Below are positions 1-64,000 of a stretch of 64,000 nt of DNA, in pieces. Location of the stretch: the NCBI RefSeq assembly GCF_012273015.1, contig NZ_CP050954.1, positions 682,001 through 746,000 on the forward strand, written 5' to 3'. The notes below the pieces were generated by a model. The model did no database searches, was not told the DNA's origin, and saw only the letters and a list, made by a program, of their open reading frames with translations. Each line of letters opens with the position of its first letter. The first letter of the stretch is position 1. The DNA is from Hymenobacter sp. BT18 (GTDB taxonomy: Bacteria > Bacteroidota > Bacteroidia > Cytophagales > Hymenobacteraceae). The position numbers and the translations under genes are program-made.

Positions 1-480
1 CTTGGCCAGCTGGTAGCCGTCGAAGCGGTTGAACGCCAGCGCCAGGCCTTTCTGCAGCTGCTTCGACAGACGGTTGAGCTGCTTGGTACCCTGGCGCTGG
101 TTGGCCAGGGCGTAGAAAGCCAGCAGCTCCGTGATTTCGTCGGCGCGCTGCACGATGCGGGCTACCAGGCGGCTCACCAAGTTGTCGCCCCGATGAATTT
201 GAGCCAGCTCCACGGCTAGTACCAGGGGCACGGTGCGCAGGTAGAGCTTTTCACGAGCGTACACGGCCAGCTGCGCCACAAAACGCGGGTCGTTGCGGGC
301 CACCAGCTCGCGAAGGCGCTGCAGGCGGGTATCGGCTTTTTCGTAGTACTGGTCGCTGAGGGCAGCCGTGGCAACGGCGGCGTACAGCTCCAGGGCTGGC
401 GTGAGTTGGTAAGCCACGGCCCCCTCGTGGTTCACCACGGCGGCCGGCTGAGTTTTGCGGAAGCTAAAGTTGAAACGCAT
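1..480 (-). CDS. TROVE-domain Ro60-like RNA-binding protein (partial, 3' end outside window)
   Basis: The first 160 codons are present, reading from the ATG at 480 off the left edge. The N-terminus has the pattern of bacterial Ro/Rsr TROVE proteins: NHEGAVAYQLTPALELYAAV, then LSDQYYEKADTRLQRLRELV, then LRTVPLVLAVELAQIHRGDN and IVQRADEITELLAFY, which correspond to the first helical HEAT-like repeats of the ring. Ro proteins bind misfolded RNAs and Y RNAs and, in bacteria, tether RNases such as PNPase. The usual C-terminal vWA-like domain is not visible because the gene is truncated by the window, not broken. It lies 80 bp downstream of the PcfJ-like gene on the same strand, so co-transcription is likely. 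Family assignment is strong; the RNA partner is inference. Confidence 0.9.
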   Translation of the reverse strand, partial: MRFNFSFRKTQPAAVVNHEGAVAYQLTPALELYAAVATAALSDQYYEKADTRLQRLRELVARNDPRFVAQLAVYAREKLYLRTVPLVLAVELAQIHRGDNLVSRLVARIVQRADEITELLAFYALANQRQGTKQLNRLSKQLQKGLALAFNRFDGYQLAK

Positions 481-560
481 GAGGGAAGTGGGTTTTGGTT
501 ATTCGTTGTTCGTTTATTAAGTATTTGCTGGCCGCTTATGGCAAGACCAGCAGCTGACCT

Positions 561-1862
561 TTAGTACAGGTGCTTTGGCACCAGCAGGCGGTTTTCATTG
601 GCCCAGCGCTGCACCCAGCTCAACTCCTCATCATTCATGCGCCGGTTGAACACGCCCCGGGCTTGCACGATGGTGCGGTTGGCCAGCACCTCGAGGGTAA
701 GGGCCCGCACGCCTCCAACGGTGAGCGAGAAGATGCCGCAGCGGCCCCGCACGCAGGCTTGCACATAGGTGGAAACGCAGTGCCGCTGAGCCCAGCCCTC
801 CCGGAGCAAGTCGCGGTAAGTGCGCAGTTGGGTAATCTGCACTTTGCCCGGCCCGCCCCCGTTGAAATCGGCTACCGCTAGGGGTTCCCAGGTAGTAGCT
901 GCTGTAATGTCGACACCCTCTTCGGGTATTGGCGGAAGGCGGGCTACCTGACGGTGCCACTGCTCCGTTTGGTGCAGCACACTCGCCATGGAGCGCCCCT
1001 TGAGCGTGAAGCCGGGTTGTGGCGGCTCCAGTGGCAGGCCTACGCTCCGCTTCTGGTGAATCCAGTCGCAAACCGGGCCGAAACGCCACATATCAACTGC
1101 GGGAGCAGCCCGAAAAAAGTCGACTACGGTTAGCCAGAAGCTGTCGTCGCGCCCGATTTCCCGGCCCAGCCGCGAGTCCAGCACCGGTCCCAGCCAGCTT
1201 AGCGCGTCACGGTCGGCAAGCTGGGCGTAGCGTAGGGCTTCCAGAAACGTGCAGTTTGCCGGGGCTTGTCGCAGGTGGTGCTCCAGCTTGCGGGTCAGCG
1301 TCAGTGGGAGTCCCTGAAACTTGCGCAACGCCAGGCCTTGCCCAAGGTGGAGCGTAAGCCGCGGAATGTCGATACCCTCGTACAGCCGGCCCGCTATCCA
1401 GGAGTTCAGCACCCAGGCTGGCACGTCGCCATACTGGTCGAACAGGTGGCGAACCAGGCTTTCCAGCTGCCGGAATGGGTTTCGGCTGCGGGGTTTCCAG
1501 TCGGCCAGCTCGCGCCGGCGCTGGGGATAGTGCTTGCCGATGGCAGCCAGGGCCTGACAAAGCTCGGGGCGCCACAGCAGCTCGCTGCGTTGGTCGGCCA
1601 GGGCCAGCAGCACTTTTCGCTGCCGCTGGCTTACTTCCTCCGGCTGATTGAGGATGCAGGCTTCGTAGAACGGAAGCAACACACAGTCGGTGCCGAGTTG
1701 GGCCTGTACGGCCGTCAAAGGGCCGCCCTGGTTAAATAAGTATTCTACCTGCTGGCGGAGCGGCCATTTGCGCCAGTAGAGGCGCCGGGCTGCCGCCAGC
1801 ACAATTACTGCTTGCTCGGCTTGCCAGGCTTCGTGGGATAATGGTTTGTGACGGTTAGCCAT
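561..1862 (-). CDS. PcfJ-like protein
   Basis: A 433-residue protein starting at the ATG at 1862. The C-terminal third carries the PcfJ signature: LKGRSMASVLHQTEQWH (about 290-306), then LREGWAQRHCVSTYVQACVR with its conserved His-Cys, a FSLTV/LTLEV strand pair, and ARGVFNRRMNDEE before the terminal Trp-containing helix. The N-terminal 270 residues are basic, helical and not assigned to a known family. PcfJ was named from a conjugative plasmid and its biochemical role is not established. Here it sits directly upstream of the Ro60-like gene with an 80-bp gap and no terminator between them, suggesting a two-gene operon. No exact -7 box was found immediately upstream. Domain call is good; function is unknown. 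Confidence 0.75.
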   Translation of the reverse strand: MANRHKPLSHEAWQAEQAVIVLAAARRLYWRKWPLRQQVEYLFNQGGPLTAVQAQLGTDCVLLPFYEACILNQPEEVSQRQRKVLLALADQRSELLWRPELCQALAAIGKHYPQRRRELADWKPRSRNPFRQLESLVRHLFDQYGDVPAWVLNSWIAGRLYEGIDIPRLTLHLGQGLALRKFQGLPLTLTRKLEHHLRQAPANCTFLEALRYAQLADRDALSWLGPVLDSRLGREIGRDDSFWLTVVDFFRAAPAVDMWRFGPVCDWIHQKRSVGLPLEPPQPGFTLKGRSMASVLHQTEQWHRQVARLPPIPEEGVDITAATTWEPLAVADFNGGGPGKVQITQLRTYRDLLREGWAQRHCVSTYVQACVRGRCGIFSLTVGGVRALTLEVLANRTIVQARGVFNRRMNDEELSWVQRWANENRLLVPKHLY

Positions 1863-2310
1863 CGGTCGGGGTTGCCCTCGCGGGGTCGTTTACCGATTGA
1901 AAAATCAGAAGAGGTTGGCGCCGGGGGCGCGCTGGGATAAAGCAGAATCCGGAAACCTTCGTACATGACAAATCGAAAAAAAGGACGTAAAAAATCAGCC
2001 AGCTATTCGCGCACGAATACTGCTATTTTGGAAGTTATTTTATTTGAAAACCGTGGACAATATTCTTCCTTATTACCTCAATAAAGGCAATAAAACAGGA
2101 AATAAAACCCGGAATTTAATTCGATTTTAGCTAGCCGATTTTACTCTATTTCTCTTTTCGTCGCCGCGTTTTCGGCGTCGGTTAAGTAGACACGTAGCCC
2201 GTATGCAGCCCACGTGGCACCGGGTACTGAACACCCGATTGCGGGCGACAATGGAGCGGAGCTGGTTGGGCGTAAGCATGGGAGAAAGGAGAATGGGTAA
2301 CAGATAGTTG
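1863..2310. other. intergenic leader of the PcfJ-Ro operon
   Basis: About 450 bp with no supported gene apart from the weak ORF noted at 2127-2276. The part at 1960-2130 is AT-rich, unlike the surrounding genes, and probably holds the promoter of the PcfJ-like gene, although no exact TAnnTTTG is seen on the minus strand. The part at 2140-2260 is GC-rich with short inverted repeats. Confidence 0.4.
2127..2276 (-). CDS. possible small basic ORF, weak
   Basis: A 49-codon reading frame from an ATG at 2276, downstream of the terminator at 2311-2346. The peptide is very basic (RRRKRGDEKRNRVK near its end) and has three Cys residues. There is no convincing ribosome binding site and no family I recognise. 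The same DNA contains several short hairpins, for example CGGGT/ACCCG and a GC-rich inverted repeat near 2160-2180, so it may instead be untranslated leader of the PcfJ-Ro transcript. Reported only because it lies in an otherwise gene-free stretch. Confidence 0.15.
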   Translation of the reverse strand, partial: LTPNQLRSIVARNRVFSTRCHVGCIRATCLLNRRRKRGDEKRNRVKSAS

Positions 2311-2346
2311 AAAAACAAAACGCCCGAATCTGGTGGGATTCGGGCG
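2311..2346 (-). terminator. intrinsic terminator of the small RNA
   Basis: The 10-bp stem CGCCCGAATC pairs 2321-2330 with 2337-2346 around a 6-nt loop. On the minus strand it is followed by TTTTGTTTTT. A shorter T-run on the plus strand makes it potentially bidirectional. Confidence 0.75.
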
Positions 2347-2508
2347 TTTTGCGGAGGATGATTCTATGGATAGAACTTCACCTTGCTGCTAGCGCGCCGA
2401 ACCCCGGCTGGATCTTGCTATCCAGCATTGATGGGGTACCTGCTAATTTATTGTAGTGCCGGCGCATGACGAGGGAAGTGGTAGAAGTCGGTGACGTTTG
2501 GGTCTTTG
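2311..2508 (-). ncRNA. candidate structured small RNA (class unknown)
   Basis: An approximately 200-nt minus-strand unit with its own promoter and terminator. A -7 box TACCTTTG lies at 2516-2523 with a -33 TTG at 2545-2547 (21-nt spacing). The end is a 10-bp hairpin followed on the minus strand by TTTTGTTTTT (2346 down to 2311). In between the RNA can form a long, interrupted hairpin: 2394-2399 pairs with 2460-2465, 2401-2405 with 2433-2437, 2407-2413 with 2420-2426 (7 bp, 6-nt loop), and outside these ACTTC at 2375-2379 pairs with GAAGT at 2484-2488. It precedes a Ro60-like operon in the same orientation, so a Y-RNA-like partner is possible; a 6S-like RNA is an alternative. A 29-codon ORF (2378-2467) overlaps the stem. 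Its existence as an RNA is well supported; its class is not. Confidence 0.55.
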
Positions 2509-2515
2509 AACGGGT

Positions 2516-2547
2516 CAAAGGTAGAAAGGTTATTTTACTTCATCCAA
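2516..2547 (-). promoter_or_regulatory. Bacteroidota promoter of the small RNA
   Basis: Exact -7 box TACCTTTG at 2516-2523 and TTG at 2545-2547 on the minus strand, 21 nt apart, inside a strongly AT-rich region (2520-2700) that could act as an upstream element. Confidence 0.65.
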
Positions 2548-2798
2548 ATTTTTTATAAAATATTTTAAATATTTTTTCAAACAAAATTCAAATCATAACA
2601 CATTTCACACCTATCGTATATTATTTATTAAACAGACACGGTTTATCAGCATTTGCTTAAGAACAGCTCCATACTCTTACAAAACCCCTAACAACGAAAT
2701 ATTCCGACCAGGCCTTGTACCTTACTACGGCTGATGGGTGAGCGGGCACGGCCTGCGAACCTATACTCAGGTACTATCCCCCAACCACTGCGCTTCTG

Positions 2799-3194
2799 AT
2801 GATTGATAAAATAGCTTGGCTACACCTGCAAAACGGCAGCGTGCTAAGTGCCCGTAGTCGGGGCAAGGACTGCTTTTACTTTCCTGGCGGTAAGCGGGAA
2901 ACGGGCGAAACGGATACACAGGCCTTGGTACGCGAGATAAAAGAGGAGCTGACCGTCACTCTGGACCCCACTACACTTCGTTATGTGGGTACGTTTGAGG
3001 CCCAAGCCTACGGGCATGCGGCCGGCGTAATGGTGCGCATGACGTGCTACCTAGCCCAGTATGAAGGCCAGTTGGAGCCGGCCGCCGAAATCGAGGAAAT
3101 TGCCTGGCTGACGTACCAAGACCGTCACCGGGTGTCCGCGGTAGATCAAATTATCTTCGACTGGCTTCGGGAACGGCAACTCTTGGCCGATTGA
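2799..3194 (+). CDS. Nudix hydrolase
   Basis: A 131-residue protein, normal length for a single-domain Nudix enzyme. The Nudix box runs from G31 through E37 to REIKEE (45-50), which binds the divalent metal and cleaves nucleoside-diphosphate-linked substrates. The usual Gly after REUxEE is Thr. The substrate cannot be told; the small-domain architecture resembles 8-oxo-dGTP or NDP-sugar hydrolases. It ends just upstream of the HDAC-like gene in the same direction, so the two may be one transcript. The ATG is used with little Shine-Dalgarno signal, which is normal for this group. Confidence 0.85.
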   Translation: MIDKIAWLHLQNGSVLSARSRGKDCFYFPGGKRETGETDTQALVREIKEELTVTLDPTTLRYVGTFEAQAYGHAAGVMVRMTCYLAQYEGQLEPAAEIEEIAWLTYQDRHRVSAVDQIIFDWLRERQLLAD

Positions 3195-3268
3195 GTGGTG
3201 GCAGCGCAATGCCTGCCTCAGCATGCGGCCACAAACCAGTCGAGCCCTCAGACGTAGAAGCAGCTTCC

Positions 3269-4171
3269 ATGCCCTGCCTTGCTTCCTCCGAAAACTACTC
3301 CATCACGCTGCCCGACGGCCACCGCTTTCCCATTGCCAAGTACGCCCTGATTCGGGAGCAGCTGCTGTGGCAGGGCGTTGCGCAGCCCGCCGATATCTAC
3401 GACCCGGGCCTGGCTTCCGAGGAAGACATTCTGCGCGTGCACTCGGCCGAGTACTGGCACAAGGTAAAGGAGCTGCGCCTCTCCCCCGCCGAGGTGCGCC
3501 GGCTGGGCTTGCCCCAGAGCCCCGAGCTGGTGCGCCGCTCCCTAAGCAGCGTGGCCGGCACGGTAGAGTCGGCGCGGCGGGCCCTGCAGGATGGCATTGG
3601 CCTGAGTCTGGCCGGCGGCACCCACCACGCGTTCCGGGACCGGGGCGAAGGGTTTTGCGTGCTCAACGACATTGCCGTGGCCGCCGCTCACCTGCTTCAT
3701 CACCAGCTGGCCCGGCAAATCCTGGTGGTGGACCTGGACGTGCATCAGGGCGACGGCACGGCCAGCATCTTCCGGCACGAGCCGCGCGTGTTCACCTTTT
3801 CCATGCACGCGGGGGCCAACTACCCCCTGCGCAAAGAGCAGTCGGACCTGGACGTGGCCCTGGAGCTGGGCTCCGACGATGCCACTTACCTGCGCATTCT
3901 GCAAGAAACGCTGCCGCGGCTGCTAAGCGAGGTGCAGCCTGATTTTATCTTCTTTCAGGCCGGGGTAGATGTGCTGGCTACCGATAAGCTGGGCAAGCTG
4001 GCCCTCACCCAAGCCGGCTGCCGCCAGCGTGACGAATACGTGCTGGGTTTATGCCGCCAGCATGAGCTGCCTGTGGCCGTAAGCATGGGCGGCGGCTACT
4101 CCGAGCTGCTGCGCGACATCGTGGACGCGCACTGCAACACATTCCGGGTAGCCTACGAGCTGTATGGGTGA
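3269..4171 (+). CDS. histone-deacetylase-family amidohydrolase
   Basis: A 300-residue protein with class I HDAC/AcuC-type motifs: ITLPDGHRFPIAKY at the N-terminus, GGTHHAF with the catalytic His pair, DLDVHQGDGTA with zinc-binding Asp/His, and FFQAGVDVLATD. It should remove acyl groups from lysine, polyamine or acetoin-type substrates using Zn2+. I chose the ATG at 3269 because the distance from Met to LPDGHRFP then matches the family; in-frame starts at 3209 (ATG) and 3191 (TTG) would add a low-complexity extension. It follows the Nudix gene by about 75 bp and may be co-transcribed with it. Confidence 0.88.
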   Translation: MPCLASSENYSITLPDGHRFPIAKYALIREQLLWQGVAQPADIYDPGLASEEDILRVHSAEYWHKVKELRLSPAEVRRLGLPQSPELVRRSLSSVAGTVESARRALQDGIGLSLAGGTHHAFRDRGEGFCVLNDIAVAAAHLLHHQLARQILVVDLDVHQGDGTASIFRHEPRVFTFSMHAGANYPLRKEQSDLDVALELGSDDATYLRILQETLPRLLSEVQPDFIFFQAGVDVLATDKLGKLALTQAGCRQRDEYVLGLCRQHELPVAVSMGGGYSELLRDIVDAHCNTFRVAYELYG

Positions 4172-4200
4172 GGGGAATGTGGGGAATGTGCTAATGTGAA

Positions 4201-4338
4201 GAATGTGCGGAGGTGCTAATGCCTTTCGGCGAGCAGGTGGCGCATCAGGCCAGGGACGACGCCATCCGTCCCGGGCAACGTGCCCGGCCCTGCAAAGCGA
4301 AAAGCCCCCTGACGTCAGAGGGGCACCTCCGCACATTC
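4201..4338. repeat. inverted-repeat intergenic element (MITE- or REP-like)
   Basis: A perfect 16-bp inverted repeat (4201-4216 and 4323-4338) encloses about 106 bp that itself contains palindromic stretches, including TGACGTCA near 4309-4316 and CCGGG/CCCGG pairs. Outside and within both arms the unit AATGTG is iterated: four copies on the left at 4175-4207 and the complement CACATT three times on the right. It lies between the HDAC-like and J-domain genes. Confidence 0.6.
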
Positions 4339-4372
4339 CCCACATTCTCCACCTCAGCACATTCTCCTCCCC

Positions 4373-4380
4373 TACCTTTG
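4373..4380 (+). promoter_or_regulatory. -7 box directly before J-domain gene
   Basis: Exact TACCTTTG ending 5 nt before the ATG at 4386. With the transcription start expected a few nt downstream of the box, the mRNA would be leaderless or nearly so. Confidence 0.55.
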
Positions 4381-4385
4381 CGGGC

Positions 4386-5405
4386 ATGAACCTGCACAAC
4401 CCGCTCACCGACCTGCCTGCCGCCAATCAGCTGCCTACGCCCGCGCCCGCCGAAGCACCCGGTACTCCGGCTCAGCAAGCGTTTCGGGAGGCGGTGGCGC
4501 AGGTTGAAGGTTTGCGCCAGCGGCTGCGGGACCTGCAGCAGGAGCAGGCCGAGGCACGCCGGCGCTACTGGCAGCAGGTAGGGCCCGCCGCCCAGGAAGT
4601 GGTGCGCGCCCGTCAGGCGCTGTTCGCGCCGCTGGAAGAAGCCTTGCTGCTGGGCTACTTCAGCCGCCTGGAGGAGCAGCAGATTACGGCTTTGCTGGTG
4701 GGCAATGCCCGCGCCCTGCAAAACCGGTTCGGGGAAGATGCCGCCGAAATCCTGCGCAAGTACGCCCCGCGCCGCCGCGCCGACGAGGACGACAACGCCC
4801 CGGACGAAGACGCTCCTGCTCCCGCGCCCGAACCGTTCGACCCCACCCTGCCCCCGCACGAGCAGGCCGCAGCCGCGGCCCGTGCCCGGCGCAAAACCAA
4901 GCAGCAGAAAGCCGAGGAAGCCGCCGCCGCACAAACCCGTACTCAGGAGCAGCTGCTCTTGTCGAACACCAAAACCCTGTACCGCCAACTGGCCCGCACC
5001 CACCACCCCGATCTGACTCAGGACGAAGCCATTCGGGAGCAGCGCACTCAGCTCATGCAGCGCATCACGGAGGCCTACGAAACCAACGACCTCTACACCC
5101 TGCTCCAGCTCCTGTCCGAGTCGGCCCCCGCGGCGGCCACCGACGAAACGCTGCTGCTGCGCTACACCCAGGCCCTGCACCAGCAGCAGCTAGAGTTGAA
5201 AACCCAGCTGAACGAGCTGAAATTCGGCGACAACGGCTTTAGCGGCACTACCGGCAAAAAGCGCGAGCAGGAAATCCGCCAGCTCAAGCGCCACCTCCGG
5301 GCCGAGGCCGAGTATCTCCACCACGTCCACCGCCTGATTCAGGACCCCAGCGGCCTGCGCGAAGTACTCCGCGAGCTAGCCGCCGAGGGCCACGACACAG
5401 TGTGA
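4386..5405 (+). CDS. J-domain-like protein
   Basis: A 339-residue protein. A helical N-terminal part (about 20-130, rich in Arg/Glu/Gln, likely coiled coil) is followed by an acidic, Pro-rich linker (about 135-165), an Ala/Lys-rich helix, and a DnaJ-like segment LYRQLARTHHPDL with the HPD tripeptide at 207-209, then ITEAYETNDLYTLLQLL. The C-terminus is again helical. HPD loops stimulate the ATPase of Hsp70/DnaK. The J domain is internal rather than N-terminal and there is no Cys-rich or CTD region, so this is a class III J-protein. The start at 4386 is chosen because a -7 box lies just 5 nt upstream; the open frame continues upstream only through repeat DNA. Confidence 0.75.
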   Translation: MNLHNPLTDLPAANQLPTPAPAEAPGTPAQQAFREAVAQVEGLRQRLRDLQQEQAEARRRYWQQVGPAAQEVVRARQALFAPLEEALLLGYFSRLEEQQITALLVGNARALQNRFGEDAAEILRKYAPRRRADEDDNAPDEDAPAPAPEPFDPTLPPHEQAAAAARARRKTKQQKAEEAAAAQTRTQEQLLLSNTKTLYRQLARTHHPDLTQDEAIREQRTQLMQRITEAYETNDLYTLLQLLSESAPAAATDETLLLRYTQALHQQQLELKTQLNELKFGDNGFSGTTGKKREQEIRQLKRHLRAEAEYLHHVHRLIQDPSGLREVLRELAAEGHDTV

Positions 5406-5438
5406 GAGGGGAAAATGAATGGTTAGGACAACCCAGGC

Positions 5439-5500
5439 TGTCATGCTTCATCTGGCGTCCGTGAAGCCGAAGCATCTCTACCGCTTCGCTCGGAATGACG
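5439..5500. repeat. degenerate copy of dispersed palindromic element
   Basis: Contains CCGAAGCATCTCTACCGCTTCG flanked by GTCAT (5440-5444) and ATGAC (5495-5499), closely resembling one arm of the large palindrome at 26024-26106. It lies between convergent genes. Confidence 0.55.
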
Positions 5501-5517
5501 TGCTGAGTTCCCTGCCT

Positions 5518-6396
5518 TTACCCTAATAATGCCACTACCTCCCCTATCACCGCATCATCCCGCATGATGCGGTTGTGGCCCAGGCCGGTAGTAGGGTGAA
5601 ACATCAAGCCCGGCCAGTTGGCAGCAATTTCCTCGGCCTCGGCGAAGGGGATGCTTTCGTCGGCGTGGTCGTGGAAAAGCAGGGCGCGGCCGGCGGGAAA
5701 GTGGCACCCCACCTGCATGAGGCTGAAGCTTTCGGCGTCGCGGCCCTGCTGCTCCTGGATGTAGCGGCCCATGCGTGCTACTACGGCATTCGGAAGATGC
5801 AGAAAGGCCGCGAAACGCTGGGCCACGGCCGTGGTGCTGCCCGGGGCGGCCAGTAGGACCAGGCGCGGCAGCTGCCCTCCGGTGGCTTGGTTGAACTGCA
5901 CCGGCACGCCCACAGTAGCAGCGGCCCCAAAGGAGTGCGCGACAACCGCATACACCTCGCCCAGGCTGTCGGCCACGGCTTGGATGGCACGGGCAAAGGC
6001 CGGCAGCGTAGTGCGCGAGCCGCTGGAGGCCCCGTGGGCCGGTCCATCGAGGGCCACTACGCGGTAGCCCGCCGCCACCAGCCCGGCCGCCATAGCTCCC
6101 CAGAAGCTGGCCCGGTGCTCCCAGCCGTGGACCAGCAGCACGGTGCGCCGGCCGGTGGGGTTCCACTCGTAGGCTGCGATGGTATAGGGCCCGCTCGGCA
6201 CCGTGAAGCGCCGCGCCCCGGCCAGGGCCGCTGCTTCCCAAAGCTTCTCCGGCAGCCGCCGTGGCGTGGTGAAGATGCGCCAGGCCGCCCCAAACGCCCA
6301 TTCCGTGGATACGGCCGCCTGCAGGCGCAGCTTCAGGCGCAGCAGTTTCAGGGCAGCGGGCTCTGGCGGGGTGGTTTGAACAAGGCCTTTGGTCAT
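5518..6396 (-). CDS. alpha/beta hydrolase
   Basis: A 292-residue protein with an alpha/beta-hydrolase core: VLLVHGWEHRASFW (oxyanion region), VALDGPAHGAS, nucleophile elbow VVAHSFGAAA, late acid loop FHDHADESIPF and catalytic His in GLGHNRIM. No signal peptide. The N-terminal 60 residues are a helical cap. Substrate unknown; the sequence style is that of small esterases/lipases. An exact -7 box TAGCTTTG lies only 4 nt upstream of the ATG, supporting this start and suggesting leaderless expression. It faces the J-domain gene across a repeat element. Confidence 0.82.
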   Translation of the reverse strand: MTKGLVQTTPPEPAALKLLRLKLRLQAAVSTEWAFGAAWRIFTTPRRLPEKLWEAAALAGARRFTVPSGPYTIAAYEWNPTGRRTVLLVHGWEHRASFWGAMAAGLVAAGYRVVALDGPAHGASSGSRTTLPAFARAIQAVADSLGEVYAVVAHSFGAAATVGVPVQFNQATGGQLPRLVLLAAPGSTTAVAQRFAAFLHLPNAVVARMGRYIQEQQGRDAESFSLMQVGCHFPAGRALLFHDHADESIPFAEAEEIAANWPGLMFHPTTGLGHNRIMRDDAVIGEVVALLG

Positions 6397-6400
6397 GCGG

Positions 6401-6408
6401 CAAAGCTA
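6401..6408 (-). promoter_or_regulatory. -7 box directly before alpha/beta hydrolase
   Basis: TAGCTTTG on the minus strand, 4 nt from the ATG at 6396, so the transcript is predicted to lack a leader. Confidence 0.5.
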
Positions 6409-6617
6409 CGCAGGGATGAAGTTGGGCAGGTCGCACAGCAGGGGCTTGCTTGGATGGTCATCGTTTAGGCTGGCGCTGCCTCAGCTTAGCTACGTGGGAG
6501 TAGGCAGCTTGGCAACCCCATCTGGGGCCCAGGATACTTAGTCGGTGCAACTTCCGGGGGCTAAAGCGGCTCTACTCTTTGGCCCCGCCCACGGCCCGCC
6601 CTTGCCCATCTTATACT

Positions 6618-7235
6618 ATGCCCATATTTCCACGCCCCGCCTTGCTTCTGCTTGGCATTGTGGGGCTTATTTCCTGTCAGAAAGAGGCTGCTATGGCCCC
6701 CGCCCCCGAACAAGTGGTTCCCCTACGCGTGGGCAACACGTGGATGTACCAACGCTACTATTTTGATGACAACGGGGCCGTTACCGACAGCACTATTTTC
6801 ACGCGCACAGTGCTGCGCGACACGCTTATTAATCAGAGTACCTGGTATATTCTCAGCAACCGCGACATTGTTCAGAACAACCAGAACGGGTACGTGCGCT
6901 ACAACCCCAGCGACCCGGCCGGCATCATCCTCTACGCCAACGCCCGCTTTGGTGGCTCCATTGGCTACGGCTACGAATACCCCACCTACACCTTGTGGGT
7001 GATGACGTGGCGGGCCCCCGCGCCGGCCCCCGTCGCTACCTCCCGCCACCGTTACAACGCCATTCGTTACGCTATAGAGTGGCAGTATCAGTACCACAAC
7101 CAGAGTCCCCCCCTTGTGCAAAAGCGCGAGGAATATGTGACGCCGGGCCTGGGTATGGTGCACGCCAACTACTACGCCCGCGAAACCGGGCAGCTGCAGC
7201 AGCGGCTGGAGCTTCTCAGCTTCACGCAGCCCTAG
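6618..7235 (+). CDS. putative lipoprotein of unknown function
   Basis: A 205-residue protein beginning MPIFPRPALLLLGIVGLISC, a type II signal peptide with lipobox LISC, so it is probably an outer-membrane or periplasmic lipoprotein. The mature part starts with a disordered linker, then a motif seen in many Bacteroidota lipoproteins (PLRVGNTWMYQRYYFDDNG), and is otherwise beta-rich with many Tyr/Arg. I recognise no catalytic motif. The ATG at 6618 is preferred over 6579 because it places the signal peptide at the N-terminus. Confidence 0.7.
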   Translation: MPIFPRPALLLLGIVGLISCQKEAAMAPAPEQVVPLRVGNTWMYQRYYFDDNGAVTDSTIFTRTVLRDTLINQSTWYILSNRDIVQNNQNGYVRYNPSDPAGIILYANARFGGSIGYGYEYPTYTLWVMTWRAPAPAPVATSRHRYNAIRYAIEWQYQYHNQSPPLVQKREEYVTPGLGMVHANYYARETGQLQQRLELLSFTQP

Positions 7236-7571
7236 TCACTGCCTTGCTCACCAGGCTTAGGCGGGAAAGCTCTCGGCAGATGATGCCCGCTTGGAGCAGC
7301 CCTAAGGGGATGAAAACCCGGATTTCGCGGGGAAAACTGCGCAAATACTGCTACGTGTTTTCCGGGCGGCGGGCCCCAACTTTCCGCCACCACCGGCTAA
7401 AGTCTTGCTCAGCAGCACCTTGCCCCTTAGCCCGAGTCATGAAACCATAGCCTGGGCTGAGGGGGCGTTTAACGTGCCCGGGCATCCCGCGTATGCTGCT
7501 TGACCAGGTGGGGAAGCACTCCTTCCCTTCTCCCGGCCGAACCACCTACGCCCACCTTTTTCTACCTCGTT
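7236..7571. other. intergenic region
   Basis: About 335 bp without a gene. An imperfect GC-rich inverted repeat (GCCCCTTAGCCC near 7422 with its partner near 7456-7468) may terminate the lipoprotein transcript. No clear promoter for the downstream ferritin-like gene is visible. Confidence 0.35.
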
Positions 7572-8066
7572 ATGTTCGACAAACTGGAAACCCTCGACGA
7601 TTTGTTCGAAATGCAGCTCAAGGACCTGTATAGCGCCGAAAATCAACTGCTAAAGGCTTTGCCGCTGATGGCGGAGAAAGCCAAGGATGGCCGCCTGCGG
7701 GCCGGATTCAGCAAGCACCTGCACGAAACCGAAACGCAGGTAAAGCGCCTCGAAAGAATTGGCAAAGCCCTAAACCTCGACCTGGAGGGCCATACCTGCA
7801 AGGCCATGGCCGGGCTGATTGCGGAAGGCCAGGAAACTATGTCGGAGCGGGCTACGGAGGAAGTGATGGATGCGGCCCTGATTGCCGCCGCGCAGCGCAT
7901 CGAGCACTACGAAATTTCGGGCTACGGCACGGCTGCTCATTTTGCCGGGCGCCTCGGCCACGAGCAGGCCGCCGAGCTGCTGCGCCAGACCCTGGACGAG
8001 GAGCAGCTGACGGACACCAAGCTCAATGACTTAGCCAAGAACTACCTCAACCGCAAAGCAGAGTAA
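7572..8066 (+). CDS. ferritin-like YciE/YciF (DUF892) protein
   Basis: A 164-residue four-helix-bundle protein matching the DUF892/YciE-YciF family: FDKLETLDDLFEMQLKDLYSAENQLLKAL at the start, HLHETETQVKRLERI in the second helix, AQRIEHYEISGYGTA in the third and QTLDEEQLTDTKL in the fourth. The Glu/His residues in these helices are those expected for a ferritin-like di-iron site. The family is induced by general or osmotic stress in enterobacteria. The ATG at 7572 begins exactly at the family N-terminus. A strong terminator follows at 8093. Confidence 0.88.
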   Translation: MFDKLETLDDLFEMQLKDLYSAENQLLKALPLMAEKAKDGRLRAGFSKHLHETETQVKRLERIGKALNLDLEGHTCKAMAGLIAEGQETMSERATEEVMDAALIAAAQRIEHYEISGYGTAAHFAGRLGHEQAAELLRQTLDEEQLTDTKLNDLAKNYLNRKAE

Positions 8067-8092
8067 CCTCCGGCTTCGGTCATGGCACCAAC

Positions 8093-8121
8093 AAAAATGC
8101 CCGCTGCTAGCGGGCATTTTT
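8093..8121 (+). terminator. intrinsic terminator after ferritin-like gene
   Basis: A perfect 12-bp stem (8093-8104 with 8110-8121) around a 5-nt loop; the 3' arm ends in TTTTT. Confidence 0.85.
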
Positions 8122-8627
8122 CGTGAGGCTAAGTGGAAAAAGCAGCTGTACCAGCCAAACTGTTGCGTGCTCCGTAATTAACCGGAGGAAAAAACCAGCT
8201 TTCCAGCCTAAAATAAGGGTTTTCTCGACCATCTACTGCCCCTTGCGGCCGTTTAACTACACAGCAGCCTCCAGCCCGGAGCCGCTAGTATGCTTTGAGC
8301 TATTGCATTGCCTGCACCTCCCTGTTTGTGTCTTTTTCTGTTAACTGCCCTGGCCTGGTATTCCGCAAGTGAGAAGCCTCACCTGCAGGTGACTAGGCGC
8401 TAACCGCTTCTTTTTTCACCGCTGACTGCTGCAAGCCAGCAACCAAGCTGACCCTGGGTTCCGCAACTAAGAACCAGTACGGGCCTGCTGCGTCAGGATG
8501 AGCTGAGCTCTTTTTGCCCAACTCTGCGAGCATACCCGGCTAGCAGCCTTCCTGCTGGCAGGCCCCCAGGCTGACACTTGCCGGCTGCAGCCTGCCAACG
8601 TACTATTTGCTTACTGTTTCTCTTTTC
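8122..8627. other. intergenic region upstream of cyanophycinase
   Basis: About 500 bp with no supported gene. It holds a perfect 14-bp palindrome TCACCTGCAGGTGA at 8379-8392, which could be an operator but could also be chance. No exact -7 box precedes the cyanophycinase gene. Confidence 0.35.
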
Positions 8628-9458
8628 ATGCCAACCCATTCTTCCCAACCCAAGGGCCGCCTGCTCGCTATTGGCGGCCACGAACAACGCCAGGCGCCCG
8701 ATCAGCAACCCAACGACGATGCCTCGGCCGAATTTATTCTGCAACGCTTTGTCGATGAGTTGCCGGCCAAGCGCACGGTTGTCGTTATACCCACTGCCTC
8801 GGAGGAGCCGGAAAAAGCTGCGGAGGCCTACGTTCAGGTATTTTCCTCCCTCGGAGTAGAGCACGTGGAAGTGCTCAACATCCAAAGCCGGGAACAAGCC
8901 AACGGAGCGGAGGCCCTCGACATCATCAACCGGGCCGACGGGGTGATGCTAACGGGTGGCGACCAGCTGCGTCTAACGGCCCTGCTGGGCGGCACCCAGC
9001 TCCTGACCCGCCTGACGGAACGCTACCAGCAGGAGCCCATCGTCATTGCCGGCACCAGCGCCGGAGCCGCCGCCATGAGCACGCCCATGATTTACCAGGG
9101 CCGCAACGACGCCGGCTTCCTCAAGGATGAAATTCATATCACGACCGGGCTCCAACTGTTGCGCGACGTAGCCATCGACACCCATTTTATTGCCCGCGGC
9201 CGCATCATCCGCATGGCCCAGATTATTGCCACCAACCCTGGCTGCCTTGGCCTGGGCCTGGAAGAAGACACGGCGGTGCTGGTCACGAAAGGCAACGAGC
9301 TGGAAGTCATTGGCAACGGCATCGTGGTGCTCCTGGACGGACATGCGTGTACCGGAAACACCATTTATGAGATTAAGCCCGGGGAAGTATTTTCTATACG
9401 TGACCTGCAGCTGCACTTGCTGGCGAAAGGCCAGTGCTATACGCTGCCGGGTTTCTAA
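8628..9458 (+). CDS. cphB: cyanophycinase
   Basis: A 276-residue protein of the peptidase S51 family. GRLLAIGGHE, VVVIPTASEEPEKAAEAY, DGVMLTGGDQLRLTALLGGT and the nucleophile motif VIAGTSAGAAAMS are all present, followed by DTHFIARGRIIRMAQII with the conserved His/Arg, and LGLGLEEDTAVLV. The enzyme hydrolyses cyanophycin to beta-Asp-Arg dipeptides. Length is normal for an intracellular cyanophycinase. No cyanophycin synthetase lies in this window, so it either acts with one elsewhere or on scavenged polymer or other isoaspartyl peptides. ATG at 8628 chosen; an in-frame TTG at 8607 is less likely. Confidence 0.88.
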   Translation: MPTHSSQPKGRLLAIGGHEQRQAPDQQPNDDASAEFILQRFVDELPAKRTVVVIPTASEEPEKAAEAYVQVFSSLGVEHVEVLNIQSREQANGAEALDIINRADGVMLTGGDQLRLTALLGGTQLLTRLTERYQQEPIVIAGTSAGAAAMSTPMIYQGRNDAGFLKDEIHITTGLQLLRDVAIDTHFIARGRIIRMAQIIATNPGCLGLGLEEDTAVLVTKGNELEVIGNGIVVLLDGHACTGNTIYEIKPGEVFSIRDLQLHLLAKGQCYTLPGF

Positions 9459-9483
9459 GCCGCCCATGACTCTTCTTCTGTAG

Positions 9484-9540
9484 CCTACCGGAGCCCCGGC
9501 ACAAACCGAATTTTTCGGTTTGTGCCGGGGCTCCGGTAGG
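9484..9540. terminator. long perfect hairpin between convergent genes
   Basis: Perfect 27-bp arms (9484-9510 and 9514-9540) with a 3-nt TTT centre, between the cyanophycinase gene (+) and the glycosyltransferase gene (-). There is no flanking T-tract, but A/T runs sit at the tip. Probably a bidirectional terminator. Confidence 0.6.
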
Positions 9541-9589
9541 TTAATATTTCGAGCAGTCAGCCCTTCCCGCGGCCGGTGGTGGCCCCGTT

Positions 9590-10735
9590 CTAGCTTTCGG
9601 CCCAGGTATACCGCCGCTCTTTCCAGACGATGGGCCGGGGCAGCACCGTATAGGCCAGCACCGCCACCGACATGGCCAGCAGGTAGAACTCGTAGAGCAG
9701 CAGCACTGGCAACGACTCCTGGCGCCCCGCCTGCCGGAGCGTGATGTGCAGAAAAATGGTTTGGAACAGCATCTTGGCCGCGTACAGGGCCGCTACCGTA
9801 GCACCCGGCAGGAGGCCCGGCCAGCCCAGCACCGTGTAAAAGACCCCATAAGAGCTGAATAGTACCCCCAGCTGCCAGGGCAACCGGCCGGCACCGCGCA
9901 TCCACCGCTTGCGCTGGCGTAGCAATTGCCGCACCGTAGGCTGGGGAGCAGAGACGCCTAGCACGCCGGGCTCTATCAGGTTGCGGAACTGCCAGCCCTG
10001 GGCTACTACTCGCTCAAATAGCTGCACGTCTTCGGTAATGCTGAACGCCAGCGTTTCGTAGCCGCCAATGGACTCGTAGGCGGCCCGGCGCACCAGCATG
10101 TTGTTGCCCACGGCCGCTACGGGCAGCCCCCGGTCGGAAAGCAGCCGAATCAGGTTGAGGCCGAAAAGCCAGTCGAGGCCCTGCAGGCGGCCAAACAGGG
10201 AGCCATCGGCCGTGGTGATGCCCGTTACAATGCCCACTTCGGGGGTAGCGGCGGCCAGCATAGTCTGCACCCAGCGGGGCGACAGGGCCATGTCGGCGTC
10301 GGTGATAAAGAAATAGTCGGTGGTGGCAGCGCGGCTGAGTTGGGCCAGCACATTGCTTTTACCCCGCGCCGTGCCCAACTGCCCCCCAATGGGCACCAGA
10401 CGAAATTGGGGTTTGCCGTGAATAAAGCGGCGTACCAGCGCCACGGTGTCATCGGTGGAGGCATCATCCCCGATCAGAATTTCCAATTGTTCGGCCGGGT
10501 AGTCCAGGGCCGCCAACGCCCCCAGGCACCGCTCGATATTCGCGGCTTCGTTGCGGGCGGCCAGCAGGATGCTCACCCGGGGCCCGGCAGCCAGAGCGGG
10601 AAGTTCTACCAGTCGGCGCCTGGCTACCAGGAGCAGCACGAAGCCATACAATCCAAAGAAGACACTAAAGAAAACGGCTGGGAAGAGCATAACGAAGCGG
10701 CGTAGAACGGCCCCAAGCTCCTGCACCCCTGGCAT
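9590..10735 (-). CDS. membrane glycosyltransferase, family 2
   Basis: A 381-residue inner-membrane protein. One N-terminal TM helix (about 15-38) is followed by a GT-A domain: VSILLAARNEAANIERCL, ILIGDDASTDDTV, the DxD motif FITDADMAL, the acidic loop SITEDVQLF and the RQRKRWMRGAG (Q/RxxRW) motif. Two to three TM segments follow at about 290-365. This architecture is that of processive or polyprenyl-type family 2 transferases making glycolipids or polysaccharide. Acceptor and sugar are unknown. No exopolysaccharide cluster surrounds it. Confidence 0.85.
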   Translation of the reverse strand: MPGVQELGAVLRRFVMLFPAVFFSVFFGLYGFVLLLVARRRLVELPALAAGPRVSILLAARNEAANIERCLGALAALDYPAEQLEILIGDDASTDDTVALVRRFIHGKPQFRLVPIGGQLGTARGKSNVLAQLSRAATTDYFFITDADMALSPRWVQTMLAAATPEVGIVTGITTADGSLFGRLQGLDWLFGLNLIRLLSDRGLPVAAVGNNMLVRRAAYESIGGYETLAFSITEDVQLFERVVAQGWQFRNLIEPGVLGVSAPQPTVRQLLRQRKRWMRGAGRLPWQLGVLFSSYGVFYTVLGWPGLLPGATVAALYAAKMLFQTIFLHITLRQAGRQESLPVLLLYEFYLLAMSVAVLAYTVLPRPIVWKERRYTWAES

Positions 10736-11105
10736 AGTAGGTTGGCTCTGATGCCGGCTGGTAGCATGGCAGGCAGGGCTGGGGAGGCAGCTTAGGGCTG
10801 AACAGAAAGCAGAAACGCTGGCCCCGCGAGAACCCCTAAAGTGGCCAGCTACTGGCTATACGCACCCATTTGGCCGAAACGACAGGCGAAAAACCCTTAC
10901 TTTGCCGGGGAGAAACCAGTATTTCTCACTGCGTAATTATGCCTAGTGCTTTGTTGCCCGGCGTAGGCCAAGCGGCTCAGTTGTTCCCCGGCTGGCCCTG
11001 CTTCTACCCTATAAGGCAACAGGGAGAGGCTCCTCTAAAAATAACCGGCTGACTTAAAGGCAGCACAGTACCTTTACCGCCTTCCTGGTCTTTAGCTTGT
11101 TGCCT
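10736..11105. other. intergenic region between glycosyltransferase and purU
   Basis: About 370 bp. TACCTTTA at 11069-11076 is one base off the -7 consensus and could serve purU. No other feature is supported. Confidence 0.35.
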
Positions 11106-11957
11106 GTGTCTGCTGCCGCTGCCTCGTCGCACTTCCTGCTGATCCGCTGCCCCGATGAGGCCGGACTGATTTACAAGATTACCGGCGTGCTGTACGCCTA
11201 CGGCCTCAATATTATCCGCAACGACGAGTTTGTGGAGCGCCAGGACACCTACTTTTTCATGCGCACGGAGGTAGCCGGCACCTTCGAGCCCGCCGACCTT
11301 ACCGAGGCGCTACGCCAGGTACTGCCGGCCGCGGCCGAAATCCGGCTTTCCGACAACCGCCCCAAGCGCATTGTGCTGCTGGCCACCAAGGAGCACCACT
11401 GCCTGAGCGAGTTGCTCGTACGCCACGCCTTTCAGGAGCTGAATGCCCACGTGCTGGCCGTTATCAGCAACTACGAGGTGCTGGCCGATCTTACCCAGCG
11501 CTTTGGGGTGCCGTTTCACTACATCAGCCACGAGGGCCTGAGCCGCCCCGACCACGAAGCCGTCGTGCTGCAGGTGCTGGCCCAGTACCAGCCCGAGTTT
11601 GTGGTGCTGGCCAAGTACATGCGCATCCTGTCGCCGGAGTTTGTGGCCCACTACGCCAACCGCCTCATCAACATCCACCACTCTTTCCTGCCGGCGTTTG
11701 TGGGGGCCAGTCCCTACGCCCAGGCCTACGAGCGGGGCGTAAAAATCATTGGGGCCACGGCGCACTTCGTCAACGAGCAGCTCGACCAGGGCCCCATTAT
11801 TGCCCAGAGCGTCATTCCCGTCGACCATACGCACAGCGCCCGCGAAATGGCCCAGGCGGGCCGCGACGTGGAGAAAATTGTGCTGGCCCGCTCGCTGAAG
11901 CTGATTTTCAACGAGCAGGTATTTGTGCACCGCAACAAAAGCATCATTTTCGATTAG
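11106..11957 (+). CDS. purU: formyltetrahydrofolate deformylase
   Basis: About 283 residues. An N-terminal ACT domain (FLLIRCPDEAGLIYKITGVLY, through about residue 80) is followed by a formyltransferase-like hydrolase domain with the catalytic motif NIHHSFLPAFVGASPY and the Asp in NEQLDQGPII. The enzyme hydrolyses 10-formyl-THF to formate and THF, balancing one-carbon pools and feeding PurT. There is no in-frame ATG before the ACT domain: candidate starts are GTG at 11106 or TTG at 11097/11100. I prefer GTG. The gene stands alone. Confidence 0.9.
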   Translation: MSAAAASSHFLLIRCPDEAGLIYKITGVLYAYGLNIIRNDEFVERQDTYFFMRTEVAGTFEPADLTEALRQVLPAAAEIRLSDNRPKRIVLLATKEHHCLSELLVRHAFQELNAHVLAVISNYEVLADLTQRFGVPFHYISHEGLSRPDHEAVVLQVLAQYQPEFVVLAKYMRILSPEFVAHYANRLINIHHSFLPAFVGASPYAQAYERGVKIIGATAHFVNEQLDQGPIIAQSVIPVDHTHSAREMAQAGRDVEKIVLARSLKLIFNEQVFVHRNKSIIFD

Positions 11958-11977
11958 TTGCCCGGCGCGCAGGTCGG

Positions 11978-12889
11978 CTACATCAGGTAGTACTCCCCGG
12001 CCCGGGCCGGGGCTGGCACATCGGCTTCCTGCAGCAGCTGCTTGAGGTTGATTTCGATGGTGCGCGCTATGGCTGTCACGGGGGTGTCGGTGGGCTTGTT
12101 GGTGAAGGGGTCCTGCAGGTAGCGGGCGGTGCGCTCCAGCAGAAAAAACGTGGAGGCCGTGACCAGCAGCACCGGCACTTCCCAGAGGCCAATGGTTTCA
12201 ACCAGGCCCAGGGAAAGCGTCATCAGAAACAGGTAGATAAAGAAGTGCACCAGCAGCCGATAGCTCACGGGAAACACCGTGCTGTTGATGCGCTCAGCCT
12301 TGCCCATGGAGTCGCAGAGGCGCACGAGGGTGCTGTCCAGCTGCACCTGTTGGTAGGTGTTGATGGTCTGCTCCTGGTAAAGCTGTTTGATGTGCCGGGT
12401 GTGCAGGGAAAGCAACGCCAGGGGCTTGTTGGCGTGGCCCTGCGTGTATTTCACTTCCGCTTTGGGCAGGTACTTCACCAACGTAGCCGTCATATCCAGG
12501 CCGCGCAGGGCCTGGCCCAGGCTATAGCACCAAGCTATCTGCCGGTAGGCTATGCGCCGGAGCGGCGACTCCGCGTTGCCGGCCCCCAGCACGTCGTCGG
12601 GCACAAAGCCCATGATTTGCAGCACCAGACTGCGGGAGTCGTTTACGATGGCGCCCCACACTTTGCGGGCCTCCCACCACCGGTCGTAAGATTGATTGAG
12701 GGTGAAAGCCAGCAGCAGGGAAATGCAGCTACCGAGGATGGTGGGCAGTTGCAGGGGCACCCGGGGCAGGTAAGCAAAAAAGAAAAGCTTGAGGAGCTGG
12801 AATACCCCGGAAATCAGCAGCACGCGAATGATATCGGGCTTGATGCGCGTGAATATGTAGGAAATGGGAAGCTTGGTGTCGAGTAGCAT
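11978..12889 (-). CDS. bestrophin-family anion channel
   Basis: A 303-residue membrane protein of the bacterial bestrophin (UPF0187) family. It begins LPISYIFTRIKPDIIRVLL, with TM1 and TM2 at about 20-75 containing LPTILGSCISLLLAFTLNQSYDRWWEAR, the family hallmark, and TM3/TM4 at about 205-260 (FFIYLFLMTLSLGLVETIG). The cytoplasmic C-terminus includes RTIEINLKQLLQE. Such proteins form pentameric ion channels. It converges with purU with about a 20-bp gap. The neighbouring STAS/carbonic-anhydrase-like gene is also linked to anion chemistry, but joint function is inference. Confidence 0.88.
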   Translation of the reverse strand: MLLDTKLPISYIFTRIKPDIIRVLLISGVFQLLKLFFFAYLPRVPLQLPTILGSCISLLLAFTLNQSYDRWWEARKVWGAIVNDSRSLVLQIMGFVPDDVLGAGNAESPLRRIAYRQIAWCYSLGQALRGLDMTATLVKYLPKAEVKYTQGHANKPLALLSLHTRHIKQLYQEQTINTYQQVQLDSTLVRLCDSMGKAERINSTVFPVSYRLLVHFFIYLFLMTLSLGLVETIGLWEVPVLLVTASTFFLLERTARYLQDPFTNKPTDTPVTAIARTIEINLKQLLQEADVPAPARAGEYYLM

Positions 12890-12970
12890 ACTTCAAGAAA
12901 ACAGGTAACACCTCCCGGAGCAGGTAAACCCCGGCAGGAAGAATAGAGAAGAAGGAATAGCGGGCGGCGC

Positions 12971-14164
12971 CTACGGCACCCCCAAAGGCCCAGAGCTTAC
13001 CAGCGGGGGCACCGCTAGCACCGTTCCGGCAGGGTGTGCGGCCTGCACGGCGTACAGAAAGGGCGTCAGCTGCAGGTCGCCCGGCAGCTGGCGGAGGCCG
13101 CCGGCGGCTACCTCGTACCGAAACTGAGTGTCGTACTCGGCAAAATCGCGGCGCACATCTACGGCCAGGTCGTGCAGCATGCCTTGAGCCTCATCGTACA
13201 CCCAGCCGTGCACGGCCACCGGGGGCTGGCCCGCCGGCGTGACCAAGGCAGCCTGCAACTGATATACCTGTTCGATAATTCTGAGGGAAACCAGCCGGCG
13301 GCTGCGCTCCGGCTCCGCTTCCGGCTCCGTGACGTCGGCCAGCACCGGGGCCAGGGGCTCGGGGGTAGTGGCCTGGCCACGCTTACCGGTGGGTTTGCCG
13401 CGGGTGGCGCCCGGGGGCTCGGGACTGCGGCCGCAGTGCCCACACAGCACCAGGTGGTCTACGTGCAGGGTGTGCACGGCGTAGCGCAGTACGGCGTCCA
13501 GGCCCAGGGGCGTGCTTACCACCTGCATAGTGGTTGGGCTGGAGGCAAATACGTGCTCGGGCCCCGTAAGCCCGCTGGCAACCGGCTCCGGCAAGGCCTC
13601 GGAGTAGCCCACAAACAGAAACCGGGGCGAAGCCCCGGGGCTGGCAGCGCCATTGCGTAGCTTGGCTGCTACCCAGTGATAGGGACTGACAAACAACGAG
13701 TAGTAAGCCGCAAAGACTGCCACCCGGGGGTCAGCACTGGTTGTTTCGGTCAGGGAGCGGGCGTAGTCGTCGCCCTGGCGCAGCAGCAGCACCTGAATAT
13801 GGTGCGGCCGGGCCCGTTCGCGAAACAACTCAATTACGCCTAGAATATCGGGGTCAATAAAAACGGAGTGGGTGCCATCCAGCACCAAGATGGTATGGGG
13901 GGCAACGCGGCTGAGCCGGGCCAAGAGGCTGGCCTTCTGCAAAAAAGACACGTTGCGCCCTAGGCGAATAACCTGGCGGCGTGGTCCTGCGGCCCCGGGG
14001 GCTCCCACTGCCGCCGGCTCCCGCAGCCCTCCGGTCCAGCCCTGCCGCAGCTTCAGCAGCAGCCGATTCAGAAGGTACCGCAGCCCTGGCCCGGCGGCAC
14101 CGGCGGCGAGTAGTTTGTGGTTTGGCTCATCGGCGGCGGTATACATAGGCGAAGCAAAAGGCAT
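12971..14164 (-). CDS. STAS domain fused to degenerate beta-carbonic anhydrase
   Basis: About 397 residues from the ATG at 14164 (ATG at 14146 also possible). The first half contains the SulP-type STAS core: VIRLGRNVSFLQKASLLARL, ILVLDGTHSVFIDPDILGVI. The second half aligns with a beta-carbonic anhydrase (LHVDHLVLCGHCGR, LRIIEQVYQLQAALV, VHGWVYDEAQGMLHDLAVD). The usual active-site motif CxDSR is replaced by FVGYSEALPEPV, and the GHxxC zinc ligand is GHCGR, so key metal ligands appear lost. SulP-STAS-CA fusions are known in Bacteroidota, but here no SulP transmembrane domain is present. A longer frame from a TTG at 14344 exists, but it begins upstream of a -7 box at 14329-14336, so translation must start inside it. 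Confidence 0.6.
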   Translation of the reverse strand: MPFASPMYTAADEPNHKLLAAGAAGPGLRYLLNRLLLKLRQGWTGGLREPAAVGAPGAAGPRRQVIRLGRNVSFLQKASLLARLSRVAPHTILVLDGTHSVFIDPDILGVIELFRERARPHHIQVLLLRQGDDYARSLTETTSADPRVAVFAAYYSLFVSPYHWVAAKLRNGAASPGASPRFLFVGYSEALPEPVASGLTGPEHVFASSPTTMQVVSTPLGLDAVLRYAVHTLHVDHLVLCGHCGRSPEPPGATRGKPTGKRGQATTPEPLAPVLADVTEPEAEPERSRRLVSLRIIEQVYQLQAALVTPAGQPPVAVHGWVYDEAQGMLHDLAVDVRRDFAEYDTQFRYEVAAGGLRQLPGDLQLTPFLYAVQAAHPAGTVLAVPPLVSSGPLGVP

Positions 14165-14328
14165 GAGCGTGCCGGCGCTGTTTAGCGGCAGCGAAGAGGA
14201 AAGCTGAATGACCGGGGAGGCCGGGCCAGGGGCCCGAAGTAGAGGGACGAGGACGTCAGCTGGAAAGCGCAAGGAGTGTCCCTGCCAACAGGCCGCTGGA
14301 CCTGCCGAAGCAGTGGGTGTCACCGTCA

Positions 14329-14336
14329 CAAAGGTA
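14329..14336 (-). promoter_or_regulatory. -7 box upstream of STAS/CA-like gene
   Basis: Exact TACCTTTG on the minus strand, 165 nt before the ATG at 14164. It excludes the TTG start at 14344 for transcripts from this promoter. An AT-rich tract lies behind it. Confidence 0.5.
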
Positions 14337-14404
14337 AAGCTCAACCAAAAGCCGGGAATTAATATTGCATTATAACCGTCTTATATTTTCATTAAAATAA
14401 GAAT

Positions 14405-14441
14405 AAAACGCTTTAATCTCGGCTGTGGCCGGGGGCGTTTT
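14405..14441 (-). terminator. terminator after small methyltransferase gene
   Basis: AAAACGC (14405-14411) pairs with GCGTTTT (14435-14441), with an inner CGGC/GCCG stem. On the minus strand the hairpin is followed by a T-rich tail (TTTTATTCTTATTTT). Confidence 0.6.
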
Positions 14442-14468
14442 GCACAGCTGATCCACCCGCCCAACGCA

Positions 14469-15062
14469 TCATGCTTCCAGCCGGAGCCGGGCCCGGGGCG
14501 CGGGGGCAGCCCTAAGCGGCTGGTACCGCAAAACGTAGGCGGGCGGCAGGTTCAGCAGCACGTGCTCCTGCCCTATCGGCTGAAAGAACCGCTCAAATAA
14601 GCGGGTGTTGCGCAAAGAATACTGAAAGAGAATGAGCTGGCCGGCCGGCAGCAGCAGCTCCCGGGTGTGTTCCAGAATGCGCCAGCCCAGGCGACGCGGC
14701 AGCGAGCTAAAAGGTAAACCACAGACGACGTAGTCGGGCTTGGGAAGTCCTAGTTTGCGCAGGTAGTCGCCGGTTTTATCGGCCGAGCCGTGGAGAATGT
14801 ACACGTTGGCGTGGTCGGCGTAGCGCGCCTGCAGCAGCTGGCAGAAGCGGCGGCTTACTTCTACCAGTACCAGCACCGTTTCGGGCCGGCGCCGGGCCAT
14901 CAGGATGTCGGTAAACACGCCCGTGCCCGGCCCATACTCCACAATGCAGCTGGCCGAGGAAAAGTCGATGGGCGCCGTGACGTTATCAGTCAGCTCCCGG
15001 GAGCTGGGCACCAGGGAGCCTACAGTAGCCGGGTTGCGGAGGAATTCTTCGAGAAAGGCCAT
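14469..15062 (-). CDS. class I SAM methyltransferase, phospholipid N-methyltransferase-like
   Basis: A 197-residue protein. It begins FLEEFLRNPATVGSLVPSSR, the typical start of PmtA/rRNA-dimethylase-like phospholipid methyltransferases, then motif I IVEYGPGTGVFTDIL and a late VVCGLPFSSLPRRLG. In characterised relatives the substrate is phosphatidylethanolamine; here it is inferred only. Length is normal. It starts close to, and divergently from, the FAD monooxygenase gene, sharing the 180-bp intergenic region. Confidence 0.75.
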   Translation of the reverse strand: MAFLEEFLRNPATVGSLVPSSRELTDNVTAPIDFSSASCIVEYGPGTGVFTDILMARRRPETVLVLVEVSRRFCQLLQARYADHANVYILHGSADKTGDYLRKLGLPKPDYVVCGLPFSSLPRRLGWRILEHTRELLLPAGQLILFQYSLRNTRLFERFFQPIGQEHVLLNLPPAYVLRYQPLRAAPAPRARLRLEA

Positions 15063-15241
15063 GGTCAGAAAATCAGGACGGAATAAACCCTGGGGTAATT
15101 TGCCTCTGTACGGCTACAGGCCAGATTTGGGTGGCGTAGCGCCTGCCCTGGTAGCTCGTGCGGCTATTCCCCGATTGTACCGTATGTTTAACCCTGGCGC
15201 CCGAAGGTTACCCGGTGCTTTCTTCTTGGCTTTATCTTTCT

Positions 15242-16384
15242 ATGCAGCTTCCCGGACTTATTATTGGCGGCGGTATTGCGGGCCTGACGACGGCCCTGGC
15301 CCTGCAGCGCCGGGGGCTGCCGGTCACAGTGTGCGAGTCGGCGCCCGAAATCAAGCCGCTGGGCGCCGGTATCTGGATGGCTCCCAACGCCATGCAGGTA
15401 TTTCACCGCTTAGGCATTACCGATAAAATTAACGCCGCCGGGGTGCCACTGCGCAACATACAGGTGGTGGATGCCCGCATGCAGCCCATCATGCGCACCG
15501 ACCAGGAGAAAATTCGGCGCCGCTTTGGCTACACCACCACCGCCATCCGCCGGGCCCGTCTGCAGGAAATCTTGCTAGCTGAGCTGGCTCCCGGCACCGT
15601 ACAGCTGGCCAAAACAGTGGCGCACTTCACGCAGTCCAAAACGGGGGTTACGGTGGCCTTTACCGATGGGACTACCCTGCAGGCGGGCTACCTGATCGGG
15701 GCCGACGGCATCCACTCGGTAGTGCGGGGGCAGCTGTTTCCCGGGGCGCGGTTTGGCCGCACCGGCCACGTCGTCTGGCGGGGTATTTCACCGGTAGAAC
15801 TGCTGCCCGAGTTTAAGCAGGCTATTATGGAAGTGTGGGCCAACGGGGTGCGCTTCGGCTTCTCCGAAATTGCCGACGGCCTCGTCGATTGGTTTGTGGG
15901 TGAGTATGCGCCCAACCCGGTAGCGTACCCCGAAGGGCTGAAGACCCATTTGCTCCGTTTGTTCGAAGGTTTTGCGTACCCCGTCGGGGCTATTCTGGCC
16001 GCCGCCGATGAGCCCCGTATTATCCGCAACGATATCACGGACTTCGACCCCATTCCCAGCTGGAGCCAGGGCTTGGTATGCCTGATTGGCGACGCGGCCC
16101 ATGCCTCCACACCTTACATGGGCCAGGGCGGCTGCCAGGCCGTAGAAGACGCCTATGCTCTGGCCCAATGCCTGGAACAGGAGGCTACCGCCGAGCAGGC
16201 TTTTGCCGCCATGCAGCGCCTGCGCCGCGCCAAGGCCCAGTACATTGTGCGCACTTCCCGAATCATGGGGAAAGTAGGCTACTGGCAACATGCTTCGGCG
16301 GCTGTGCGCAACTTCGTCATCCGGGCCACGCCTCAGCTTATCATTGACGAGCAGTTTAGGCGGGTGTATTCCCTGAACTTCTAA
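15242..16384 (+). CDS. FAD-dependent aromatic-type monooxygenase
   Basis: A 380-residue flavoprotein hydroxylase. The Rossmann motif GLIIGGGIAGLTTALALQ is at the N-terminus, GADGIHSVVR (DG motif) near 155, and the second FAD motif GLVCLIGDAAHASTPYMGQG near 275. This is the PHBH/salicylate hydroxylase class, which uses NAD(P)H and O2. Substrate is unknown. The ATG at 15242 puts the dinucleotide fold at the extreme N-terminus; the frame opens earlier but without support. Its stop overlaps the stop of the convergent hydrolase gene by 4 nt. Confidence 0.85.
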   Translation: MQLPGLIIGGGIAGLTTALALQRRGLPVTVCESAPEIKPLGAGIWMAPNAMQVFHRLGITDKINAAGVPLRNIQVVDARMQPIMRTDQEKIRRRFGYTTTAIRRARLQEILLAELAPGTVQLAKTVAHFTQSKTGVTVAFTDGTTLQAGYLIGADGIHSVVRGQLFPGARFGRTGHVVWRGISPVELLPEFKQAIMEVWANGVRFGFSEIADGLVDWFVGEYAPNPVAYPEGLKTHLLRLFEGFAYPVGAILAAADEPRIIRNDITDFDPIPSWSQGLVCLIGDAAHASTPYMGQGGCQAVEDAYALAQCLEQEATAEQAFAAMQRLRRAKAQYIVRTSRIMGKVGYWQHASAAVRNFVIRATPQLIIDEQFRRVYSLNF

Positions 16385-17199
16385 AGCTCCTGGTAGAAGC
16401 GCCGGAGGTGGTCGGCTACCTCGGCGGCTCGGGTAAGTACCATCCAGTGTCCGGCCCCGGGCACCACCTGCACCCGGGCCTGAGGAATAAACGCCCGTAA
16501 CGACTCCGCCTGCAACACGGGAAAGTGCTTGTCGTGCTCGGCCCACAACAGCAGTACGGGGCATTGCACCTGGCCGTACCACTCAGGCAGGCGCTTGAGC
16601 TGCCCCTCGTAGCCAGCACACATGCGCACAATGAAGTCGCGCACGGCTGGCCGGCGGAAAGCCCCCCACAAATCCTGACGCAGGGCCGGGCTGAGGCGGG
16701 TACCCCCTGGCGTAAATGTGCGCATGGCCCGCCCAAACACCAGCCAGGGCAAATGGCGCAGCAGGAGCTTGTTTATCCCAAAGCGCCGCAGCCATCTGAT
16801 TTCCCAGGAGGTGGCAGCTGCCCCGTTCACCAGGGAGTTCATCACCACCACGCTACGCACCCGCTCGGGGTAGATGGCCGCAAATACCAAGGCCGGCTGC
16901 CCGCCCATGTCTTGCCCCACGAGGTGGACTTTGTCGAGCTCCCAGCTGTCGAGCAGCTCGCGGAGGCGCTTGGCCATAAGCAAGGGCGTTGCCCCACCGG
17001 GCCACTCGTCGCTGCAGCCCATACCAGGCCAGTCGAAGGCAATAACCTGCTTATACTGGGCCAGCTCGGGGGCCAGGGCACTAAACACCTGCAGGTTGTC
17101 GGGGTAGCCATGCAGCAGTACTACGGCCTGGCCCTGGCCCAGCCGGGCTACGCGCAGGCATTTGCCGGGCCGGGGCTGTTCAGTGGTGGTACTAAGCAC
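16381..17199 (-). CDS. alpha/beta hydrolase, epoxide-hydrolase/dehalogenase type
   Basis: About 272 residues. It carries VVLLHGYPDN, FDWPGMGCSD, nucleophile elbow LVGQDMGGQPA (Asp nucleophile as in epoxide hydrolases and haloalkane dehalogenases rather than Ser), LLWAEHDKHFPV and GAGHWM. The GTG start at 17199 overlaps the upstream desaturase stop (GTGCTTAG), implying translational coupling. The only upstream ATG (17253) would overlap that gene by 62 nt. The pairing with a carotenoid-type desaturase suggests a shared lipid or terpenoid substrate, which is inference. Confidence 0.8.
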   Translation of the reverse strand: MLSTTTEQPRPGKCLRVARLGQGQAVVLLHGYPDNLQVFSALAPELAQYKQVIAFDWPGMGCSDEWPGGATPLLMAKRLRELLDSWELDKVHLVGQDMGGQPALVFAAIYPERVRSVVVMNSLVNGAAATSWEIRWLRRFGINKLLLRHLPWLVFGRAMRTFTPGGTRLSPALRQDLWGAFRRPAVRDFIVRMCAGYEGQLKRLPEWYGQVQCPVLLLWAEHDKHFPVLQAESLRAFIPQARVQVVPGAGHWMVLTRAAEVADHLRRFYQEL

Positions 17200-18619
17200 G
17201 GCGCGGAAAGTCTTCGGCCAGACAATTTGCCGCCAACACGCCGGAAATGGCACAGAAGCTGACCCACTGCCCGGGGTGCGTGGCGCTGCCGGCCAGATAT
17301 AGGCCCCGTATTGATGAGCTGCGGTGGGCTATACGGCCCTGGCGCATAAACTTAGCCGTCATCACCGGGTTCATGCTGTCGTGGTAGAGGTTGAATTCCT
17401 GCCCCCATTCGAAGGTAGTACGCTGGTGCAGCACCCGGTACTCCGCAATGTTTTCCTGCCACCAGGGCTCGGCCAGCAGCTCATCCATCAGCTGGTGCTG
17501 CCCTTCCGGCCCCAGGCTGGCGGCCGTGGCATGATCGAGGGGCGCAATGAGGCGGGCCGGATACCAACCATCCTGCGCTAGCTCGGGGGCCAGCAAACCC
17601 GGTTGTACAAAGGCCGTGCAGCCATTACCACGCAGCTTAAAGCGGATGTAGTACGGCGGATTCAGGCCCCGCACGGCCAGGTACACGCACACGCCCGGCG
17701 ACTGTAGCGGCAGGGCTTCGAGCTTCTGCTTGTCGGTGGGCTTTAGCTCCTGCACCAGTTCCGTGTAGGTGCCGATGCCGGCTGAGTTGGAAATCACCGC
17801 CTCGGCGGCAATAAACTCTCCCATCGTGGTTTCCACACCAGTGACGGCACCGTGGCGGGTGCAAATGCGGGAAATTTTCGTGTTGTAGGAAATTTGCACA
17901 CCCGCTGCCCGGGCCGTGGCTTCCAGCAGCTCCGGAATGGCCCGCATCCCGCCACTAGGGTAAAAGGAGCCCACTTCGTGGAAAAGGCCCGGGACAAAGG
18001 CCATGGGACTGGGCGCTTCCGACACGGGTTGCCCGGCAATGTGCGTCCAGATGCTGATGCCTTTGCGCACGGACAGAGGCAGCCCGGCCTGCTCCAGCAC
18101 CGTACCCAGGGAGCTCAGCAGAAAGGGTACATGGCGCCACCCCCCGGCCCGCAGCACCTTCAGCGGCGTGGGGTGGTTCGTGAAGGTCAGCGGCTTCATG
18201 AGCTGGTGAATCCTGAACGTGCGTCGCACAAAGGCTGCATAGCGCGCCCCACTACCGGGCTCCTGAGCTTCGAAGCGGGCCGCCGTCGTAGTCAGGCTGC
18301 GGTCGAAGGCTGTGACGGAGCCATCTTCCTGCAACACATGGTACACAGCGTCGATGGGGCGTAGCGGCAGCGCTTCGTTTGGTACCTGGAGCTGCCGGAA
18401 AGCCCAGGCCAGCCCTGGCTGATCAAGCAGAATATAAGGGCCGGAATCAAATGAAAACCCCGCCAAGGTAAAGCCCGAGGCCAGTCCGCCGGCCTGTTGG
18501 CGGGCCTCCAGCAGCCGTACGGCATAGCCCAGCCGTGCCAGACGAATGGCGGCGCTCAGGCCACCAATGCCAGCCCCAATAACCAGCACTGGATTCGGCG
18601 AGGAAACATGTTCAGGCAT
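17192..18619 (-). CDS. phytoene-desaturase-like FAD oxidoreductase
   Basis: A 475-residue flavoprotein of the CrtI/retinol-saturase-like family. The N-terminal motif VLVIGAGIGGLSAAIRLARLG is followed by EARQQAGGLA, and the C-terminal FAD motif by GLYLAGSATHPGQWVSFCAISG. The last replaces the more usual GxHPGGGVPG of CrtI, so the substrate may not be phytoene. ATG at 18619 places the FAD motif near residue 15; the TTG at 18670 is unlikely. It is the first gene of a two-gene unit with the coupled alpha/beta hydrolase. No crtB or other carotenoid genes are in the window. Confidence 0.8.
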   Translation of the reverse strand: MPEHVSSPNPVLVIGAGIGGLSAAIRLARLGYAVRLLEARQQAGGLASGFTLAGFSFDSGPYILLDQPGLAWAFRQLQVPNEALPLRPIDAVYHVLQEDGSVTAFDRSLTTTAARFEAQEPGSGARYAAFVRRTFRIHQLMKPLTFTNHPTPLKVLRAGGWRHVPFLLSSLGTVLEQAGLPLSVRKGISIWTHIAGQPVSEAPSPMAFVPGLFHEVGSFYPSGGMRAIPELLEATARAAGVQISYNTKISRICTRHGAVTGVETTMGEFIAAEAVISNSAGIGTYTELVQELKPTDKQKLEALPLQSPGVCVYLAVRGLNPPYYIRFKLRGNGCTAFVQPGLLAPELAQDGWYPARLIAPLDHATAASLGPEGQHQLMDELLAEPWWQENIAEYRVLHQRTTFEWGQEFNLYHDSMNPVMTAKFMRQGRIAHRSSSIRGLYLAGSATHPGQWVSFCAISGVLAANCLAEDFPRRA

Positions 18620-18798
18620 GGGTGAAGGGGCTTCAGCTTGGGCGGAGAAAGATACGACCAAGCGGTACAATAAGACCGGGGCATGACTACCGAAAATTTC
18701 TGTTCCATTACGTATCCGATTAAGCCTCTTTACTTCCAGCTTTTTCGGAGATTAGCGCATCGCGTAAGCATCGGTTGCGGGCCTTCTCCGTTGGATGG

Positions 18799-18837
18799 CC
18801 CCCCTGGGCTTGGCTGTAGCAGCCAAGCCCAGGGGGG
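18799..18837. repeat. perfect hairpin in divergent intergenic region
   Basis: A 17-bp perfect inverted repeat (18799-18815 and 18821-18837) with a 5-nt loop, starting in six C and ending in six G. It lies between divergent genes, so it is not an ordinary terminator of either. Confidence 0.6.
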
Positions 18838-18909
18838 TGCTTAGACTGCTCTGCCAAAGCCAACGCCGGCCAGAAACAAATTTCCAGCGGTTCTCTTGGT
18901 TGTCGTGTT

Positions 18910-19584
18910 ATGCCAGTTCCACCACCCGGTTCTTCTCCCGCCCACTTCAGCAACCTGCCTCCCCCCACGAATGCCACGCCGGCCCAGCTGCGCGAGTATG
19001 AGCGGGGCCGCTGGAACCACTTCCTGGTAGATGAAGCCTGGCGACGTACGCGCTTCAATGCCCAGCCCAATGCCTTATTAACCGAAACAATAGTGGGACT
19101 CACACCCGGCCAGGCACTGGATGTGAACATGGGCGAAGGCCGCAACGCCCTGTACCTGGCCCAGCAAGGCTGGCAGGTGACGGGCGTAGACTTTGCCGAC
19201 CAAGCCTTGCTGTATGCCCAGCAGCGGGCCCGGGAGTTGGGCGTTTTGCTGCGTACCCATGCCCAGGAGCTGGCCGCCTTCGACTGGGGTACGAATGCCT
19301 GGGACCTGGTGGTGCTCTGCTACGCCGACGACGAAGCCCACGTAGCGGAAGTGCACGCAGCGCTAAAACCGGGGGGCTTGCTCGTGTTCGAAAACTTCCA
19401 TGCCGAGGTAAATGCGGCCTGGAATACTTCGCCAACCAAGCAAATAGGCTTTGACACTAATTACCTTCCCCAGCAGTACGCGGCCAAAGGATTCCGCATT
19501 GTGCGCTACGAAGAGCCCGTCGGTCCTGCTGACTTCACCAGGGAAACGCGGCGCCTGGTAAAGCTTGTTGCCCAGAAGTGCTAA
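18910..19584 (+). CDS. class I SAM-dependent methyltransferase (TehB-like)
   Basis: A 224-residue protein. After a proline-rich N-terminus it has motif I ALDVNMGEGRNALYLAQQGW, motif II VTGVDFADQALLYAQQRA, a DLVVLCYADDE motif IV region and LKPGGLLVFENF. This matches the TehB/UbiE-like small-molecule methyltransferases. A residue normally Gly in the motif-I loop (DxGxG) is Met (DVNMGEG), a small deviation. Substrate unknown. It converges on the uvrA-like gene. Confidence 0.8.
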   Translation: MPVPPPGSSPAHFSNLPPPTNATPAQLREYERGRWNHFLVDEAWRRTRFNAQPNALLTETIVGLTPGQALDVNMGEGRNALYLAQQGWQVTGVDFADQALLYAQQRARELGVLLRTHAQELAAFDWGTNAWDLVVLCYADDEAHVAEVHAALKPGGLLVFENFHAEVNAAWNTSPTKQIGFDTNYLPQQYAAKGFRIVRYEEPVGPADFTRETRRLVKLVAQKC

Positions 19585-19708
19585 AACACCTACGCTACTG
19601 CTGCTGAGCTCTACCAATTGGTTGGCGGTGCCGTAGATCAGCAAAGGCGCGTGAGTGCGCGACACCCCGCACCGCTGTGCACACTGGGGGCTCTTGCCTC
19701 TGCTGGAA

Positions 19709-22240
19709 TTACTGCCGCAGAAAGCGTTGCAAGTAGGGAGCGGTGCGGCTTTCTTTGACTTTGGCAACCGCGGCGGGGGTTCCGGCAGCCACCACTTGTC
19801 CCCCTTCCTCGCCGGCACCGGGTCCAATGTCCAGTACCCAATCGGAGCCGGCCACGACGCGCATATCGTGCTCCACCACAATGACAGTGTTACCCGCTTC
19901 TACCAGGCCATCGAGCTGGGTGAGGAGCTTTTCAACGTCCGAAGGGTGCAGGCCGGTGGTAGGCTCATCCAGAATGTAGAGGGAGTTGCCGCGCTGGGCC
20001 CGCTGCAGCTCCGTAGCCAGCTTGATGCGCTGGGCTTCGCCCCCGCTCAGCTCGGTAGCGGGCTGCCCCAGGCGCAGATACCCCAGGCCCACCTCGCGCA
20101 GCACCGTGAGGGCCCGATGCACGGCAGGCTCATCAGCAAAAAAGGCCCAGGCATCATCCACGGTCAAACCCAGCACCTCGGCAATGTTCTTGTCGCGGTA
20201 GGTTATTTCTAGGGTTTTGGCGTTGTAGCGGGCTCCGTGGCAGACCGGGCAGGGGGCGTATACACTGGGCAAAAACAGCAGCTCGACCATTACAAACCCT
20301 TCGCCCTGGCAGTTTTCGCAGCGGCCTTTGGCTACGTTAAAGGAAAACCGGCCGGCATCGTAGCGGCGCTTTTTGGCCGCGGGCGTGGCCGCGAACAGCT
20401 TGCGCACGTGGTCAAACAGCCCGGTGTACGTGGCCATGTTGGAGCGGGGCGTGCGGCCGATGGGTTTCTGATCCACGCGCACGAGGCGCTTGATCTGCTC
20501 TATCCCAGCCACGATTCTTCCGCCGGTTTGCACCGGCGCGGCTTGCTCCAGCGGGTCGGCTTCTTCTTCCTCCGCCTCCACTGTTTGGCCCAGGCTTTCC
20601 GCTACCAGCTCTACCAGCACCTGGCTTACCAGGCTCGACTTGCCTGAACCCGACACGCCCGTAACGGTCGTAAACACGCCCAGCGGAAACTCCACCGCAA
20701 GGTTACTGAGGTTGTTGCGCGTTACCCCCTGCAGCCTAAGCCAGCCGCTGGCCTGACGCGGGGTGCGCGTTGCGGCGGGGTCTTCCTTGAACAAGTAGCG
20801 GCGGGTCTGGGAGCTTTCCACGTCGGCTAAGCCAGCCGGCACACCACTGTACAACACTTCTCCCCCCTGCTCTCCGGCGGCCGGCCCCACATCCACGAGC
20901 CAATCGGCCTGGCGTACCACGTCCAGATTGTGCTCCACCACAAACAGCGAATTACCGGCTTTTTTCAGCGTGTGCAGGGCGCTGAGCAGGGCTTCCGTGT
21001 CGGAAGGGTGCAGGCCCGCCGAGGGCTCATCGAGTACATAGACCACCCCAAACAAGTTGGAATACAGCTGGGTGGCCAGGCGCAGGCGCTGCAACTCGCC
21101 CGGCGACAACGTAGGCGTGCTGCGCTCCAAAGCCAGGTAGCCCAGGCCCAGATCCAGTAACACCGACAGGCGGGCGCACAAATCTTCGGCTATGCGCTGG
21201 GCTACGATGATTTGCTCGGGGTGAGCTGCGTCGTGCTTTTTGCGCCCCGCGGCGGTACCGTCGGCGTAGGGCTTAAGTAGCGCAGCCACCCGCTTGAGCG
21301 GCAGGCGGGCCATGTCGGCAATGTCGAGGCCAGCAAACTTTACGGCCAGGGACTCGGGGCGCAGGCGCTTGCCCTGGCAGGTGGGGCACTCGGTGCTAAG
21401 CATGTACTGCAGGGCCCGCTTTTTCATCAGCGGGCTTTGCGTAGTGGCGAAGGTGTGCAGCACGTGGCGCTTCACGCCCGTGAAGGTGCCCATGTAGTTT
21501 GGCGGCTCCCGGCGCTTAAGGGCCCGCTGCGTTTCCTCGGGCGAATAGCCAGGATATACGGGCACCACGGGCTGCTCCTCAGTGAACAGAATCCAGTCCC
21601 GGTCTTTCTGGGGCAGGTCTTTCCAGGGCGTGTCCACATCGTAGCCCAGCGTGACGAGGATGTCGCGCTGGTTTTGCCCGCCCCAGGCCTGGGGCCAGGC
21701 CGCAATGGCCCGCTCCCGGATGGTGAGCGTGGGGTCGGGCACCATGGTTTGCTCCGTCACTTCGTAGATGCGGCCCAGGCCGTGGCACTGCGGGCAGGCC
21801 CCCTCAGGCGTGTTGGGCGAAAATCCCTCGGCGTACACGATGCTTTGGCCCACGGGGTAGTCGCCGGCCCGGGAATAGAGCATGCGCAGCAAGTTAGACA
21901 AGGTTGTAACCGAGCCCACCGACGAGCGGGTAGTGGGTGTACCGCGCTGCTGCTGCAGGGCTACGGCCGGGGGCAGCCCGTCAATGCTATCCACCTCGGG
22001 CACGGCCATCTGGTGAAACAGCCGCCGCGCGTACGGCGACACCGACTCCAGGTAGCGGCGCTGGGCTTCGGCGTAGAGCGTACCAAACGCCAGGGAGGAT
22101 TTGCCCGAGCCTGACACGCCGGTAAACACGACCAAGGCGTCGCGGGGAATGTCTACGTCTACGTTTTTGAGGTTGTGTTCCCGGGCCCCGCGCACGCGCA
22201 CAAAGCCATCAAGGTTAGAAGAAGCAGAGGAAGGCGTCAT
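19709..22240 (-). CDS. UvrA-like excinuclease ABC subunit A (short class)
   Basis: An 843-residue ATPase with two ABC modules. Module 1: GVSGSGKSSLAFGTLYAEAQRRYLES, then zinc-binding CPQCHGLG and CPTCQGKRL, signature LSPGELQRLRLATQL and VYVLDEPSAGLHPSD. Module 2: GVSGSGKSSLV, a second zinc module CENCQGEGF with CPVCHGARYN, signature LSGGEAQRIKLATEL and LYILDEPTTGLHPSD. Housekeeping UvrA is about 940 residues; the shorter length fits the class II/UvrA2 group linked to resistance to DNA-intercalating compounds. No uvrB or uvrC is near. The first signature has Pro in place of the usual Gly. Confidence 0.88.
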   Translation of the reverse strand: MTPSSASSNLDGFVRVRGAREHNLKNVDVDIPRDALVVFTGVSGSGKSSLAFGTLYAEAQRRYLESVSPYARRLFHQMAVPEVDSIDGLPPAVALQQQRGTPTTRSSVGSVTTLSNLLRMLYSRAGDYPVGQSIVYAEGFSPNTPEGACPQCHGLGRIYEVTEQTMVPDPTLTIRERAIAAWPQAWGGQNQRDILVTLGYDVDTPWKDLPQKDRDWILFTEEQPVVPVYPGYSPEETQRALKRREPPNYMGTFTGVKRHVLHTFATTQSPLMKKRALQYMLSTECPTCQGKRLRPESLAVKFAGLDIADMARLPLKRVAALLKPYADGTAAGRKKHDAAHPEQIIVAQRIAEDLCARLSVLLDLGLGYLALERSTPTLSPGELQRLRLATQLYSNLFGVVYVLDEPSAGLHPSDTEALLSALHTLKKAGNSLFVVEHNLDVVRQADWLVDVGPAAGEQGGEVLYSGVPAGLADVESSQTRRYLFKEDPAATRTPRQASGWLRLQGVTRNNLSNLAVEFPLGVFTTVTGVSGSGKSSLVSQVLVELVAESLGQTVEAEEEEADPLEQAAPVQTGGRIVAGIEQIKRLVRVDQKPIGRTPRSNMATYTGLFDHVRKLFAATPAAKKRRYDAGRFSFNVAKGRCENCQGEGFVMVELLFLPSVYAPCPVCHGARYNAKTLEITYRDKNIAEVLGLTVDDAWAFFADEPAVHRALTVLREVGLGYLRLGQPATELSGGEAQRIKLATELQRAQRGNSLYILDEPTTGLHPSDVEKLLTQLDGLVEAGNTVIVVEHDMRVVAGSDWVLDIGPGAGEEGGQVVAAGTPAAVAKVKESRTAPYLQRFLRQ

Positions 22241-22358
22241 GGGCCAAAATACGGCAGTAAACCGATTGTGGCTGGTTTTCCCTACGCTACACTATACACC
22301 ACTGCCAGCGTCCAGGCCCCACTGATGCTGCCTTTCGCTTAACCAGGGGTTCGTATAA

Positions 22359-22490
22359 TTACTTGAAAAACAAGCCATACAGCAGCCAGGCCACGGCAAT
22401 CAATGCCATAACGTACCAGCCCCACTTCGTGTAGCGGTCATCAAAATCAGGGCGCGGGGCGCGGTTCATTCCGGGCATTTTCATGGTCAT
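22359..22490 (-). CDS. small single-pass membrane protein
   Basis: A 43-residue ORF from the ATG at 22490: a short N-terminus (MTMKMPGMNRAPRPDFDDRY) and one TM helix (WYVMALIAVAWLLYGLFF) ending in Lys. The frame extends to 22619 but the extra residues look non-coding. It has no recognisable family. It lies in a short gap and is supported only by its TM-like composition and termination next to the helix. Confidence 0.45.
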   Translation of the reverse strand: MTMKMPGMNRAPRPDFDDRYTKWGWYVMALIAVAWLLYGLFFK

Positions 22491-22688
22491 GCAGAAATTA
22501 GAGGGCCTGAAGACAAAGAGAGTAGCTATCCAGCCGGGAGTTACGTAAAAGCAGGCGGAAAACGTTTCTACCCGGTGGTTAGCCAGCAACGTAGAATAGA
22601 GGCGCTCTATATAGCGCAAATACCCGTCGCAACCCGTATCTTCCTAGCCAGCCAAGCTCCTCCGTACAGCTGCCCTGCTCCCCGACCA

Positions 22689-23081
22689 ATGCACACCTTC
22701 TACGATACGCCGTCGTTGTCCATTGCTTTCGATGAGGAAAACCAATGGCTGTACGTGGAGTGGAAAGGCCAGCACGACGCCGTATCGGCTAAAAAAGGGG
22801 GCGAGCTGGTGCTGCACTACCTGCAAAGCTGCTCCTGCTACAAGATGCTCAACGACAACAGCCAGGTAACCAGCGAGTGGGAAAAGGGCGCCCGCTGGGT
22901 AGGCGGGCACTACTACACGACCCTGGCGGAAAAGGGCATCCGGTTTGTTGCCTGGATTTGCCCTCCGCACTGGCCGGCGCGCAAGTCCATGGAAACCGCC
23001 ATGCTGTTCGTGACCCAGCCCATGGTCGTCTTGTTTGACGACGTTGCTTCCGGCTATTCCTGGCTCCTCAGGCAGGCCTAA
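22689..23081 (+). CDS. SpoIIAA/STAS-like protein, paralog A
   Basis: A 130-residue protein starting at the ATG at 22689. It has the layout of a small STAS/SpoIIAA-like fold: a beta-hairpin (LSIAFDEENQWLYVEWKG), helices GGELVLHYLQSCSCYKMLND, a central VTSEWEKGARWVGGHYY and a C-terminal strand-helix (VVLFDDVASGYSWLL). Two more proteins in this window share this layout (36068-36481 and 46588-47004). The family is uncharacterised; roles in signalling by binding a partner are plausible for STAS folds but not shown. It ends 7 bp before the convergent LRR-kinase gene. Confidence 0.65.
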   Translation: MHTFYDTPSLSIAFDEENQWLYVEWKGQHDAVSAKKGGELVLHYLQSCSCYKMLNDNSQVTSEWEKGARWVGGHYYTTLAEKGIRFVAWICPPHWPARKSMETAMLFVTQPMVVLFDDVASGYSWLLRQA

Positions 23082-23088
23082 GACGGCT

Positions 23089-24405
23089 TTATATCTTCTG
23101 CAGCAGCCGGGCTATTTCCGCAAAAGACGGCCGCTCGGCTACTACAGGCCGGGCACATTGCTGCTGCAGCGCCCATAGGGTCGTTAGGCGTTCATCTTTC
23201 TGGCTCGCCGGGCAATGCGTCAGCAGTTCCTCCAACAGGCAGCCAAAGGCCCGCACCTCCAGTTGCTGTAGGGCTTCGGCCTGCGCAGCGTCCTGGCCCC
23301 TGGTAAAACTGGCCGCCCCAAAGTCCGTCAGCAAGGCTTCGCCCGTAGTCGTCATCAGGATATTGTGGGCGTACAGGTCACCATGCAGGATACCGCGGGC
23401 ATGGAGCTGGGCGGCCACCGAAGCTACCCGCTCCCCTATCCGCACTGCCGTTTCCAGGCTCCAGGCAGCGGAGGCTGGGTATACGTCACGGGTGCAGGTC
23501 GTAAAGCTGGGCGGCCCGGCCAGAATGGAAAATTCGGGCGCTATCAGCTCCAATACCAGGCCCTCGGCTTGCTGCGGTTGGCCAGCTACCTGCCCCAGCA
23601 CGGGTATCAACCCCGCGTGCGGGCCGGCGCTGATGCAAGCCACCATTTCGCTGTGCGGCAATCCGTCACTGGTTACGGCGCCCTTGAACAGTTTTACGGC
23701 TACCGCCTTACGGTCCGTAGGCTTCTGCCACTCCGCCCGGTAAATCACCCCAGACGCGCCCTCGCCCAACTGCTGTTGCACCGCCATTTCTTCCCAACGG
23801 ATTTCCGGAATAGGCTGCTGCGCCAGCGCCGTGGCTTCGGCTTGTTCACTGAGCGGGTTACCCGCGTAGGCCAGCCAGCTCAGGCGGGGCAGGGTGAGCA
23901 GCCAGGTTGGCAGCTCCACTAGGCGGTTGGCTGAAATGCGCAGCAGCTCCAGGGCCGTGCAGGCCGCCATTTCGGTTGGCAGCGCGGTGAGGTGGTTACC
24001 GGCGAGCATGAGCTTTTGCAGCTGCCCGCACCGGCCAATTTCGGGCGGTAGCGCCGTGAGTTGGTTGTCAGTCAGAATCAGCCAGCGCAGCTTGGGCGGC
24101 AGCGCGGCGGCGGGCAGCGTCCGGATCTGGTTGGCCTTGAAGCCCACCATTTCCAATTCCGGGCATTGCCCCAGCACCTCGGGCACCTCGGTAAACTGGT
24201 TATCGGAGCAGAAAAGGATGCGCAGCTTGCGCAGGCGGCCCAGGTCGGGGGGCAGGCTGCGGAGGGCGTTGCCGGAAAGGTTGAGGATTTCCAGCGAGTC
24301 GGCCAGGTCAAGGATTTCGCGCGGGAACTCCGTGAGGCCTTCTGCCAGATCGAGGCGGGTAGTGCCGGCCAGGTCGCCGCGGCGCAGTTGCTCCAGGGTG
24401 TGCAT
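23089..24405 (-). CDS. leucine-rich-repeat protein kinase fusion
   Basis: A 438-residue protein. Residues 15-190 are seven to eight LRRs of the LNLSGNALRSLPPDLG type. Residues 205-438 are a eukaryotic-like kinase: P-loop GEGASGVIYRAEW (214-226), Lys238 in AVAVKLFK, catalytic loop HGDLYAHNIL (341-350, Asp343 and Asn348), DFG at 361-363. No TM segment, so it is cytoplasmic. The catalytic residues are intact although the activation loop is short. A -7-like box GACCTTTG lies at 24411-24418, 5 nt before the ATG. Bacterial LRR-kinase fusions occur in Bacteroidota; the substrate is unknown. Confidence 0.85.
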   Translation of the reverse strand: MHTLEQLRRGDLAGTTRLDLAEGLTEFPREILDLADSLEILNLSGNALRSLPPDLGRLRKLRILFCSDNQFTEVPEVLGQCPELEMVGFKANQIRTLPAAALPPKLRWLILTDNQLTALPPEIGRCGQLQKLMLAGNHLTALPTEMAACTALELLRISANRLVELPTWLLTLPRLSWLAYAGNPLSEQAEATALAQQPIPEIRWEEMAVQQQLGEGASGVIYRAEWQKPTDRKAVAVKLFKGAVTSDGLPHSEMVACISAGPHAGLIPVLGQVAGQPQQAEGLVLELIAPEFSILAGPPSFTTCTRDVYPASAAWSLETAVRIGERVASVAAQLHARGILHGDLYAHNILMTTTGEALLTDFGAASFTRGQDAAQAEALQQLEVRAFGCLLEELLTHCPASQKDERLTTLWALQQQCARPVVAERPSFAEIARLLQKI

Positions 24406-24510
24406 GCGGGCAAAGGTCGGGGTTTGCGCTGGCTGCGTTTGGCCGGGCAGGCTATTTTTCTGCCCTCTTCAAAAATTTTCAAAAAAATTTGCGCGAAAAA
24501 AATCCGGTTG

Positions 24511-24518
24511 TACATTTG
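24511..24518 (+). promoter_or_regulatory. promoter of the SAM riboswitch transcript
   Basis: Exact -7 box TACATTTG with -33 TTG at 24489-24491, spacing 19 nt; it directly precedes the riboswitch. Confidence 0.75.
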
Positions 24519-24542
24519 CCCTGCGCTCCATGCCACGGAGCA

Positions 24543-24717
24543 CTTATCAAGAAAGGCGGAGGGACAGGCCCTGTGATGCCTTAGCAACCAGTAGAAATAC
24601 CAGGTGCTAAATCCTGTTCTGAGTCGGCTTCGGTCGGCGCGGAAGAAGATAAGTTAAAAGATGCCTACCGTCTGCAGCGGTCTTGCTCTTCTGACTTGTC
24701 GGGAGGGCTTTTTTTAT
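24543..24717 (+). promoter_or_regulatory. SAM-I (S-box) riboswitch with expression platform
   Basis: The aptamer spans 24543-24653. P1 is CTTATC (24543-24548) with GATAAG (24648-24653). The conserved core CTTATCAAGAAAGGCGGAGG, then GGGACAGGCCC, the TTAGCAACC segment and GGTGCTAA after the P3 region are all present. A possible terminator follows: a weak stem with GGGAGGGC and a T7 run at 24710-24716. High SAM should turn off the downstream methionine genes at 24796 and 26156. Confidence 0.9.
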
Positions 24718-24795
24718 GCTCTTTCGGTAAGAAATCTTGCATAAGTGTCTGGGCAACAAGGTGCGTTTTCGTCTAACCACAAAACGGCCAACCCC

Positions 24796-25998
24796 ATGCA
24801 ATCTGCCACTCGCCTCCTCCAGTCCATTCCCGTTGATGAGCTCACCGGCGCCATCTCCGTGCCGATTTATCAGACCTCGACCTTCGTGCAGGAGGCCCCT
24901 GGGGTAAACAAGGGCTACGACTACGCCCGCACCGGCAACCCCACGCGCCGCGCCCTCGAAAATATCCTGGCCACCCTTGAGTATGGCCACTCCGGCTACG
25001 CTTTCGCCTCAGGCCTGGCCGCCATTGATGCAGTGGTGAAGCTGCTCTCGGCCGGCGACCAGATCGTAGCCATCGACGACCTGTACGGTGGGGCCTTCCG
25101 CCTGTTCGAGCACGTGTACCGCCGCTTCGGCATCGACATCGTGTACTGCGACACCACCGACCCCGCGCAGGTAGCCGCCGCCCTCACCGAAAAAACCAAG
25201 CTGGTGTGGCTGGAGTCGCCCTCCAACCCTACCCTGAAAGTATCGGACATTGCCGCTATTGCCGACATTGCCCACGCCCACGGCGCCTGGCTGTGCGTAG
25301 ACAACACCTTTGCCTCGCCCGTGCTGCAGCAGCCCATCAAGCTGGGAGCTGATATTGTGGTCCACAGCGCTACCAAGTACCTGGGCGGCCACTCTGACCT
25401 GATTGCCGGCGTTGTAGTAGCAGCCACCGAGGAAATCGGCCTGCAGCTGAAATTCATCCAGAACGCTTCGGGTGGTATCCTGGGGCCGTTTGACTCCTTC
25501 CTCGTGATTCGGGGGCTGGAAACGCTGCCGCTGCGCATTGAGCGTCACTGTAGCACGGCCCTGAAAGTGGCCCAGTTCCTCCAGACGCGCCCCGAAGTGC
25601 GGGCCGTATATTACCCCGGCCTGGAAGAGCACCCCAACCACGCGGTAGCCAAAAAGCAGCAGCCCAACGGTTTCGGCGGCATCATTGCCCTTGTGCTCGA
25701 AGACGACACCCAGGAAGCCGCTACCCAGGTGGTAACGGGCACCAAGTATTTCCACCTGGCCGAAAGCCTGGGCGGTGCCAAGAGCCTGCTTTGCCACCCA
25801 GCTACCATGACGCATAAGTCCACGCCCGTGGCCCAGCGCCGCGCCGCCGGTGTTGCCGACAGCCTGATTCGCTTGAGCGTGGGCTTGGAAGATGCCGAAG
25901 ACCTAATTGCCGACCTGGCCCAAGCCCTGGACCGCCTGAGCGAAGCCAAGGAAAGCCTAAAGGAGGCCGTGCGCGAAGCCGAAGCCCAGCTGGCGTAG
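24796..25998 (+). CDS. metB: PLP-dependent Cys/Met metabolism enzyme (cystathionine gamma-synthase type)
   Basis: A 400-residue PLP enzyme: VPIYQTSTFVQEAPGVNKGYDYARTGNPTR, SGLAAIDAVVKLLSAGDQI, DDLYGGAFRLFEHVY, DNTFASPVLQQP and the Schiff-base lysine in HSATKYLGGHSD, then GGAKSLLCHPATMTH. It transfers cysteine or sulfide onto an activated homoserine; CGS, cystathionine lyase and acylhomoserine sulfhydrylase cannot be separated by eye. The SAM-I riboswitch upstream and homoserine dehydrogenase downstream favour a biosynthetic methionine role. ATG at 24796 chosen over a GTG at 24745. Confidence 0.85.
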   Translation: MQSATRLLQSIPVDELTGAISVPIYQTSTFVQEAPGVNKGYDYARTGNPTRRALENILATLEYGHSGYAFASGLAAIDAVVKLLSAGDQIVAIDDLYGGAFRLFEHVYRRFGIDIVYCDTTDPAQVAAALTEKTKLVWLESPSNPTLKVSDIAAIADIAHAHGAWLCVDNTFASPVLQQPIKLGADIVVHSATKYLGGHSDLIAGVVVAATEEIGLQLKFIQNASGGILGPFDSFLVIRGLETLPLRIERHCSTALKVAQFLQTRPEVRAVYYPGLEEHPNHAVAKKQQPNGFGGIIALVLEDDTQEAATQVVTGTKYFHLAESLGGAKSLLCHPATMTHKSTPVAQRRAAGVADSLIRLSVGLEDAEDLIADLAQALDRLSEAKESLKEAVREAEAQLA

Positions 25999-26023
25999 GG
26001 CTATAAAGACTTTACATAGTCAT

Positions 26024-26106
26024 GCTGAGGGGAGCCGAAGCATCTTCACCGCTTCGTCTGAATTCCACTGCAACGAAGCGGTGAAGATGCTTCGACTTCC
26101 CTCAGC
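26024..26106. repeat. large perfect palindromic intergenic element
   Basis: Arms of 22 bp are perfect (26036-26057 and 26073-26094) around a 15-nt loop. An outer 8-bp pair GCTGAGGG/CCCTCAGC (26024-26031 and 26099-26106) extends them. The arm sequence recurs in degenerate form at 5465-5490. This is probably a dispersed REP/MITE-like element of the genome, sitting between metB and hom. Confidence 0.75.
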
Positions 26107-26155
26107 CTGACGGGCAACAGCAGAGTGACGCCTTTTTTGCATTTGCACAAGCATT

Positions 26156-27439
26156 ATGAATCGTAACGACATCCGCATCGGGCTGTTTGGTTTTGGGGTG
26201 GTAGGCCAAGGCTTGCACACGGTACTGGAACGCACTCCCGGTTTGCGGGCCCGCATTGGCCGCATTGGGGTGAAGGACCGCACCAAATCCCGCAACCTGC
26301 CCGCCGAGCTGTTCACCTTTGACCGCGACGAAGTCTTGGACGACCCCACGCTCAACGTCATTGTGGAGCTGATTGACGACGCCGACGAGGCCTACCGCAT
26401 TGTGACCGGGGCCCTGCGCCGGGGCAAAGCCGTGGTGACGGCCAACAAGAAAATGCTGGCCGAGCACCTGCAGGAGCTCATTGAGCTGCAGCGCGAAACC
26501 AACATGCCCCTGCTGTACGAAGCCGCCGCCTGCGCCTCCCTGCCCGTTATCCGCAACCTGGAGGAGTACTACGATACCGACCTGCTGGAAGCGGTGGAAG
26601 GCATTATCAACGGCTCCACCAACTACATTCTCACGGCCATGCACCGCGATGCGCTGACCTTCGCGGCGGCCCTGCGCAAGGCTCAGGAGCTGGGCTTCGC
26701 CGAGAGCAACCCTGCCCTCGATGTGGAAGGCCTCGACGCCCGTAATAAGCTGGTGCTGCTGCTGGCCCACGCCTTTGGGCTGGTGGCCCGGCCCGAGGAC
26801 ATTCTGGCCGTGGGCATCACGGGCATCAGTGACCTAGCCAGCAGCTACGCCCGCGAAAAAGGCCTGGTGCTGAAGCTGGTGGCCGAAGCCCGCCGCCTGC
26901 CCAACGGGGGCGTGGCCGCGGCCGTGCTGCCTACCCTGGTGCGCCCCGAGCACGAGCTGGCCCGCGTGCAGGACGAGTACAACGGCCTCATCACCCAAAG
27001 CAACTTCGCCGACCGGCAGTTTTTTCTGGGCAAAGGCGCCGGTGCTGTACCGACCGCCTCGGCAGTCCTCAGCGACCTATCGGCCCTGACCTACGGCTAC
27101 CGTTATGAGTATAAGAAGCTCCACCAAGAAAGCACCCTGGCCCTCACGCCGACGGATGCCGAAGCTGATGTGCTGGTGACCTTCGGCGCCGAACACGCCC
27201 CCGACCGCGCCGATTTCAGCGCCATTCACGAATATTTCCATTCCCAGGAGTTGGGATACTACCTCACGGGCACCATTGGGCTGGATCAACTGGCGCAGGC
27301 CGCGTGGCTGCGGCTGCCGGGCATCAGCATCGTGCGGCTGCCAACGCCGTTGCGGGCCGTGACAACAGCACCTGCGTCGGAAACCGGTCCCGTCGTGCGG
27401 GCCGCATGGGCAACCGATGAAGCGGTGAGTCCGCTGTAG
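26156..27439 (+). CDS. hom: homoserine dehydrogenase
   Basis: A 427-residue NAD(P)-dependent enzyme. Rossmann motif IGLFGFGVVGQGLHTVLE, catalytic-region signature VTANKKMLAEHLQEL, EAAACASLPVIRNLEEY, GIINGSTNYILTAM and ALDVEGLDARNKLVLLLAHAFG with the Asp/Lys catalytic residues. It reduces aspartate semialdehyde to homoserine, the precursor used by the upstream metB product. A palindromic element lies between the two genes, so the riboswitch transcript may or may not reach hom. TGCATTTG (26138-26145, one mismatch to the -7 box) could be a separate promoter. Confidence 0.93.
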   Translation: MNRNDIRIGLFGFGVVGQGLHTVLERTPGLRARIGRIGVKDRTKSRNLPAELFTFDRDEVLDDPTLNVIVELIDDADEAYRIVTGALRRGKAVVTANKKMLAEHLQELIELQRETNMPLLYEAAACASLPVIRNLEEYYDTDLLEAVEGIINGSTNYILTAMHRDALTFAAALRKAQELGFAESNPALDVEGLDARNKLVLLLAHAFGLVARPEDILAVGITGISDLASSYAREKGLVLKLVAEARRLPNGGVAAAVLPTLVRPEHELARVQDEYNGLITQSNFADRQFFLGKGAGAVPTASAVLSDLSALTYGYRYEYKKLHQESTLALTPTDAEADVLVTFGAEHAPDRADFSAIHEYFHSQELGYYLTGTIGLDQLAQAAWLRLPGISIVRLPTPLRAVTTAPASETGPVVRAAWATDEAVSPL

Positions 27440-27459
27440 TCTCCAATTTTCCTGTTCAA

Positions 27460-27500
27460 CCAGAACGCCCTGCCAGGTAGTACCTGGCAGGGCGTTCTGG
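27460..27500. terminator. perfect hairpin terminator between convergent genes
   Basis: 20-bp perfect arms (27460-27479 and 27481-27500) with a single central base, then TTT, between hom (+) and the NCS1 transporter gene (-). Confidence 0.7.
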
Positions 27501-27533
27501 TTTGAGGAGGCTACTACTAAACCCCTTTCAGTT

Positions 27534-29042
27534 TTAGGCCACCTCCGGAGAAACCAGCGGAGGCACTACAGCCATGCGGGTTTGGGGGCGCATGAGCAGC
27601 ACGTAGAGGCCACCGGCCAGCAAGAACCCCACAAACCAGGCGTAGTTGTACACGGCCGCCAGCCAAGGCCACACGGTACCCGCCGGCAAAGCCCCCACTG
27701 CCTGCAGAAAGCCCGGGATGTTGGGCAGAATACCAATGCCTAAGGCCAGCATGGCGGCGTAGTTGATACCATTTTGGTAAGTGTAGCGGCCCTGGTACTG
27801 GTAGAGGTCGGGCACGTGGAGCTGCTGGTGGCGCAGCAGGTAGTAATCGGCAATCATGATGCCGCCGATGGGCCCCAGCAGCGCGGAGTAGCCTACTAGC
27901 CAGGTAAAAATGTAGCCGGAGGGGTCGGCAATAAGCTTCCAGGGAAAGATGAGCAGGCCGATGACGCCGGTGATGTAGCCGCCCGTGGTGAAGGATATTT
28001 TCTCGGGGGCGAAGTTGGCGAAGTCGTTGGCGGGGCTGACGATGTTGGCGGCAATGTTGGTAGCCAGCGTCGATAACGCCACGGCCAGCATGGCTACGCT
28101 CACCAGCACTTTACTATCGAACTTACCAGCCAGCACCACCGGGTCCCAGATGGTTTGCCCGTAAATGACGAACGTGGCCGACGTGACAACCACGCCCACA
28201 AAGGAAAATAGCGTCATCGACGAAGGCAACCCCAGGGCCTGACCCAGCACCTGGGCCCGCTGGCTGATGGCGTAGCGGGTGAAATCAGGAATGTTGAGGG
28301 AAAGCGTGGCCCAGAAACCCACCATGCCCGTGAGCGAGGGAAAGAAGAACGCCCAAAACTCGGCCGACGTGGCAAATTTGGCCGGCTGCGCGAGAATCGG
28401 CCCCAGGCCTTTCCCGGCTGAAATGGCCCACCACAGCAGCGCCGCTGCCGCTACCGGCAGGAAAAATGCCTTGAACACCAGCAGCTTCTTGATGCTGTCG
28501 ACGCCCAGGTACACCACGTACATGTTCAGCAGCCAAAACAAAAAAAAGGTAATGGCCGGCCCCGTGGCCAGCCCCCAGGAATCAGGAAACACGGCGGGCA
28601 GCGTGGCCAGCCCCGGCACCCATAGTACGGCCATCTGATACAGGGCGTAGCCCCCAATCCAGGTCTGAATACCAAACCAGCCGCAGGCAATAATGGCGCG
28701 CAACAGCGCCGGCACGTTGGCGCCACGCACCCCAAACGACGCCCGCGCAAAAACCGGGAACGGAATACCATACTTCGCCCCGGCGTGCCCGTTGAGCAGC
28801 ATGGGCACCAGCACCACCGTGTTGCCCAGGAAAATGGTGAGCAGGGCCTGCCACCAGTTCATGCCGCCCTCAATAAGGGAGCTAGCCAGCATGTAGGTCG
28901 GAATGCACAAGCTCATGCTGATCCAGAGGGCAGCGTAGTTGGCGCTGGTCCAGGTGCGGGCGGCGGCGGGCACGGGGGCCAGGTCGGAGCTGGTGAGGCC
29001 GGCGCTGGGCTGGTCGTTTACGGAGGTAGCTAGTACTTGCAT
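27534..29042 (-). CDS. NCS1-family nucleobase/allantoin:cation symporter
   Basis: A 502-residue protein with about 12 TM segments. NCS1/Mhp1-type motifs: WTSANYAALWISMSLCIPTY in TM1, GAKYGIPFPVFARASFGVRGANVPALLRA in TM2-3, ACGWFGIQTWIGG in TM3, and LSLNIPDFTRYA in TM8, which are sodium- and substrate-binding regions in Mhp1, plus GPIGGIMIADYYLLR in the late helices. Likely substrates are hydantoin, allantoin, cytosine, uracil or thiamine precursors; no catabolic genes nearby narrow it. ATG at 29042 puts a short polar N-terminus before TM1. Confidence 0.88.
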   Translation of the reverse strand: MQVLATSVNDQPSAGLTSSDLAPVPAAARTWTSANYAALWISMSLCIPTYMLASSLIEGGMNWWQALLTIFLGNTVVLVPMLLNGHAGAKYGIPFPVFARASFGVRGANVPALLRAIIACGWFGIQTWIGGYALYQMAVLWVPGLATLPAVFPDSWGLATGPAITFFLFWLLNMYVVYLGVDSIKKLLVFKAFFLPVAAAALLWWAISAGKGLGPILAQPAKFATSAEFWAFFFPSLTGMVGFWATLSLNIPDFTRYAISQRAQVLGQALGLPSSMTLFSFVGVVVTSATFVIYGQTIWDPVVLAGKFDSKVLVSVAMLAVALSTLATNIAANIVSPANDFANFAPEKISFTTGGYITGVIGLLIFPWKLIADPSGYIFTWLVGYSALLGPIGGIMIADYYLLRHQQLHVPDLYQYQGRYTYQNGINYAAMLALGIGILPNIPGFLQAVGALPAGTVWPWLAAVYNYAWFVGFLLAGGLYVLLMRPQTRMAVVPPLVSPEVA

Positions 29043-29204
29043 AGAGCAGCGCCTTGACAGGTTTACTCCGTAAGTAAAGCAGAGAAAGCACGTTACGCAA
29101 GTAGCAGGCGCTAAGGCCGGTGGGGTATCGACCAAAACATGCTACTGCTCGTGGATAGGTGTAAGCGCGGGGCAACTCCCGCGCGTCACGGACCTCGCCC
29201 CGCC

Positions 29205-30812
29205 TCAGGAGCTGCAGGAGAGCGTGGCGCTGCCGGGCTTTTCGCGGGCCCATTCCGGGCGCTTGGCGGCCAGCTCCTCGTGCTCAGGCTGCTCATCAAA
29301 GGGCGTTTTGAGCACGTGCAGCAAGCGGTGTACTCCCGACAGGTCGCCGGCCTCGGCGGCCTCAATGGCCTGCTGGGCCAGGTAGTTGCGCAGTACGTAC
29401 TTAGGATTGGCCGCCAGCATTCCGTTCCGAATGGTTTCGGCGTCAGCTGTTTCCTGGCGCACGCGCTGCCCATACTGCTCCAGCCACTGCCGCAGCTGGT
29501 CCAGGCCCGCCGCGGGCGACTCGGGGTAGGCGGCGGTAGCGAGTAACGCGGTCCACGTAGCACCTTCCTCGGCTTGCTGCGCCAACAGACCATAGGTGCT
29601 GTGCGAAAGGTGCCGGAAAAAAATCGTCATATCGACTTGCGCCGCGGCCAGGGCTTCCAGTAGCGCATCGAGCAGTGGGGTATCGTCGGAAGCGGCAGCA
29701 GCGGTAAGGCCCAGCTTGCGGCGCAGCATCTCCTGGCGCTTGGCGGTGAACGTGGCCACATACTCGTCCAGGTGTGGGCGCAACGCCAAAGGGTCGGGTA
29801 CCAGGGGCGTGAGGGCCTGGGCCAGGGCCATCAGGTTCCAGAGGCCAATGCGCGGCTGTTGCCCGAAGGCGTAGCGGTGGGTGGCGAAGTCGGTGGTGTT
29901 GGGCGTCCAGCCAGGTTCGTAGGGTTCCAGCCAGCCGTAGGGTCCGTAGTCAATGGTCAAGCCCAGAATGGACATGTTGTCGGTGTTCATCACCCCGTGC
30001 ACAAACCCCACCGACATCCAGTGCGCCATAAGCACGGCCGTACGCTGGCACACCTCCGCAAACCAGCGCTCATACACCTCAGGGCTAGGCTCGCCCAGGG
30101 CCGGGAAATACCGCCGGATAACGTAGTCGGCCAGGCGGCGCAGGTTGTCGATTTCGCCCGTGGCGGCCAGCAGCTGGAAATTGCCGAAGCGCACGAAGGT
30201 GGGCGCTACCCTGGCCACAATGGCCCCCGGCTCGGGGCGGGCATTGCCGTTGTAAAACATGTCACGCACCACCAGGTCGCCGGTGGCTACCAGGCTCAGG
30301 GCCCGGGTGGTAGGCACGCCCAGGTGGTGCATAGCTTCGCTGCACAGAAACTCCCGAATGGAGGAGCGCAGCACGGCGCGGCCATCGGCGCGGCGCGAGT
30401 ACGGGGTAGGTCCTGCGCCTTTAAGTTGGATTTCCCAGCTACGCGCGTCCGGGGCCTGCACCTCACCCAGGGAAATAGCGCGCCCGTCGCCGAGCTGTCC
30501 GGCCCAGCTGCCAAACTGGTGCCCCCCGTAGCGCGCCGCAAAGGGCTTCATCGATTCCAGCACGCGGTTGCCCGCCAGTACCTCCACGGCCGCTCCCTGC
30601 TCGGGCGGGCGGCGCAGCCCCAGCTCGGCAGCCAGCTCCTCCGACCAAGCCAGCAGGCGCGGGTCGGCTACGGGGGTGGGCACCACGCGGGAGTAGTGGT
30701 AGCCGGGCACCTGGCGGGGGGTGTTATCGAAAGTGGTGTCGCCGTTCATTTCCTCCACGAAGGAGTTCTGAAAGGTGGCATGCTCCAGGGACTGAGGGGC
30801 TGATGTTGTCAT
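29205..30812 (-). CDS. selO: protein adenylyltransferase SelO (YdiU)
   Basis: A 535-residue pseudokinase-fold AMP transferase. Family motifs: RQVPGYHYSRVVPTPVADPRLL, GHQFGSWAGQLGDGRAISLGE, LKGAGPTPYSRRADGRAVLRSSIREFLCSEAM, GFVHGVMNTDNMSILGLTIDYGPYGW with the Mg2+-binding Asn/Asp, and the C-terminal CSS, where the Cys replaces the Sec of eukaryotic SelO. It AMPylates Ser/Thr/Tyr of redox-related proteins. A -7 box TAAATTTG at 30842-30849 lies 30 nt before the ATG. Stand-alone gene. Confidence 0.93.
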   Translation of the reverse strand: MTTSAPQSLEHATFQNSFVEEMNGDTTFDNTPRQVPGYHYSRVVPTPVADPRLLAWSEELAAELGLRRPPEQGAAVEVLAGNRVLESMKPFAARYGGHQFGSWAGQLGDGRAISLGEVQAPDARSWEIQLKGAGPTPYSRRADGRAVLRSSIREFLCSEAMHHLGVPTTRALSLVATGDLVVRDMFYNGNARPEPGAIVARVAPTFVRFGNFQLLAATGEIDNLRRLADYVIRRYFPALGEPSPEVYERWFAEVCQRTAVLMAHWMSVGFVHGVMNTDNMSILGLTIDYGPYGWLEPYEPGWTPNTTDFATHRYAFGQQPRIGLWNLMALAQALTPLVPDPLALRPHLDEYVATFTAKRQEMLRRKLGLTAAAASDDTPLLDALLEALAAAQVDMTIFFRHLSHSTYGLLAQQAEEGATWTALLATAAYPESPAAGLDQLRQWLEQYGQRVRQETADAETIRNGMLAANPKYVLRNYLAQQAIEAAEAGDLSGVHRLLHVLKTPFDEQPEHEELAAKRPEWAREKPGSATLSCSS

Positions 30813-30841
30813 ATACGAGAGTAGCTGGAAAACCCGAAAAC

Positions 30842-30849
30842 CAAATTTA
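30842..30849 (-). promoter_or_regulatory. -7 box of selO
   Basis: Exact TAAATTTG on the minus strand, 29 nt upstream of the ATG. It supports the start at 30812 over longer frames. Confidence 0.55.
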
Positions 30850-31028
30850 CGGCGGGGCACCCGGCGGATGGGGCTAACGGAGGCTGCTGCTACCTACGTG
30901 TCTTGCCGCCAACAATGTTCCTACAGCCGGGTTGCGGCGTATTGGCACAAGGCGCTTAAGCAGCAGGTTTCAAGCGTACCCCCAGACTATAATCGTTTCA
31001 AGCAGGCAGTTACTGATTTTCACAGCGA

Positions 31029-32759
31029 CTAGTTTTTCAGCCAGCGCACGGTGTATGGCTGCCCCGCTATCGTGGCGTGCACAATGTAGGTGCCGGCCGG
31101 CAGCTCCGGCGCCCACAGCACCCACGACGTGGCGGTGGCACTCAACGTTTCCTGCTTCACCGTGCGCCCCACCGCGTCTACTACCCGAATTACAACGGGC
31201 TGCCGCCCCGCCTGCGGCCAGTGCAGCGCGGGCGCGGCGGCCGGGTTCGGAAACAGTTCCAGCCGGCCCCGTGCAGCCAGCGCAGTGGCGGCCGTAACTG
31301 TATTGCCCAGGGTGCCGTCGGCCAGAATGTTCTGGGCATAGACGCCCATTCCCTGCCGATAATCTTCCCAGACCATAGCCAGCGACTCATCGGCCAGCAG
31401 CGTGGTTACGGCAGAGGACTTAATGGTGGCAGCCGTCGTAAGCAGGCGGGGGCTATCGGCCCAGCGTGCTTGGCCTTCGTACGTCAGGCGCAGGGCAGCC
31501 ATAGCCCCTGCTTCCCCTACGAAGCGCTGCATGTGCAAGGCCAGTACCAAGTCATGGCCCGTGTCGTTGAAGCCGAGCAGGTTGGGTTTTACCGTTTGCT
31601 GGGGTATCAGGGTGAAACCAGCTTCGCCGAGCAGGCGGGTACCGTCGGCGGCTTGCAGCTTCTGCAGGGCCAGCGCTTGAGAAGGAGCATAGGGGTCGAA
31701 TACCTCATAGGCTACCCACACGGCCTGCTGAGTGGCGTTGTACTGGATTTTGGCAAATTGGGTCTGCAGGGTGCTGGCCACTCCAGGTGCTGCGGCCACG
31801 CCCGTAGTATTCCACTGCGCCCCGGTTTTGGTTACGTGCTGCACATATACGCCTAGTCGCAGCTTATCGGGTCCGCCGGCGGCCTGCACGGCCACAAAGG
31901 CCCCACCGTCGCCGTCGCTCACAGCTAGGGGCCGACCGCCCAGGATACCATCCCCAGCAGTTGTTATCTGCGTGGGCGCTGCCCATTCCAGCGCCCCATT
32001 GGCCGCTATCCGCTGCATGTAAATCAGGTAGCTATTAGGGCCTTTTACAAAGCGCCGGTACGTGATGAGCACTCCTTCATCGGGGCCGGCGGCCAGCAGG
32101 TGGCTGGGTAACAGGTTGCCCAGGCTGGGGGCCTTAAGACGCGTCGGCTCCGCCCACTGGGGCTTACCATCAGTGGAGAGCTTTTGCAGGCAGATATACG
32201 AGCCGGTAGGGTCGGCGGTGGGTACGTAGGTCATCCAAGCCACTACTACCTCCTGAGCGGGCGTGATGGCCAAGTGCGGATTGGTGCCCCCGGTGGCCGG
32301 CGCGGTATCAAACAGGGAAGCGCCGGCCGGGCCCCACAGCAGGTCGCCGGCCGGGTTGATTTTCTGCACCAGCAGGTGCGAAGTACTGGTATGCACGGCC
32401 GCCGCCGGATACACGAGCAGGGCGTTGCCCGCAGCATCCGTCTGCAGATCATAGTTAGTGGTAAAATTTCCGGCCGGAGCAGGACTGATGGTCACGCCTT
32501 CCTTGCCCCACTGCGGCCGTCCCTGGGCGTTGAGGCGCTGCAGGTGCAGCCAGAACTTCCGGTTGGCATCGGCCTCCCACCACGCTATGTAGGTACCACC
32601 GGCCGCTATGGCTGCCACCCGCGGGTTGGCCTCAGTCCGGTCAATCACGTCCCGCACCAGCATGTTCTGGTCAATATCAGCAGACCACTGGCCAAAAACC
32701 GGCGTGGCCAGCAGGGCCCAACAGCAAGCCAGTGCGGCCGTGAGACGAGGATAATTCAT
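31029..32759 (-). CDS. secreted T9SS-sorted protein of unknown function
   Basis: A 576-residue protein. The signal peptide MNYPRLTAALACCWALLATP ends before VFGQ. The body contains repeated beta-propeller-like units with the pattern LQRLNAQGRPQWGKEGVTI, QKINPAGDLLWGPAGASLF, QRIAANGALEWAAPTQIT. The C-terminus LFPNPAAAPALHWPQ through GRTVKQETLS to GTYIVHATIAGQ is a type A T9SS sorting domain. So it is exported across the outer membrane and either released or surface-anchored. ATG at 32759; a -7 box TATATTTG at 32864-32871 implies a roughly 100-nt leader. Confidence 0.78.
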   Translation of the reverse strand: MNYPRLTAALACCWALLATPVFGQWSADIDQNMLVRDVIDRTEANPRVAAIAAGGTYIAWWEADANRKFWLHLQRLNAQGRPQWGKEGVTISPAPAGNFTTNYDLQTDAAGNALLVYPAAAVHTSTSHLLVQKINPAGDLLWGPAGASLFDTAPATGGTNPHLAITPAQEVVVAWMTYVPTADPTGSYICLQKLSTDGKPQWAEPTRLKAPSLGNLLPSHLLAAGPDEGVLITYRRFVKGPNSYLIYMQRIAANGALEWAAPTQITTAGDGILGGRPLAVSDGDGGAFVAVQAAGGPDKLRLGVYVQHVTKTGAQWNTTGVAAAPGVASTLQTQFAKIQYNATQQAVWVAYEVFDPYAPSQALALQKLQAADGTRLLGEAGFTLIPQQTVKPNLLGFNDTGHDLVLALHMQRFVGEAGAMAALRLTYEGQARWADSPRLLTTAATIKSSAVTTLLADESLAMVWEDYRQGMGVYAQNILADGTLGNTVTAATALAARGRLELFPNPAAAPALHWPQAGRQPVVIRVVDAVGRTVKQETLSATATSWVLWAPELPAGTYIVHATIAGQPYTVRWLKN

Positions 32760-32863
32760 GCGGTAGAGCACAATACTATAGGTGAATAGGTGGACCGAAG
32801 TAAGCCGGGCCAAAAACAAGAAAATATGTCTTTTCCCGCTTGCGCAGCATGAGCACAGATCCA

Positions 32864-32871
32864 CAAATATA
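32864..32871 (-). promoter_or_regulatory. -7 box of the T9SS protein gene
   Basis: Exact TATATTTG on the minus strand, about 105 nt upstream of the ATG at 32759. Confidence 0.45.
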
Positions 32872-32988
32872 CATCCTGGCTCCTACTCAAAGGCGCTGTA
32901 TGGCCCGATTTGCTTGTAGAGCCGGGAAAATTCACTTGCTGGTTTTGCGACTGGTACCTAGCTACCCTTCGCCCGGCTGAGCAGCCCC

Positions 32989-33525
32989 CTATTCTACCGG
33001 GCGAAGCAGGTGCAGGTGAGCCAAGTGGTGCTGGCCATGCCAGGCATACTGCACTAGGGCCTGGTCGAGGGTATAGGTTTGCTGGTACAAGGGGTGAAAG
33101 AACGTGCGCCGCCACTGCTCGGCCGTGAGGTGCCAGAGCAGGGTAACCCAGCGCGAATGCAGAGCTTCCAACAGGGCCAGGGAAACCGTTATGGGCGTGG
33201 CGTCATTGTCGGGCAAAGCGGCCCAGGCATTCATGTCGAAGGGGCGAATGGTGGGGTGCTCTTCCGTGAGGGCCAGCCGAAAGCGAAGGTAGAAATTCAG
33301 GTGTACATCGGCTACGTGGTGCACTACCTGACGGCCCGTCCAGCCGCCCGGGCGGTACGGGTTTTCCAGCCGCACGCCCCCGGCGGCCCGGGCGGCCGCC
33401 GTTAGGGCCGCGGGCAGCGCCGCCAGCTGGTTGATGTAGCCGGCCCGCTGCGCAGCGGTGAGCGGGCCCTCCGGCAGCACGGGCCGGCCAATAGGATACT
33501 GTAGGTCGATAAGGTTGCTTTCCAT
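32989..33525 (-). CDS. DinB/YfiT-like metal-dependent hydrolase
   Basis: A 178-residue protein of the YfiT branch of the DinB four-helix-bundle superfamily: DLQYPIGRPVLPEGPLTAAQRAGYINQL at the start, RPGGWTGRQVVHHVADVHLNFY with the first metal His, and YAWHGQHHLAHLHLL with the HxxxH metal site. Relatives are thiol S-transferases (bacillithiol) or metal hydrolases. ATG at 33525 matches the family N-terminus and follows a -7 box by 5 nt. Confidence 0.85.
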   Translation of the reverse strand: MESNLIDLQYPIGRPVLPEGPLTAAQRAGYINQLAALPAALTAAARAAGGVRLENPYRPGGWTGRQVVHHVADVHLNFYLRFRLALTEEHPTIRPFDMNAWAALPDNDATPITVSLALLEALHSRWVTLLWHLTAEQWRRTFFHPLYQQTYTLDQALVQYAWHGQHHLAHLHLLRPVE

Positions 33526-33530
33526 AGGCC

Positions 33531-33538
33531 CAAACATA
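33531..33538 (-). promoter_or_regulatory. -7 box directly before yfiT-like gene
   Basis: Exact TATGTTTG on the minus strand, 5 nt before the ATG at 33525; leaderless transcription predicted. Confidence 0.5.
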
Positions 33539-33653
33539 AACTGCGAACTGTGCCGGCGGCCCATGTCAGCCCAAAAATTAACGTGAAGACAAACCTGTTT
33601 TTTTTCCATTTCCCGAAGGTGCATTGCCCCAGCGCAACGGGCTAAAAACAAAC

Positions 33654-33679
33654 AGGGCCCCGACAACTGCCGGAGCCCT
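33654..33679 (-). terminator. terminator of the three-gene small-protein operon
   Basis: AGGGC/GCCCT and CCG/CGG stem (33654-33679). On the minus strand it is followed by TGTTTGTTTTTAG. Confidence 0.6.
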
Positions 33680-33718
33680 GAAAAGCTTCAAGTAGAAAGG
33701 TCTTGCCCGCCAATACGG

Positions 33719-33994
33719 CTAAGACGACCTGGTGGAGTAATGCTCATCAATGGCCTGTTCCATCGTTTCGCGCAACACCATAATGAGCTTGGTTCGCTCG
33801 GTTTCGGGCATGCTCTGCATGGCCCGCTCGATGGTGAGGCGGTACACATGGGCCATGAAGTTGGCCCCGTAGGTGGTGAAGAACCCATCGTGGACTTTGC
33901 CAAACGCCTCTTTTTCGGCCGAGGAAATTGATAAGGAAAGGGCCAGCCATTCTTTGGCATTGTTGGCCAGGCTGAGTTGCAGGTCTTGATCCAT
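33719..33994 (-). CDS. unknown small protein, operon gene 3
   Basis: A 91-residue, mostly helical, acidic protein with no signal peptide or TM. It contains WLALSLSISSAEKEAFGKVHDGFF and MPETERTKLIMVLRETMEQAIDEHY. I do not recognise a family. It is the last gene of a three-gene minus-strand operon (spacings 29 and 17 nt) ended by a terminator at 33654. All three products are about 90-115 residues and probably cytoplasmic. Confidence 0.6.
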   Translation of the reverse strand: MDQDLQLSLANNAKEWLALSLSISSAEKEAFGKVHDGFFTTYGANFMAHVYRLTIERAMQSMPETERTKLIMVLRETMEQAIDEHYSTRSS

Positions 33995-34023
33995 GAGTTG
34001 GGGCAGAAGGTAAAACGAGGCGC

Positions 34024-34365
34024 CTACTGGGCGCGACGGTAGGGCCGGAACAGGTGGGGCACAAACACCGGCGCCAGCGGGCCAATGCCCCCGTGGGCGG
34101 CGTAAAAATGTTGGATGGCTCCTTCCAGCCCAGCCCGGTCGGTTAGCGCCAGCGTGGTAAGCACGTCCTGCTGGTCGAGCGGGGCAATGAGCGTGCTCAG
34201 GCGGCAGCTGTCGATGCCGTAAGGATGCTCGATATACAAGGCAGTACCATCCTGCGCCAGGTGCTGCTGCTGGTAGCGCCAGGCAGCGGCGAAGGGTAGT
34301 TGGCTGGACGTACGCTCGGGTTCAGTTGAGACAAAGCCAAGGCTTCGCAGGTAAGAATCGGTCAT
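34024..34365 (-). CDS. unknown small protein, operon gene 2
   Basis: A 113-residue protein, middle gene of the small operon. It starts MTDSYLRSLGFV and contains AAWRYQQQHLAQDGTALYIE and CRLSTLIAPLDQQDVL. The layout (Tyr-Leu-x-x-Leu-Gly-Phe start, then a strand-rich middle with aromatic LYIEH) resembles the upstream gene product, so the two may be distant paralogs. Function not recognised. Confidence 0.6.
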   Translation of the reverse strand: MTDSYLRSLGFVSTEPERTSSQLPFAAAWRYQQQHLAQDGTALYIEHPYGIDSCRLSTLIAPLDQQDVLTTLALTDRAGLEGAIQHFYAAHGGIGPLAPVFVPHLFRPYRRAQ

Positions 34366-34382
34366 GAAAAACAGAAAAGGAA

Positions 34383-34652
34383 TTAGGACGTGGTAATAAC
34401 CTCCGCCGGCCAGTTTACTTGCCGCAGCAGCACCCGGAATTCGGCTTCGGAGGCCAGGCGCCCCTGAAAGCTGTACAGCAGCTGCCCGTTTACAGCCTCC
34501 AGCAGGGTGATTTCTAAATCTTCGTACAGCACAATGGTTTCCTGACCACAGTCGCTGGGGCGGCTATACCGCGCCTGACCGGGCGGAGCCGTGAATTGTT
34601 TGAAGCCAAAGGCCCGCAGCAGCTCGGCCGATGGCTGGTAGTAGGAAGACAT
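34383..34652 (-). CDS. unknown small protein, operon gene 1
   Basis: An 89-residue protein from the ATG at 34652 (the frame opens farther upstream through basic, Cys-rich residues that look non-coding). It begins MSSYYQPSAELLRAFGFKQF, with a central ETIVLYEDLEITLLEAVNGQ and C-terminal SEAEFRVLLRQVNWPAE. Likely a small alpha/beta protein. First gene of the operon with 34024-34365 and 33719-33994. No family recognised. Confidence 0.6.
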   Translation of the reverse strand: MSSYYQPSAELLRAFGFKQFTAPPGQARYSRPSDCGQETIVLYEDLEITLLEAVNGQLLYSFQGRLASEAEFRVLLRQVNWPAEVITTS

Positions 34653-35003
34653 AAGGGAAGCCCGTAGGAGGGCGCACCGCCGACAGGCAGGGCGGAAAAG
34701 AGGGCGGCGGAGAAAACGCCGGTAGCACTGGCAGGCCAGCACCATCAACAAGCAGTACGGCGGCCGTTAAGTTCAGTTCGACTTCTCACCGATTACGCCA
34801 GCCGAGGCGTCACAAGCCCATGCAAATAGCTGTTTTTCAAGCCCCTTTCCTAGTGCGTCCGGCCAGATTCCCCCCGGCAGTGCCTTTGCTGCCTCTGGGG
34901 GCAGTATTCCGCCCGAAGTATTTTTGGCAGGGGCGGGAGGCAAACCAGAAAGCCCGGCGGCGGCGTATAGAAGTCGCCCGCTTTGGGGTTGTTTTTTCCT
35001 GTT

Positions 35004-35915
35004 ATGAAGTTTTCTCCCTGGCTTTGCGGCGCCGTGCTGCTGCTCACCCCCGTGCTGCTTTTGGCAGCCCACGAATACGCCACGGCGCGCGCCAGCCTCC
35101 GCACCGCCGACTTGCCCTATGTGGCCGCGGCCGCCCCCGACTTCGACGCGGAGCGCCACCGCCTGGATGTGTATAGCCCGCGCAAGGGCACGGCGCCCCG
35201 GCCGGTAGTGATCTTTATTCATGGTGGCAGCTGGAACAGCGGCAGCAAGGATTTTTACGCCTTCATCGGGCGGCGGCTGGCCCGGCAGGGCCTGGTAGCC
35301 GTGGTTGTCAACTACCGCCTTTCCCCGCAGGTGCAGGTGCCGGCCATGGCCTTCGACTGCGCCCGGGCGGTGCGCTGGACCGAGCAGCACATCCGGGAAT
35401 ATGGCGGCGACCCGGCCCGCATTTTCCTGCTGGGTCACTCGGCGGGCGGGGGCCTGGCGGCCCTGCTAGCCACCGACAACGCGCTGTTTGCCCGCCTGGG
35501 CCAGCCGCACAACCCTGTTCGGGGCGTGGTGCTTGATGATGCGGCCGGGCTGAACATGTATACTTACCTGCAAAAGCAACAATACCCCGGCGACGCCGCT
35601 TACCTGGTGCCCTTCGGCCCCGATGCCCGCGTGTGGCAGCAGGTGTCGCCGTACTATCATCTCACCCGCCAGAGCCCGCCCTTCCTGGTATTTGTGGGCG
35701 GCAAGACCTATCCTTCCATCCGCAGCAGCAGCGAGGAGTTCTGCCAGCGGCTGCGGGACCTGGGGCAGGCACCGCGCTTTACCGTGCTGCCCGGCAAAAA
35801 GCACGCGGCCATGGTACTGCAGCTATACTGGCCGCGCAACATTATCTACCAGCAGCTCAAGGAGTTTGTGGGCCTTCCGCCTACGTCAGCCGCGCCGGCC
35901 GGGGCAGGCCACTAG
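35004..35915 (+). CDS. secreted alpha/beta hydrolase (BD-FAE/carboxylesterase type)
   Basis: A 303-residue protein. An N-terminal signal or anchor helix (KFSPWLCGAVLLLTPVLLLA) is followed by the esterase core: LDVYSPRKG, oxyanion-hole motif VVIFIHGGSWNSGS, FDCARAVRWTEQHIREYGGDP, nucleophile ILLGHSAGGGLAALLA, then the late Asp and His (GKKHAAMVLQ). This is the hormone-sensitive-lipase/feruloyl-esterase style. Substrate may be an ester on plant or fungal polysaccharide, but that is inference. ATG at 35004 gives the signal peptide at the start. Confidence 0.82.
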   Translation: MKFSPWLCGAVLLLTPVLLLAAHEYATARASLRTADLPYVAAAAPDFDAERHRLDVYSPRKGTAPRPVVIFIHGGSWNSGSKDFYAFIGRRLARQGLVAVVVNYRLSPQVQVPAMAFDCARAVRWTEQHIREYGGDPARIFLLGHSAGGGLAALLATDNALFARLGQPHNPVRGVVLDDAAGLNMYTYLQKQQYPGDAAYLVPFGPDARVWQQVSPYYHLTRQSPPFLVFVGGKTYPSIRSSSEEFCQRLRDLGQAPRFTVLPGKKHAAMVLQLYWPRNIIYQQLKEFVGLPPTSAAPAGAGH

Positions 35916-36067
35916 CCGCCCTACCCTGCCCTTGCCCCCGACTGCATATTTTTAGGCCCTCCCTGGCAACTCCGCTCTTTCACTTGTTGTTGCAGTCTTG
36001 CTCGTCGCCCGCCTGCTTTGCACGGCAAGCGGCGGCCTTAAACTGTTTCTTCCCCACCCCCGATCCT

Positions 36068-36481
36068 ATGCTTCTGCCTGCCATGCGGCTGTATTTTGAA
36101 AACCCTGTGGGCCGTGTCTTGGAGCACCCCGACGGGTATGCCTACATCCAGTACCACCCCGGCCCCCGCAAGCTCCACCATTTACAAGCTTTTCTCACGC
36201 ACACCAGCCAGCTGCTACGCCTGCGCAACTGGAACAAGCTCCTCGGCGACCAGCGCCAGATGGCTCCCTTCACCCCCGAGGAAAGTGAGTGGATTGTGGA
36301 TTACTGGCTTTCGGCGAAAAACCAGGGTAGTAGCGTGTACGGGGCCGTGCTGTTGCCTGAAGACGTGTTTGCGCGGCTTTCCGTGAACAACATGCTGCAG
36401 GAAGCCAAAGCCGCCGCCCTCACCTACCGTATGTTCAGCAGCGAAGCCGACGCCATTGTTTGGCTGCGGCAGCAGGGTTAG
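36068..36481 (+). CDS. SpoIIAA/STAS-like protein, paralog B
   Basis: A 137-residue paralog of 46588-47004 and more distant relative of 22689-23081. Shared motifs with 46588-47004: YFENPVGRVLEHPDGYAYI versus YFANPVGRVIDDPQGFGRL, a helix with a hydrophobic LLRLRN/LLASRR stretch, GDQRQMAPFTPEESEWI versus DQSQMQPFTTEEQAYM, VFARLSVNNML versus VFARLATATVI and a C-terminal DAIVWL/DAVAWL helix. The fold resembles SpoIIAA/STAS. Function unknown. ATG at 36083 is a second possible start. Confidence 0.7.
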   Translation: MLLPAMRLYFENPVGRVLEHPDGYAYIQYHPGPRKLHHLQAFLTHTSQLLRLRNWNKLLGDQRQMAPFTPEESEWIVDYWLSAKNQGSSVYGAVLLPEDVFARLSVNNMLQEAKAAALTYRMFSSEADAIVWLRQQG

Positions 36482-36505
36482 CGCGCTGGGTATTTTTCTT
36501 GAAAA

Positions 36506-37327
36506 TCAACTTCTTACCAACTGCCACTTTGTGCGGGTGTAGGCAATCCGAAACCCGTGCTTTTCGGCATTGCGCTGCGACTGGCTGCCGGGCAAGGCTC
36601 CCATCATAGCTAGTGTGCAGCCCTGGTTGGCGGCGTAGTGCAGGCGGGCCGCCAGCAAGGCCTGCTGCCCGCCCTGCCGTCGGCCCGCCGGGATGGTGCT
36701 GGCTCCGGCCAGTAGGGCCGCATCATCCTGTACGAAAAGTGCCCCCGTCGCAATGGGCTGGCCCGCCAGCTCTGCCAGGAAGGGCCGCGCCCCAATGCTT
36801 TGGGCACTGATCAGCCCAAACTCCTGCATGAATACGTCCAGGCCCTGCATTTCGCTGGCCCAACCCGCCGCCGATACGCTGGCCCAAAGGGGCGCTTCGT
36901 CGGCCGAAAGCAGCCGGGTATGCAGTTGGGGATGGTGCTCACCCAAGACTGCTGCAGGGGCCAGCGGCAGCGGCAGATACAATACGCTGGTGTATTCGAT
37001 GGGCTGGTAGCCCCGCTGGTTAAGCAAGGCCAGCAGCGAGGCATCAGCCAAAGGACTGATTTCGTGGAATACCGGTGCGCCCCTTTCCAGGAAGAACTCC
37101 TCCAGCTCGGCCAGATGCTCGGCTTCTGCTTCTGCAAATAAGCCGAGCCCAAAGGTTTGCGTAAGTGGGGAGTCGGGCCCGTCGAACATAGCGTAGGCAC
37201 CGCCTACCTCGCGCCACTGCGCTCCGCTGTCTGGCTGCAGCCGGGCCCGGGCCTCTACGAAAGCGGCATTGCTTGCCCCTTCGGTGCGCTCGAGTCGTTG
37301 GGCCAGGGTTCGGTCAGAGTAAAGCAT
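36506..37327 (-). CDS. GNAT-family N-acetyltransferase
   Basis: A 273-residue protein. The C-terminal half has the GNAT acetyl-CoA loop GASTIPAGRRQGGQQALLAARLHYA, preceded by a beta-strand ALFVQDDAALLAGAS and followed by NAEKHGFRIAYTRTKW, the typical final strands. The N-terminal half (about 1-130) is a second, degenerate GNAT-like domain (LERTEGASNAAFVEARARL and onward). Substrate unknown. It converges on paralog B with a 24-bp gap. Confidence 0.78.
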   Translation of the reverse strand: MLYSDRTLAQRLERTEGASNAAFVEARARLQPDSGAQWREVGGAYAMFDGPDSPLTQTFGLGLFAEAEAEHLAELEEFFLERGAPVFHEISPLADASLLALLNQRGYQPIEYTSVLYLPLPLAPAAVLGEHHPQLHTRLLSADEAPLWASVSAAGWASEMQGLDVFMQEFGLISAQSIGARPFLAELAGQPIATGALFVQDDAALLAGASTIPAGRRQGGQQALLAARLHYAANQGCTLAMMGALPGSQSQRNAEKHGFRIAYTRTKWQLVRS

Positions 37328-37459
37328 AAGCCGGAAAAGAATAAGGCAGCACTGCCACGGGCAAGCGGCCGCAAAAGGATGGCGCCAAGGTAATAGTCCC
37401 GGCCGATTCGGCCTAAGCCAACGGGTAACCTCCCCTGGCTCCCAGCGTTAAGGACAGGT

Positions 37460-37975
37460 ATGAGCAGAGCATTTGCCAAAGAGGAAGATTCACTGGAGGC
37501 GCCCATTATTCCGCCGCGGGCTGCCTTGCCGCCGGGCACGCCCAACTACGTGACGCCCCGGGGCCTGGAGCTCCTGCGCCAAGAGCTGCAGGCCCTGGAA
37601 GCCGAACGCACCCAGGCCGAAGCCAACCGCGAAAACGAAGCCGACCGCACCCGGCAACTCACCGTGCTGAATGGTCGGCTAAGTGCCCTGAGTGCCCGGC
37701 TGGCTACGGCCAAGGTGGTCGACCCCCGTACGCAGCCCCCGCAGGAAGTGCGCTTCGGTGCCACGGTTACGCTGCGCACCGTGCAGGGTGCAAAACCAGG
37801 CTTGGTGCGCTCCTTCACCCTGGTGGGCGTCGACGAGGCATCGGTGGCCGAGGGGCGTGTCGCGTTTATTTCTCCCATTGCCCGGGCCATTCAGGGGGCG
37901 CGGCTGGGGCAACAGGTGCGCGTGCCCCCAGCCGAAACGGTGGAAATAACGGCCATTTGCTACCCCGCTGACTAG
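37460..37975 (+). CDS. GreA/GreB-type transcription elongation factor
   Basis: A 171-residue protein. After a short disordered N-terminus, a helical-hairpin domain (YVTPRGLELLRQELQALEAERT, then ENEADRTRQLTVLNGRLSALSARLATAKVVD) contains acidic residues at the hairpin tip, as needed for RNA cleavage stimulation. The C-terminal domain VRFGATVTLRTVQG, FTLVGVDEASVAEGRVAFISPIARAI is the FKBP-like RNAP-binding part. Closest in style to GreB or Rnk-like factors. Single gene. Confidence 0.85.
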   Translation: MSRAFAKEEDSLEAPIIPPRAALPPGTPNYVTPRGLELLRQELQALEAERTQAEANRENEADRTRQLTVLNGRLSALSARLATAKVVDPRTQPPQEVRFGATVTLRTVQGAKPGLVRSFTLVGVDEASVAEGRVAFISPIARAIQGARLGQQVRVPPAETVEITAICYPAD

Positions 37976-38129
37976 TGCCCGGCAGGGCTGACTTTACCGA
38001 CAGCGCAAGCCCTGCTGCCAAGCCGAGGGGCGGCCCCGCCGACGTATCGCACGCCAGGCATTCCGGCCGCAAAAATGTTTCTTTGTCCTTATTTCAGCCC
38101 GTTCCAGCTGCTTGCGCTTTTTTGCCCCT

Positions 38130-39422
38130 ATGCCTGAAGATGTTGTTGATTTATTGATTATCGGGGCGGGCGCGGCGGGCTTGCTGGCCGCGCGCGAAGT
38201 AAGCCGGGCGGGGCGCACAGTGGCCCTGCTGGAGGCCCGCAACCGGGTGGGCGGCCGCATCTATACGTTTCAGAAGGGCGGCTTTACGGCGCCCGTTGAA
38301 GGCGGAGCGGAGTTTATTCACGGAGATGCTCCCCTGACCAAGGCTTTGCTGCGCGAGGCTCAGGTACCGTGGTTGAGCACCGCCGGCCGCAACTACGAGG
38401 TGCAGGCGGGCCAGGTGCAGGAGTCCACCGATTTTTTGCCCGACATGCCGGCTTTGCTGGATAAGCTTCAGGCCCTACCCCAGGACATGTCCCTGGCTGA
38501 TTTCCTGCACACGCACTTTCCTGGCCCCGAGCACCAGCAGCTGCGGGAGCGGGTTACGCAGTTTGCGGAGGGCTACAACGCCGCCGATGCCCGCTTGGCC
38601 AGCGCGTTTGCCTTGCGCGATGAGTGGGCCGGTGGCGGGGCCGAAGACTCCCCGAGGCCAGTAGGCGGGTATGGTCAGCTGATGGATTTTCTGCAGCGGC
38701 AGGCGCAGGAAGCGGGGGCGGCGCTGCACCTCGCCACGGCCATCCGGCAGCTTAGCTGGCAGCCGGGCCAGGTGGTGGCCGAAGATCAGTTGGGCCACAC
38801 CCTGCAAGCCCGGCAGGCCCTGATTACCGTGCCTACGGGGGTGCTGCGCGCCCATCCAACGCAGCCGGGCCACCTGGCCTTCAGCCCGGAGTTGCCCGCA
38901 CACCGCCAGGCCGCCGCGCACCTGGGCTTTGGCGACGTTATTAAGGTGCTGCTGGAATTTGAGGAACCCTTCTGGCCGGGGGTGTCCGCTGTGCCCGACC
39001 TGGGCTTTATCTTTTCTGACGCCCCTATTCCTACCTGGTGGTCGCAACGGCCTGTACCCCGTCCCTTGCTGACGGGTTGGCTGGGTGGGCCAGCCGCTAC
39101 CCGGCACCGGCACACCCCCGATGCTGAACTGCTGGAGCTGGCCCTCAACTCATTGGCCGCAACCCTTACTGTGCCGGTACAGCAGCTCCAACAGCAGGTG
39201 GTGGCCCACCGCGTGCTCAACTGGGGCGCCGACCCGTGGGCCCAGGGGGCTTACTCCTACGTGTCGGTAGAGGCAGCGGCAGCCCGGCAAATGCTTAGCA
39301 CTCCCGTTGAAGACACGCTCTTTTTTGCCGGGGAAGGCCTCTACGAGGGCCCCTACACCGGAACGGTAGAAGCTGCCCTGGTTAGCGGCCGAAACGCGGC
39401 CTGGCAAATTCTGCAAGCCTAG
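38130..39422 (+). CDS. flavin monoamine oxidase family protein
   Basis: A 430-residue FAD enzyme. N-terminal DLLIIGAGAAGLLAAREVSRAG, LLEARNRVGGRIYTF and the GGAEFIHGD substrate-side motif; C-terminal DTLFFAGEGLYEGPYTGTVEAALVSG is the second FAD motif. Length and motifs match polyamine/monoamine oxidases and L-amino-acid oxidases that deaminate amines with O2. Substrate unknown. ATG at 38130, since the frame upstream only begins with a TTG. Confidence 0.85.
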   Translation: MPEDVVDLLIIGAGAAGLLAAREVSRAGRTVALLEARNRVGGRIYTFQKGGFTAPVEGGAEFIHGDAPLTKALLREAQVPWLSTAGRNYEVQAGQVQESTDFLPDMPALLDKLQALPQDMSLADFLHTHFPGPEHQQLRERVTQFAEGYNAADARLASAFALRDEWAGGGAEDSPRPVGGYGQLMDFLQRQAQEAGAALHLATAIRQLSWQPGQVVAEDQLGHTLQARQALITVPTGVLRAHPTQPGHLAFSPELPAHRQAAAHLGFGDVIKVLLEFEEPFWPGVSAVPDLGFIFSDAPIPTWWSQRPVPRPLLTGWLGGPAATRHRHTPDAELLELALNSLAATLTVPVQQLQQQVVAHRVLNWGADPWAQGAYSYVSVEAAAARQMLSTPVEDTLFFAGEGLYEGPYTGTVEAALVSGRNAAWQILQA

Positions 39423-40112
39423 CCGCCGCTGACCAGCAACGGTAGCCGGGGAACGTTAATCAGGGTTACTGGCCCAGCTTGGCTGGCAGCGTGGCCTTTA
39501 GCGGTTCGGGCAATCTTCTTGGGCCTTTCCCTGGCTTCTAACCTGGCGCATCGCAGATGCGCATCATTTTCAGCTTGGGAGTTGCATCTGGCTGCGTCTG
39601 TTAGCGGGGCTCTGCGGCTACTCATTTTTTGGAAAATATCAAGCACACCAACCCAGGTATAATTCTATTATTTTCTATTAATCTATTTCAATACGCTGGA
39701 GTAAAAACCGCCGCTCACAGGTGTTTGGATGCCGTGTGACCAAGGCTTTCCGGACTAGCCTTGCCGCCGTTATTCCGTGTATGGCTCTTAACCGGCTCCC
39801 CGCGAACAGACCACTGATCAAAAGCCGTATACTATTGATTTATAGCGCTTATTGTTGAGCTTACAAAGCTAAAAATACCCGGATGTGGGTATTGCAGCTG
39901 CCTGATTGCGCCTCTATCTTGGCCCGCAGCCGCCTTGGTTTGCCCGCTACTATCCGCCCTACCCAATATTGCCCCGGCCCTGCTTCCCTTGGCAGCCTCA
40001 GGCCTTTATAAGTCCTCTTCCGACTTTCCTTTTATCCTGCTTACGGCCGGTTTACCCTGGCCGGAGCAGCTATTGTGCTTTCCTCATTCTTCACCCTCTA
40101 ACTCCTCTATGC
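39423..40112. other. long intergenic region upstream of adhesin gene
   Basis: About 690 bp with no supported gene; an AT-rich core lies at 39630-39720. AATACCC/GGGTATT (39874-39880 with 39887-39893, 6-nt loop) forms a small hairpin, followed by TATCTTGG near 39912, one base off the -7 box, which could be the promoter. Confidence 0.4.
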
Positions 40113-43100
40113 ATGGATGACGTCTTCTCTTATTCTGGCTGTGCTACCGGCAATGCCTCCAGGCACTACCGGCCGCACCGGCTACCCGCAGCGAAGCGGG
40201 CCTTTGCGGGCCCGGTGGCCTGGCTGCTGCTCGTGTTGCTGGCCACCGCGGTGCTCCGCAGTACGCCGGCCCAGGCCCAATGGACGGAGCGCAACCTGAA
40301 CAGCCCTTATCTGCAGAAAGGGGTTATCGATTTCGACATGCCCAGCGCCAACGTAGTGTGGGGCATGCAATACGACGCCAGTGGTGCGAACGGGCCGCGG
40401 AACACGTTGTTTCTGTCGACGGACGCGGGCGCAACTTGGGTAAACCGCCTGGTTTCCAGCCCTAACTACTTTAGCTTTTCCAGCTTATCGGCCCTTAGCG
40501 CCACTACGGCCTTCATTGGAGGTTTCCGCCAGGGCGGTTTTGGGGGCGTGCTGCTTAAAACCACCGATGGGGGCGCCAGCTTCACGGAGCTGCCCATACC
40601 GGCCCTTTCCTTTCTCAACGTCGCCCACTTTTTCAACGCCAGCGTGGGCGTCATTCTCAGCGACGCCACCAACGGGGAGTATGAGATATTCCGCACCACG
40701 GATGGCGGCCAGACCTGGATTCAGGTGCCCGACGACAACATTCCGAACGTTACTCCCGGCGACGCCGGGCTCACCAACCTATACACCACCTACGGCGACC
40801 ATATCTGGTTTGGCACCTTCCTGGGGCATATTTACCATTCTTCCGACCGGGGCGTTACCTGGTCAGAAAGCAACACGGGTATTGGCAATGAAGGCACGTC
40901 ATCTTCTCTGCGGGACTTTGAGTTCACGGATGCGCTCCACGGCTTGGCCATTGGCCGCAATGGTAAAATTGCCCGCACCCAGGATGGCGGCGCTACCTGG
41001 GAGCTAATCACGCCGTGCGGGGATTTTTATGGCACCGTAGTTACGGCGGTACCGGGCTTGCCCAACACCCTGGTAGGCATTGATGGCCGCGCTTCCAACC
41101 GGGGCTCCTCCGTTTCCTACGACGGAGGCCAGAGCTGGACCCGGCTGGATGCCGGCACTCAGTACAATGAAGTAATATTCTTCAATGCCACTACCGGCTG
41201 GGCCGGCGGCGTTACCCGCAATGGTGGCCAGGGCGGCGTATTCCAGTACACGGGTCCTACGCTTACTATTCCGGTGGTCACCACCACCTCGGCTAGTCGC
41301 TGCGGCCCAGGTGCCGTCACGCTCCAGGCGCAGGGTACCCAACTCAATGGCGCCTACCGCTGGTACACCACGGCTACGGGCGGTACCCCCATCAGTGGAG
41401 TTACTTCCGACACTTACTCGCCGGTGCTGACTGCCACCACCACGTACTACGTGAGTGCTACGGCCCCCTGCGGCGACTTTGAAACCGCCCGCGTGGCCGT
41501 AACGGGGACCATCAACCCAGTGCCCGGCGCTCCTTCTACAACTTCCAATGAGCGTTGCGGCCCGGGTACAGTAACGCTCGCAGCAGCTGGTACGCCGGCG
41601 GGCGGTTCCCACCGCTGGTACACTACGGCCACCGGCGGCACCCCCATTGGTGGAGCCACCACCGCTACCTACACTACACCCAGCCTGACCGGCACCACCA
41701 CGTATTATGTGAGCACGGTGAGCAGCGCTGGCTGTGAAAGTGCTACGCGGCGAGCCGTGGTAGCCACTATCAACCCTATTCCCGCTGCACCTACCACCAC
41801 CTCCAATGAGCGGTGCGGCCCAGGCACTATATCCCTACAGGCGGCCGGCGCGCCCACCGGCGGCACTTACCGCTGGTACACCGCCGCCACGGGGGGCACC
41901 GCCATCAGCGGGGCCACGGCGGCCACGTATTCGCCTGCGCTTAGCGCCACTACAACCTTCTACGTGAGCACGCTGAGCAGTGCTGGTTGCGAAAGCACCT
42001 CCCGCACCGCGGTAACGGCCACCATTAACGCCCTGCCAACGGCGCCCACTACCACGGCAGATGAGCGCTGTGGGGCGGGCAGCGTAACCCTGCAAGCACA
42101 GGGCGCTCCAACTGGAGGCTCGTACCGCTGGTACACCACGGCCACAACGGGAGCCGCCATTGGCGGAGCTACGCTGGGCACCTACACCACGCCTAGTCTG
42201 AGCACGACAACGACTTATTACGTGAGCATTGTCAACGCTCTGGGCTGCGAAAGCGCCACGCGCACGGCGGTGGTAGCGACCATCAACCCACTGCCCACGG
42301 CCCCCACCACTACTGCGGCTAACCGTTGCGGCCCCGGCGAGTTGACGCTCGGTGCGGCCGGCACTCCCGCCGGGGGATCCTACCGTTGGTATACCTCCAC
42401 TTCGGGCGGCACCCCCATCAGTGGGGCTACCAGCGCTACGTACACTACGCCCAGCCTAACGGCAACGACCACCTACTACGTGAGTACTGTAAGCAGCCTG
42501 GGTTGCGAAAGTGCCACCCGCACGGCAGTAGTAGCAACCGTGAATGCCATTCCTGCGGCTCCTACGACAACTTCCAATGAGCGGTGTGGTACCGGCGCTG
42601 TTACGTTGACTGCCCAAGGGGCTCCTGCGGGCGGTTCGTATCGGTGGTACGCGGCAGCCACGGGTGGCACTGCTATCAGCGGAGCTACGGCCACCACGTA
42701 TTCGCCGAATGTCAACGCTACGACTACGTATTATGTGAGCACCGTGAGCAGTGCCGGCTGCGAAAGCGCTACGCGCACGGCCGTTACGGCCACCGTCAAT
42801 GCCCTACCGACGGCCCCCACCACTATGGCTAATAGCCGCTGCGGCACGGGAGCGGTTAGCCTGGAAGCTTCCGGAGCTCCTGCCGGCGGTGCATACCGCT
42901 GGTACACTACCGCAACGGGCGGCGCTGCCATCAATGGCGCTACCGGCGCTACGTACACCACGCCTAGCCTGGCAGCTACGACCACGTATTACGTAAGCAC
43001 CGTGAACAGCCTGGGCTGCGAAAGTGCTGCCCGCACGGCAGTAGTAGCGACCATCAATGCCCTCCCGACGGCCCCCACGGTTACGGCTGCCCAACGCTGC

Positions 43101-44348
43101 GGCGCGGGTGAGCTGACGCTCGGTGCGGCTGGTGCCTCCGCCGGGGGCTCCTACCGTTGGTATACTTCAGCCACGGGTAGCACGGCTATCAATGGAGCAA
43201 CCACCAATGCATACACCACGCCCAGCCTCAGTGCCAGCACTACCTACTATGTGAGCATCGTGAATGAGGCAGGGTGCGAGAGTGCCACGCGCGCAGCCGT
43301 AGCGGCCACCATCAACGCCCTGCCCGTGGCTCCTACCGTAACGGCCCCGGCAACGGTACTGCTGGGACAGGCCGCTACGCTCAGCATCAGCGGCCCAGCC
43401 ACTGGGGTAACCTATACCTGGACGGGCCCCGGCCTGAGCGCCACGTCGGGCAGCAGCGTGCAGGCCACGCCTACCGCCACGGGTACGGCTACTTACACCG
43501 TAACGGCCACTACCACGGCCGGCTGCACCAGCTCCGCGCAGGTGAGCGTTACGGTGATGATTCCAACCGTGAGCAGCCTGCTACCGGCGGAAGGACCCAT
43601 TGGCAGCAACATTACCCTCACGGGCACTGGTTTCTCCATGGTAAGCAAAGTACTGATCGGCAATATGGAAGTGGCTCCTACCAGCAAGACCGACACGGAG
43701 CTGGTGCTGGTGATGCCCGACGTAACGGGCAGCCTGACGGGCCCTCAGTACGCAGTGCAGCTTACCTACGGCACTACCGGCGTGGTGTCGGCCGGCACCT
43801 TCACCGTGACCTCGCCCTACATTACCAGCTTGTCGGCTACCCAGGGTGCGGCCGGCACGGTTATTCAGGTTATGGGCCAGAACTTCCGGCGCGGTGGCCA
43901 GGCCCAGGTGACGGGCATTCAGTTCAATGGCCTGGCGGGCACCGACTTCAGCGTAATCAGTGATACGGAAGCCCAGGTCACGGTGCCTGCCGGCGCCACT
44001 ACCGGCAAGGTTACGCTTGAATCTACGCTCAACTCCGGCCAGGGCCTGCTCTTCACCGTGACCACAGCCACGCCCAACAAAACCCAGGCGCTGGCCACGC
44101 AGGTACAGCTCTACCCCAACCCGGCGCAACAGCGGGTGCAGCTGCAGCTACCGACGCTGGCAGCCGGCACGCGGGTGCACGTGAGCTTCTACAACAGCGT
44201 AGGCCAGCAGGTGAAGCAGCAGCCCGTAACGCTGACTTCCCCGGGCAAAGCCACGACCGTGGAGCTGGCGGGTTTACCAAATGGCCTGTACCTAGTGCGG
44301 ATTCAGCTGGGCGACCAGCTCGTGACCAAGTCGCTGATCGTGGAATAA
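40113..44348 (+). CDS. giant T9SS surface protein: BNR-like propeller, eight Ig-like repeats, two TIG domains
   Basis: 1411 residues from the ATG at 40113. A signal peptide is carried on a longer N-terminus (AWLLLVLLATAVLRSTPAQA). Residues about 55-385 are a Ycf48/BNR-like propeller with repeated TTDGGASFTEL, TTDGGQTWIQV, SSDRGVTWSE, TQDGGATWEL. Residues 386-1071 are eight tandem units of about 86 residues: RCGxGxVTL, YRWYTTATGG, TYTTPSL, TTTYYVSTV, GCESATRTAV. A diverged ninth Ig/PKD-like unit, two TIG/IPT domains (about 1150-1310) and a T9SS sorting domain (LYPNPAQQRVQL onward) follow. Likely a surface adhesin. Not truncated. Confidence 0.85.
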   Translation: MDDVFSYSGCATGNASRHYRPHRLPAAKRAFAGPVAWLLLVLLATAVLRSTPAQAQWTERNLNSPYLQKGVIDFDMPSANVVWGMQYDASGANGPRNTLFLSTDAGATWVNRLVSSPNYFSFSSLSALSATTAFIGGFRQGGFGGVLLKTTDGGASFTELPIPALSFLNVAHFFNASVGVILSDATNGEYEIFRTTDGGQTWIQVPDDNIPNVTPGDAGLTNLYTTYGDHIWFGTFLGHIYHSSDRGVTWSESNTGIGNEGTSSSLRDFEFTDALHGLAIGRNGKIARTQDGGATWELITPCGDFYGTVVTAVPGLPNTLVGIDGRASNRGSSVSYDGGQSWTRLDAGTQYNEVIFFNATTGWAGGVTRNGGQGGVFQYTGPTLTIPVVTTTSASRCGPGAVTLQAQGTQLNGAYRWYTTATGGTPISGVTSDTYSPVLTATTTYYVSATAPCGDFETARVAVTGTINPVPGAPSTTSNERCGPGTVTLAAAGTPAGGSHRWYTTATGGTPIGGATTATYTTPSLTGTTTYYVSTVSSAGCESATRRAVVATINPIPAAPTTTSNERCGPGTISLQAAGAPTGGTYRWYTAATGGTAISGATAATYSPALSATTTFYVSTLSSAGCESTSRTAVTATINALPTAPTTTADERCGAGSVTLQAQGAPTGGSYRWYTTATTGAAIGGATLGTYTTPSLSTTTTYYVSIVNALGCESATRTAVVATINPLPTAPTTTAANRCGPGELTLGAAGTPAGGSYRWYTSTSGGTPISGATSATYTTPSLTATTTYYVSTVSSLGCESATRTAVVATVNAIPAAPTTTSNERCGTGAVTLTAQGAPAGGSYRWYAAATGGTAISGATATTYSPNVNATTTYYVSTVSSAGCESATRTAVTATVNALPTAPTTMANSRCGTGAVSLEASGAPAGGAYRWYTTATGGAAINGATGATYTTPSLAATTTYYVSTVNSLGCESAARTAVVATINALPTAPTVTAAQRCGAGELTLGAAGASAGGSYRWYTSATGSTAINGATTNAYTTPSLSASTTYYVSIVNEAGCESATRAAVAATINALPVAPTVTAPATVLLGQAATLSISGPATGVTYTWTGPGLSATSGSSVQATPTATGTATYTVTATTTAGCTSSAQVSVTVMIPTVSSLLPAEGPIGSNITLTGTGFSMVSKVLIGNMEVAPTSKTDTELVLVMPDVTGSLTGPQYAVQLTYGTTGVVSAGTFTVTSPYITSLSATQGAAGTVIQVMGQNFRRGGQAQVTGIQFNGLAGTDFSVISDTEAQVTVPAGATTGKVTLESTLNSGQGLLFTVTTATPNKTQALATQVQLYPNPAQQRVQLQLPTLAAGTRVHVSFYNSVGQQVKQQPVTLTSPGKATTVELAGLPNGLYLVRIQLGDQLVTKSLIVE
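41268..43325 (+). repeat. eight tandem ~257-bp coding repeats
   Basis: The repeat units of the giant protein lie end to end. Adjacent units differ by substitutions rather than being identical, but the WYTTATGG and TTTYYVSTV coding stretches are almost constant, making this a likely site of unequal recombination and copy-number change. Confidence 0.8.
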
Positions 44349-44381
44349 AGGCGGCCGCCAACCGGCGGGTTTATTGCTAGT

Positions 44382-44416
44382 AAAAAGCCGCTACCCAGCT
44401 GGGTGGCGGCTTTTTT
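44382..44416 (+). terminator. terminator after giant surface protein
   Basis: Stem AAAAAGCCGC..GCGGCTTTTT with inner ACCC/GGGT and a 4-nt loop (44382-44410), followed by TTTTTT at 44411-44416. Confidence 0.85.
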
Positions 44417-44514
44417 ATTGATGGCCGGCGCCCAAAGTCGGAAAAGGTCCGGGGTGCTTGGCCGGCCGCCCAAAACCCCGGACCTTTGTCTTTTACCTAC
44501 CTGCCTCCGCCCCC

Positions 44515-45531
44515 ATGTTGCTTTCGTTTTTCCGTCTTCCCCGCGTGGTGCTGCTCGTGTGCGGCTTGTTTCTGGCTCCCTCTGCCTTGCTGGCCTGGGG
44601 CAACTGGGGGCACCAGCGCATCAATCGGGCGGCAGTGCTGGCCCTGCCCGCGCCCCTGCGTACCTTCTTCTACAACCACGTCGACTTCGTGGTGACGGAA
44701 GCCGTTATTCCCGATTCGCGCAAGTACGTCATCAACGACCGGGCGGAGTTTCCGCGTCACTTCATTGACTTAGAGGACTACGGCACCCAGCCCATCAGCG
44801 AGCTGCCTCAAACCTCGGCCGAAGCCTATAAGAAATACGATGCCGCCATGCTCGATAAGAGCGGCCGCCTGCCCTGGTACATTCAGGACGTGCTGGCGAA
44901 GCTCACCCAATCGATGAAAAACGGGCGCAAGGATGAAATCCTGTTTCTGGCTGCCGACCTGGGCCACTACCTCGGCGACGCCACCCAGCCCCTGCACACC
45001 TCCTCCAACCACGACGGGCAGCTGACCGGGCAGAAAGGCATTCACGCCTTCTTCGAGTCGCAGCTGCCCGAGCAGTTCGGCAAGGACTACAACTTCAAGC
45101 TCGCCGAGCCCCGCCTGCTACAGGACCCCGCGGCCGAAGCCTGGCGCATCATTGCCCAAAGCCACGCCGCCGCCGATACGTTGCTGGCCCTGGAGAAAAA
45201 GCTGGCCGCCGAAACGCCGCCCGCCAACATCTACGCGCTGAATACCGATGGGCAGATCAAGAAGAACGTGTTCAACAACCCGGTTCATACCACGGCGTAC
45301 TCGGCGGCCTACCACCAGGTCCTCAACCGCATGGTGGAGCGGCAGTTGCGCGCAGCTGCCCAGGCCACGGCTAACTTCTGGTACACGGCCTGGGTAAATG
45401 CCGGCAAGCCCGACCTTACCGTCCTCGACTCCAACTACACCACCCAGGCCAGCGCCAAACAGCTGAAGAAAGAGCTAAAGGAAATTCAGAAGGGCAAGCT
45501 GATTGATTTTCGCTCGTTTCAGGAGTTTTGA
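44515..45531 (+). CDS. S1/P1-type zinc nuclease
   Basis: A 338-residue secreted protein. Its signal peptide is followed by the mature N-terminus WGNWGHQRINRAA; the first Trp (W28) supplies a zinc ligand in P1 nuclease after cleavage. Other S1/P1 motifs: the His/Asp pair in FPRHFIDLEDYG and HYLGDATQPLHTSSNHDGQ, with further zinc ligands, then HAFFESQLPEQF. It cuts single-stranded DNA/RNA (3'-nucleotidase activity also common), likely for phosphate or nucleoside scavenging. ATG at 44515; a GACCTTTG box lies at 44481-44488. It precedes the fungal-wall enzyme block. Confidence 0.9.
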   Translation: MLLSFFRLPRVVLLVCGLFLAPSALLAWGNWGHQRINRAAVLALPAPLRTFFYNHVDFVVTEAVIPDSRKYVINDRAEFPRHFIDLEDYGTQPISELPQTSAEAYKKYDAAMLDKSGRLPWYIQDVLAKLTQSMKNGRKDEILFLAADLGHYLGDATQPLHTSSNHDGQLTGQKGIHAFFESQLPEQFGKDYNFKLAEPRLLQDPAAEAWRIIAQSHAAADTLLALEKKLAAETPPANIYALNTDGQIKKNVFNNPVHTTAYSAAYHQVLNRMVERQLRAAAQATANFWYTAWVNAGKPDLTVLDSNYTTQASAKQLKKELKEIQKGKLIDFRSFQEF

Positions 45532-45545
45532 TTGAACTCCCTAAA

Positions 45546-45581
45546 CAGCGCCGCCTCCAGAATCTTCTAGGGGCGGCGCTG
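45546..45581. terminator. hairpin between convergent genes
   Basis: A 10-bp perfect GC-rich stem (45546-45555 with 45572-45581) and a T-rich flank on the plus side, between the nuclease gene (+) and the RecE-like gene (-). Confidence 0.55.
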
Positions 45582-45599
45582 CTGGTTTAAAGTAGTTTG

Positions 45600-46349
45600 T
45601 TAGCTGTCAAAATTTGGTGCCTCAGGCTGGGCGCTACTGGGCTCCTGGGGCGGGGTGTGGCCCAGCTCCCGGATCATGTCGCGGGCAGCTGAGCTGAGAT
45701 AGGTAGGCTGGCGGTGCGGGTCGAGGAAGCTGAGTAGGCGCTGGTACTTGGCCCTGCCTTCTTCCAGCATGTGCGGGGGCACTTCGTAGACGTAAATGTG
45801 AAAGGGCTCAATCTTTTGCACACCCACCAGCAGAAACCGCTCGGCCTGCAGGGCATCGGAGTAGAAAGCCGCTTGGCGGTCGTAGTCGTAGCCCGAGCAC
45901 TGGGCCGCAAAGTGATGATAGTCGCGGGCCAGGGTGGTTTTGAAGTCAATGATAGTGTAGGGCTGGCCGGGCTGATCAACCACCAAGTCGGCGCGGAGCT
46001 TGCACAAGGTACCGGTGAGGGGCTCAGTGAATAGGCAGCTGGGCTCAGCTATGCCGTGCTCGAGCAGCTCGCGCAGGTCTTCGCGCAGCCTTACTCCTTC
46101 TACCAGCCACCAAATGAGCGTATCGTTTACGAGAGGGTAGCTGGGCACGTATTGCTCCGGTTCCAGCAGGGCCGTGTGAAACGCCGTACCAAAGCTCAGG
46201 GCCGGGGCATTGCCGCCGCCTTCGCGCCGGGGCTTGCCACTAAGCGCGTCGCGCAGTCGGGAAAGGTCAGAGTTGGCAATGGCCGGCAAGGCGCGGTAGT
46301 CGTCGTAGGATAAGCGCAGTAAATCGGGGCGGCGGGTGGAGTCGGGCAT
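45600..46349 (-). CDS. PD-(D/E)XK nuclease-like protein (RecE-type)
   Basis: A 249-residue protein resembling the RecE/exonuclease VIII-like PDDEXK domain: LSYDDYRALPAIANSDLSRLRDAL (lead-in), LSFGTAFHTALLEPEQY, the active-site core KLRADLVVD then YTIIDFKTT (D-x-K), and the Tyr-rich YDYDRQAAFYSDAL. Such 5'-to-3' exonucleases usually partner with RecT in phages and plasmids. No recT or other phage gene is nearby, so this is an orphan, perhaps domesticated. Residues are intact, so activity is plausible. Confidence 0.75.
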   Translation of the reverse strand: MPDSTRRPDLLRLSYDDYRALPAIANSDLSRLRDALSGKPRREGGGNAPALSFGTAFHTALLEPEQYVPSYPLVNDTLIWWLVEGVRLREDLRELLEHGIAEPSCLFTEPLTGTLCKLRADLVVDQPGQPYTIIDFKTTLARDYHHFAAQCSGYDYDRQAAFYSDALQAERFLLVGVQKIEPFHIYVYEVPPHMLEEGRAKYQRLLSFLDPHRQPTYLSSAARDMIRELGHTPPQEPSSAQPEAPNFDS

Positions 46350-46572
46350 AGGGTAGCAAGCGGCCGTTGTTCAGGGGGCCGCTTAGAGAGTATACCGGCA
46401 GGAAAAAAATGGGTTCAGCCCTCCTGTCTTGAGGCCCGAACCCACTGCCAATAGCCTGAAAGATAAGCCCCGCTCCACAGACAACCAAAGCCAGGGCCAA
46501 ATGCAGCTTGTTTTTGACGGTTAGTGGCCCGGCATCTTTCTCCAGGAGCTACTATTTGTAGGCTACGGGCAG

Positions 46573-46580
46573 TAGGTTTG
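46573..46580 (+). promoter_or_regulatory. -7 box before SpoIIAA-like paralog C
   Basis: Exact TAGGTTTG, 7 nt before the ATG at 46588. Confidence 0.5.
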
Positions 46581-46587
46581 CGGCATC

Positions 46588-47004
46588 ATGGAAACTTCCC
46601 CGCTGATTTATTTTGCCAACCCCGTAGGCCGCGTTATAGATGACCCGCAGGGCTTTGGCCGGCTGATTTATCAGCCGGGACCACGCCAAACTGAGGACTT
46701 CCGGGGGTTTCTTAGCCACGTGATTCGCCTATTGGCGAGCCGACGTGGTGGACGGCTACTCATCGATCAGAGCCAAATGCAGCCCTTCACTACCGAAGAA
46801 CAAGCATATATGGTAGAAGAATGGCTGCCGCACATGGTAGCGGATGGCGGCTACCGTTACGGCTCCGTGCTCGTAGCCGACAACGTGTTTGCCCGCCTGG
46901 CTACGGCTACAGTCATTACGGCGGCACGTGGCTTGCACCTCACCTATCAGTATTTCGAGCGGGAAGGCGACGCCGTGGCTTGGCTGCTTCAACAACCCAC
47001 GTAA
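46588..47004 (+). CDS. SpoIIAA/STAS-like protein, paralog C
   Basis: A 138-residue protein closely similar in layout to 36068-36481 and also related to 22689-23081. Motifs: YFANPVGRVIDDPQGFG at the start, LLIDQSQMQPFTTEEQAYM in the middle, YGSVLVADNVFARLAT and a C-terminal EREGDAVAWLL helix. No TM or signal peptide, so cytoplasmic. Single gene, expressed from a near-leaderless promoter and ended by a strong terminator at 47024. Function unknown. Confidence 0.72.
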   Translation: METSPLIYFANPVGRVIDDPQGFGRLIYQPGPRQTEDFRGFLSHVIRLLASRRGGRLLIDQSQMQPFTTEEQAYMVEEWLPHMVADGGYRYGSVLVADNVFARLATATVITAARGLHLTYQYFEREGDAVAWLLQQPT

Positions 47005-47023
47005 CATCTTTCCTTAAAACTAT

Positions 47024-47056
47024 AGAAGGCGGCTCCTCAGGAAGCCGCCTTCTTTT
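47024..47056 (+). terminator. terminator after paralog C
   Basis: An 11-bp perfect stem (47024-47034 with 47043-47053) followed by TTT. Confidence 0.85.
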
Positions 47057-47081
47057 GCCTTACGCGAGTATTACCCTTAGC

Positions 47082-48977
47082 CTATTGCCGGCTAAAGCGG
47101 CGGGTGATGAGCTGCCCATCTTTGGCCGTGACGACCAAGGTGTAGAGCCCGGCCTTGAGCGCGCGCACACTCAGCGTGCCCTGGTCCAAGGTGCCGCTGG
47201 CCACGCGCCGCCCCTGCATGTCCAGCACCGTGTAGGCGCTGCCGGCCAGGTTCAGCTTGGAGACCACGTGCAGGCGCTCCGCCACCGGATTCGGATACAG
47301 CTGCGTGGCCCGCGCCTCCGTCGACTCCTGGCTGGCCAGGGCCGTGCCCCGCCCCGCCGCTTTGCTGATGCGCACCCAGTTCAGGTTCCAGCCCCCGGTC
47401 TGGGCGTAGATGCCGAAGTTGTAGGTGCCCGCGTTGATGGTCACCGTCTTGGAGACCGTCGTCCAGTTCTGCCAGCCCCCCGTGCCGGGAATCGTGGTGT
47501 TGCCCAGCTGGATGCTGCCCGCGTTCAGGTCCGCGGAGATGGTGCCCCCGGCCCCGCCGCTGGCCACGCGGTACTCAATCAGGTACGAGCCCGTGGTGGG
47601 GAAGCTGATGGTGTTCCAGACCAGGTAGTCGCCGGCATCCACCCAGCCCATGTTCTGCCCGCCGCCCGTGTCGGTGGTCGTCTCGGCCGTCATGCCATTG
47701 TTGACGTTTGCCGCTTCCGCCTGCAGCGTCACGCTGAAGCCCGTGCTGGTGGTGGCGCGCACCCGCAGCGAGGTGGCCTTGTCATTCCAGTTGCCCGTGC
47801 CCAAGGCATTGCCCACCAGGCAGCCGTTGCCGGCGCTGCCCACCGTCAGCGAGGCGCCGGTGAAGTTGTCACTTTCATAAAGCACCACCTCGTAGCCGGC
47901 GTTTACTTTGAGCGAGGAAATATCATCGTTAAGAATACCGCGGCTCTGCAAAGCGGCCAGGTTATAGTTGCCCGCTGGCAGGCCTACGGCTGTGCCCGTG
48001 TAGTTGCAGTCCTTGTACATGGTGGCTACGCCGCTGGGAGGAGGAGGCGTCGTGCCGTTACGCTGCACCACTACTTGGTTGATGGCCGTCAACAGCGAAT
48101 AAGTACCCGTAGCGTCGCCGCCCAGTTGCCAGATCATGATGCCGCCCCCTTGGTCGAAGGCTAAGTTGGTTTTGCTTTTGATGGTAGGAATGCCGTTGTA
48201 GCCAATGTTCTGGAACAAGTCGGCGTTAGGGTCGGCACCACGTGACAGTAGCGAGGCATACGTTTCGCCGCCGGCTTGGCCGTAGAACGGCACGCCCAGC
48301 ACTGTTTTGTTAGCCGCCAGCCCGCGCCCGCGCCAGTAGCTAATGGACTGCGACGCCAGCGCGTAAGTAGAGTGAGCCGGGGCCGCATCATCATAGGCCA
48401 TGATGTTGAGAAAATCCACGTTGTTGAGCACGCTGTTGAGGATGTACGGCCCGGCCCAGGTGCCCCCGGCTACGGCCGTCGTCAGCAGCTTGCCCCGGCT
48501 GTGGAGCTGGGTAGCCAGGTCCTGCATCACGGCTGCGTAGCCATTGGCCGAAGCCGATGTAGGGTGCTCCCAGTCGATGTCGATGCCATCCAGGCCATAC
48601 TGGTTGGCAAAGTTGATGAGGTTGGTAGTGAAGTTGCGGGTGTAAGTGGCGTTGTTGCCGATAGACACAAACTCCGTGGGGTTGCCGTCGTTCATCCAGC
48701 CCCCCACCGAAATCAGCACCTTTACCCCACGGGCATGGGCCGTGGCTACCAGGCTCTGGAGCTTGCTGGGGTTTTCGATGGGTCGCAGACTGCCATCAGC
48801 ATTGGGCAGCAGAAAGGCGTAGTTGATGTGCGTGAGCTTGTCGTACTGCACGGTGTTCACGTCGCCCGTCCACGAAGGCAGGTAGCCGATAACCTTGAAT
48901 TGGGCGAGGGCGGGCCCGGCCGCCAGGAGCCATACCAGCAGAGCCAAAGCCCTTGTCAGAAGTGTAGTTGTTTTCAT
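47082..48977 (-). CDS. secreted GH18 chitinase with crystallin, CBM6 and T9SS tail
   Basis: 631 residues. Signal peptide to about 25; GH18 domain 27-310 with SVGGWMNDGNP and the catalytic DGIDIDWEHP (Asp130/Asp133/Asp135, Glu137). Then a beta/gamma-crystallin-like domain (about 318-410, MYKDCNYTGTAVGL, NDDISSLKVNAGYEVVLYES), a CBM6-like beta-sandwich (about 418-540, LQAEAANVNNGMTAETTTD, AGDYLVWNTISFP) and the T9SS sorting domain from LYPNPVAERLHV. The enzyme hydrolyses chitin beta-1,4 links outside the cell. Last gene in the minus-strand exoenzyme series with 49142-52000 and 52194-54413; separate transcripts are likely given the gaps and terminators. Confidence 0.92.
   Translation of the reverse strand: MKTTTLLTRALALLVWLLAAGPALAQFKVIGYLPSWTGDVNTVQYDKLTHINYAFLLPNADGSLRPIENPSKLQSLVATAHARGVKVLISVGGWMNDGNPTEFVSIGNNATYTRNFTTNLINFANQYGLDGIDIDWEHPTSASANGYAAVMQDLATQLHSRGKLLTTAVAGGTWAGPYILNSVLNNVDFLNIMAYDDAAPAHSTYALASQSISYWRGRGLAANKTVLGVPFYGQAGGETYASLLSRGADPNADLFQNIGYNGIPTIKSKTNLAFDQGGGIMIWQLGGDATGTYSLLTAINQVVVQRNGTTPPPPSGVATMYKDCNYTGTAVGLPAGNYNLAALQSRGILNDDISSLKVNAGYEVVLYESDNFTGASLTVGSAGNGCLVGNALGTGNWNDKATSLRVRATTSTGFSVTLQAEAANVNNGMTAETTTDTGGGQNMGWVDAGDYLVWNTISFPTTGSYLIEYRVASGGAGGTISADLNAGSIQLGNTTIPGTGGWQNWTTVSKTVTINAGTYNFGIYAQTGGWNLNWVRISKAAGRGTALASQESTEARATQLYPNPVAERLHVVSKLNLAGSAYTVLDMQGRRVASGTLDQGTLSVRALKAGLYTLVVTAKDGQLITRRFSRQ
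47090..48020 (-). repeat. long direct repeat encoding exoenzyme tail, copy 1
   Basis: The coding DNA for the crystallin-CBM6-T9SS tail of the chitinase is almost identical by eye to 52200-53150 in the glucanase gene, for example 47111-47200 against 52221-52310 with only a handful of differences. The protease copy (49400-49770 and 50200-50500) is more diverged and split by the lectin insertion. Confidence 0.75.
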
Positions 48978-49084
48978 TCGGTGGTGGTTGGTTGTGGAAA
49001 AGAGGTAATCAGACTGTGTAGAAGCGTTGATAAAGGCGGCGCTTGGTGAAAGGATTTGCCGCTGGTAGCGCGAGGGTCAGCTTC

Positions 49085-49123
49085 AAGCCCATCATGCGTG
49101 GAAAATCCGCGCATGATGGGCTT
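49085..49123 (-). terminator. hairpin after metalloprotease gene
   Basis: A 14-bp perfect stem (49085-49098 with 49110-49123) around an 11-nt AT-rich loop, just downstream of the protease stop. Confidence 0.6.
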
Positions 49124-49141
49124 TGCGGCTAACTCCACCGC

Positions 49142-52000
49142 TTACTGCTTGCTGAAGCGGGTAGTCAGCTGCTGACGGTCCAGGGTCTGCACGACGAGAG
49201 TGTAGAGCCCAGGCTTCAGGGCCGATACGTCGACGGATTTGCCATCGTAGGTACCCCGCCATACCTCGCGGCCGTCCAGGCCCACGATGCGCAGCTGCTC
49301 ACCTGTTTGCAGCTTGGCAGAGGCCAGCGTGAGGCGGTCAGCTACCGGGTTGGGATAAAGCTCCAGGCCGGCTTTGGTGGCGGGTGCGCCCTTCAGGGCT
49401 ATAGCGGCCCCGCCCACCCGGCTAATGCGCACCCAATTCAGGTTCCAGCCCGCGCTCTGGGCGTAGACACCGAAGTTATAGGTCCCGGCATTAATGCTCA
49501 CCGTCTTCGACACGGTCGTCCAATTCTGCCAGCCCCCCGTGCCGGGAATTGTGGTGTTGCCCAGCTGGATGCTGCCGGCGTTCAGGTCGGCGGAGATGGT
49601 GCCCCCGGCTACGGCGCTGGCCACGCGGTACTCAATGGTGTATTGGCCCGTCGTGGGGAAGTTGATGCCGTTCCAGACCAGGTAGTCTCCTGGGTCCACC
49701 GTGCCCATATCCTGGCCGCCTTCCGAGCAGGTTTCCACCACCATGCCGTTGTTCACGTTGGCAGCTTCGGCCTGCAAGGTGGTAGTAAAGGCCGAGGCCA
49801 CCGGCGTCAGGCGCCACTGCTGGCCGGGCGTGCCGTTGTCGGGCCACTGCTGCACGGCAGCGCTGCCGGCGGTAGAGCCGCCGGCTACTTCCACCAGTTT
49901 GCCGCTGTGCTTGGCAATCAGCTTGAAGTACCCGTCGCCGGTGCTTTGGGCAATGAACTGCTGGTTAGCGCCGCCCACGTAGCTCCACTGGTTCAGGCGG
50001 GCACCATCGGCGGTGCTAACGCCCGCCACATCAAGGGCTTTGCCGCTATGCACGGCCGTAATCTGATACACGCCCCCGCCCAAGTGGGTGAAGTTGAACT
50101 GCTGGCAGGTGCAGCCGTTGTTGGTCCACTGAATCAGCAGGGCTCCATCGGCAGTGTTGGCGCCGTCCACGTCCAGGTTCAGGCCGCTGTTGCGGTTTTG
50201 CAGGGTATACGTGCCGCTCAAGTTGGTAACACCAGCCGTGCGCACCCGCAGGGAGGAGGCGCGGTCGTTCCAGGTGTTGCCTACCAGACAGCTGTTGCTG
50301 GCATTCACCACTATCGAAGCCCCGGCGAAGTTGTCGTTTTCGTAGAGCACCACTTCGTAGCCGGTATTCACCTTCACCGAAGAAATGTCGTCGTTGAGGA
50401 TACCGCGGCTCTGCAGGGCGGCCAGGGTGTAGTCGCCGGCATCGAGGCCCACCGCCGTGCCGGTATAGTTGCAGTCCTTGTACATCATGGCTACGCCGCT
50501 GGTGCTGGTGCCCACCGGCGCGGTGCCGGAAATGGTAAACGTGCCCAGGGAGCCGTAGTCGGAGTACCCGTCGGTGGTGGGGTTGCCGGAGCTGGTGCCG
50601 TCCACCTGCAGGTAATAGGTACCCGCGCCCAGGTTAGCACTGACGGTGGCATTCAGGGCTCCGCCGGTATCGAAGGTGCCGATCAGGGTGCCGCCGCTGT
50701 TGAAGAGGCGCGCCACAATGTCCAGGTCGCCGTGGCGGCCTACGGTGTTCACGTTCAGGTTGACGGCGCCGCCGCTGGTGGTGAAGGAGAAGTAGTCTTG
50801 GTCAGAAGTCCGTTCGATGATGCCCCGGCCCGAAAGGCCAGTGCCGTTGCGGGTCAGGCCGGTAGCCCCGCTGATGCTGTTGCTGTGGTCGTCGTTGCGG
50901 TAGCCCACGTTGTAGGGCGCCCCCGACATAATAGCCAGGTCATCCTGGGTCTGGCTGGCTGAGGCATACTCGCCGCGGCTCCAGTGCGTAACGGGCTTGT
51001 AGTAGCCTGCGCCCATGATGGGCGCCCAACGCGTGGAGCTTTTGCCGTCGTAGTACTCTTCCTGGGGGTTCAGGCGGCCGTCGTGGCTCAGACCCAGGGT
51101 GTGGCCCACCTCGTGCGAAGAGGCTTCCCCTCCAGCTTTGGGGTCCGACATAAACACCCAGCACGGAGTATCGTCGTTCCAGTTGAAGGACTGCAGGTAC
51201 GCCACCCCGCCAGCGCCCGGGGCAGCCGTGTTGGTAGGCGTCACGATGCAGCGCATGCGCATGTTCTTGGGGTAGGAGTTGAACACAGCCTCATCGGTCG
51301 TCACGTTCAGGTTGAACGGCCGGAAATCCTCGCTCACCAACTCCCAAAACTCCTGAATCTGGGCGTCGTTGATGCCCGCGGGTGCCGCGTTGATGGGGTT
51401 GCCGTTGTTCCAGGGCGTGCCGGACACGTACTGCCCATCGAAGTCGAGCATGATACAGCCCCGGGCGCCGGGGTAGCTCTGCAAGGATATCACTGCTGCC
51501 GCCGAGGCCTGATTGCCGGACCGACGCAGCTGGTTCTGGTTCATGCCCGTGGGCTTGTCGTAGTCGATGCAGATGACTTTGTTAATGTCTACTTCCTGCA
51601 CGAAAGCGTTGCCCTGCTCATCGGCGGAGTAGCGGTAGGCGCGCTTGGTGCCGCGCAGGATGATATTGCCTTCTACTTTCCGGCCTTCGATGCGCACCAG
51701 AAAGGAGGAGCCTTCCACGCCCTGCACCTCTCCTACCAGGTACTCGCCCGTAGCGGAAAGGTCCTGCCGGTAGTTGATTTTGCCGGTGAGGGTTTGGGAG
51801 GCCGACACGCGCAACGTGACCGTGGGGCTGGTTTGGCGGCGCGCCGTGCCGGCTGCTACCTGGGTTTCCAGCTGCTGCACGAGCGTTTGCGCGGTGCCGA
51901 GGCGGAACTTGGGCCCGTCGGGTCGGTTCTGCTGCGCCGAGGCAGTGAAGCTACCCAGCAGCAGCGCCGCGCTCAGCCCGTAGGAATAAACTTTTTTCAT
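49142..52000 (-). CDS. secreted metzincin protease with PPC, crystallin, ricin-B, CBM6 and T9SS domains
   Basis: 952 residues from the ATG at 52000. Signal peptide to 22; pro-region; metalloprotease domain with zinc motif SSHEVGHTLGLSHDG (His296, Glu297, His300, His306), i.e. the HExxHxxGxxH metzincin consensus. Then a PPC domain (about 400-510, QDYFSFTTSGGAVNLNV), a beta/gamma-crystallin domain (about 515-605, MYKDCNYTGTAVGLDAG), a ricin-B-type lectin/CBM13 unit (about 610-755, NSGLNLDVDGANTADGALLI, QQF/QQW motifs), CBM6 (about 765-880) and a T9SS domain from LYPNPVADRLTL. The lectin is the only large insertion relative to the neighbouring chitinase and glucanase tails. Confidence 0.9.
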   Translation of the reverse strand: MKKVYSYGLSAALLLGSFTASAQQNRPDGPKFRLGTAQTLVQQLETQVAAGTARRQTSPTVTLRVSASQTLTGKINYRQDLSATGEYLVGEVQGVEGSSFLVRIEGRKVEGNIILRGTKRAYRYSADEQGNAFVQEVDINKVICIDYDKPTGMNQNQLRRSGNQASAAAVISLQSYPGARGCIMLDFDGQYVSGTPWNNGNPINAAPAGINDAQIQEFWELVSEDFRPFNLNVTTDEAVFNSYPKNMRMRCIVTPTNTAAPGAGGVAYLQSFNWNDDTPCWVFMSDPKAGGEASSHEVGHTLGLSHDGRLNPQEEYYDGKSSTRWAPIMGAGYYKPVTHWSRGEYASASQTQDDLAIMSGAPYNVGYRNDDHSNSISGATGLTRNGTGLSGRGIIERTSDQDYFSFTTSGGAVNLNVNTVGRHGDLDIVARLFNSGGTLIGTFDTGGALNATVSANLGAGTYYLQVDGTSSGNPTTDGYSDYGSLGTFTISGTAPVGTSTSGVAMMYKDCNYTGTAVGLDAGDYTLAALQSRGILNDDISSVKVNTGYEVVLYENDNFAGASIVVNASNSCLVGNTWNDRASSLRVRTAGVTNLSGTYTLQNRNSGLNLDVDGANTADGALLIQWTNNGCTCQQFNFTHLGGGVYQITAVHSGKALDVAGVSTADGARLNQWSYVGGANQQFIAQSTGDGYFKLIAKHSGKLVEVAGGSTAGSAAVQQWPDNGTPGQQWRLTPVASAFTTTLQAEAANVNNGMVVETCSEGGQDMGTVDPGDYLVWNGINFPTTGQYTIEYRVASAVAGGTISADLNAGSIQLGNTTIPGTGGWQNWTTVSKTVSINAGTYNFGVYAQSAGWNLNWVRISRVGGAAIALKGAPATKAGLELYPNPVADRLTLASAKLQTGEQLRIVGLDGREVWRGTYDGKSVDVSALKPGLYTLVVQTLDRQQLTTRFSKQ

Positions 52001-52153
52001 GGAGAGAAGAAAGAAGTGAGATGAGGTGGTGAGAAAAAACCCGGCGGGCATAGCGCCGCCAGCAGCCCGGCCAACGGCCCGGCTTACAAGCGCAAAAGGT
52101 CAGGTGAGAGGTAGAATGGGACTAAGAGCCGATCAGACTAGGTGCAATGCAAA

Positions 52154-52180
52154 GGGGAAGCTGGCTAGGCCGGCTTCCCC
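52154..52180 (-). terminator. hairpin after glucanase gene
   Basis: A 12-bp stem with one wobble (52154-52165 with 52169-52180); the minus-strand side continues TTTGC. Confidence 0.55.
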
Positions 52181-52193
52181 TGCATTCACTTAT

Positions 52194-54413
52194 CTACTGG
52201 CGGCTGAAGCGACGGGTGATTAGTTGACCGTCTTTGGCCGTGACGACCAAGGTGTAGAGCCCGGCCTTGAGCGCGCGCACACTCAGCGTGCCCTGGTCCA
52301 AGGTGCCGCTGGCCACGCGCCGCCCCTGCATGTCCAGCACCGTATAGCCACTGCCGGCCAGGTTCAGCGGCGAGACCACCTGCAGCCGGTCCGCCACCGG
52401 GTTCGGATACAGCTGCGTGGCCTGCGCCTCGGCTGACTCCTGGGCCGAGAGGGCCGTGCCCCGCCCCGCCGCTTTGCTGATGCGCACCCAGTTCAGGTTC
52501 CAGCCCCCGGTCTGGGCGTAGACACCAAAGTTGTAGGTGCCCGCATTAATGGTCACCGTCTTCGAAACCGTCGTCCAGTTCTGCCAGCCCCCCGTGCCGG
52601 GAATCGTGGTGTTGCCCAGCTGAATGCTGCCCGCGTTCAGGTCCGAGGAAATCGTGCCGCCGGCCCCGCCGCTGGCCACGCGGTACTCAATCAGGTACTG
52701 ACCCGTGGTGGGGAAGCTGATGGTGTTCCAGACCAGGTAGTCGCCGGCATCCACCCAGCCCATGTTCTGCCCGCCCCCCGTGTCGGTGGTTGTCTCCGCC
52801 GTCATGCCATTGTTGACGTTGGCTGCTTCCGCCTGCAGCGTCACGCTGAAGCCCGTGCTGGTGGTGGCGCGCACCCGCAGCGAGGTGGCCTTGTCGTTCC
52901 AGTTGCCCGTGCCCAGGGCGTTGCCCACCAGGCAGCTGTTGCCGGCGCTGCCCACCGTCAAGGCCCCGCCCGTGAAGTTGTCGTTCTCGTAGAGCACCAC
53001 TTCGTAGCCGGCGTTGACCTTGAGCGAGGAAATATCATCGTTGAGGATGCCCCGGCTCTGCAGCGCGGCCAGGCTGTAGTCGCCCGCGCCCAGGCCCACG
53101 GCCGTACCCGTGTAGTTGCAGTCCTTGTACATCACGGCCACGCCCGTTACCGGGGGGGTAGTTCCGGCGAAGCCCCCAAACGTAGCTACCACCTTAGTGG
53201 GCTGGGCCGCGTGCAGGCTGGAGGACTGGTCATTTACATCATCATAAGCGAAGCCGTAGTTCAGGTTGTCGACGCTGATGCCACCCTGGTGCCAGAACTT
53301 GGCGTAGTAGTTGGCCGGGGCCGTAAGGTAGTACTGGCTGGCGTTGTACCAGTTCTGCTGGCCGGGGTTGGCAGTGGTGGTGTTCACCACGTGGCGGTTG
53401 ATGGCCGCGCACAGCTGCGACTGAATTACCAGGTCCAGGTCGCCGTCGCCCACGCGCTGGTCGAGCACCCCCTTGCCTTCCAGTACTTCCTGGGTAGTAG
53501 GCTTGCGCGACACGATGCCCGTGCGGCCCGCAAAGCCTCCCGACTGGCCTACCACTGTAAGGCGGCCGTTGCTGATGCGGCCTTTGAACACGCCCGCGTC
53601 GCCGGCGTAGAAAATCAGGTCTTCGTTGACGTACTTGTTCCAGATGGCGTCGATGTAAGAGCCGAAGTAATTAGCGTAGGCTCCACCCGTCTGGAACGGG
53701 GCCGACTTGCCGGGGCAGGTAATCGTGCCAGCCGCAGCATTGCGCAGACCCTGGAACTCGGCGGGCGCGAAGCTCTGGTAGGCGGCCAGGATGTCGGCGT
53801 GGCTTTTCAGCTCGCCGGCGCGCTTGTAGTAGCCATTACCCCATAGCTCCAGGCCCATGGGGTAGTTGTAGGAGTCTACGCGGGTGTGGTTGCCAAAGAA
53901 CCCGTACTGGTTGTTGGTCAGCTCAATGAACTCGTAACGAATGCCCTTGTTCGGATCGTTGGGGTTCTGAAAGTCCGGGGCCGCGTAGCCTGAAGGCGCC
54001 CCCGAAGGCCCAAAGAAATACAGGTACAGCTGCTGGCCTTGGGAGATGAATACCCGGCAGCCGGCTATGTAGGGCAGCGTGAAAGTTTTGTTGGGAATGT
54101 TGCTCAGCCGGGTGAAACAGGCCGCATACTTGGAGTTCTGCCCTGGCCCGGTGTTGCCGTTATAAGTTGGACCCGTCACCGTATTGTAGGAAGAAGACAT
54201 GGGCAATACCTGCCCGTTGGCGGCATTGATCCAGACATGGTTGCCGGCACCATCGATGCCCACAATAGCCACGTAGAGGTCGGTATCGGGGAAAGGCGAG
54301 TTGTTGGCGATGGTGAACGGAATGCTGCCCTGGGCGCGGCTGGACGCGGGTAGCAGCAAAAGCCAAAGCAGGGCGGCAACGCCCAGCAGCGAAGTGCGGA
54401 AAGATTTGAGCAT
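52194..54413 (-). CDS. secreted GH64-type beta-1,3-glucanase with crystallin, CBM6 and T9SS tail
   Basis: 739 residues. Signal peptide to about 27; residues 30-410 match the GH64/thaumatin-like laminarinase family: IPFTIANNSPFPDTDLYVAI, FGNHTRVDSYNYPMGLELWG, PAEFQGLRN, YANYFGSYIDAIWNKY, NYYAKFWHQGGISVDNLNYG and FAYDDVNDQSSSLHA. Then the beta/gamma-crystallin (about 425-515), CBM6 (about 525-645) and a T9SS domain nearly identical to the chitinase tail. It releases oligosaccharides from beta-1,3-glucan, a fungal wall polymer complementary to chitin. Crystallin-CBM6-T9SS DNA (52200-53150) repeats 47090-48020. Confidence 0.88.
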   Translation of the reverse strand: MLKSFRTSLLGVAALLWLLLLPASSRAQGSIPFTIANNSPFPDTDLYVAIVGIDGAGNHVWINAANGQVLPMSSSYNTVTGPTYNGNTGPGQNSKYAACFTRLSNIPNKTFTLPYIAGCRVFISQGQQLYLYFFGPSGAPSGYAAPDFQNPNDPNKGIRYEFIELTNNQYGFFGNHTRVDSYNYPMGLELWGNGYYKRAGELKSHADILAAYQSFAPAEFQGLRNAAAGTITCPGKSAPFQTGGAYANYFGSYIDAIWNKYVNEDLIFYAGDAGVFKGRISNGRLTVVGQSGGFAGRTGIVSRKPTTQEVLEGKGVLDQRVGDGDLDLVIQSQLCAAINRHVVNTTTANPGQQNWYNASQYYLTAPANYYAKFWHQGGISVDNLNYGFAYDDVNDQSSSLHAAQPTKVVATFGGFAGTTPPVTGVAVMYKDCNYTGTAVGLGAGDYSLAALQSRGILNDDISSLKVNAGYEVVLYENDNFTGGALTVGSAGNSCLVGNALGTGNWNDKATSLRVRATTSTGFSVTLQAEAANVNNGMTAETTTDTGGGQNMGWVDAGDYLVWNTISFPTTGQYLIEYRVASGGAGGTISSDLNAGSIQLGNTTIPGTGGWQNWTTVSKTVTINAGTYNFGVYAQTGGWNLNWVRISKAAGRGTALSAQESAEAQATQLYPNPVADRLQVVSPLNLAGSGYTVLDMQGRRVASGTLDQGTLSVRALKAGLYTLVVTAKDGQLITRRFSRQ
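52200..53150 (-). repeat. long direct repeat encoding exoenzyme tail, copy 2
   Basis: Counterpart of 47090-48020, same orientation. The near-identity includes silent positions, pointing to recent duplication or gene conversion between the two tails rather than selection on protein alone. Confidence 0.75.
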
Positions 54414-55038
54414 GGTTGTGGGAGTTTGGTGAGAAGAGGCAATACCAGTTCAGCCTCACCTGGGGCGTGAGGACAGCAACTTCAGGGCGGAGGGTTCTGC
54501 AGCCGGCACTAAGAAAGACTTCGGCCCCGGAGGGACGCCACCAGGCAGCAGAGGATACAATAGGAAGCGTGGCTGCCGAAAGCAGGCAGTGTGGGGAAGC
54601 GGCGCGTTTGAAAGATAGTTGGCTTTTTAGAAGAAATAAAAGCCGTAATCCAAGCCAAACAAGCGGAAAAGTCTCTGCTATTGCGCTTAGAACGCACGCG
54701 GGTCGGCCCAGGCCCGCATCCAGCAGCTAACATGCGCCCACTGTTGCAAACCTGGCAGCTGAACCGTTTTTCGCTTAAAAAACAATCAAAATAATTCCGT
54801 TAACGCGCAAGTTTATTGCAACATCGGCAGCGGCAGCTACTATTCTCGGGGGTTTGCAACCTAAACTGCGGAGCTACGGTACTACCCAACCAGTTGCGCC
54901 GGGTCCGCACCGGTCGTCAACAAAAAGTTGACTGCTTCCTGCAACCCTGTAGGTACATTCATTGCCCCTTGCGGGGGCGGCGGCCTTGCCGCAGCCACGT
55001 GCAACGTCCATAACTTTTCAGGTAGCTACCCGGTTTTC
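54414..55038. other. divergent intergenic region, glucanase/efflux operon
   Basis: About 625 bp with no supported gene. It contains GTCAAC-N5-GTTGAC at 54916-54932 (6-bp inverted repeat around AAAAA), operator-like and 107 nt upstream of the tolC-like ATG. An AT-rich patch lies at 54770-54815. No exact -7 box was seen for either flanking gene. Confidence 0.4.
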
Positions 55039-56412
55039 ATGGCTATGTGCCTTTTTCAATCATGTGCGCGCACGGTGGGCGGGGTTCTGCTCGGCCTGCT
55101 GGGCGTACTGCACCCTCAGGCCGGAAAAGCCCAGACGGCCGCCCCGGCCGGGCCGCCCACCGGGCCTCTCTCCCTCGCGCAGTGCCTGCAAGTCGCCCTC
55201 GTCAACCAGCCCGACGTACGCCAGGCCCGCCTCAACGAAGAAACGGCTGAGGCCGACATCCGCATTGCCCGGGCTGCCTGGCTGCCGCAGGTGGGTCTCA
55301 CGGCTTCGGCCCAGCACTATTTCGGGCTGCCTTTCACCGTCATTCCCATTGATGGCGTGAATACCCCGCGCCAGATTGGACTGCGCAACACGTCTACCAT
55401 TGGGCTGAGTGGCACGCAGGTTATCTACAACAACGACGTGAACCTGGCCGCCCGCGGGGCCCGCTTCACCCGCCAGGGTGCCCGCCAAAATACCACCAAC
55501 ACCCGCATTGGGGTGGTAGCGGCCGTGAGCAAGGCGTTTTACGACATCCTGCTCTCGCAGCGACAGGTAGCCGTTTTTCAGGAAGACGTGACCCGCCTGC
55601 AGCGCAACCTGCGCGATGCCCGGGCCCGCTATGAAGTGGGCCTGGTGGATAAGACCGACTTTCTGCAGGCGGAAATTTCCCTGAACAACTCCCTCGCCGG
55701 CCAGAAGCAGGCCCAGGAAAGCATCAAAGCCAAAACCGCTTACCTCAAGGAGTTGATGGGGCTGCCGCTCGCTCAGCCCGTGGCCCTGCAGTACGACACC
55801 CTGCGCCTGGAGCAGGAGGCCGCCCTCGACACCACAGCGGGCCTGAATCCGAACAACCGCATCGAGATTCAGCAACTGCAGACTCAGAAGTCTTTGCAGG
55901 GCGTTACGGTTGACTACTACCGCCTGGGCTTTTTGCCGTCGTTTTCGGCGTTTGGCAACTACAACTCGGTGTACCAGAACAACAACCTCAGCGACTTGTA
56001 CGGCCGGCGCTTTCCCAACTCTTTTGCCGGGCTGCAAGCCACGCTGCCCATCTTCACGGGCTTTCGGCGCACCCAGAATTTGCGCCGGGCCCGTCTCCAG
56101 GACCAGCGCCTCGACGAGGAAATCAGCAGCACCCGCAACCAGATCAGCACGGAATACGCCCGGGCCCTGGCTTCTTACAACAGCTACTACAACGATTACC
56201 TCCTGGGCAAGCGCAACCTTGAGCTGTCGAAGCAGGTGTACACGGTAGTAGAGCTTCAGTACAAGGAAGGCATCAAAACCTACCTCGACCTGCTGGTGGC
56301 GCAAACCACCCTGCGCACTTCCCAGCTTAACTACTACAGCGCCCTGTTTCAGGTGCTGGCCAGCAAAGTAGATGTGCAGCGCGCCCAGGGCGTGCTCCCC
56401 ACCGACTATTAA
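55039..56412 (+). CDS. TolC-family outer membrane efflux protein
   Basis: 457 residues with a signal peptide (VGGVLLGLLGVLHPQAGKAQ) and the two TolC/OEP repeats: SLAQCLQVALVNQPDVRQARLNEETAEADIRIARAAWLPQVGL and the C-terminal half starting NNRIEIQQLQTQKSLQGVTVDYYRLGFLP, each with long coiled-coil helices (RQVAVFQEDVTRLQRNLRDA). It forms the outer-membrane channel of a tripartite pump. First gene of an operon; the adaptor starts 14 bp downstream. ATG at 55039 preferred over 54928 for its signal peptide. Confidence 0.92.
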   Translation: MAMCLFQSCARTVGGVLLGLLGVLHPQAGKAQTAAPAGPPTGPLSLAQCLQVALVNQPDVRQARLNEETAEADIRIARAAWLPQVGLTASAQHYFGLPFTVIPIDGVNTPRQIGLRNTSTIGLSGTQVIYNNDVNLAARGARFTRQGARQNTTNTRIGVVAAVSKAFYDILLSQRQVAVFQEDVTRLQRNLRDARARYEVGLVDKTDFLQAEISLNNSLAGQKQAQESIKAKTAYLKELMGLPLAQPVALQYDTLRLEQEAALDTTAGLNPNNRIEIQQLQTQKSLQGVTVDYYRLGFLPSFSAFGNYNSVYQNNNLSDLYGRRFPNSFAGLQATLPIFTGFRRTQNLRRARLQDQRLDEEISSTRNQISTEYARALASYNSYYNDYLLGKRNLELSKQVYTVVELQYKEGIKTYLDLLVAQTTLRTSQLNYYSALFQVLASKVDVQRAQGVLPTDY

Positions 56413-56426
56413 TTCTTGATTTAGCA

Positions 56427-57569
56427 ATGCATACGAACTACCGAATCTGGGGGGCAGCGTTGGGCCTGCTTAGCCTAAGCGCGTGCGGCAACAAAGAAGC
56501 CGAACAGCAAAAAAATGCCGCCCCACCACCTACCCCCGTTACGCTGGTGACGGCCCGCACCACCGACGCCGTGTACTACGACGACTACCCGGCCACCGTC
56601 GTAGCCATCAACAACGTGGAGCTGCGCAGCCAGATTACGGGCTTCGTCACGGCTATTTCCTTTAAGGAAGGCGAAATAGTGCCCAAGGGCAAGACGCTCT
56701 ACGAAATAGACCGCCGCAAATACGAAGCCGCCTACCAGCAGGCCTTGGCGGGCCTGCGCACAGCCCGCGCCCTGGCCCAGAATGCCAAAGTGAACCTGGA
56801 CCGCTACCAGCGCCTGCTGCAGCAGGATGCCATTGCCCGCCAGATCGTGGATAACGCCGCCACCTCCTACGCCACGGCCCAGGCTCAGATTGCCGAGGCC
56901 CAGGCCGGGGTGAACTCGGCCCGCACCGACCTCGACTTTGCTTCTATCAAAGCCCCCTTCACCGGGCGCATTGGCATCTCACAGGTGCGCCTAGGCTCCC
57001 AGGTTAGTGCGGGCAGCACCCTGCTCAATACCGTCAGCGCCGAAAACCCGATGGGCGTGGACTTCGTGGTGACGGAGGCGGATCTGGCCCGGTTCGTGGC
57101 CTTGCAAAACCAGCGCGGCACCGCTTCCGACTCTACCTTCCGCCTCGATTTGCCCGATGGTACCACCTACAACCAACCGGGCAAGATTTTGGCCATCGAC
57201 CGGGGCGTGAACCAGCAGACGGGTACTGTGCAGGTGCGGGTGCAGTTCCCGAACCCCGAGCGCAAACTCAAGGATGGACTCAGTGCCGTACTACGCGTGC
57301 TCAACCGCCAGTCGGGCCGCCGCATTGTAGTGCCCTTTAAGGCCGTGGTGGAGCAGATGGGCGAGAACTTCGTGTTTGTGGCTGGCGACTCCAGCAAGGC
57401 CCGCCAGCACAAGGTGCAGTTGGGTCCCCGCCTGCGCGACCAGATTGTCATCATGTCCGGCATCAACGAAGGCGACCAAGTAGTAACGGAGGGCCTGAAC
57501 CGCCTGCGCGACGGGGGCCAGATTCAGACGGGTCCCACTCCTGCCCCAACGCCCGCGGCTACCAAATAA
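56427..57569 (+). CDS. RND efflux periplasmic adaptor (MFP) lipoprotein
   Basis: 380 residues. Lipobox GLLSLSACGNKEAEQQ anchors it in the inner membrane. Then a barrel-sandwich hybrid split by a coiled-coil hairpin (EIDRRKYEAAYQQALAGLRTARALAQNAKVNLDRYQRLLQQDAIARQ), LDFASIKAPFTGRIGISQVRLGSQV for the lipoyl half, and beta-barrel and membrane-proximal domains to the end. It links the RND pump to TolC. Second gene of the operon. Confidence 0.93.
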   Translation: MHTNYRIWGAALGLLSLSACGNKEAEQQKNAAPPPTPVTLVTARTTDAVYYDDYPATVVAINNVELRSQITGFVTAISFKEGEIVPKGKTLYEIDRRKYEAAYQQALAGLRTARALAQNAKVNLDRYQRLLQQDAIARQIVDNAATSYATAQAQIAEAQAGVNSARTDLDFASIKAPFTGRIGISQVRLGSQVSAGSTLLNTVSAENPMGVDFVVTEADLARFVALQNQRGTASDSTFRLDLPDGTTYNQPGKILAIDRGVNQQTGTVQVRVQFPNPERKLKDGLSAVLRVLNRQSGRRIVVPFKAVVEQMGENFVFVAGDSSKARQHKVQLGPRLRDQIVIMSGINEGDQVVTEGLNRLRDGGQIQTGPTPAPTPAATK

Positions 57570-57630
57570 TTGACCGTCATGACGGTCTGGAGAAGTTGGC
57601 CGCCTTGGCCTCAAGTATAATTACCGACTC

Positions 57631-60600
57631 ATGATTGCAGAAACCTTTATCCGGCGTCCCGTCACGGCCATTGTCATCTCCCTGGTGATAGTGCTGGTGG
57701 GGGTGCTGGCCATCCTGAATCTGCCCGTGGGGCAGTACCCGGAAATCACCCCGCCCACGGTATCGGTGAGCGGTACCTATACCGGGGCCGATGCCCAGAC
57801 GGTGGAGCAGACGGTGGCTACGCCCGTGGAGGTGCAGGTAAACGGCACGCCCGGCATGACCTACCTGCAAAGCAACAGCACCAGCAACGGGCAGATGAGC
57901 ATGACGGTGAACTTCGAGGTAGGCACCGACATCAACATTGCCGCCCTCGACGTGCAGAACCGCGTGGGAATTGCCCAGCCTACCCTGCCTCAAGAAGTGC
58001 AGCGCCTGGGCCTCATTGTACGCAAGCGCAACCCCAGCATTCTGATGCTGGTGGCCATGTACTCGCCCAAAGGCACCCACAGCACCACCTTCCTCGACAA
58101 CTACGCCAACGTCTTCATCAAAGACGCCCTGCTGCGCACCAAAGGCGTGGGCGACATCGTGAGCCGGGCCGACGACTTCTCCATGCGCGTGTGGCTGAAC
58201 CCGGATAAGCTCAGCCAGCTTGGCGTAACAGCCCAGGAAGTGACGGCCGCCATTCAGGAGCAGAACGCCCAGATTGCGGCTGGCTCCATTGGCGCGCCTC
58301 CCGCCCAAACCGGGCAGACCTTTGAGTACATCGTGTTCGTGAAAGGCCGCCTGACCAACACCGAGGAGTTCGGCAATGTCATCGTGAAAACCCGGCCCGA
58401 GGATGGCTCGGTAGTCTACCTCAAGGATGTGGCGCGGCTGGAGCTGGGCAAGTTCAACTACGCCAACAATTCCTTTGTGGACGGCAAGCGCGCCGCCTAC
58501 CTGCTCGTGTATCAGGCGCCCGGGGCTAACGCCCTGGAAACCTTCGACAACGTGAACAAGACGATGGAGCAGCTTAAAAAGCAGTTCCCCGCCGACCTGG
58601 CGTACGTGGTGCCGTTTGAGTCGGCCACGGTGGTGAAGGTGTCCATCAACGAGGTACTGCACACGCTGGTGGAAGCCCTGGTGCTGGTTATCATTGTGGT
58701 GTTTCTGTTTCTGCAGAGCTGGCGCTCCACGCTTATTCCGGTGCTGGCTATTCCGGTGTCCATCATCGGCACGTTTATCTTCTTTCTGCCGCTGGGCTTC
58801 ACCATCAACACGCTCACCATGTTCGGCTTTGTGCTGGCCATCGGCATTGTGGTGGACGACGCCATTGTGGTGGTGGAGGCCGTGGAGCACAACATGAACG
58901 AGCGGGGCCTGAGCCCCTTGGACGCCACGCTGGCGGCCATGCGCGAAATTTCGGCTCCCGTTATTGCCATTGCCCTGATTCTGGCGGCGGTGTTCGTGCC
59001 AGTCGGCTTTATTCCCGGCATCACCGGGCGCCTTTACCAGCAGTTCGCCATTACCATTGCCATATCGGTAGTCATTTCGGCTTTCGTGGCCTTGTCGCTC
59101 ACGCCCGCCTTGTGCGTGCTGCTGCTCAAGCCCCACAAGCGCGACGAGAATTCGAAAGGCCTGGATAAGTTCTTCTACAAGTTCAACACCTGGTTTGACC
59201 GCGTGACCGGTAAGTACGGCAACGGGGTGCAGCGCGGCATTAAGCATTCCCGCCTGGTGGTCGTGCTGCTGGTGTGTATTATTGCGGGCACGGGTTTGCT
59301 GTTTAAGAGCAAGCCTTCCGGCTTTATCCCAACCGAGGATGAGGGCCGCTTGTTCGTGACGTTCACCCTGCCCGAGGCCTCCTCAACGGAGCGTACGGTA
59401 AGCACCCTGAAGGAGGTCATGAAGGAACTCAGCCAGATTAAAGGCATCAAGCACTACGCCGGTTTGGGGGGGCTGAACGTGGTAAACTTCTCATCCAAGT
59501 CGAACAGCGGCACCGTGTTCTGCCAGCTGGAGCCCTGGGAAGACCGCAAAGACAAAGAGCTACAGCTCCAGGGCCTGATTGCCACCGTGCAGCAGCGCCT
59601 GAGCCGCTTGCGCGAAGCCAACATCGTGGTGATTTCGCCCCCGGCCATTCCCGGCCTGGGCAACAGCGGGGGCTTCTCTTTCATCTTGCAGGAGCGTGAG
59701 GCCGGCGGCGACGTTAAAAAGTTTGATGCTACCCTGCAGGCTTTCGTCGGCAAGTTGCGCAAGCGGCCGGAAATCGTAAATCCTTTCTCGTTCTTCACGG
59801 CAAATACCCCTGGCTACCAGCTCACCATCGACCGGGAGAAAGCCAAGAAGCTAGGCGTAAGCATTGCCGACATCGGCACGGCATTGCGCACCTACCTGGG
59901 CTCGGCCTACGTGAACGACTTTACGGTGTATGGCCGCAACTTCCGCGTAGTCACGCAAGCTGACAGCATGTACCGCGGCGACATCAGCAACCTGGGGCAG
60001 TACTACGTGCGCAACAGCCAGGGCGGCATGGTGCCGTTGAGCACGCTCACCACCTACAAGCGCACGGAGTCGGCTCCGCTCATCTCCCACTACAACCTGT
60101 TCCGCTCGGCCGAAATCAACGGGGCGGCCGCGCCCGGCTACTCCTCCGGCGACGCCCTGAAGGCCCTGGAGGAAACCGCCGCGCAGAGTTTGCCCGCCGG
60201 CTATGGCTACGAGTTTTCGGGCTTGAGCCGGGAAGAGCAGCTGGCCGGCGGTCAAACAGTGTACATCTTCGCCTTGTCCATTGTGTTCGTGTTCCTGTTT
60301 CTGGCGGCCCTCTACGAAAGCTGGTCGGTACCTTTCTCGGTGCTGCTGGCCGTGCCGCTGGGCGCCTTTGGAGCCATCCTGGCCTTGTTCTTCCTGCCCA
60401 AGCTCACCAACAACGTCTACGCCCAGATCGGCCTGATTACGCTGATTGGTTTGTCGGCCAAAAACGCCATCCTCATTATCGAATTTGCCAAGGAGCGGGT
60501 AGATAAGGGGATGCCCCTGGTAGATGCTACCCTGGAAGCCGTGCGCCTGCGCTTACGTCCTATCGTGATGACGTCCCTGGCCTTTATCCTGGGGGTGCTG

Positions 60601-60852
60601 CCCCTAGTATTTGCCTCCGGGGCCGGGGCCCAGAGCCGGCAGACCATTGGCTGGACGGTACTCGGGGGCATGCTCTCGGCCACGCTGCTGGCCATCTTCA
60701 TCGTGCCCGTGCTGTATGTGCTGATTACGCGCTTCGCCTACGGCAAGGAGAAGCTGGCAGAGCTGGAAGCCAGCTACCAGCCCGACGAGGAGCACGGCGG
60801 CCCCGCTGCCGACGGCAACGCAGGCAACCACCCCGCCCCGCTACCGGCCTAA
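57631..60852 (+). CDS. RND (HAE1-type) multidrug efflux transporter
   Basis: 1073 residues with the AcrB/MexB architecture: TM1 ITAIVISLVIVLVGVLAI, porter domain motifs AQTVEQTVATPVEVQVNG and GVGDIVSRADDFSMRVWLNP, TM4 GIVVDDAIVVVEAVEHNMNE with the proton-relay Asp pair, the FAITIAISVVISAFVALSLTPALC TM6 signature, a second porter half, and C-terminal TM helices ending SATLLAIFIVPVLYVLITRF. It uses the proton gradient to export drugs or hydrophobic compounds. Third gene of the operon; a 61-bp gap precedes it. Confidence 0.95.
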   Translation: MIAETFIRRPVTAIVISLVIVLVGVLAILNLPVGQYPEITPPTVSVSGTYTGADAQTVEQTVATPVEVQVNGTPGMTYLQSNSTSNGQMSMTVNFEVGTDINIAALDVQNRVGIAQPTLPQEVQRLGLIVRKRNPSILMLVAMYSPKGTHSTTFLDNYANVFIKDALLRTKGVGDIVSRADDFSMRVWLNPDKLSQLGVTAQEVTAAIQEQNAQIAAGSIGAPPAQTGQTFEYIVFVKGRLTNTEEFGNVIVKTRPEDGSVVYLKDVARLELGKFNYANNSFVDGKRAAYLLVYQAPGANALETFDNVNKTMEQLKKQFPADLAYVVPFESATVVKVSINEVLHTLVEALVLVIIVVFLFLQSWRSTLIPVLAIPVSIIGTFIFFLPLGFTINTLTMFGFVLAIGIVVDDAIVVVEAVEHNMNERGLSPLDATLAAMREISAPVIAIALILAAVFVPVGFIPGITGRLYQQFAITIAISVVISAFVALSLTPALCVLLLKPHKRDENSKGLDKFFYKFNTWFDRVTGKYGNGVQRGIKHSRLVVVLLVCIIAGTGLLFKSKPSGFIPTEDEGRLFVTFTLPEASSTERTVSTLKEVMKELSQIKGIKHYAGLGGLNVVNFSSKSNSGTVFCQLEPWEDRKDKELQLQGLIATVQQRLSRLREANIVVISPPAIPGLGNSGGFSFILQEREAGGDVKKFDATLQAFVGKLRKRPEIVNPFSFFTANTPGYQLTIDREKAKKLGVSIADIGTALRTYLGSAYVNDFTVYGRNFRVVTQADSMYRGDISNLGQYYVRNSQGGMVPLSTLTTYKRTESAPLISHYNLFRSAEINGAAAPGYSSGDALKALEETAAQSLPAGYGYEFSGLSREEQLAGGQTVYIFALSIVFVFLFLAALYESWSVPFSVLLAVPLGAFGAILALFFLPKLTNNVYAQIGLITLIGLSAKNAILIIEFAKERVDKGMPLVDATLEAVRLRLRPIVMTSLAFILGVLPLVFASGAGAQSRQTIGWTVLGGMLSATLLAIFIVPVLYVLITRFAYGKEKLAELEASYQPDEEHGGPAADGNAGNHPAPLPA

Positions 60853-60865
60853 AGAAAAGAAACAC

Positions 60866-60925
60866 CCTGCCTAACGAAAACGGGGCGCGACCAGAATTGG
60901 TCGCGCCCCGTTTTCGTTAGGCAGG
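60866..60925. terminator. long perfect hairpin terminator, RND operon/S74 gene
   Basis: 28-bp perfect arms (60866-60893 and 60898-60925) with a 4-nt loop. AAAACGGGG/CCCCGTTTT inside the stem gives a T-run on both strands. Between convergent genes. Confidence 0.75.
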
Positions 60926-60967
60926 CTTGGTGCGCATAGACGCCCACTGTTAGAGCCATTATCTGGG

Positions 60968-63466
60968 CTAACGTTGTACTTGGGAAGTTGGAGAAAGCAG
61001 TTGCTGGAGGCGGGCCACCTGCTCCTGCAGGCTGAGCAGGGAAGCGTGGTCGGCGGCGGCTTGGGCGGCCCCGGCGCGGAGCTCCTCGATCTGCCGTTGC
61101 TGCTCACGTAGGGCCTCCAGCAGTACGGGGGTCAGCTGCGCGTAGTTCACCGACTTATACCCTTGAGGATCTGTGCTTACCAGCTCAGGAAAGACTTTTT
61201 CCACTTCCTGGGCCAGCAGGCCAATCTGCTCCTTTCCGGCAGTGCCTCCGTGCTGCACCCCCAAGGCATTCCACTGGTAGCGCACCCCACGAAGTTGCAG
61301 CACATCGTTGAGCGCGTGGGCAAGTGGGCGCACCTGCTCTTTGAAACGGGCATCGGATGTCAGGCTGACGCCGTTGGCTGTGACCGTGCCGTAGAAGGCG
61401 GCCGAGCCGCTGGGATACAGCGTCAGCGCGTCGCGCAGGTTGCCCTGGAAGGTGGTCCGCATGATCAAGGACAGGCTGGTGCTGCTGGTGGGGTTCGGAA
61501 TGCGGGCCTGCACGTAGGCGGCGGGCGTGCCGCTGTTGTAGGGCGCCAGGAACAGGTGGCCCGGCAGGTACACCGACTGACTTTCGCCCACGTTCGGGTC
61601 TTCAATCAGGTACAGGTCGCCGGGGGCGGGCACGTCGAGGGGGCCGCGGGGGGCGGCGGTGCCCACGCCCAGGCGGGCGCCGTTCTGGCTGAGCAGGCTT
61701 AGGGCCAGAATGTTGCCGGTACCCGGGGCGCTGCTGCCCGCGGCCGTGCCGGCGGTGTTCAGGTAAAACTCCAGGGCGTTGCTGGTGCTGCCCTGGGCGT
61801 GGCGGGCGCGCAGGAAGTGGCGGTAGCCGCCGTTGCGCCAGGCGAAGCTCATCGCCACCGGGTCGTTGCCGCCGTCGGCGTCGGCGCCGCCCTGCACTTC
61901 CAGGCGGGCGGCCGGGGCCGCCGAGCCCACGCCCACCCGGTTGCTGGTGCCGGCGTTGAGCAGCAGCGGGCCGGCCGTGTTTTCCAGCACCGTGCTGTTG
62001 CCGCCGGCCGTGGCGGGCCGCGCCACGAGGTTGGAGCCGTTGTGCTCTAGCTTCAGCGAGGTGGCGGTGCTGTTGCCGGTCAGGCCCACGTACAGGCCGC
62101 CTTCGGCTAGGCTGCCTCCGCCTACCGTGGCCCGGTAGCCCGTAGCCAGCGTGCCCGTGCCCAGGCCCACCCGGCCGTCGTAGAGCAGGCGCAGGCCTTC
62201 GCGGTAGTTCTGGCTGGCGGCGCCGTAGGAGCCGGAGTTGCCGATGCCCACCTGCAGGGAGAGACCCAGCTCGGCCCCGCCGGCCCGCATCACGGCCGTA
62301 GTGCCATCGTGCCCCCAGTAGAGGTGGTCCCAGGGCGCAGTGGGCGCGCGCAGGCCTATGGAGGAGGAAACCACGTCGAGGGCCAGCTCCGGGGTGCTGG
62401 TGCTAATGCCTACCTTACTGGTTAGCTTGGCGGGGTAGAGGTCGTCGTTGTTCTGGGTCCACTGCGGGTCCTGAAAGGTCACGCTGCCATTGGCCTGCTG
62501 GGTGAGTACCTGGCCGGCCTGCCCGGCCGTGGGCGGCAGCAAGTAGGCCGCCGCGGGCTGCACGAAGCCCAGCGTGGGGCGCGGCCCGGTCAGGCTGCCC
62601 GTGGCCGCGCCGCACTGACTGCCGGTGCCGGCCACCACCAGACGGGCGTTGAGGGCGGGTATGGTGGCCACCGCGTCGTCGGTGCCGATGCTGGCTTTCT
62701 GAAAGCAGGTCTGCACCACCAGGCTGCTGGTGCCGTCCCACTCAAACGGGCCGCCGTTGAACACCAGCGTCAGCGGCTGCCCGGGGGCCGGCAGCGTCAC
62801 CGTGCCGGTGTACACCGTCGTCAGGTTCGTGCTGAACGTGGTGCCCAGGGTGGTGGCCGAGGTCTGGCCCAGCGCCAGGGTAAAGTTGTCGTAGGACTGG
62901 ATGGCGCTGCGGTTCGTGACCAGGTAGCTTAGCGCGGAAATCAGCCCGGGGCGTAGGCCCCAGCTTTGTAGCACGCTGGCCGGGTAGATGCACTCGGTGC
63001 GGGCCGAGTTGGACCCGCCGCGAAACGGGCCGTTGCCGTAGGGCGTCGCGCCGGAAGGAATGGGCACGGTACCGGCCACCTGCACCGGGCCGGGGCCCAC
63101 CTGCAGGCCCGTGGCCGCGTCATAGCTCACGGTACCCGCGTCGGCCAGGCGCAGCCACTTGGGCGCGCTGCTACTGCCGCTATTGTAGTAGAAGCCCGGC
63201 CCGCTGGCCCCGCTGCCGCCGGTCTGGTACACGATGAGGCCGGCGGCGGGCGCGGGCAGGGCCTTCGCGTCGGGCACGCGGGGCAGCAGCAGGCCCTTGT
63301 CGGAACTGACGATGTCGAGGGCGGCGGAGGCGTCGGGGGCGGTGGTGCCGATGCCCACGGCCCCGGCGGGCACGGTTTGGGCCAGAGCGGTGGGGGCCAG
63401 CGGCAGGGCCGCCAGAGCCAGCAGCAGGACGGCGCGGCGCGGCGCCCGAACGAGGAGAGAAAGCAT
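60968..63466 (-). CDS. surface protein with C-terminal peptidase S74 intramolecular chaperone
   Basis: 832 residues. Signal peptide (RRAVLLLALAALPLAPTALA), then a Gly/Ala/Ser-rich tail-fibre-like stalk with segments GAVGIGTTAPDASAALDIVS, NSGSSSAPKWLRLADAGT and LGVGTAAPRGPLDVPAPGD. Residues about 720-790 are an S74 endosialidase-type chaperone: SLTSDARFKEQVRPLAHALNDVL, LRGVRYQWNALG, QIGLLAQEVEKVFPELVSTD, KSVNYAQLTPVLLEAL. A final coiled coil (REQQRQIEELRAG) follows. S74 domains help trimeric fibres fold and then self-cleave. No T9SS domain is seen. ATG at 63466, with a promoter at 63510-63539. Confidence 0.82.
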   Translation of the reverse strand: MLSLLVRAPRRAVLLLALAALPLAPTALAQTVPAGAVGIGTTAPDASAALDIVSSDKGLLLPRVPDAKALPAPAAGLIVYQTGGSGASGPGFYYNSGSSSAPKWLRLADAGTVSYDAATGLQVGPGPVQVAGTVPIPSGATPYGNGPFRGGSNSARTECIYPASVLQSWGLRPGLISALSYLVTNRSAIQSYDNFTLALGQTSATTLGTTFSTNLTTVYTGTVTLPAPGQPLTLVFNGGPFEWDGTSSLVVQTCFQKASIGTDDAVATIPALNARLVVAGTGSQCGAATGSLTGPRPTLGFVQPAAAYLLPPTAGQAGQVLTQQANGSVTFQDPQWTQNNDDLYPAKLTSKVGISTSTPELALDVVSSSIGLRAPTAPWDHLYWGHDGTTAVMRAGGAELGLSLQVGIGNSGSYGAASQNYREGLRLLYDGRVGLGTGTLATGYRATVGGGSLAEGGLYVGLTGNSTATSLKLEHNGSNLVARPATAGGNSTVLENTAGPLLLNAGTSNRVGVGSAAPAARLEVQGGADADGGNDPVAMSFAWRNGGYRHFLRARHAQGSTSNALEFYLNTAGTAAGSSAPGTGNILALSLLSQNGARLGVGTAAPRGPLDVPAPGDLYLIEDPNVGESQSVYLPGHLFLAPYNSGTPAAYVQARIPNPTSSTSLSLIMRTTFQGNLRDALTLYPSGSAAFYGTVTANGVSLTSDARFKEQVRPLAHALNDVLQLRGVRYQWNALGVQHGGTAGKEQIGLLAQEVEKVFPELVSTDPQGYKSVNYAQLTPVLLEALREQQRQIEELRAGAAQAAADHASLLSLQEQVARLQQLLSPTSQVQR

Positions 63467-63509
63467 GGGCAAGCAGGCAGACGAAGAATGGACGAAGGCG
63501 GCTATACAC

Positions 63510-63539
63510 CAAAAATACGACCCGGCGCGGCTCCGCCAA
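63510..63539 (-). promoter_or_regulatory. promoter of the S74 surface protein gene
   Basis: Exact -7 box TATTTTTG (63510-63517) and -33 TTG (63537-63539) on the minus strand, 19 nt apart; ATG 43 nt downstream. Confidence 0.65.
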
Positions 63540-63690
63540 ATCCTGCCCGCCTGCCCCGAATAGTAGGCAGACAACCGGATTTGGTAGGTGAGGCCGCGTC
63601 CTGGGCAGGGCGGGAACCGGGAAACGCCGGAGAATCCGGTATATTTATCCGGTCTTTACTATATATAAAATCCGCCGTTACCACCCCCCA

Positions 63691-64000
63691 ATGCGGCAAA
63701 CGCTTCTCTTCCTTTGCTTTAGCGGTATCTTTCTCCTGCCTTTGTTCAGGGCCGGCGCCAGTCCACCCGACTCGGCGCGGGTACGGCAGCTGCGCCAACT
63801 AGCCCAGGAACAGGCCCATACCAACCCTGACTTATCCCGGGCTACCCTGGCGAAGGCGCTGGCCCGGGCCCGCCAGACCGGTGATGCTGCCGGCGAGCGG
63901 GGCGTGCTTAACGATTTGGTAGACCTCAACGGCCGCCTCAACGAGCAGGCCGCCGCACTGCGCTACCTCAACGCCGTACAGCGCCTGGCCACCCGGGCGC
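63691..64000 (+). CDS. secreted TPR-type protein, N-terminus only
   Basis: The first 103 codons from the ATG at 63691, open at the window end. A signal peptide MRQTLLFLCFSGIFLLPLF is followed by helices LRQLAQEQAHTNPDLSRATLAKALARARQTGDAAGERGVLNDLVDLN, the pattern of tetratricopeptide repeats. Such N-termini often belong to TPR histidine kinases or TPR-LuxR regulators of Bacteroidota, but the output domain is outside the window. Confidence 0.65.
   Translation, partial: MRQTLLFLCFSGIFLLPLFRAGASPPDSARVRQLRQLAQEQAHTNPDLSRATLAKALARARQTGDAAGERGVLNDLVDLNGRLNEQAAALRYLNAVQRLATRA

Follow-up and report, generated by a model that had tools for sequence, protein, structure and literature searches.

We propose that a short unit at the head of a gene cluster in Hymenobacter sp. 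BT18 (2548-2311, minus strand) probably acts as a ribosome-mediated transcription attenuator, a reading that draws on the sequence of the unit and its relatives. The cluster lies at the edge of the window, i.e., the 64,000-nucleotide stretch of DNA that was analyzed, and runs beyond it; its gene order is PcfJ-like, Ro60, PARG, tandem tRNA-like Y RNAs and RtcB ligase, and its likely function is RNA repair. Under this proposal, the promoter of the leader would feed the cluster genes as one transcription unit and a short leader ORF (sORF1) would be translated. Once a ribosome arrived in the final third of sORF1, it would cover a segment of the RNA (region 2), so that a terminator would form and the genes would be off, whereas a ribosome stalled early on the ORF would leave region 2 free to form an antiterminator with the 5′ arm of that terminator, turning the genes on, with the polymerase then likely reading through into the cluster. 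The signal is likely to be slowed decoding, in keeping with an operon whose task would be the mending of cut tRNAs.

The unit begins with a predicted promoter of the Bacteroidetes type (2548-2516), in which TTTG (2548-2545; TTG at 2547-2545) is followed after 21 nt by TACCTTTG (2523-2516), and the RNA likely starts near 2508. The 29-codon sORF1 (2467-2378) extends from an ATG at 2467-2465 to a TGA at 2380-2378. Its start contains region 1 (2465-2459), which pairs with 2400-2394 of region 2 in the minimum free energy fold of the ORF, and its tail contains region 2 itself (2405-2393, core GGGGUUCGG), the predicted antiterminator strand. Terminator 1 (2352-2315) comprises a 5′ arm (region 3, 2352-2337), a loop (2336-2331) and a 3′ arm (region 4, 2330-2315), with a U-rich tract visible in the sequence at 2320-2311; all these elements are on the minus strand, and 452 nt separate the terminator from the PcfJ-like gene. 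The 198-nt unit at 2508-2311 has a predicted folding energy of -65.1 kcal/mol (z -5.2), better than all 200 of its own shuffled versions. A sequence-only reading of this DNA had described a promoter, a terminator and a structured RNA of about 200 nt. The promoter holds up as sequence and the terminator as a strong terminator-like hairpin that closes the unit; the RNA is indeed stably folded, but it is not a bare RNA, as it holds a 29-codon ORF with an ATG start. The best Rfam match of the unit is Thr_leader (RF00506; E 0.0015, its 30.6 bits falling short of the cut-off of 55), which we read as terminator-type similarity and set aside as a family assignment. Thr_leader is itself an attenuator family.

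Of 85 Hymenobacter loci, 84 have a short leader ORF at a fixed distance before a terminator, as expected of an attenuator, with 25-29 codons and its end 20-30 nt before a terminator-like hairpin. The detector, built on these same loci and admitting ATG starts alone, passed 0 of 85 antisense, 5 of 255 shuffled and 0 of 219 other windows. The 85 loci comprise 83 TROVE loci, drawn from the 84 of 120 genomes of the genus in which TROVE is present (G122, with the gene at a contig end, was omitted), together with L050 and L051. They exclude L070-L073, four loci of other families; the spurious second ORF of L070 was dropped. The miss is L054, scored as such even though a matching ORF can be made out on inspection. 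Throughout the genus the ORF keeps its start, its stop and its spacing from the terminator, with TGA, TAA and TAG serving as stops in 43, 31 and 10 loci, respectively. Within the 110 nt ahead of sORF1, 23 of the 84 loci have a strict promoter consensus (TTG-N18-22-TAnnTTTG) and 60 a loose form; in the stretch from terminator 1 to the first gene, the strict form is found in none of the 84 and the loose form in one. A scan of 80 further loci over a longer 3.3-kb stretch, largely repeating genomes of the main set, passed 53 of 53 Hymenobacter or Solirubrum loci, H. norwichensis DSM 15439 and H. actinosclerus DSM 15310 among them, and 4 of 27 others; peptides were inspected for 11 of the 53 and for one of the four (L241, unrelated). 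As the loci are related, these counts overstate their independence.

The leader unit tracks RtcB rather than Ro60. It is kept in all 12 RtcB1 loci without a detectable TROVE domain, including 10 of 10 that were examined later (L143 with a diverged peptide), the detector matches counted in these later loci being those with a promoter or with a peptide start of the usual kind. Of seven loci with the second RtcB paralogue alone, six show no match by this count and one (L147) has a match with an unrelated peptide. Three of the 12 loci hold short TROVE remnants.

These patterns bear on the earlier suggestion that the unit at 2508-2311 is a divergent Y RNA binding the Ro60-like protein. While its size, stable fold and position in a Ro60 cluster would suit such a role, the covariance-model check that had been recommended for Y RNA and 6S families returns neither a YrlA nor a tRNA match at E values up to 10, and ARAGORN finds no tRNA. 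Moreover, the unit persists where TROVE is not detectable, a conserved ORF runs through it, and YrlA-like units lie elsewhere in the same cluster. We accordingly reject this identification as very improbable. A length near 200 nt and a stable fold would equally suit 6S or another global regulatory RNA lying here by chance; with no 6S family among the matches at E up to 10, the unit staying beside the RtcB1 cluster in the examined loci and an ORF traversing the fold, we give this scarcely any credence.

The Y RNA partners of Ro60 are instead likely to be the units of the tandem array, judging by their sequence. A covariance model detects eight tandem tRNA-like units in this genome, between TROVE/PARG and RtcB and 2.9-4.1 kb beyond the window edge, bearing out the expectation of Y-RNA-like genes near the Ro60 gene. 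These have a closed outer stem that encloses a tRNA-like T-arm and D-arm; in a 22-unit alignment the T-arm GGUUCGA and the D-arm GUAGCUCAG are invariant, the units having been chosen by a pattern that contains these letters. The array tracks Ro60: the model, which replaced an early motif regex for counting units (giving, for instance, five for L134), has matches in all 83 of the Hymenobacter TROVE loci examined, 22 of which supplied the units on which it was built, as compared to 4 of the 12 loci without TROVE. Against Rfam YrlA (RF02553) the array reaches at best 48.4 bits (E 2.1e-9), short of the gathering cut-off of 69. For Ro partner RNAs in Hymenobacter, the place to look thus shifts from the leader to this array.

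Both protein genes recognized in the sequence-only reading are confirmed. The first 160 of 509 codons of the Ro60-like gene lie in the window (480-1, minus strand), the remaining 1,050 bp being past its edge; the window part matches the TROVE domain (PF05731) with E 6e-8, and the full-length 509-aa protein matches PF05731 (E 1.6e-29) and vWA_Ro60 (PF25045, E 8.9e-10). With both a TROVE and a vWA domain, it is a member of the Ro60 family. Upstream, across a gap of 80 bp, is the gene for the 433-aa PcfJ-like protein (1862-561, minus strand), whose match to PF14284 (E 1.3e-10) is confined to residues 340-411. The proposed linkage of the two genes holds in 43 of 83 Hymenobacter TROVE loci, making it common but not general, and we therefore reject PcfJ as a fixed partner of Ro60, though it may yet take part in the Ro RNP. 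In 9 of those 43 loci a PcfJ-like gene is (also) found between TROVE and RtcB1, and the gene is present in L051 and in three loci without any TROVE sequence (L135, L137 and L143). The protein has no match in NCBIfam or PADLOC. Its AlphaFold model (pLDDT 90) has an acetyltransferase-like structure as its best PDB match (E 0.33, not significant), and we do not take a function from the fold.

Turning to the switch itself, the tail of sORF1 can pair with the terminator 5′ arm over at least 6 bp in 84 of 84 loci, as compared to 39-57% of shuffled ORFs, and the mean length of this antiterminator is 7.5-13.3 bp by class against 4.3-5.9 bp. The motif in the ORF and the arm vary together between classes (GCUCGG with CCGAGC in 29 loci, GGUUCGG with CCGAACC in 17 and GGCUCGG with CCGAGCC in 4), and in silico the antiterminator and terminator are mutually exclusive. 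In this genome, region 2 forms 9 contiguous bp with CCGAAUCCC of the arm, the duplex energy of -23.6 kcal/mol being equalled by none of 200 shuffles. Taken locus by locus, the duplex energies stand out only slightly, the median z being -1.4 for the 84 loci together and -0.8 for the 26-codon class; 16 of the 84 loci lie beyond all 200 shuffles, and swapping arms costs little (mean -15.0 kcal/mol with the own arm, -14.4 within the class and -13.8 with another class). Regions 1 and 2 can pair over at least 5 bp in 75 of 84 loci, as against 37-45% of shuffled ORFs.

When a ribosome is modelled with its A site at codons 1-16, the antiterminator forms in every locus, and with the A site from codon 21 on it forms in none. 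In the modelled state with no ribosome it still forms in 100, 63 and 67% of the loci of the three classes, so that the 1:2 helix would give no clear off state without translation. This genome falls in the 29-codon class, where region 2 would be only partly covered by a ribosome at the stop codon. Terminator 1 greatly exceeds the antiterminator in stability, so any switching would need to be under kinetic control.

Alternatively, the conserved ORF could code for a functional small protein followed by a terminator of its own, with the pairing to the terminator arm as a by-product. The dN/dS values (pairs of at least 70% identity, with six 27-28-codon loci left out) are below 1 in all three classes, namely 0.50, 0.71 and 0.61 for 25, 26 and 29 codons, the lowest being that of the 25-codon class; the other two frames give 1.23 and 0.76 for 25 codons, 0.95 and 0.66 for 26 codons and 0.72 and 1.18 for 29 codons. 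However, the peptide is poorly conserved, and in the 26-codon class the value of one control frame is no higher than that of the ORF itself; by this comparison we reject strong selection on the peptide, the dN/dS of 0.50-0.71 indicating stronger conservation of the ORF than of its peptide. The RNA motif was located in 82 of 84 loci; all 25 loci of the 25-codon class read it in frame 2 and 56 of 57 others in frame 1, and the C-terminal part of the peptide thus lies over the same motif in another frame in one class. Further, sORF1 ends in different peptides in L127 and L109, and L127 nonetheless retains the motif and the antiterminator fold. We therefore regard a small protein as quite unlikely.

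In 60 of the 84 loci, this genome not among them, a second ORF-terminator pair follows in series and would repeat the check. Its antiterminator is found in 60 of 60 loci against 66-69% of shuffled ORFs (13.9 bp against 6.7-6.9 bp), while its 1:2 pairing (19 of 60 against 33% shuffled) is no better than shuffled, and we reject a 1:2 helix for sORF2. The 36-codon sORF2 has a dN/dS of 0.69 against 0.79 and 0.82 in the other frames. BT18 has a possible second leader ORF of 50 codons (2279-2127, minus strand), and its nearest relatives, L046 and L047, carry similar ORFs at this position; the strong second terminator of other lineages was not found at this locus. The serial repeat with an unrelated ORF, together with the strict placement of the ORF relative to the terminator, favors a signal read by the ribosome over a true attenuator whose direct signal is a leader-binding ligand or protein, with translation only clearing the RNA. 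The strong nucleotide conservation of the 26-codon class (UCGGAUAA and GCAGCC) exceeds the needs of the antiterminator and speaks for such a ligand or protein, which we nevertheless consider unlikely.

If ribosome-mediated attenuation is accepted, the codons at the sORF1 head may hint at what is sensed. The head holds Tyr, His and Asn codons, with Arg at codon 3 and Asp at codon 12; colicin E5 cuts Tyr, His, Asn and Asp tRNAs and colicin D cuts Arg tRNAs. Across codons 2-12, His/Asn/Tyr are about two-fold enriched among pyrimidine-ending codons (after conditioning, 0.33 against 0.17 in 35 representatives and 0.32 against 0.17 in 10 representatives below 50% identity); Ser and Phe codons are also raised, and Arg only slightly. 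The plain codon enrichment partly reflects pyrimidine-ending codons. RtcR (PF06956) has no match at E ≤ 0.001 in the genome (99.99% complete), the E. coli control being positive. We tentatively entertain, as a possible but doubtful extension, that the leader senses cut tRNAs directly and takes the place of the RtcR/CARF sensor of other bacteria: cleavage of a tRNA would stall the ribosome at the sORF1 head, the antiterminator would form, and RtcB, Ro60 and Y RNAs would be made until the tRNAs are mended, constituting a closed feedback loop with translation as the reader of tRNA damage.

The attenuators of the trp and his operons are ribosome-mediated, with a leader ORF and a 2:3 antiterminator competing with a 3:4 terminator. 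The Hymenobacter leader resembles these in its ORF, its alternative 2:3 and 3:4 helices and possibly a 1:2 helix with the ORF start, but differs in having no run of one codon, in its two serial units in 60 of 84 loci, and in its target, which would be RNA repair and not the synthesis of amino acids. To our knowledge, the known switch of RNA-repair operons is RtcR, which responds to tRNA fragments, and we found no leader of the present kind among the open-licence papers searched. If our proposal is true, a translation-read attenuator would be a second, independent coupling of RNA damage to repair, and the natural signal of such operons could be tested with a simple reporter. The array, for its part, has a T-arm, closed stem and D-arm in YrlA order, but departs from YrlA (RF02553) in scoring under the gathering cut-off and in its eight tandem units in this genome. 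In the Salmonella rsr-yrlBA-rtcBA operon, as described in the available part of the source, RtcR (CARF, sigma-54) responds to tRNA fragments (PMC7790460). As in that operon, Ro60, Y RNAs and RtcB share one cluster; unlike it, as far as that part of the source goes, the Hymenobacter cluster is headed by a leader, with RtcR not found in the genome, and adds PARG and a PcfJ-like gene, with no RtcA among the cluster proteins examined (PMC7790460). Within the phylum, leader-peptide-like sORFs were noted in long 5′ UTRs of Bacteroides thetaiotaomicron (PMC7366714, available part); the Hymenobacter leader is akin to these, yet, by the same partial account, which gives no comparative test, heads different genes.

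On the minus strand of this complete 4.69 Mb genome, a promoter sequence is followed by an ORF-terminator unit (2508-2311), a PcfJ-like gene (1862-561) and a Ro60-like gene that begins at 480 and runs past the window edge. Outside the window, on locus L003 (coordinates equal to window position plus 10,000), lie a microbial PARG (8824-7991; PF10021/TIGR02452), a tandem array of eight tRNA-like, YrlA-like RNA units (7133-5948, i.e., 2.9-4.1 kb before the window's first base) and two RtcB genes (5850-4354 and 3655-2207). An ORF on the opposite strand between PARG and the array (7173-7961), transposase-like by eye, suggests an insertion element within the cluster. Ro60, its probable RNA partners and an RNA ligase thus share a single gene cluster. 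The PcfJ-like protein, whose closest named relatives are from Hymenobacter, has a conserved HCV...C...G motif close to its C-terminus; its confident structure model returned no significant fold match.

Alignment of the unit with its relatives revealed a fixed layout: promoter, ATG, 25-29 codons (sORF1), stop, 20-30 nt and a strong terminator. A detector with rules derived from the same Hymenobacter loci that it scored was positive in 84 of 85 of them, as against 0/85 antisense strands, 5/255 shuffles and 0/219 other windows of these loci; at L054, the sole miss, visual inspection reveals a matching ORF. sORF1 has 25 codons in 25 loci, 26-28 in 38 and 29 in 21, including this genome, and ends in TGA (43), TAA (31) or TAG (10). 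Its dN/dS amounts to 0.50 for the 25-codon set, 0.71 for the 26-codon set and 0.61 for the 29-codon set. Because a control frame scores as low as the ORF frame in the 26-codon set (0.66), sORF1 is retained as an ORF with a peptide that is at most weakly conserved. A second ORF with its own terminator is present in 60 of the 63 loci of the 25- and 26-28-codon classes (36 codons in 50 loci, 35 in nine and 32 in one) and in none of the 21 loci of the 29-codon class, this genome included. Several 26-codon-class leaders (e.g., L052, L054, L061) show a AAATAAAA...TTTTATTT inverted repeat past terminator 2, and a few have a third short Arg/Pro-rich ORF ahead of the first gene.

The sequence-only reading had suggested that this unit could be a divergent Y RNA serving Ro60. 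Its expectation of a Y RNA near Ro60 is probably borne out by the array but not by the unit, for which an Rfam search recovered neither YrlA nor 6S. The array matches the YrlA model at E-values of 2e-9 to 8e-5, under the curated cut-off, and a covariance model derived from 22 units out of the same set of loci is positive in each of the 83 Hymenobacter TROVE loci covered. Among 36 genomes of the genus without a TROVE match, 12 have RtcB1, and in seven the sole RtcB is closer to the second paralogue. The unit persists in 12/12 of the former and the array in 4/12, three of which also keep short TROVE remnants (ends only); hence, the Y RNAs track Ro60, while the ORF-terminator unit tracks RtcB1. 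Six of the seven second-paralogue genomes gave no detector hit with a promoter or a typical peptide start, and the hit in the seventh (L147) encodes an unrelated peptide. Elsewhere in the window, a SAM riboswitch is found at 24541-24655 (RF00162, 78.7 bits, above cut-off).

The sORF1 tail resembles the terminator 3′ arm and can therefore pair with the 5′ arm: in this genome GGGGUUCGG of the tail pairs with CCGAAUCCC of the arm. The most frequent motif-arm pairs across 84 loci are GCUCGG-CCGAGC (29), GGUUCGG-CCGAACC (17) and GGCUCGG-CCGAGCC (4). In minimum-energy folds, such an antiterminator of at least 6 bp forms in 84/84 loci versus 39-57% of shuffled ORFs, and the second ORF forms one with its own terminator in 60/60 versus 66-69% (13.9 versus 6.7-6.9 pairs), the loci being related by descent and all locus counts thus not independent. 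The tail motif, found in 82/84 loci, is read in frame 2 in 25/25 of the 25-codon class and in frame 1 in 56/57 others; since the frame differs between classes, the feature shared by the tails is an RNA motif rather than a peptide. Within individual loci, the duplex energies stand out only modestly (over 84 loci, median z -1.4; 16 exceed all 200 shuffles) and swapped arms pair nearly as well (own -15.0, same class -14.4, other class -13.8 kcal/mol), so that covariation rests on few class-level changes. The ORF start can also pair with the antiterminator strand in 75/84 loci versus 37-45% in shuffles. Folds lacking a ribosome nevertheless keep the antiterminator in 100% of the 25-codon class, 63% of the 26-codon class and 67% of the 29-codon class, so a lack of translation may fail to keep the genes off. 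With a modelled ribosome, the antiterminator is available when the A site is at codons 1-16 and lost from codon 21, an outcome largely set by motif position and hence to be read as evidence of geometry, not function.

As for the signal, His, Asn and Tyr make up 0.23 of sORF1 codons 2-12 versus 0.09 in the cluster's own genes in 35 representatives (0.33 versus 0.17 for pyrimidine-ending codons only). Codon 3 is Arg in 78 and codon 4 His in 71 of 94 ORFs; Ser and Phe are likewise raised over codons 2-12, with no such rise for Lys and Trp. PMC6277466 describes colicin E5 as cleaving the Tyr, His, Asn and Asp tRNAs and colicin D as cleaving the Arg tRNAs. We infer that the leader might read tRNA damage of the anticodon-nuclease type.

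In none of 84 loci does the stretch from terminator 1 to the first gene contain the strict form of a Bacteroidetes-type promoter, the type searched for, and in one it contains the loose form; the genes are thus likely supplied by read-through past terminator 1. Upstream of sORF1, only 23/84 loci have the strict form and 60/84 the loose one.

Among named records, the detector passes 53/53 Hymenobacter and Solirubrum loci, 11 of which had their peptides inspected, and 4/27 others, with a single peptide inspected. Of 20 further loci of the order, L153 shows the unit clearly on visual inspection, and many others have a repeated TGCGCA-like element near the gene instead. Outside Hymenobacter (L070, L072 and many of L151-L170), this element often lies just ahead of the TROVE gene, and a divergent gene resembles, by eye only, a WYL-domain regulator. 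Many Hymenobacter promoters, for their part, retain a TTGCGCAA. All this may reflect an earlier switch that the leader has superseded. In L073, from another family of the order, a short ORF upstream of 2230 has a GUUCGGGUUCGG tail matching a CCGAACCC terminator before TROVE, and is possibly an independent attenuator.

Ribosome-mediated attenuation is a long-established principle; no published account of its predicted deployment, often in tandem, ahead of Ro60, Y RNA and RtcB genes turned up in the literature searched. RtcR, the known rtc-operon regulator, was not found in this Hymenobacter genome. According to PMC7790460, colicin D induces the E. coli rtc operon, in which RtcR acts as the sensor.
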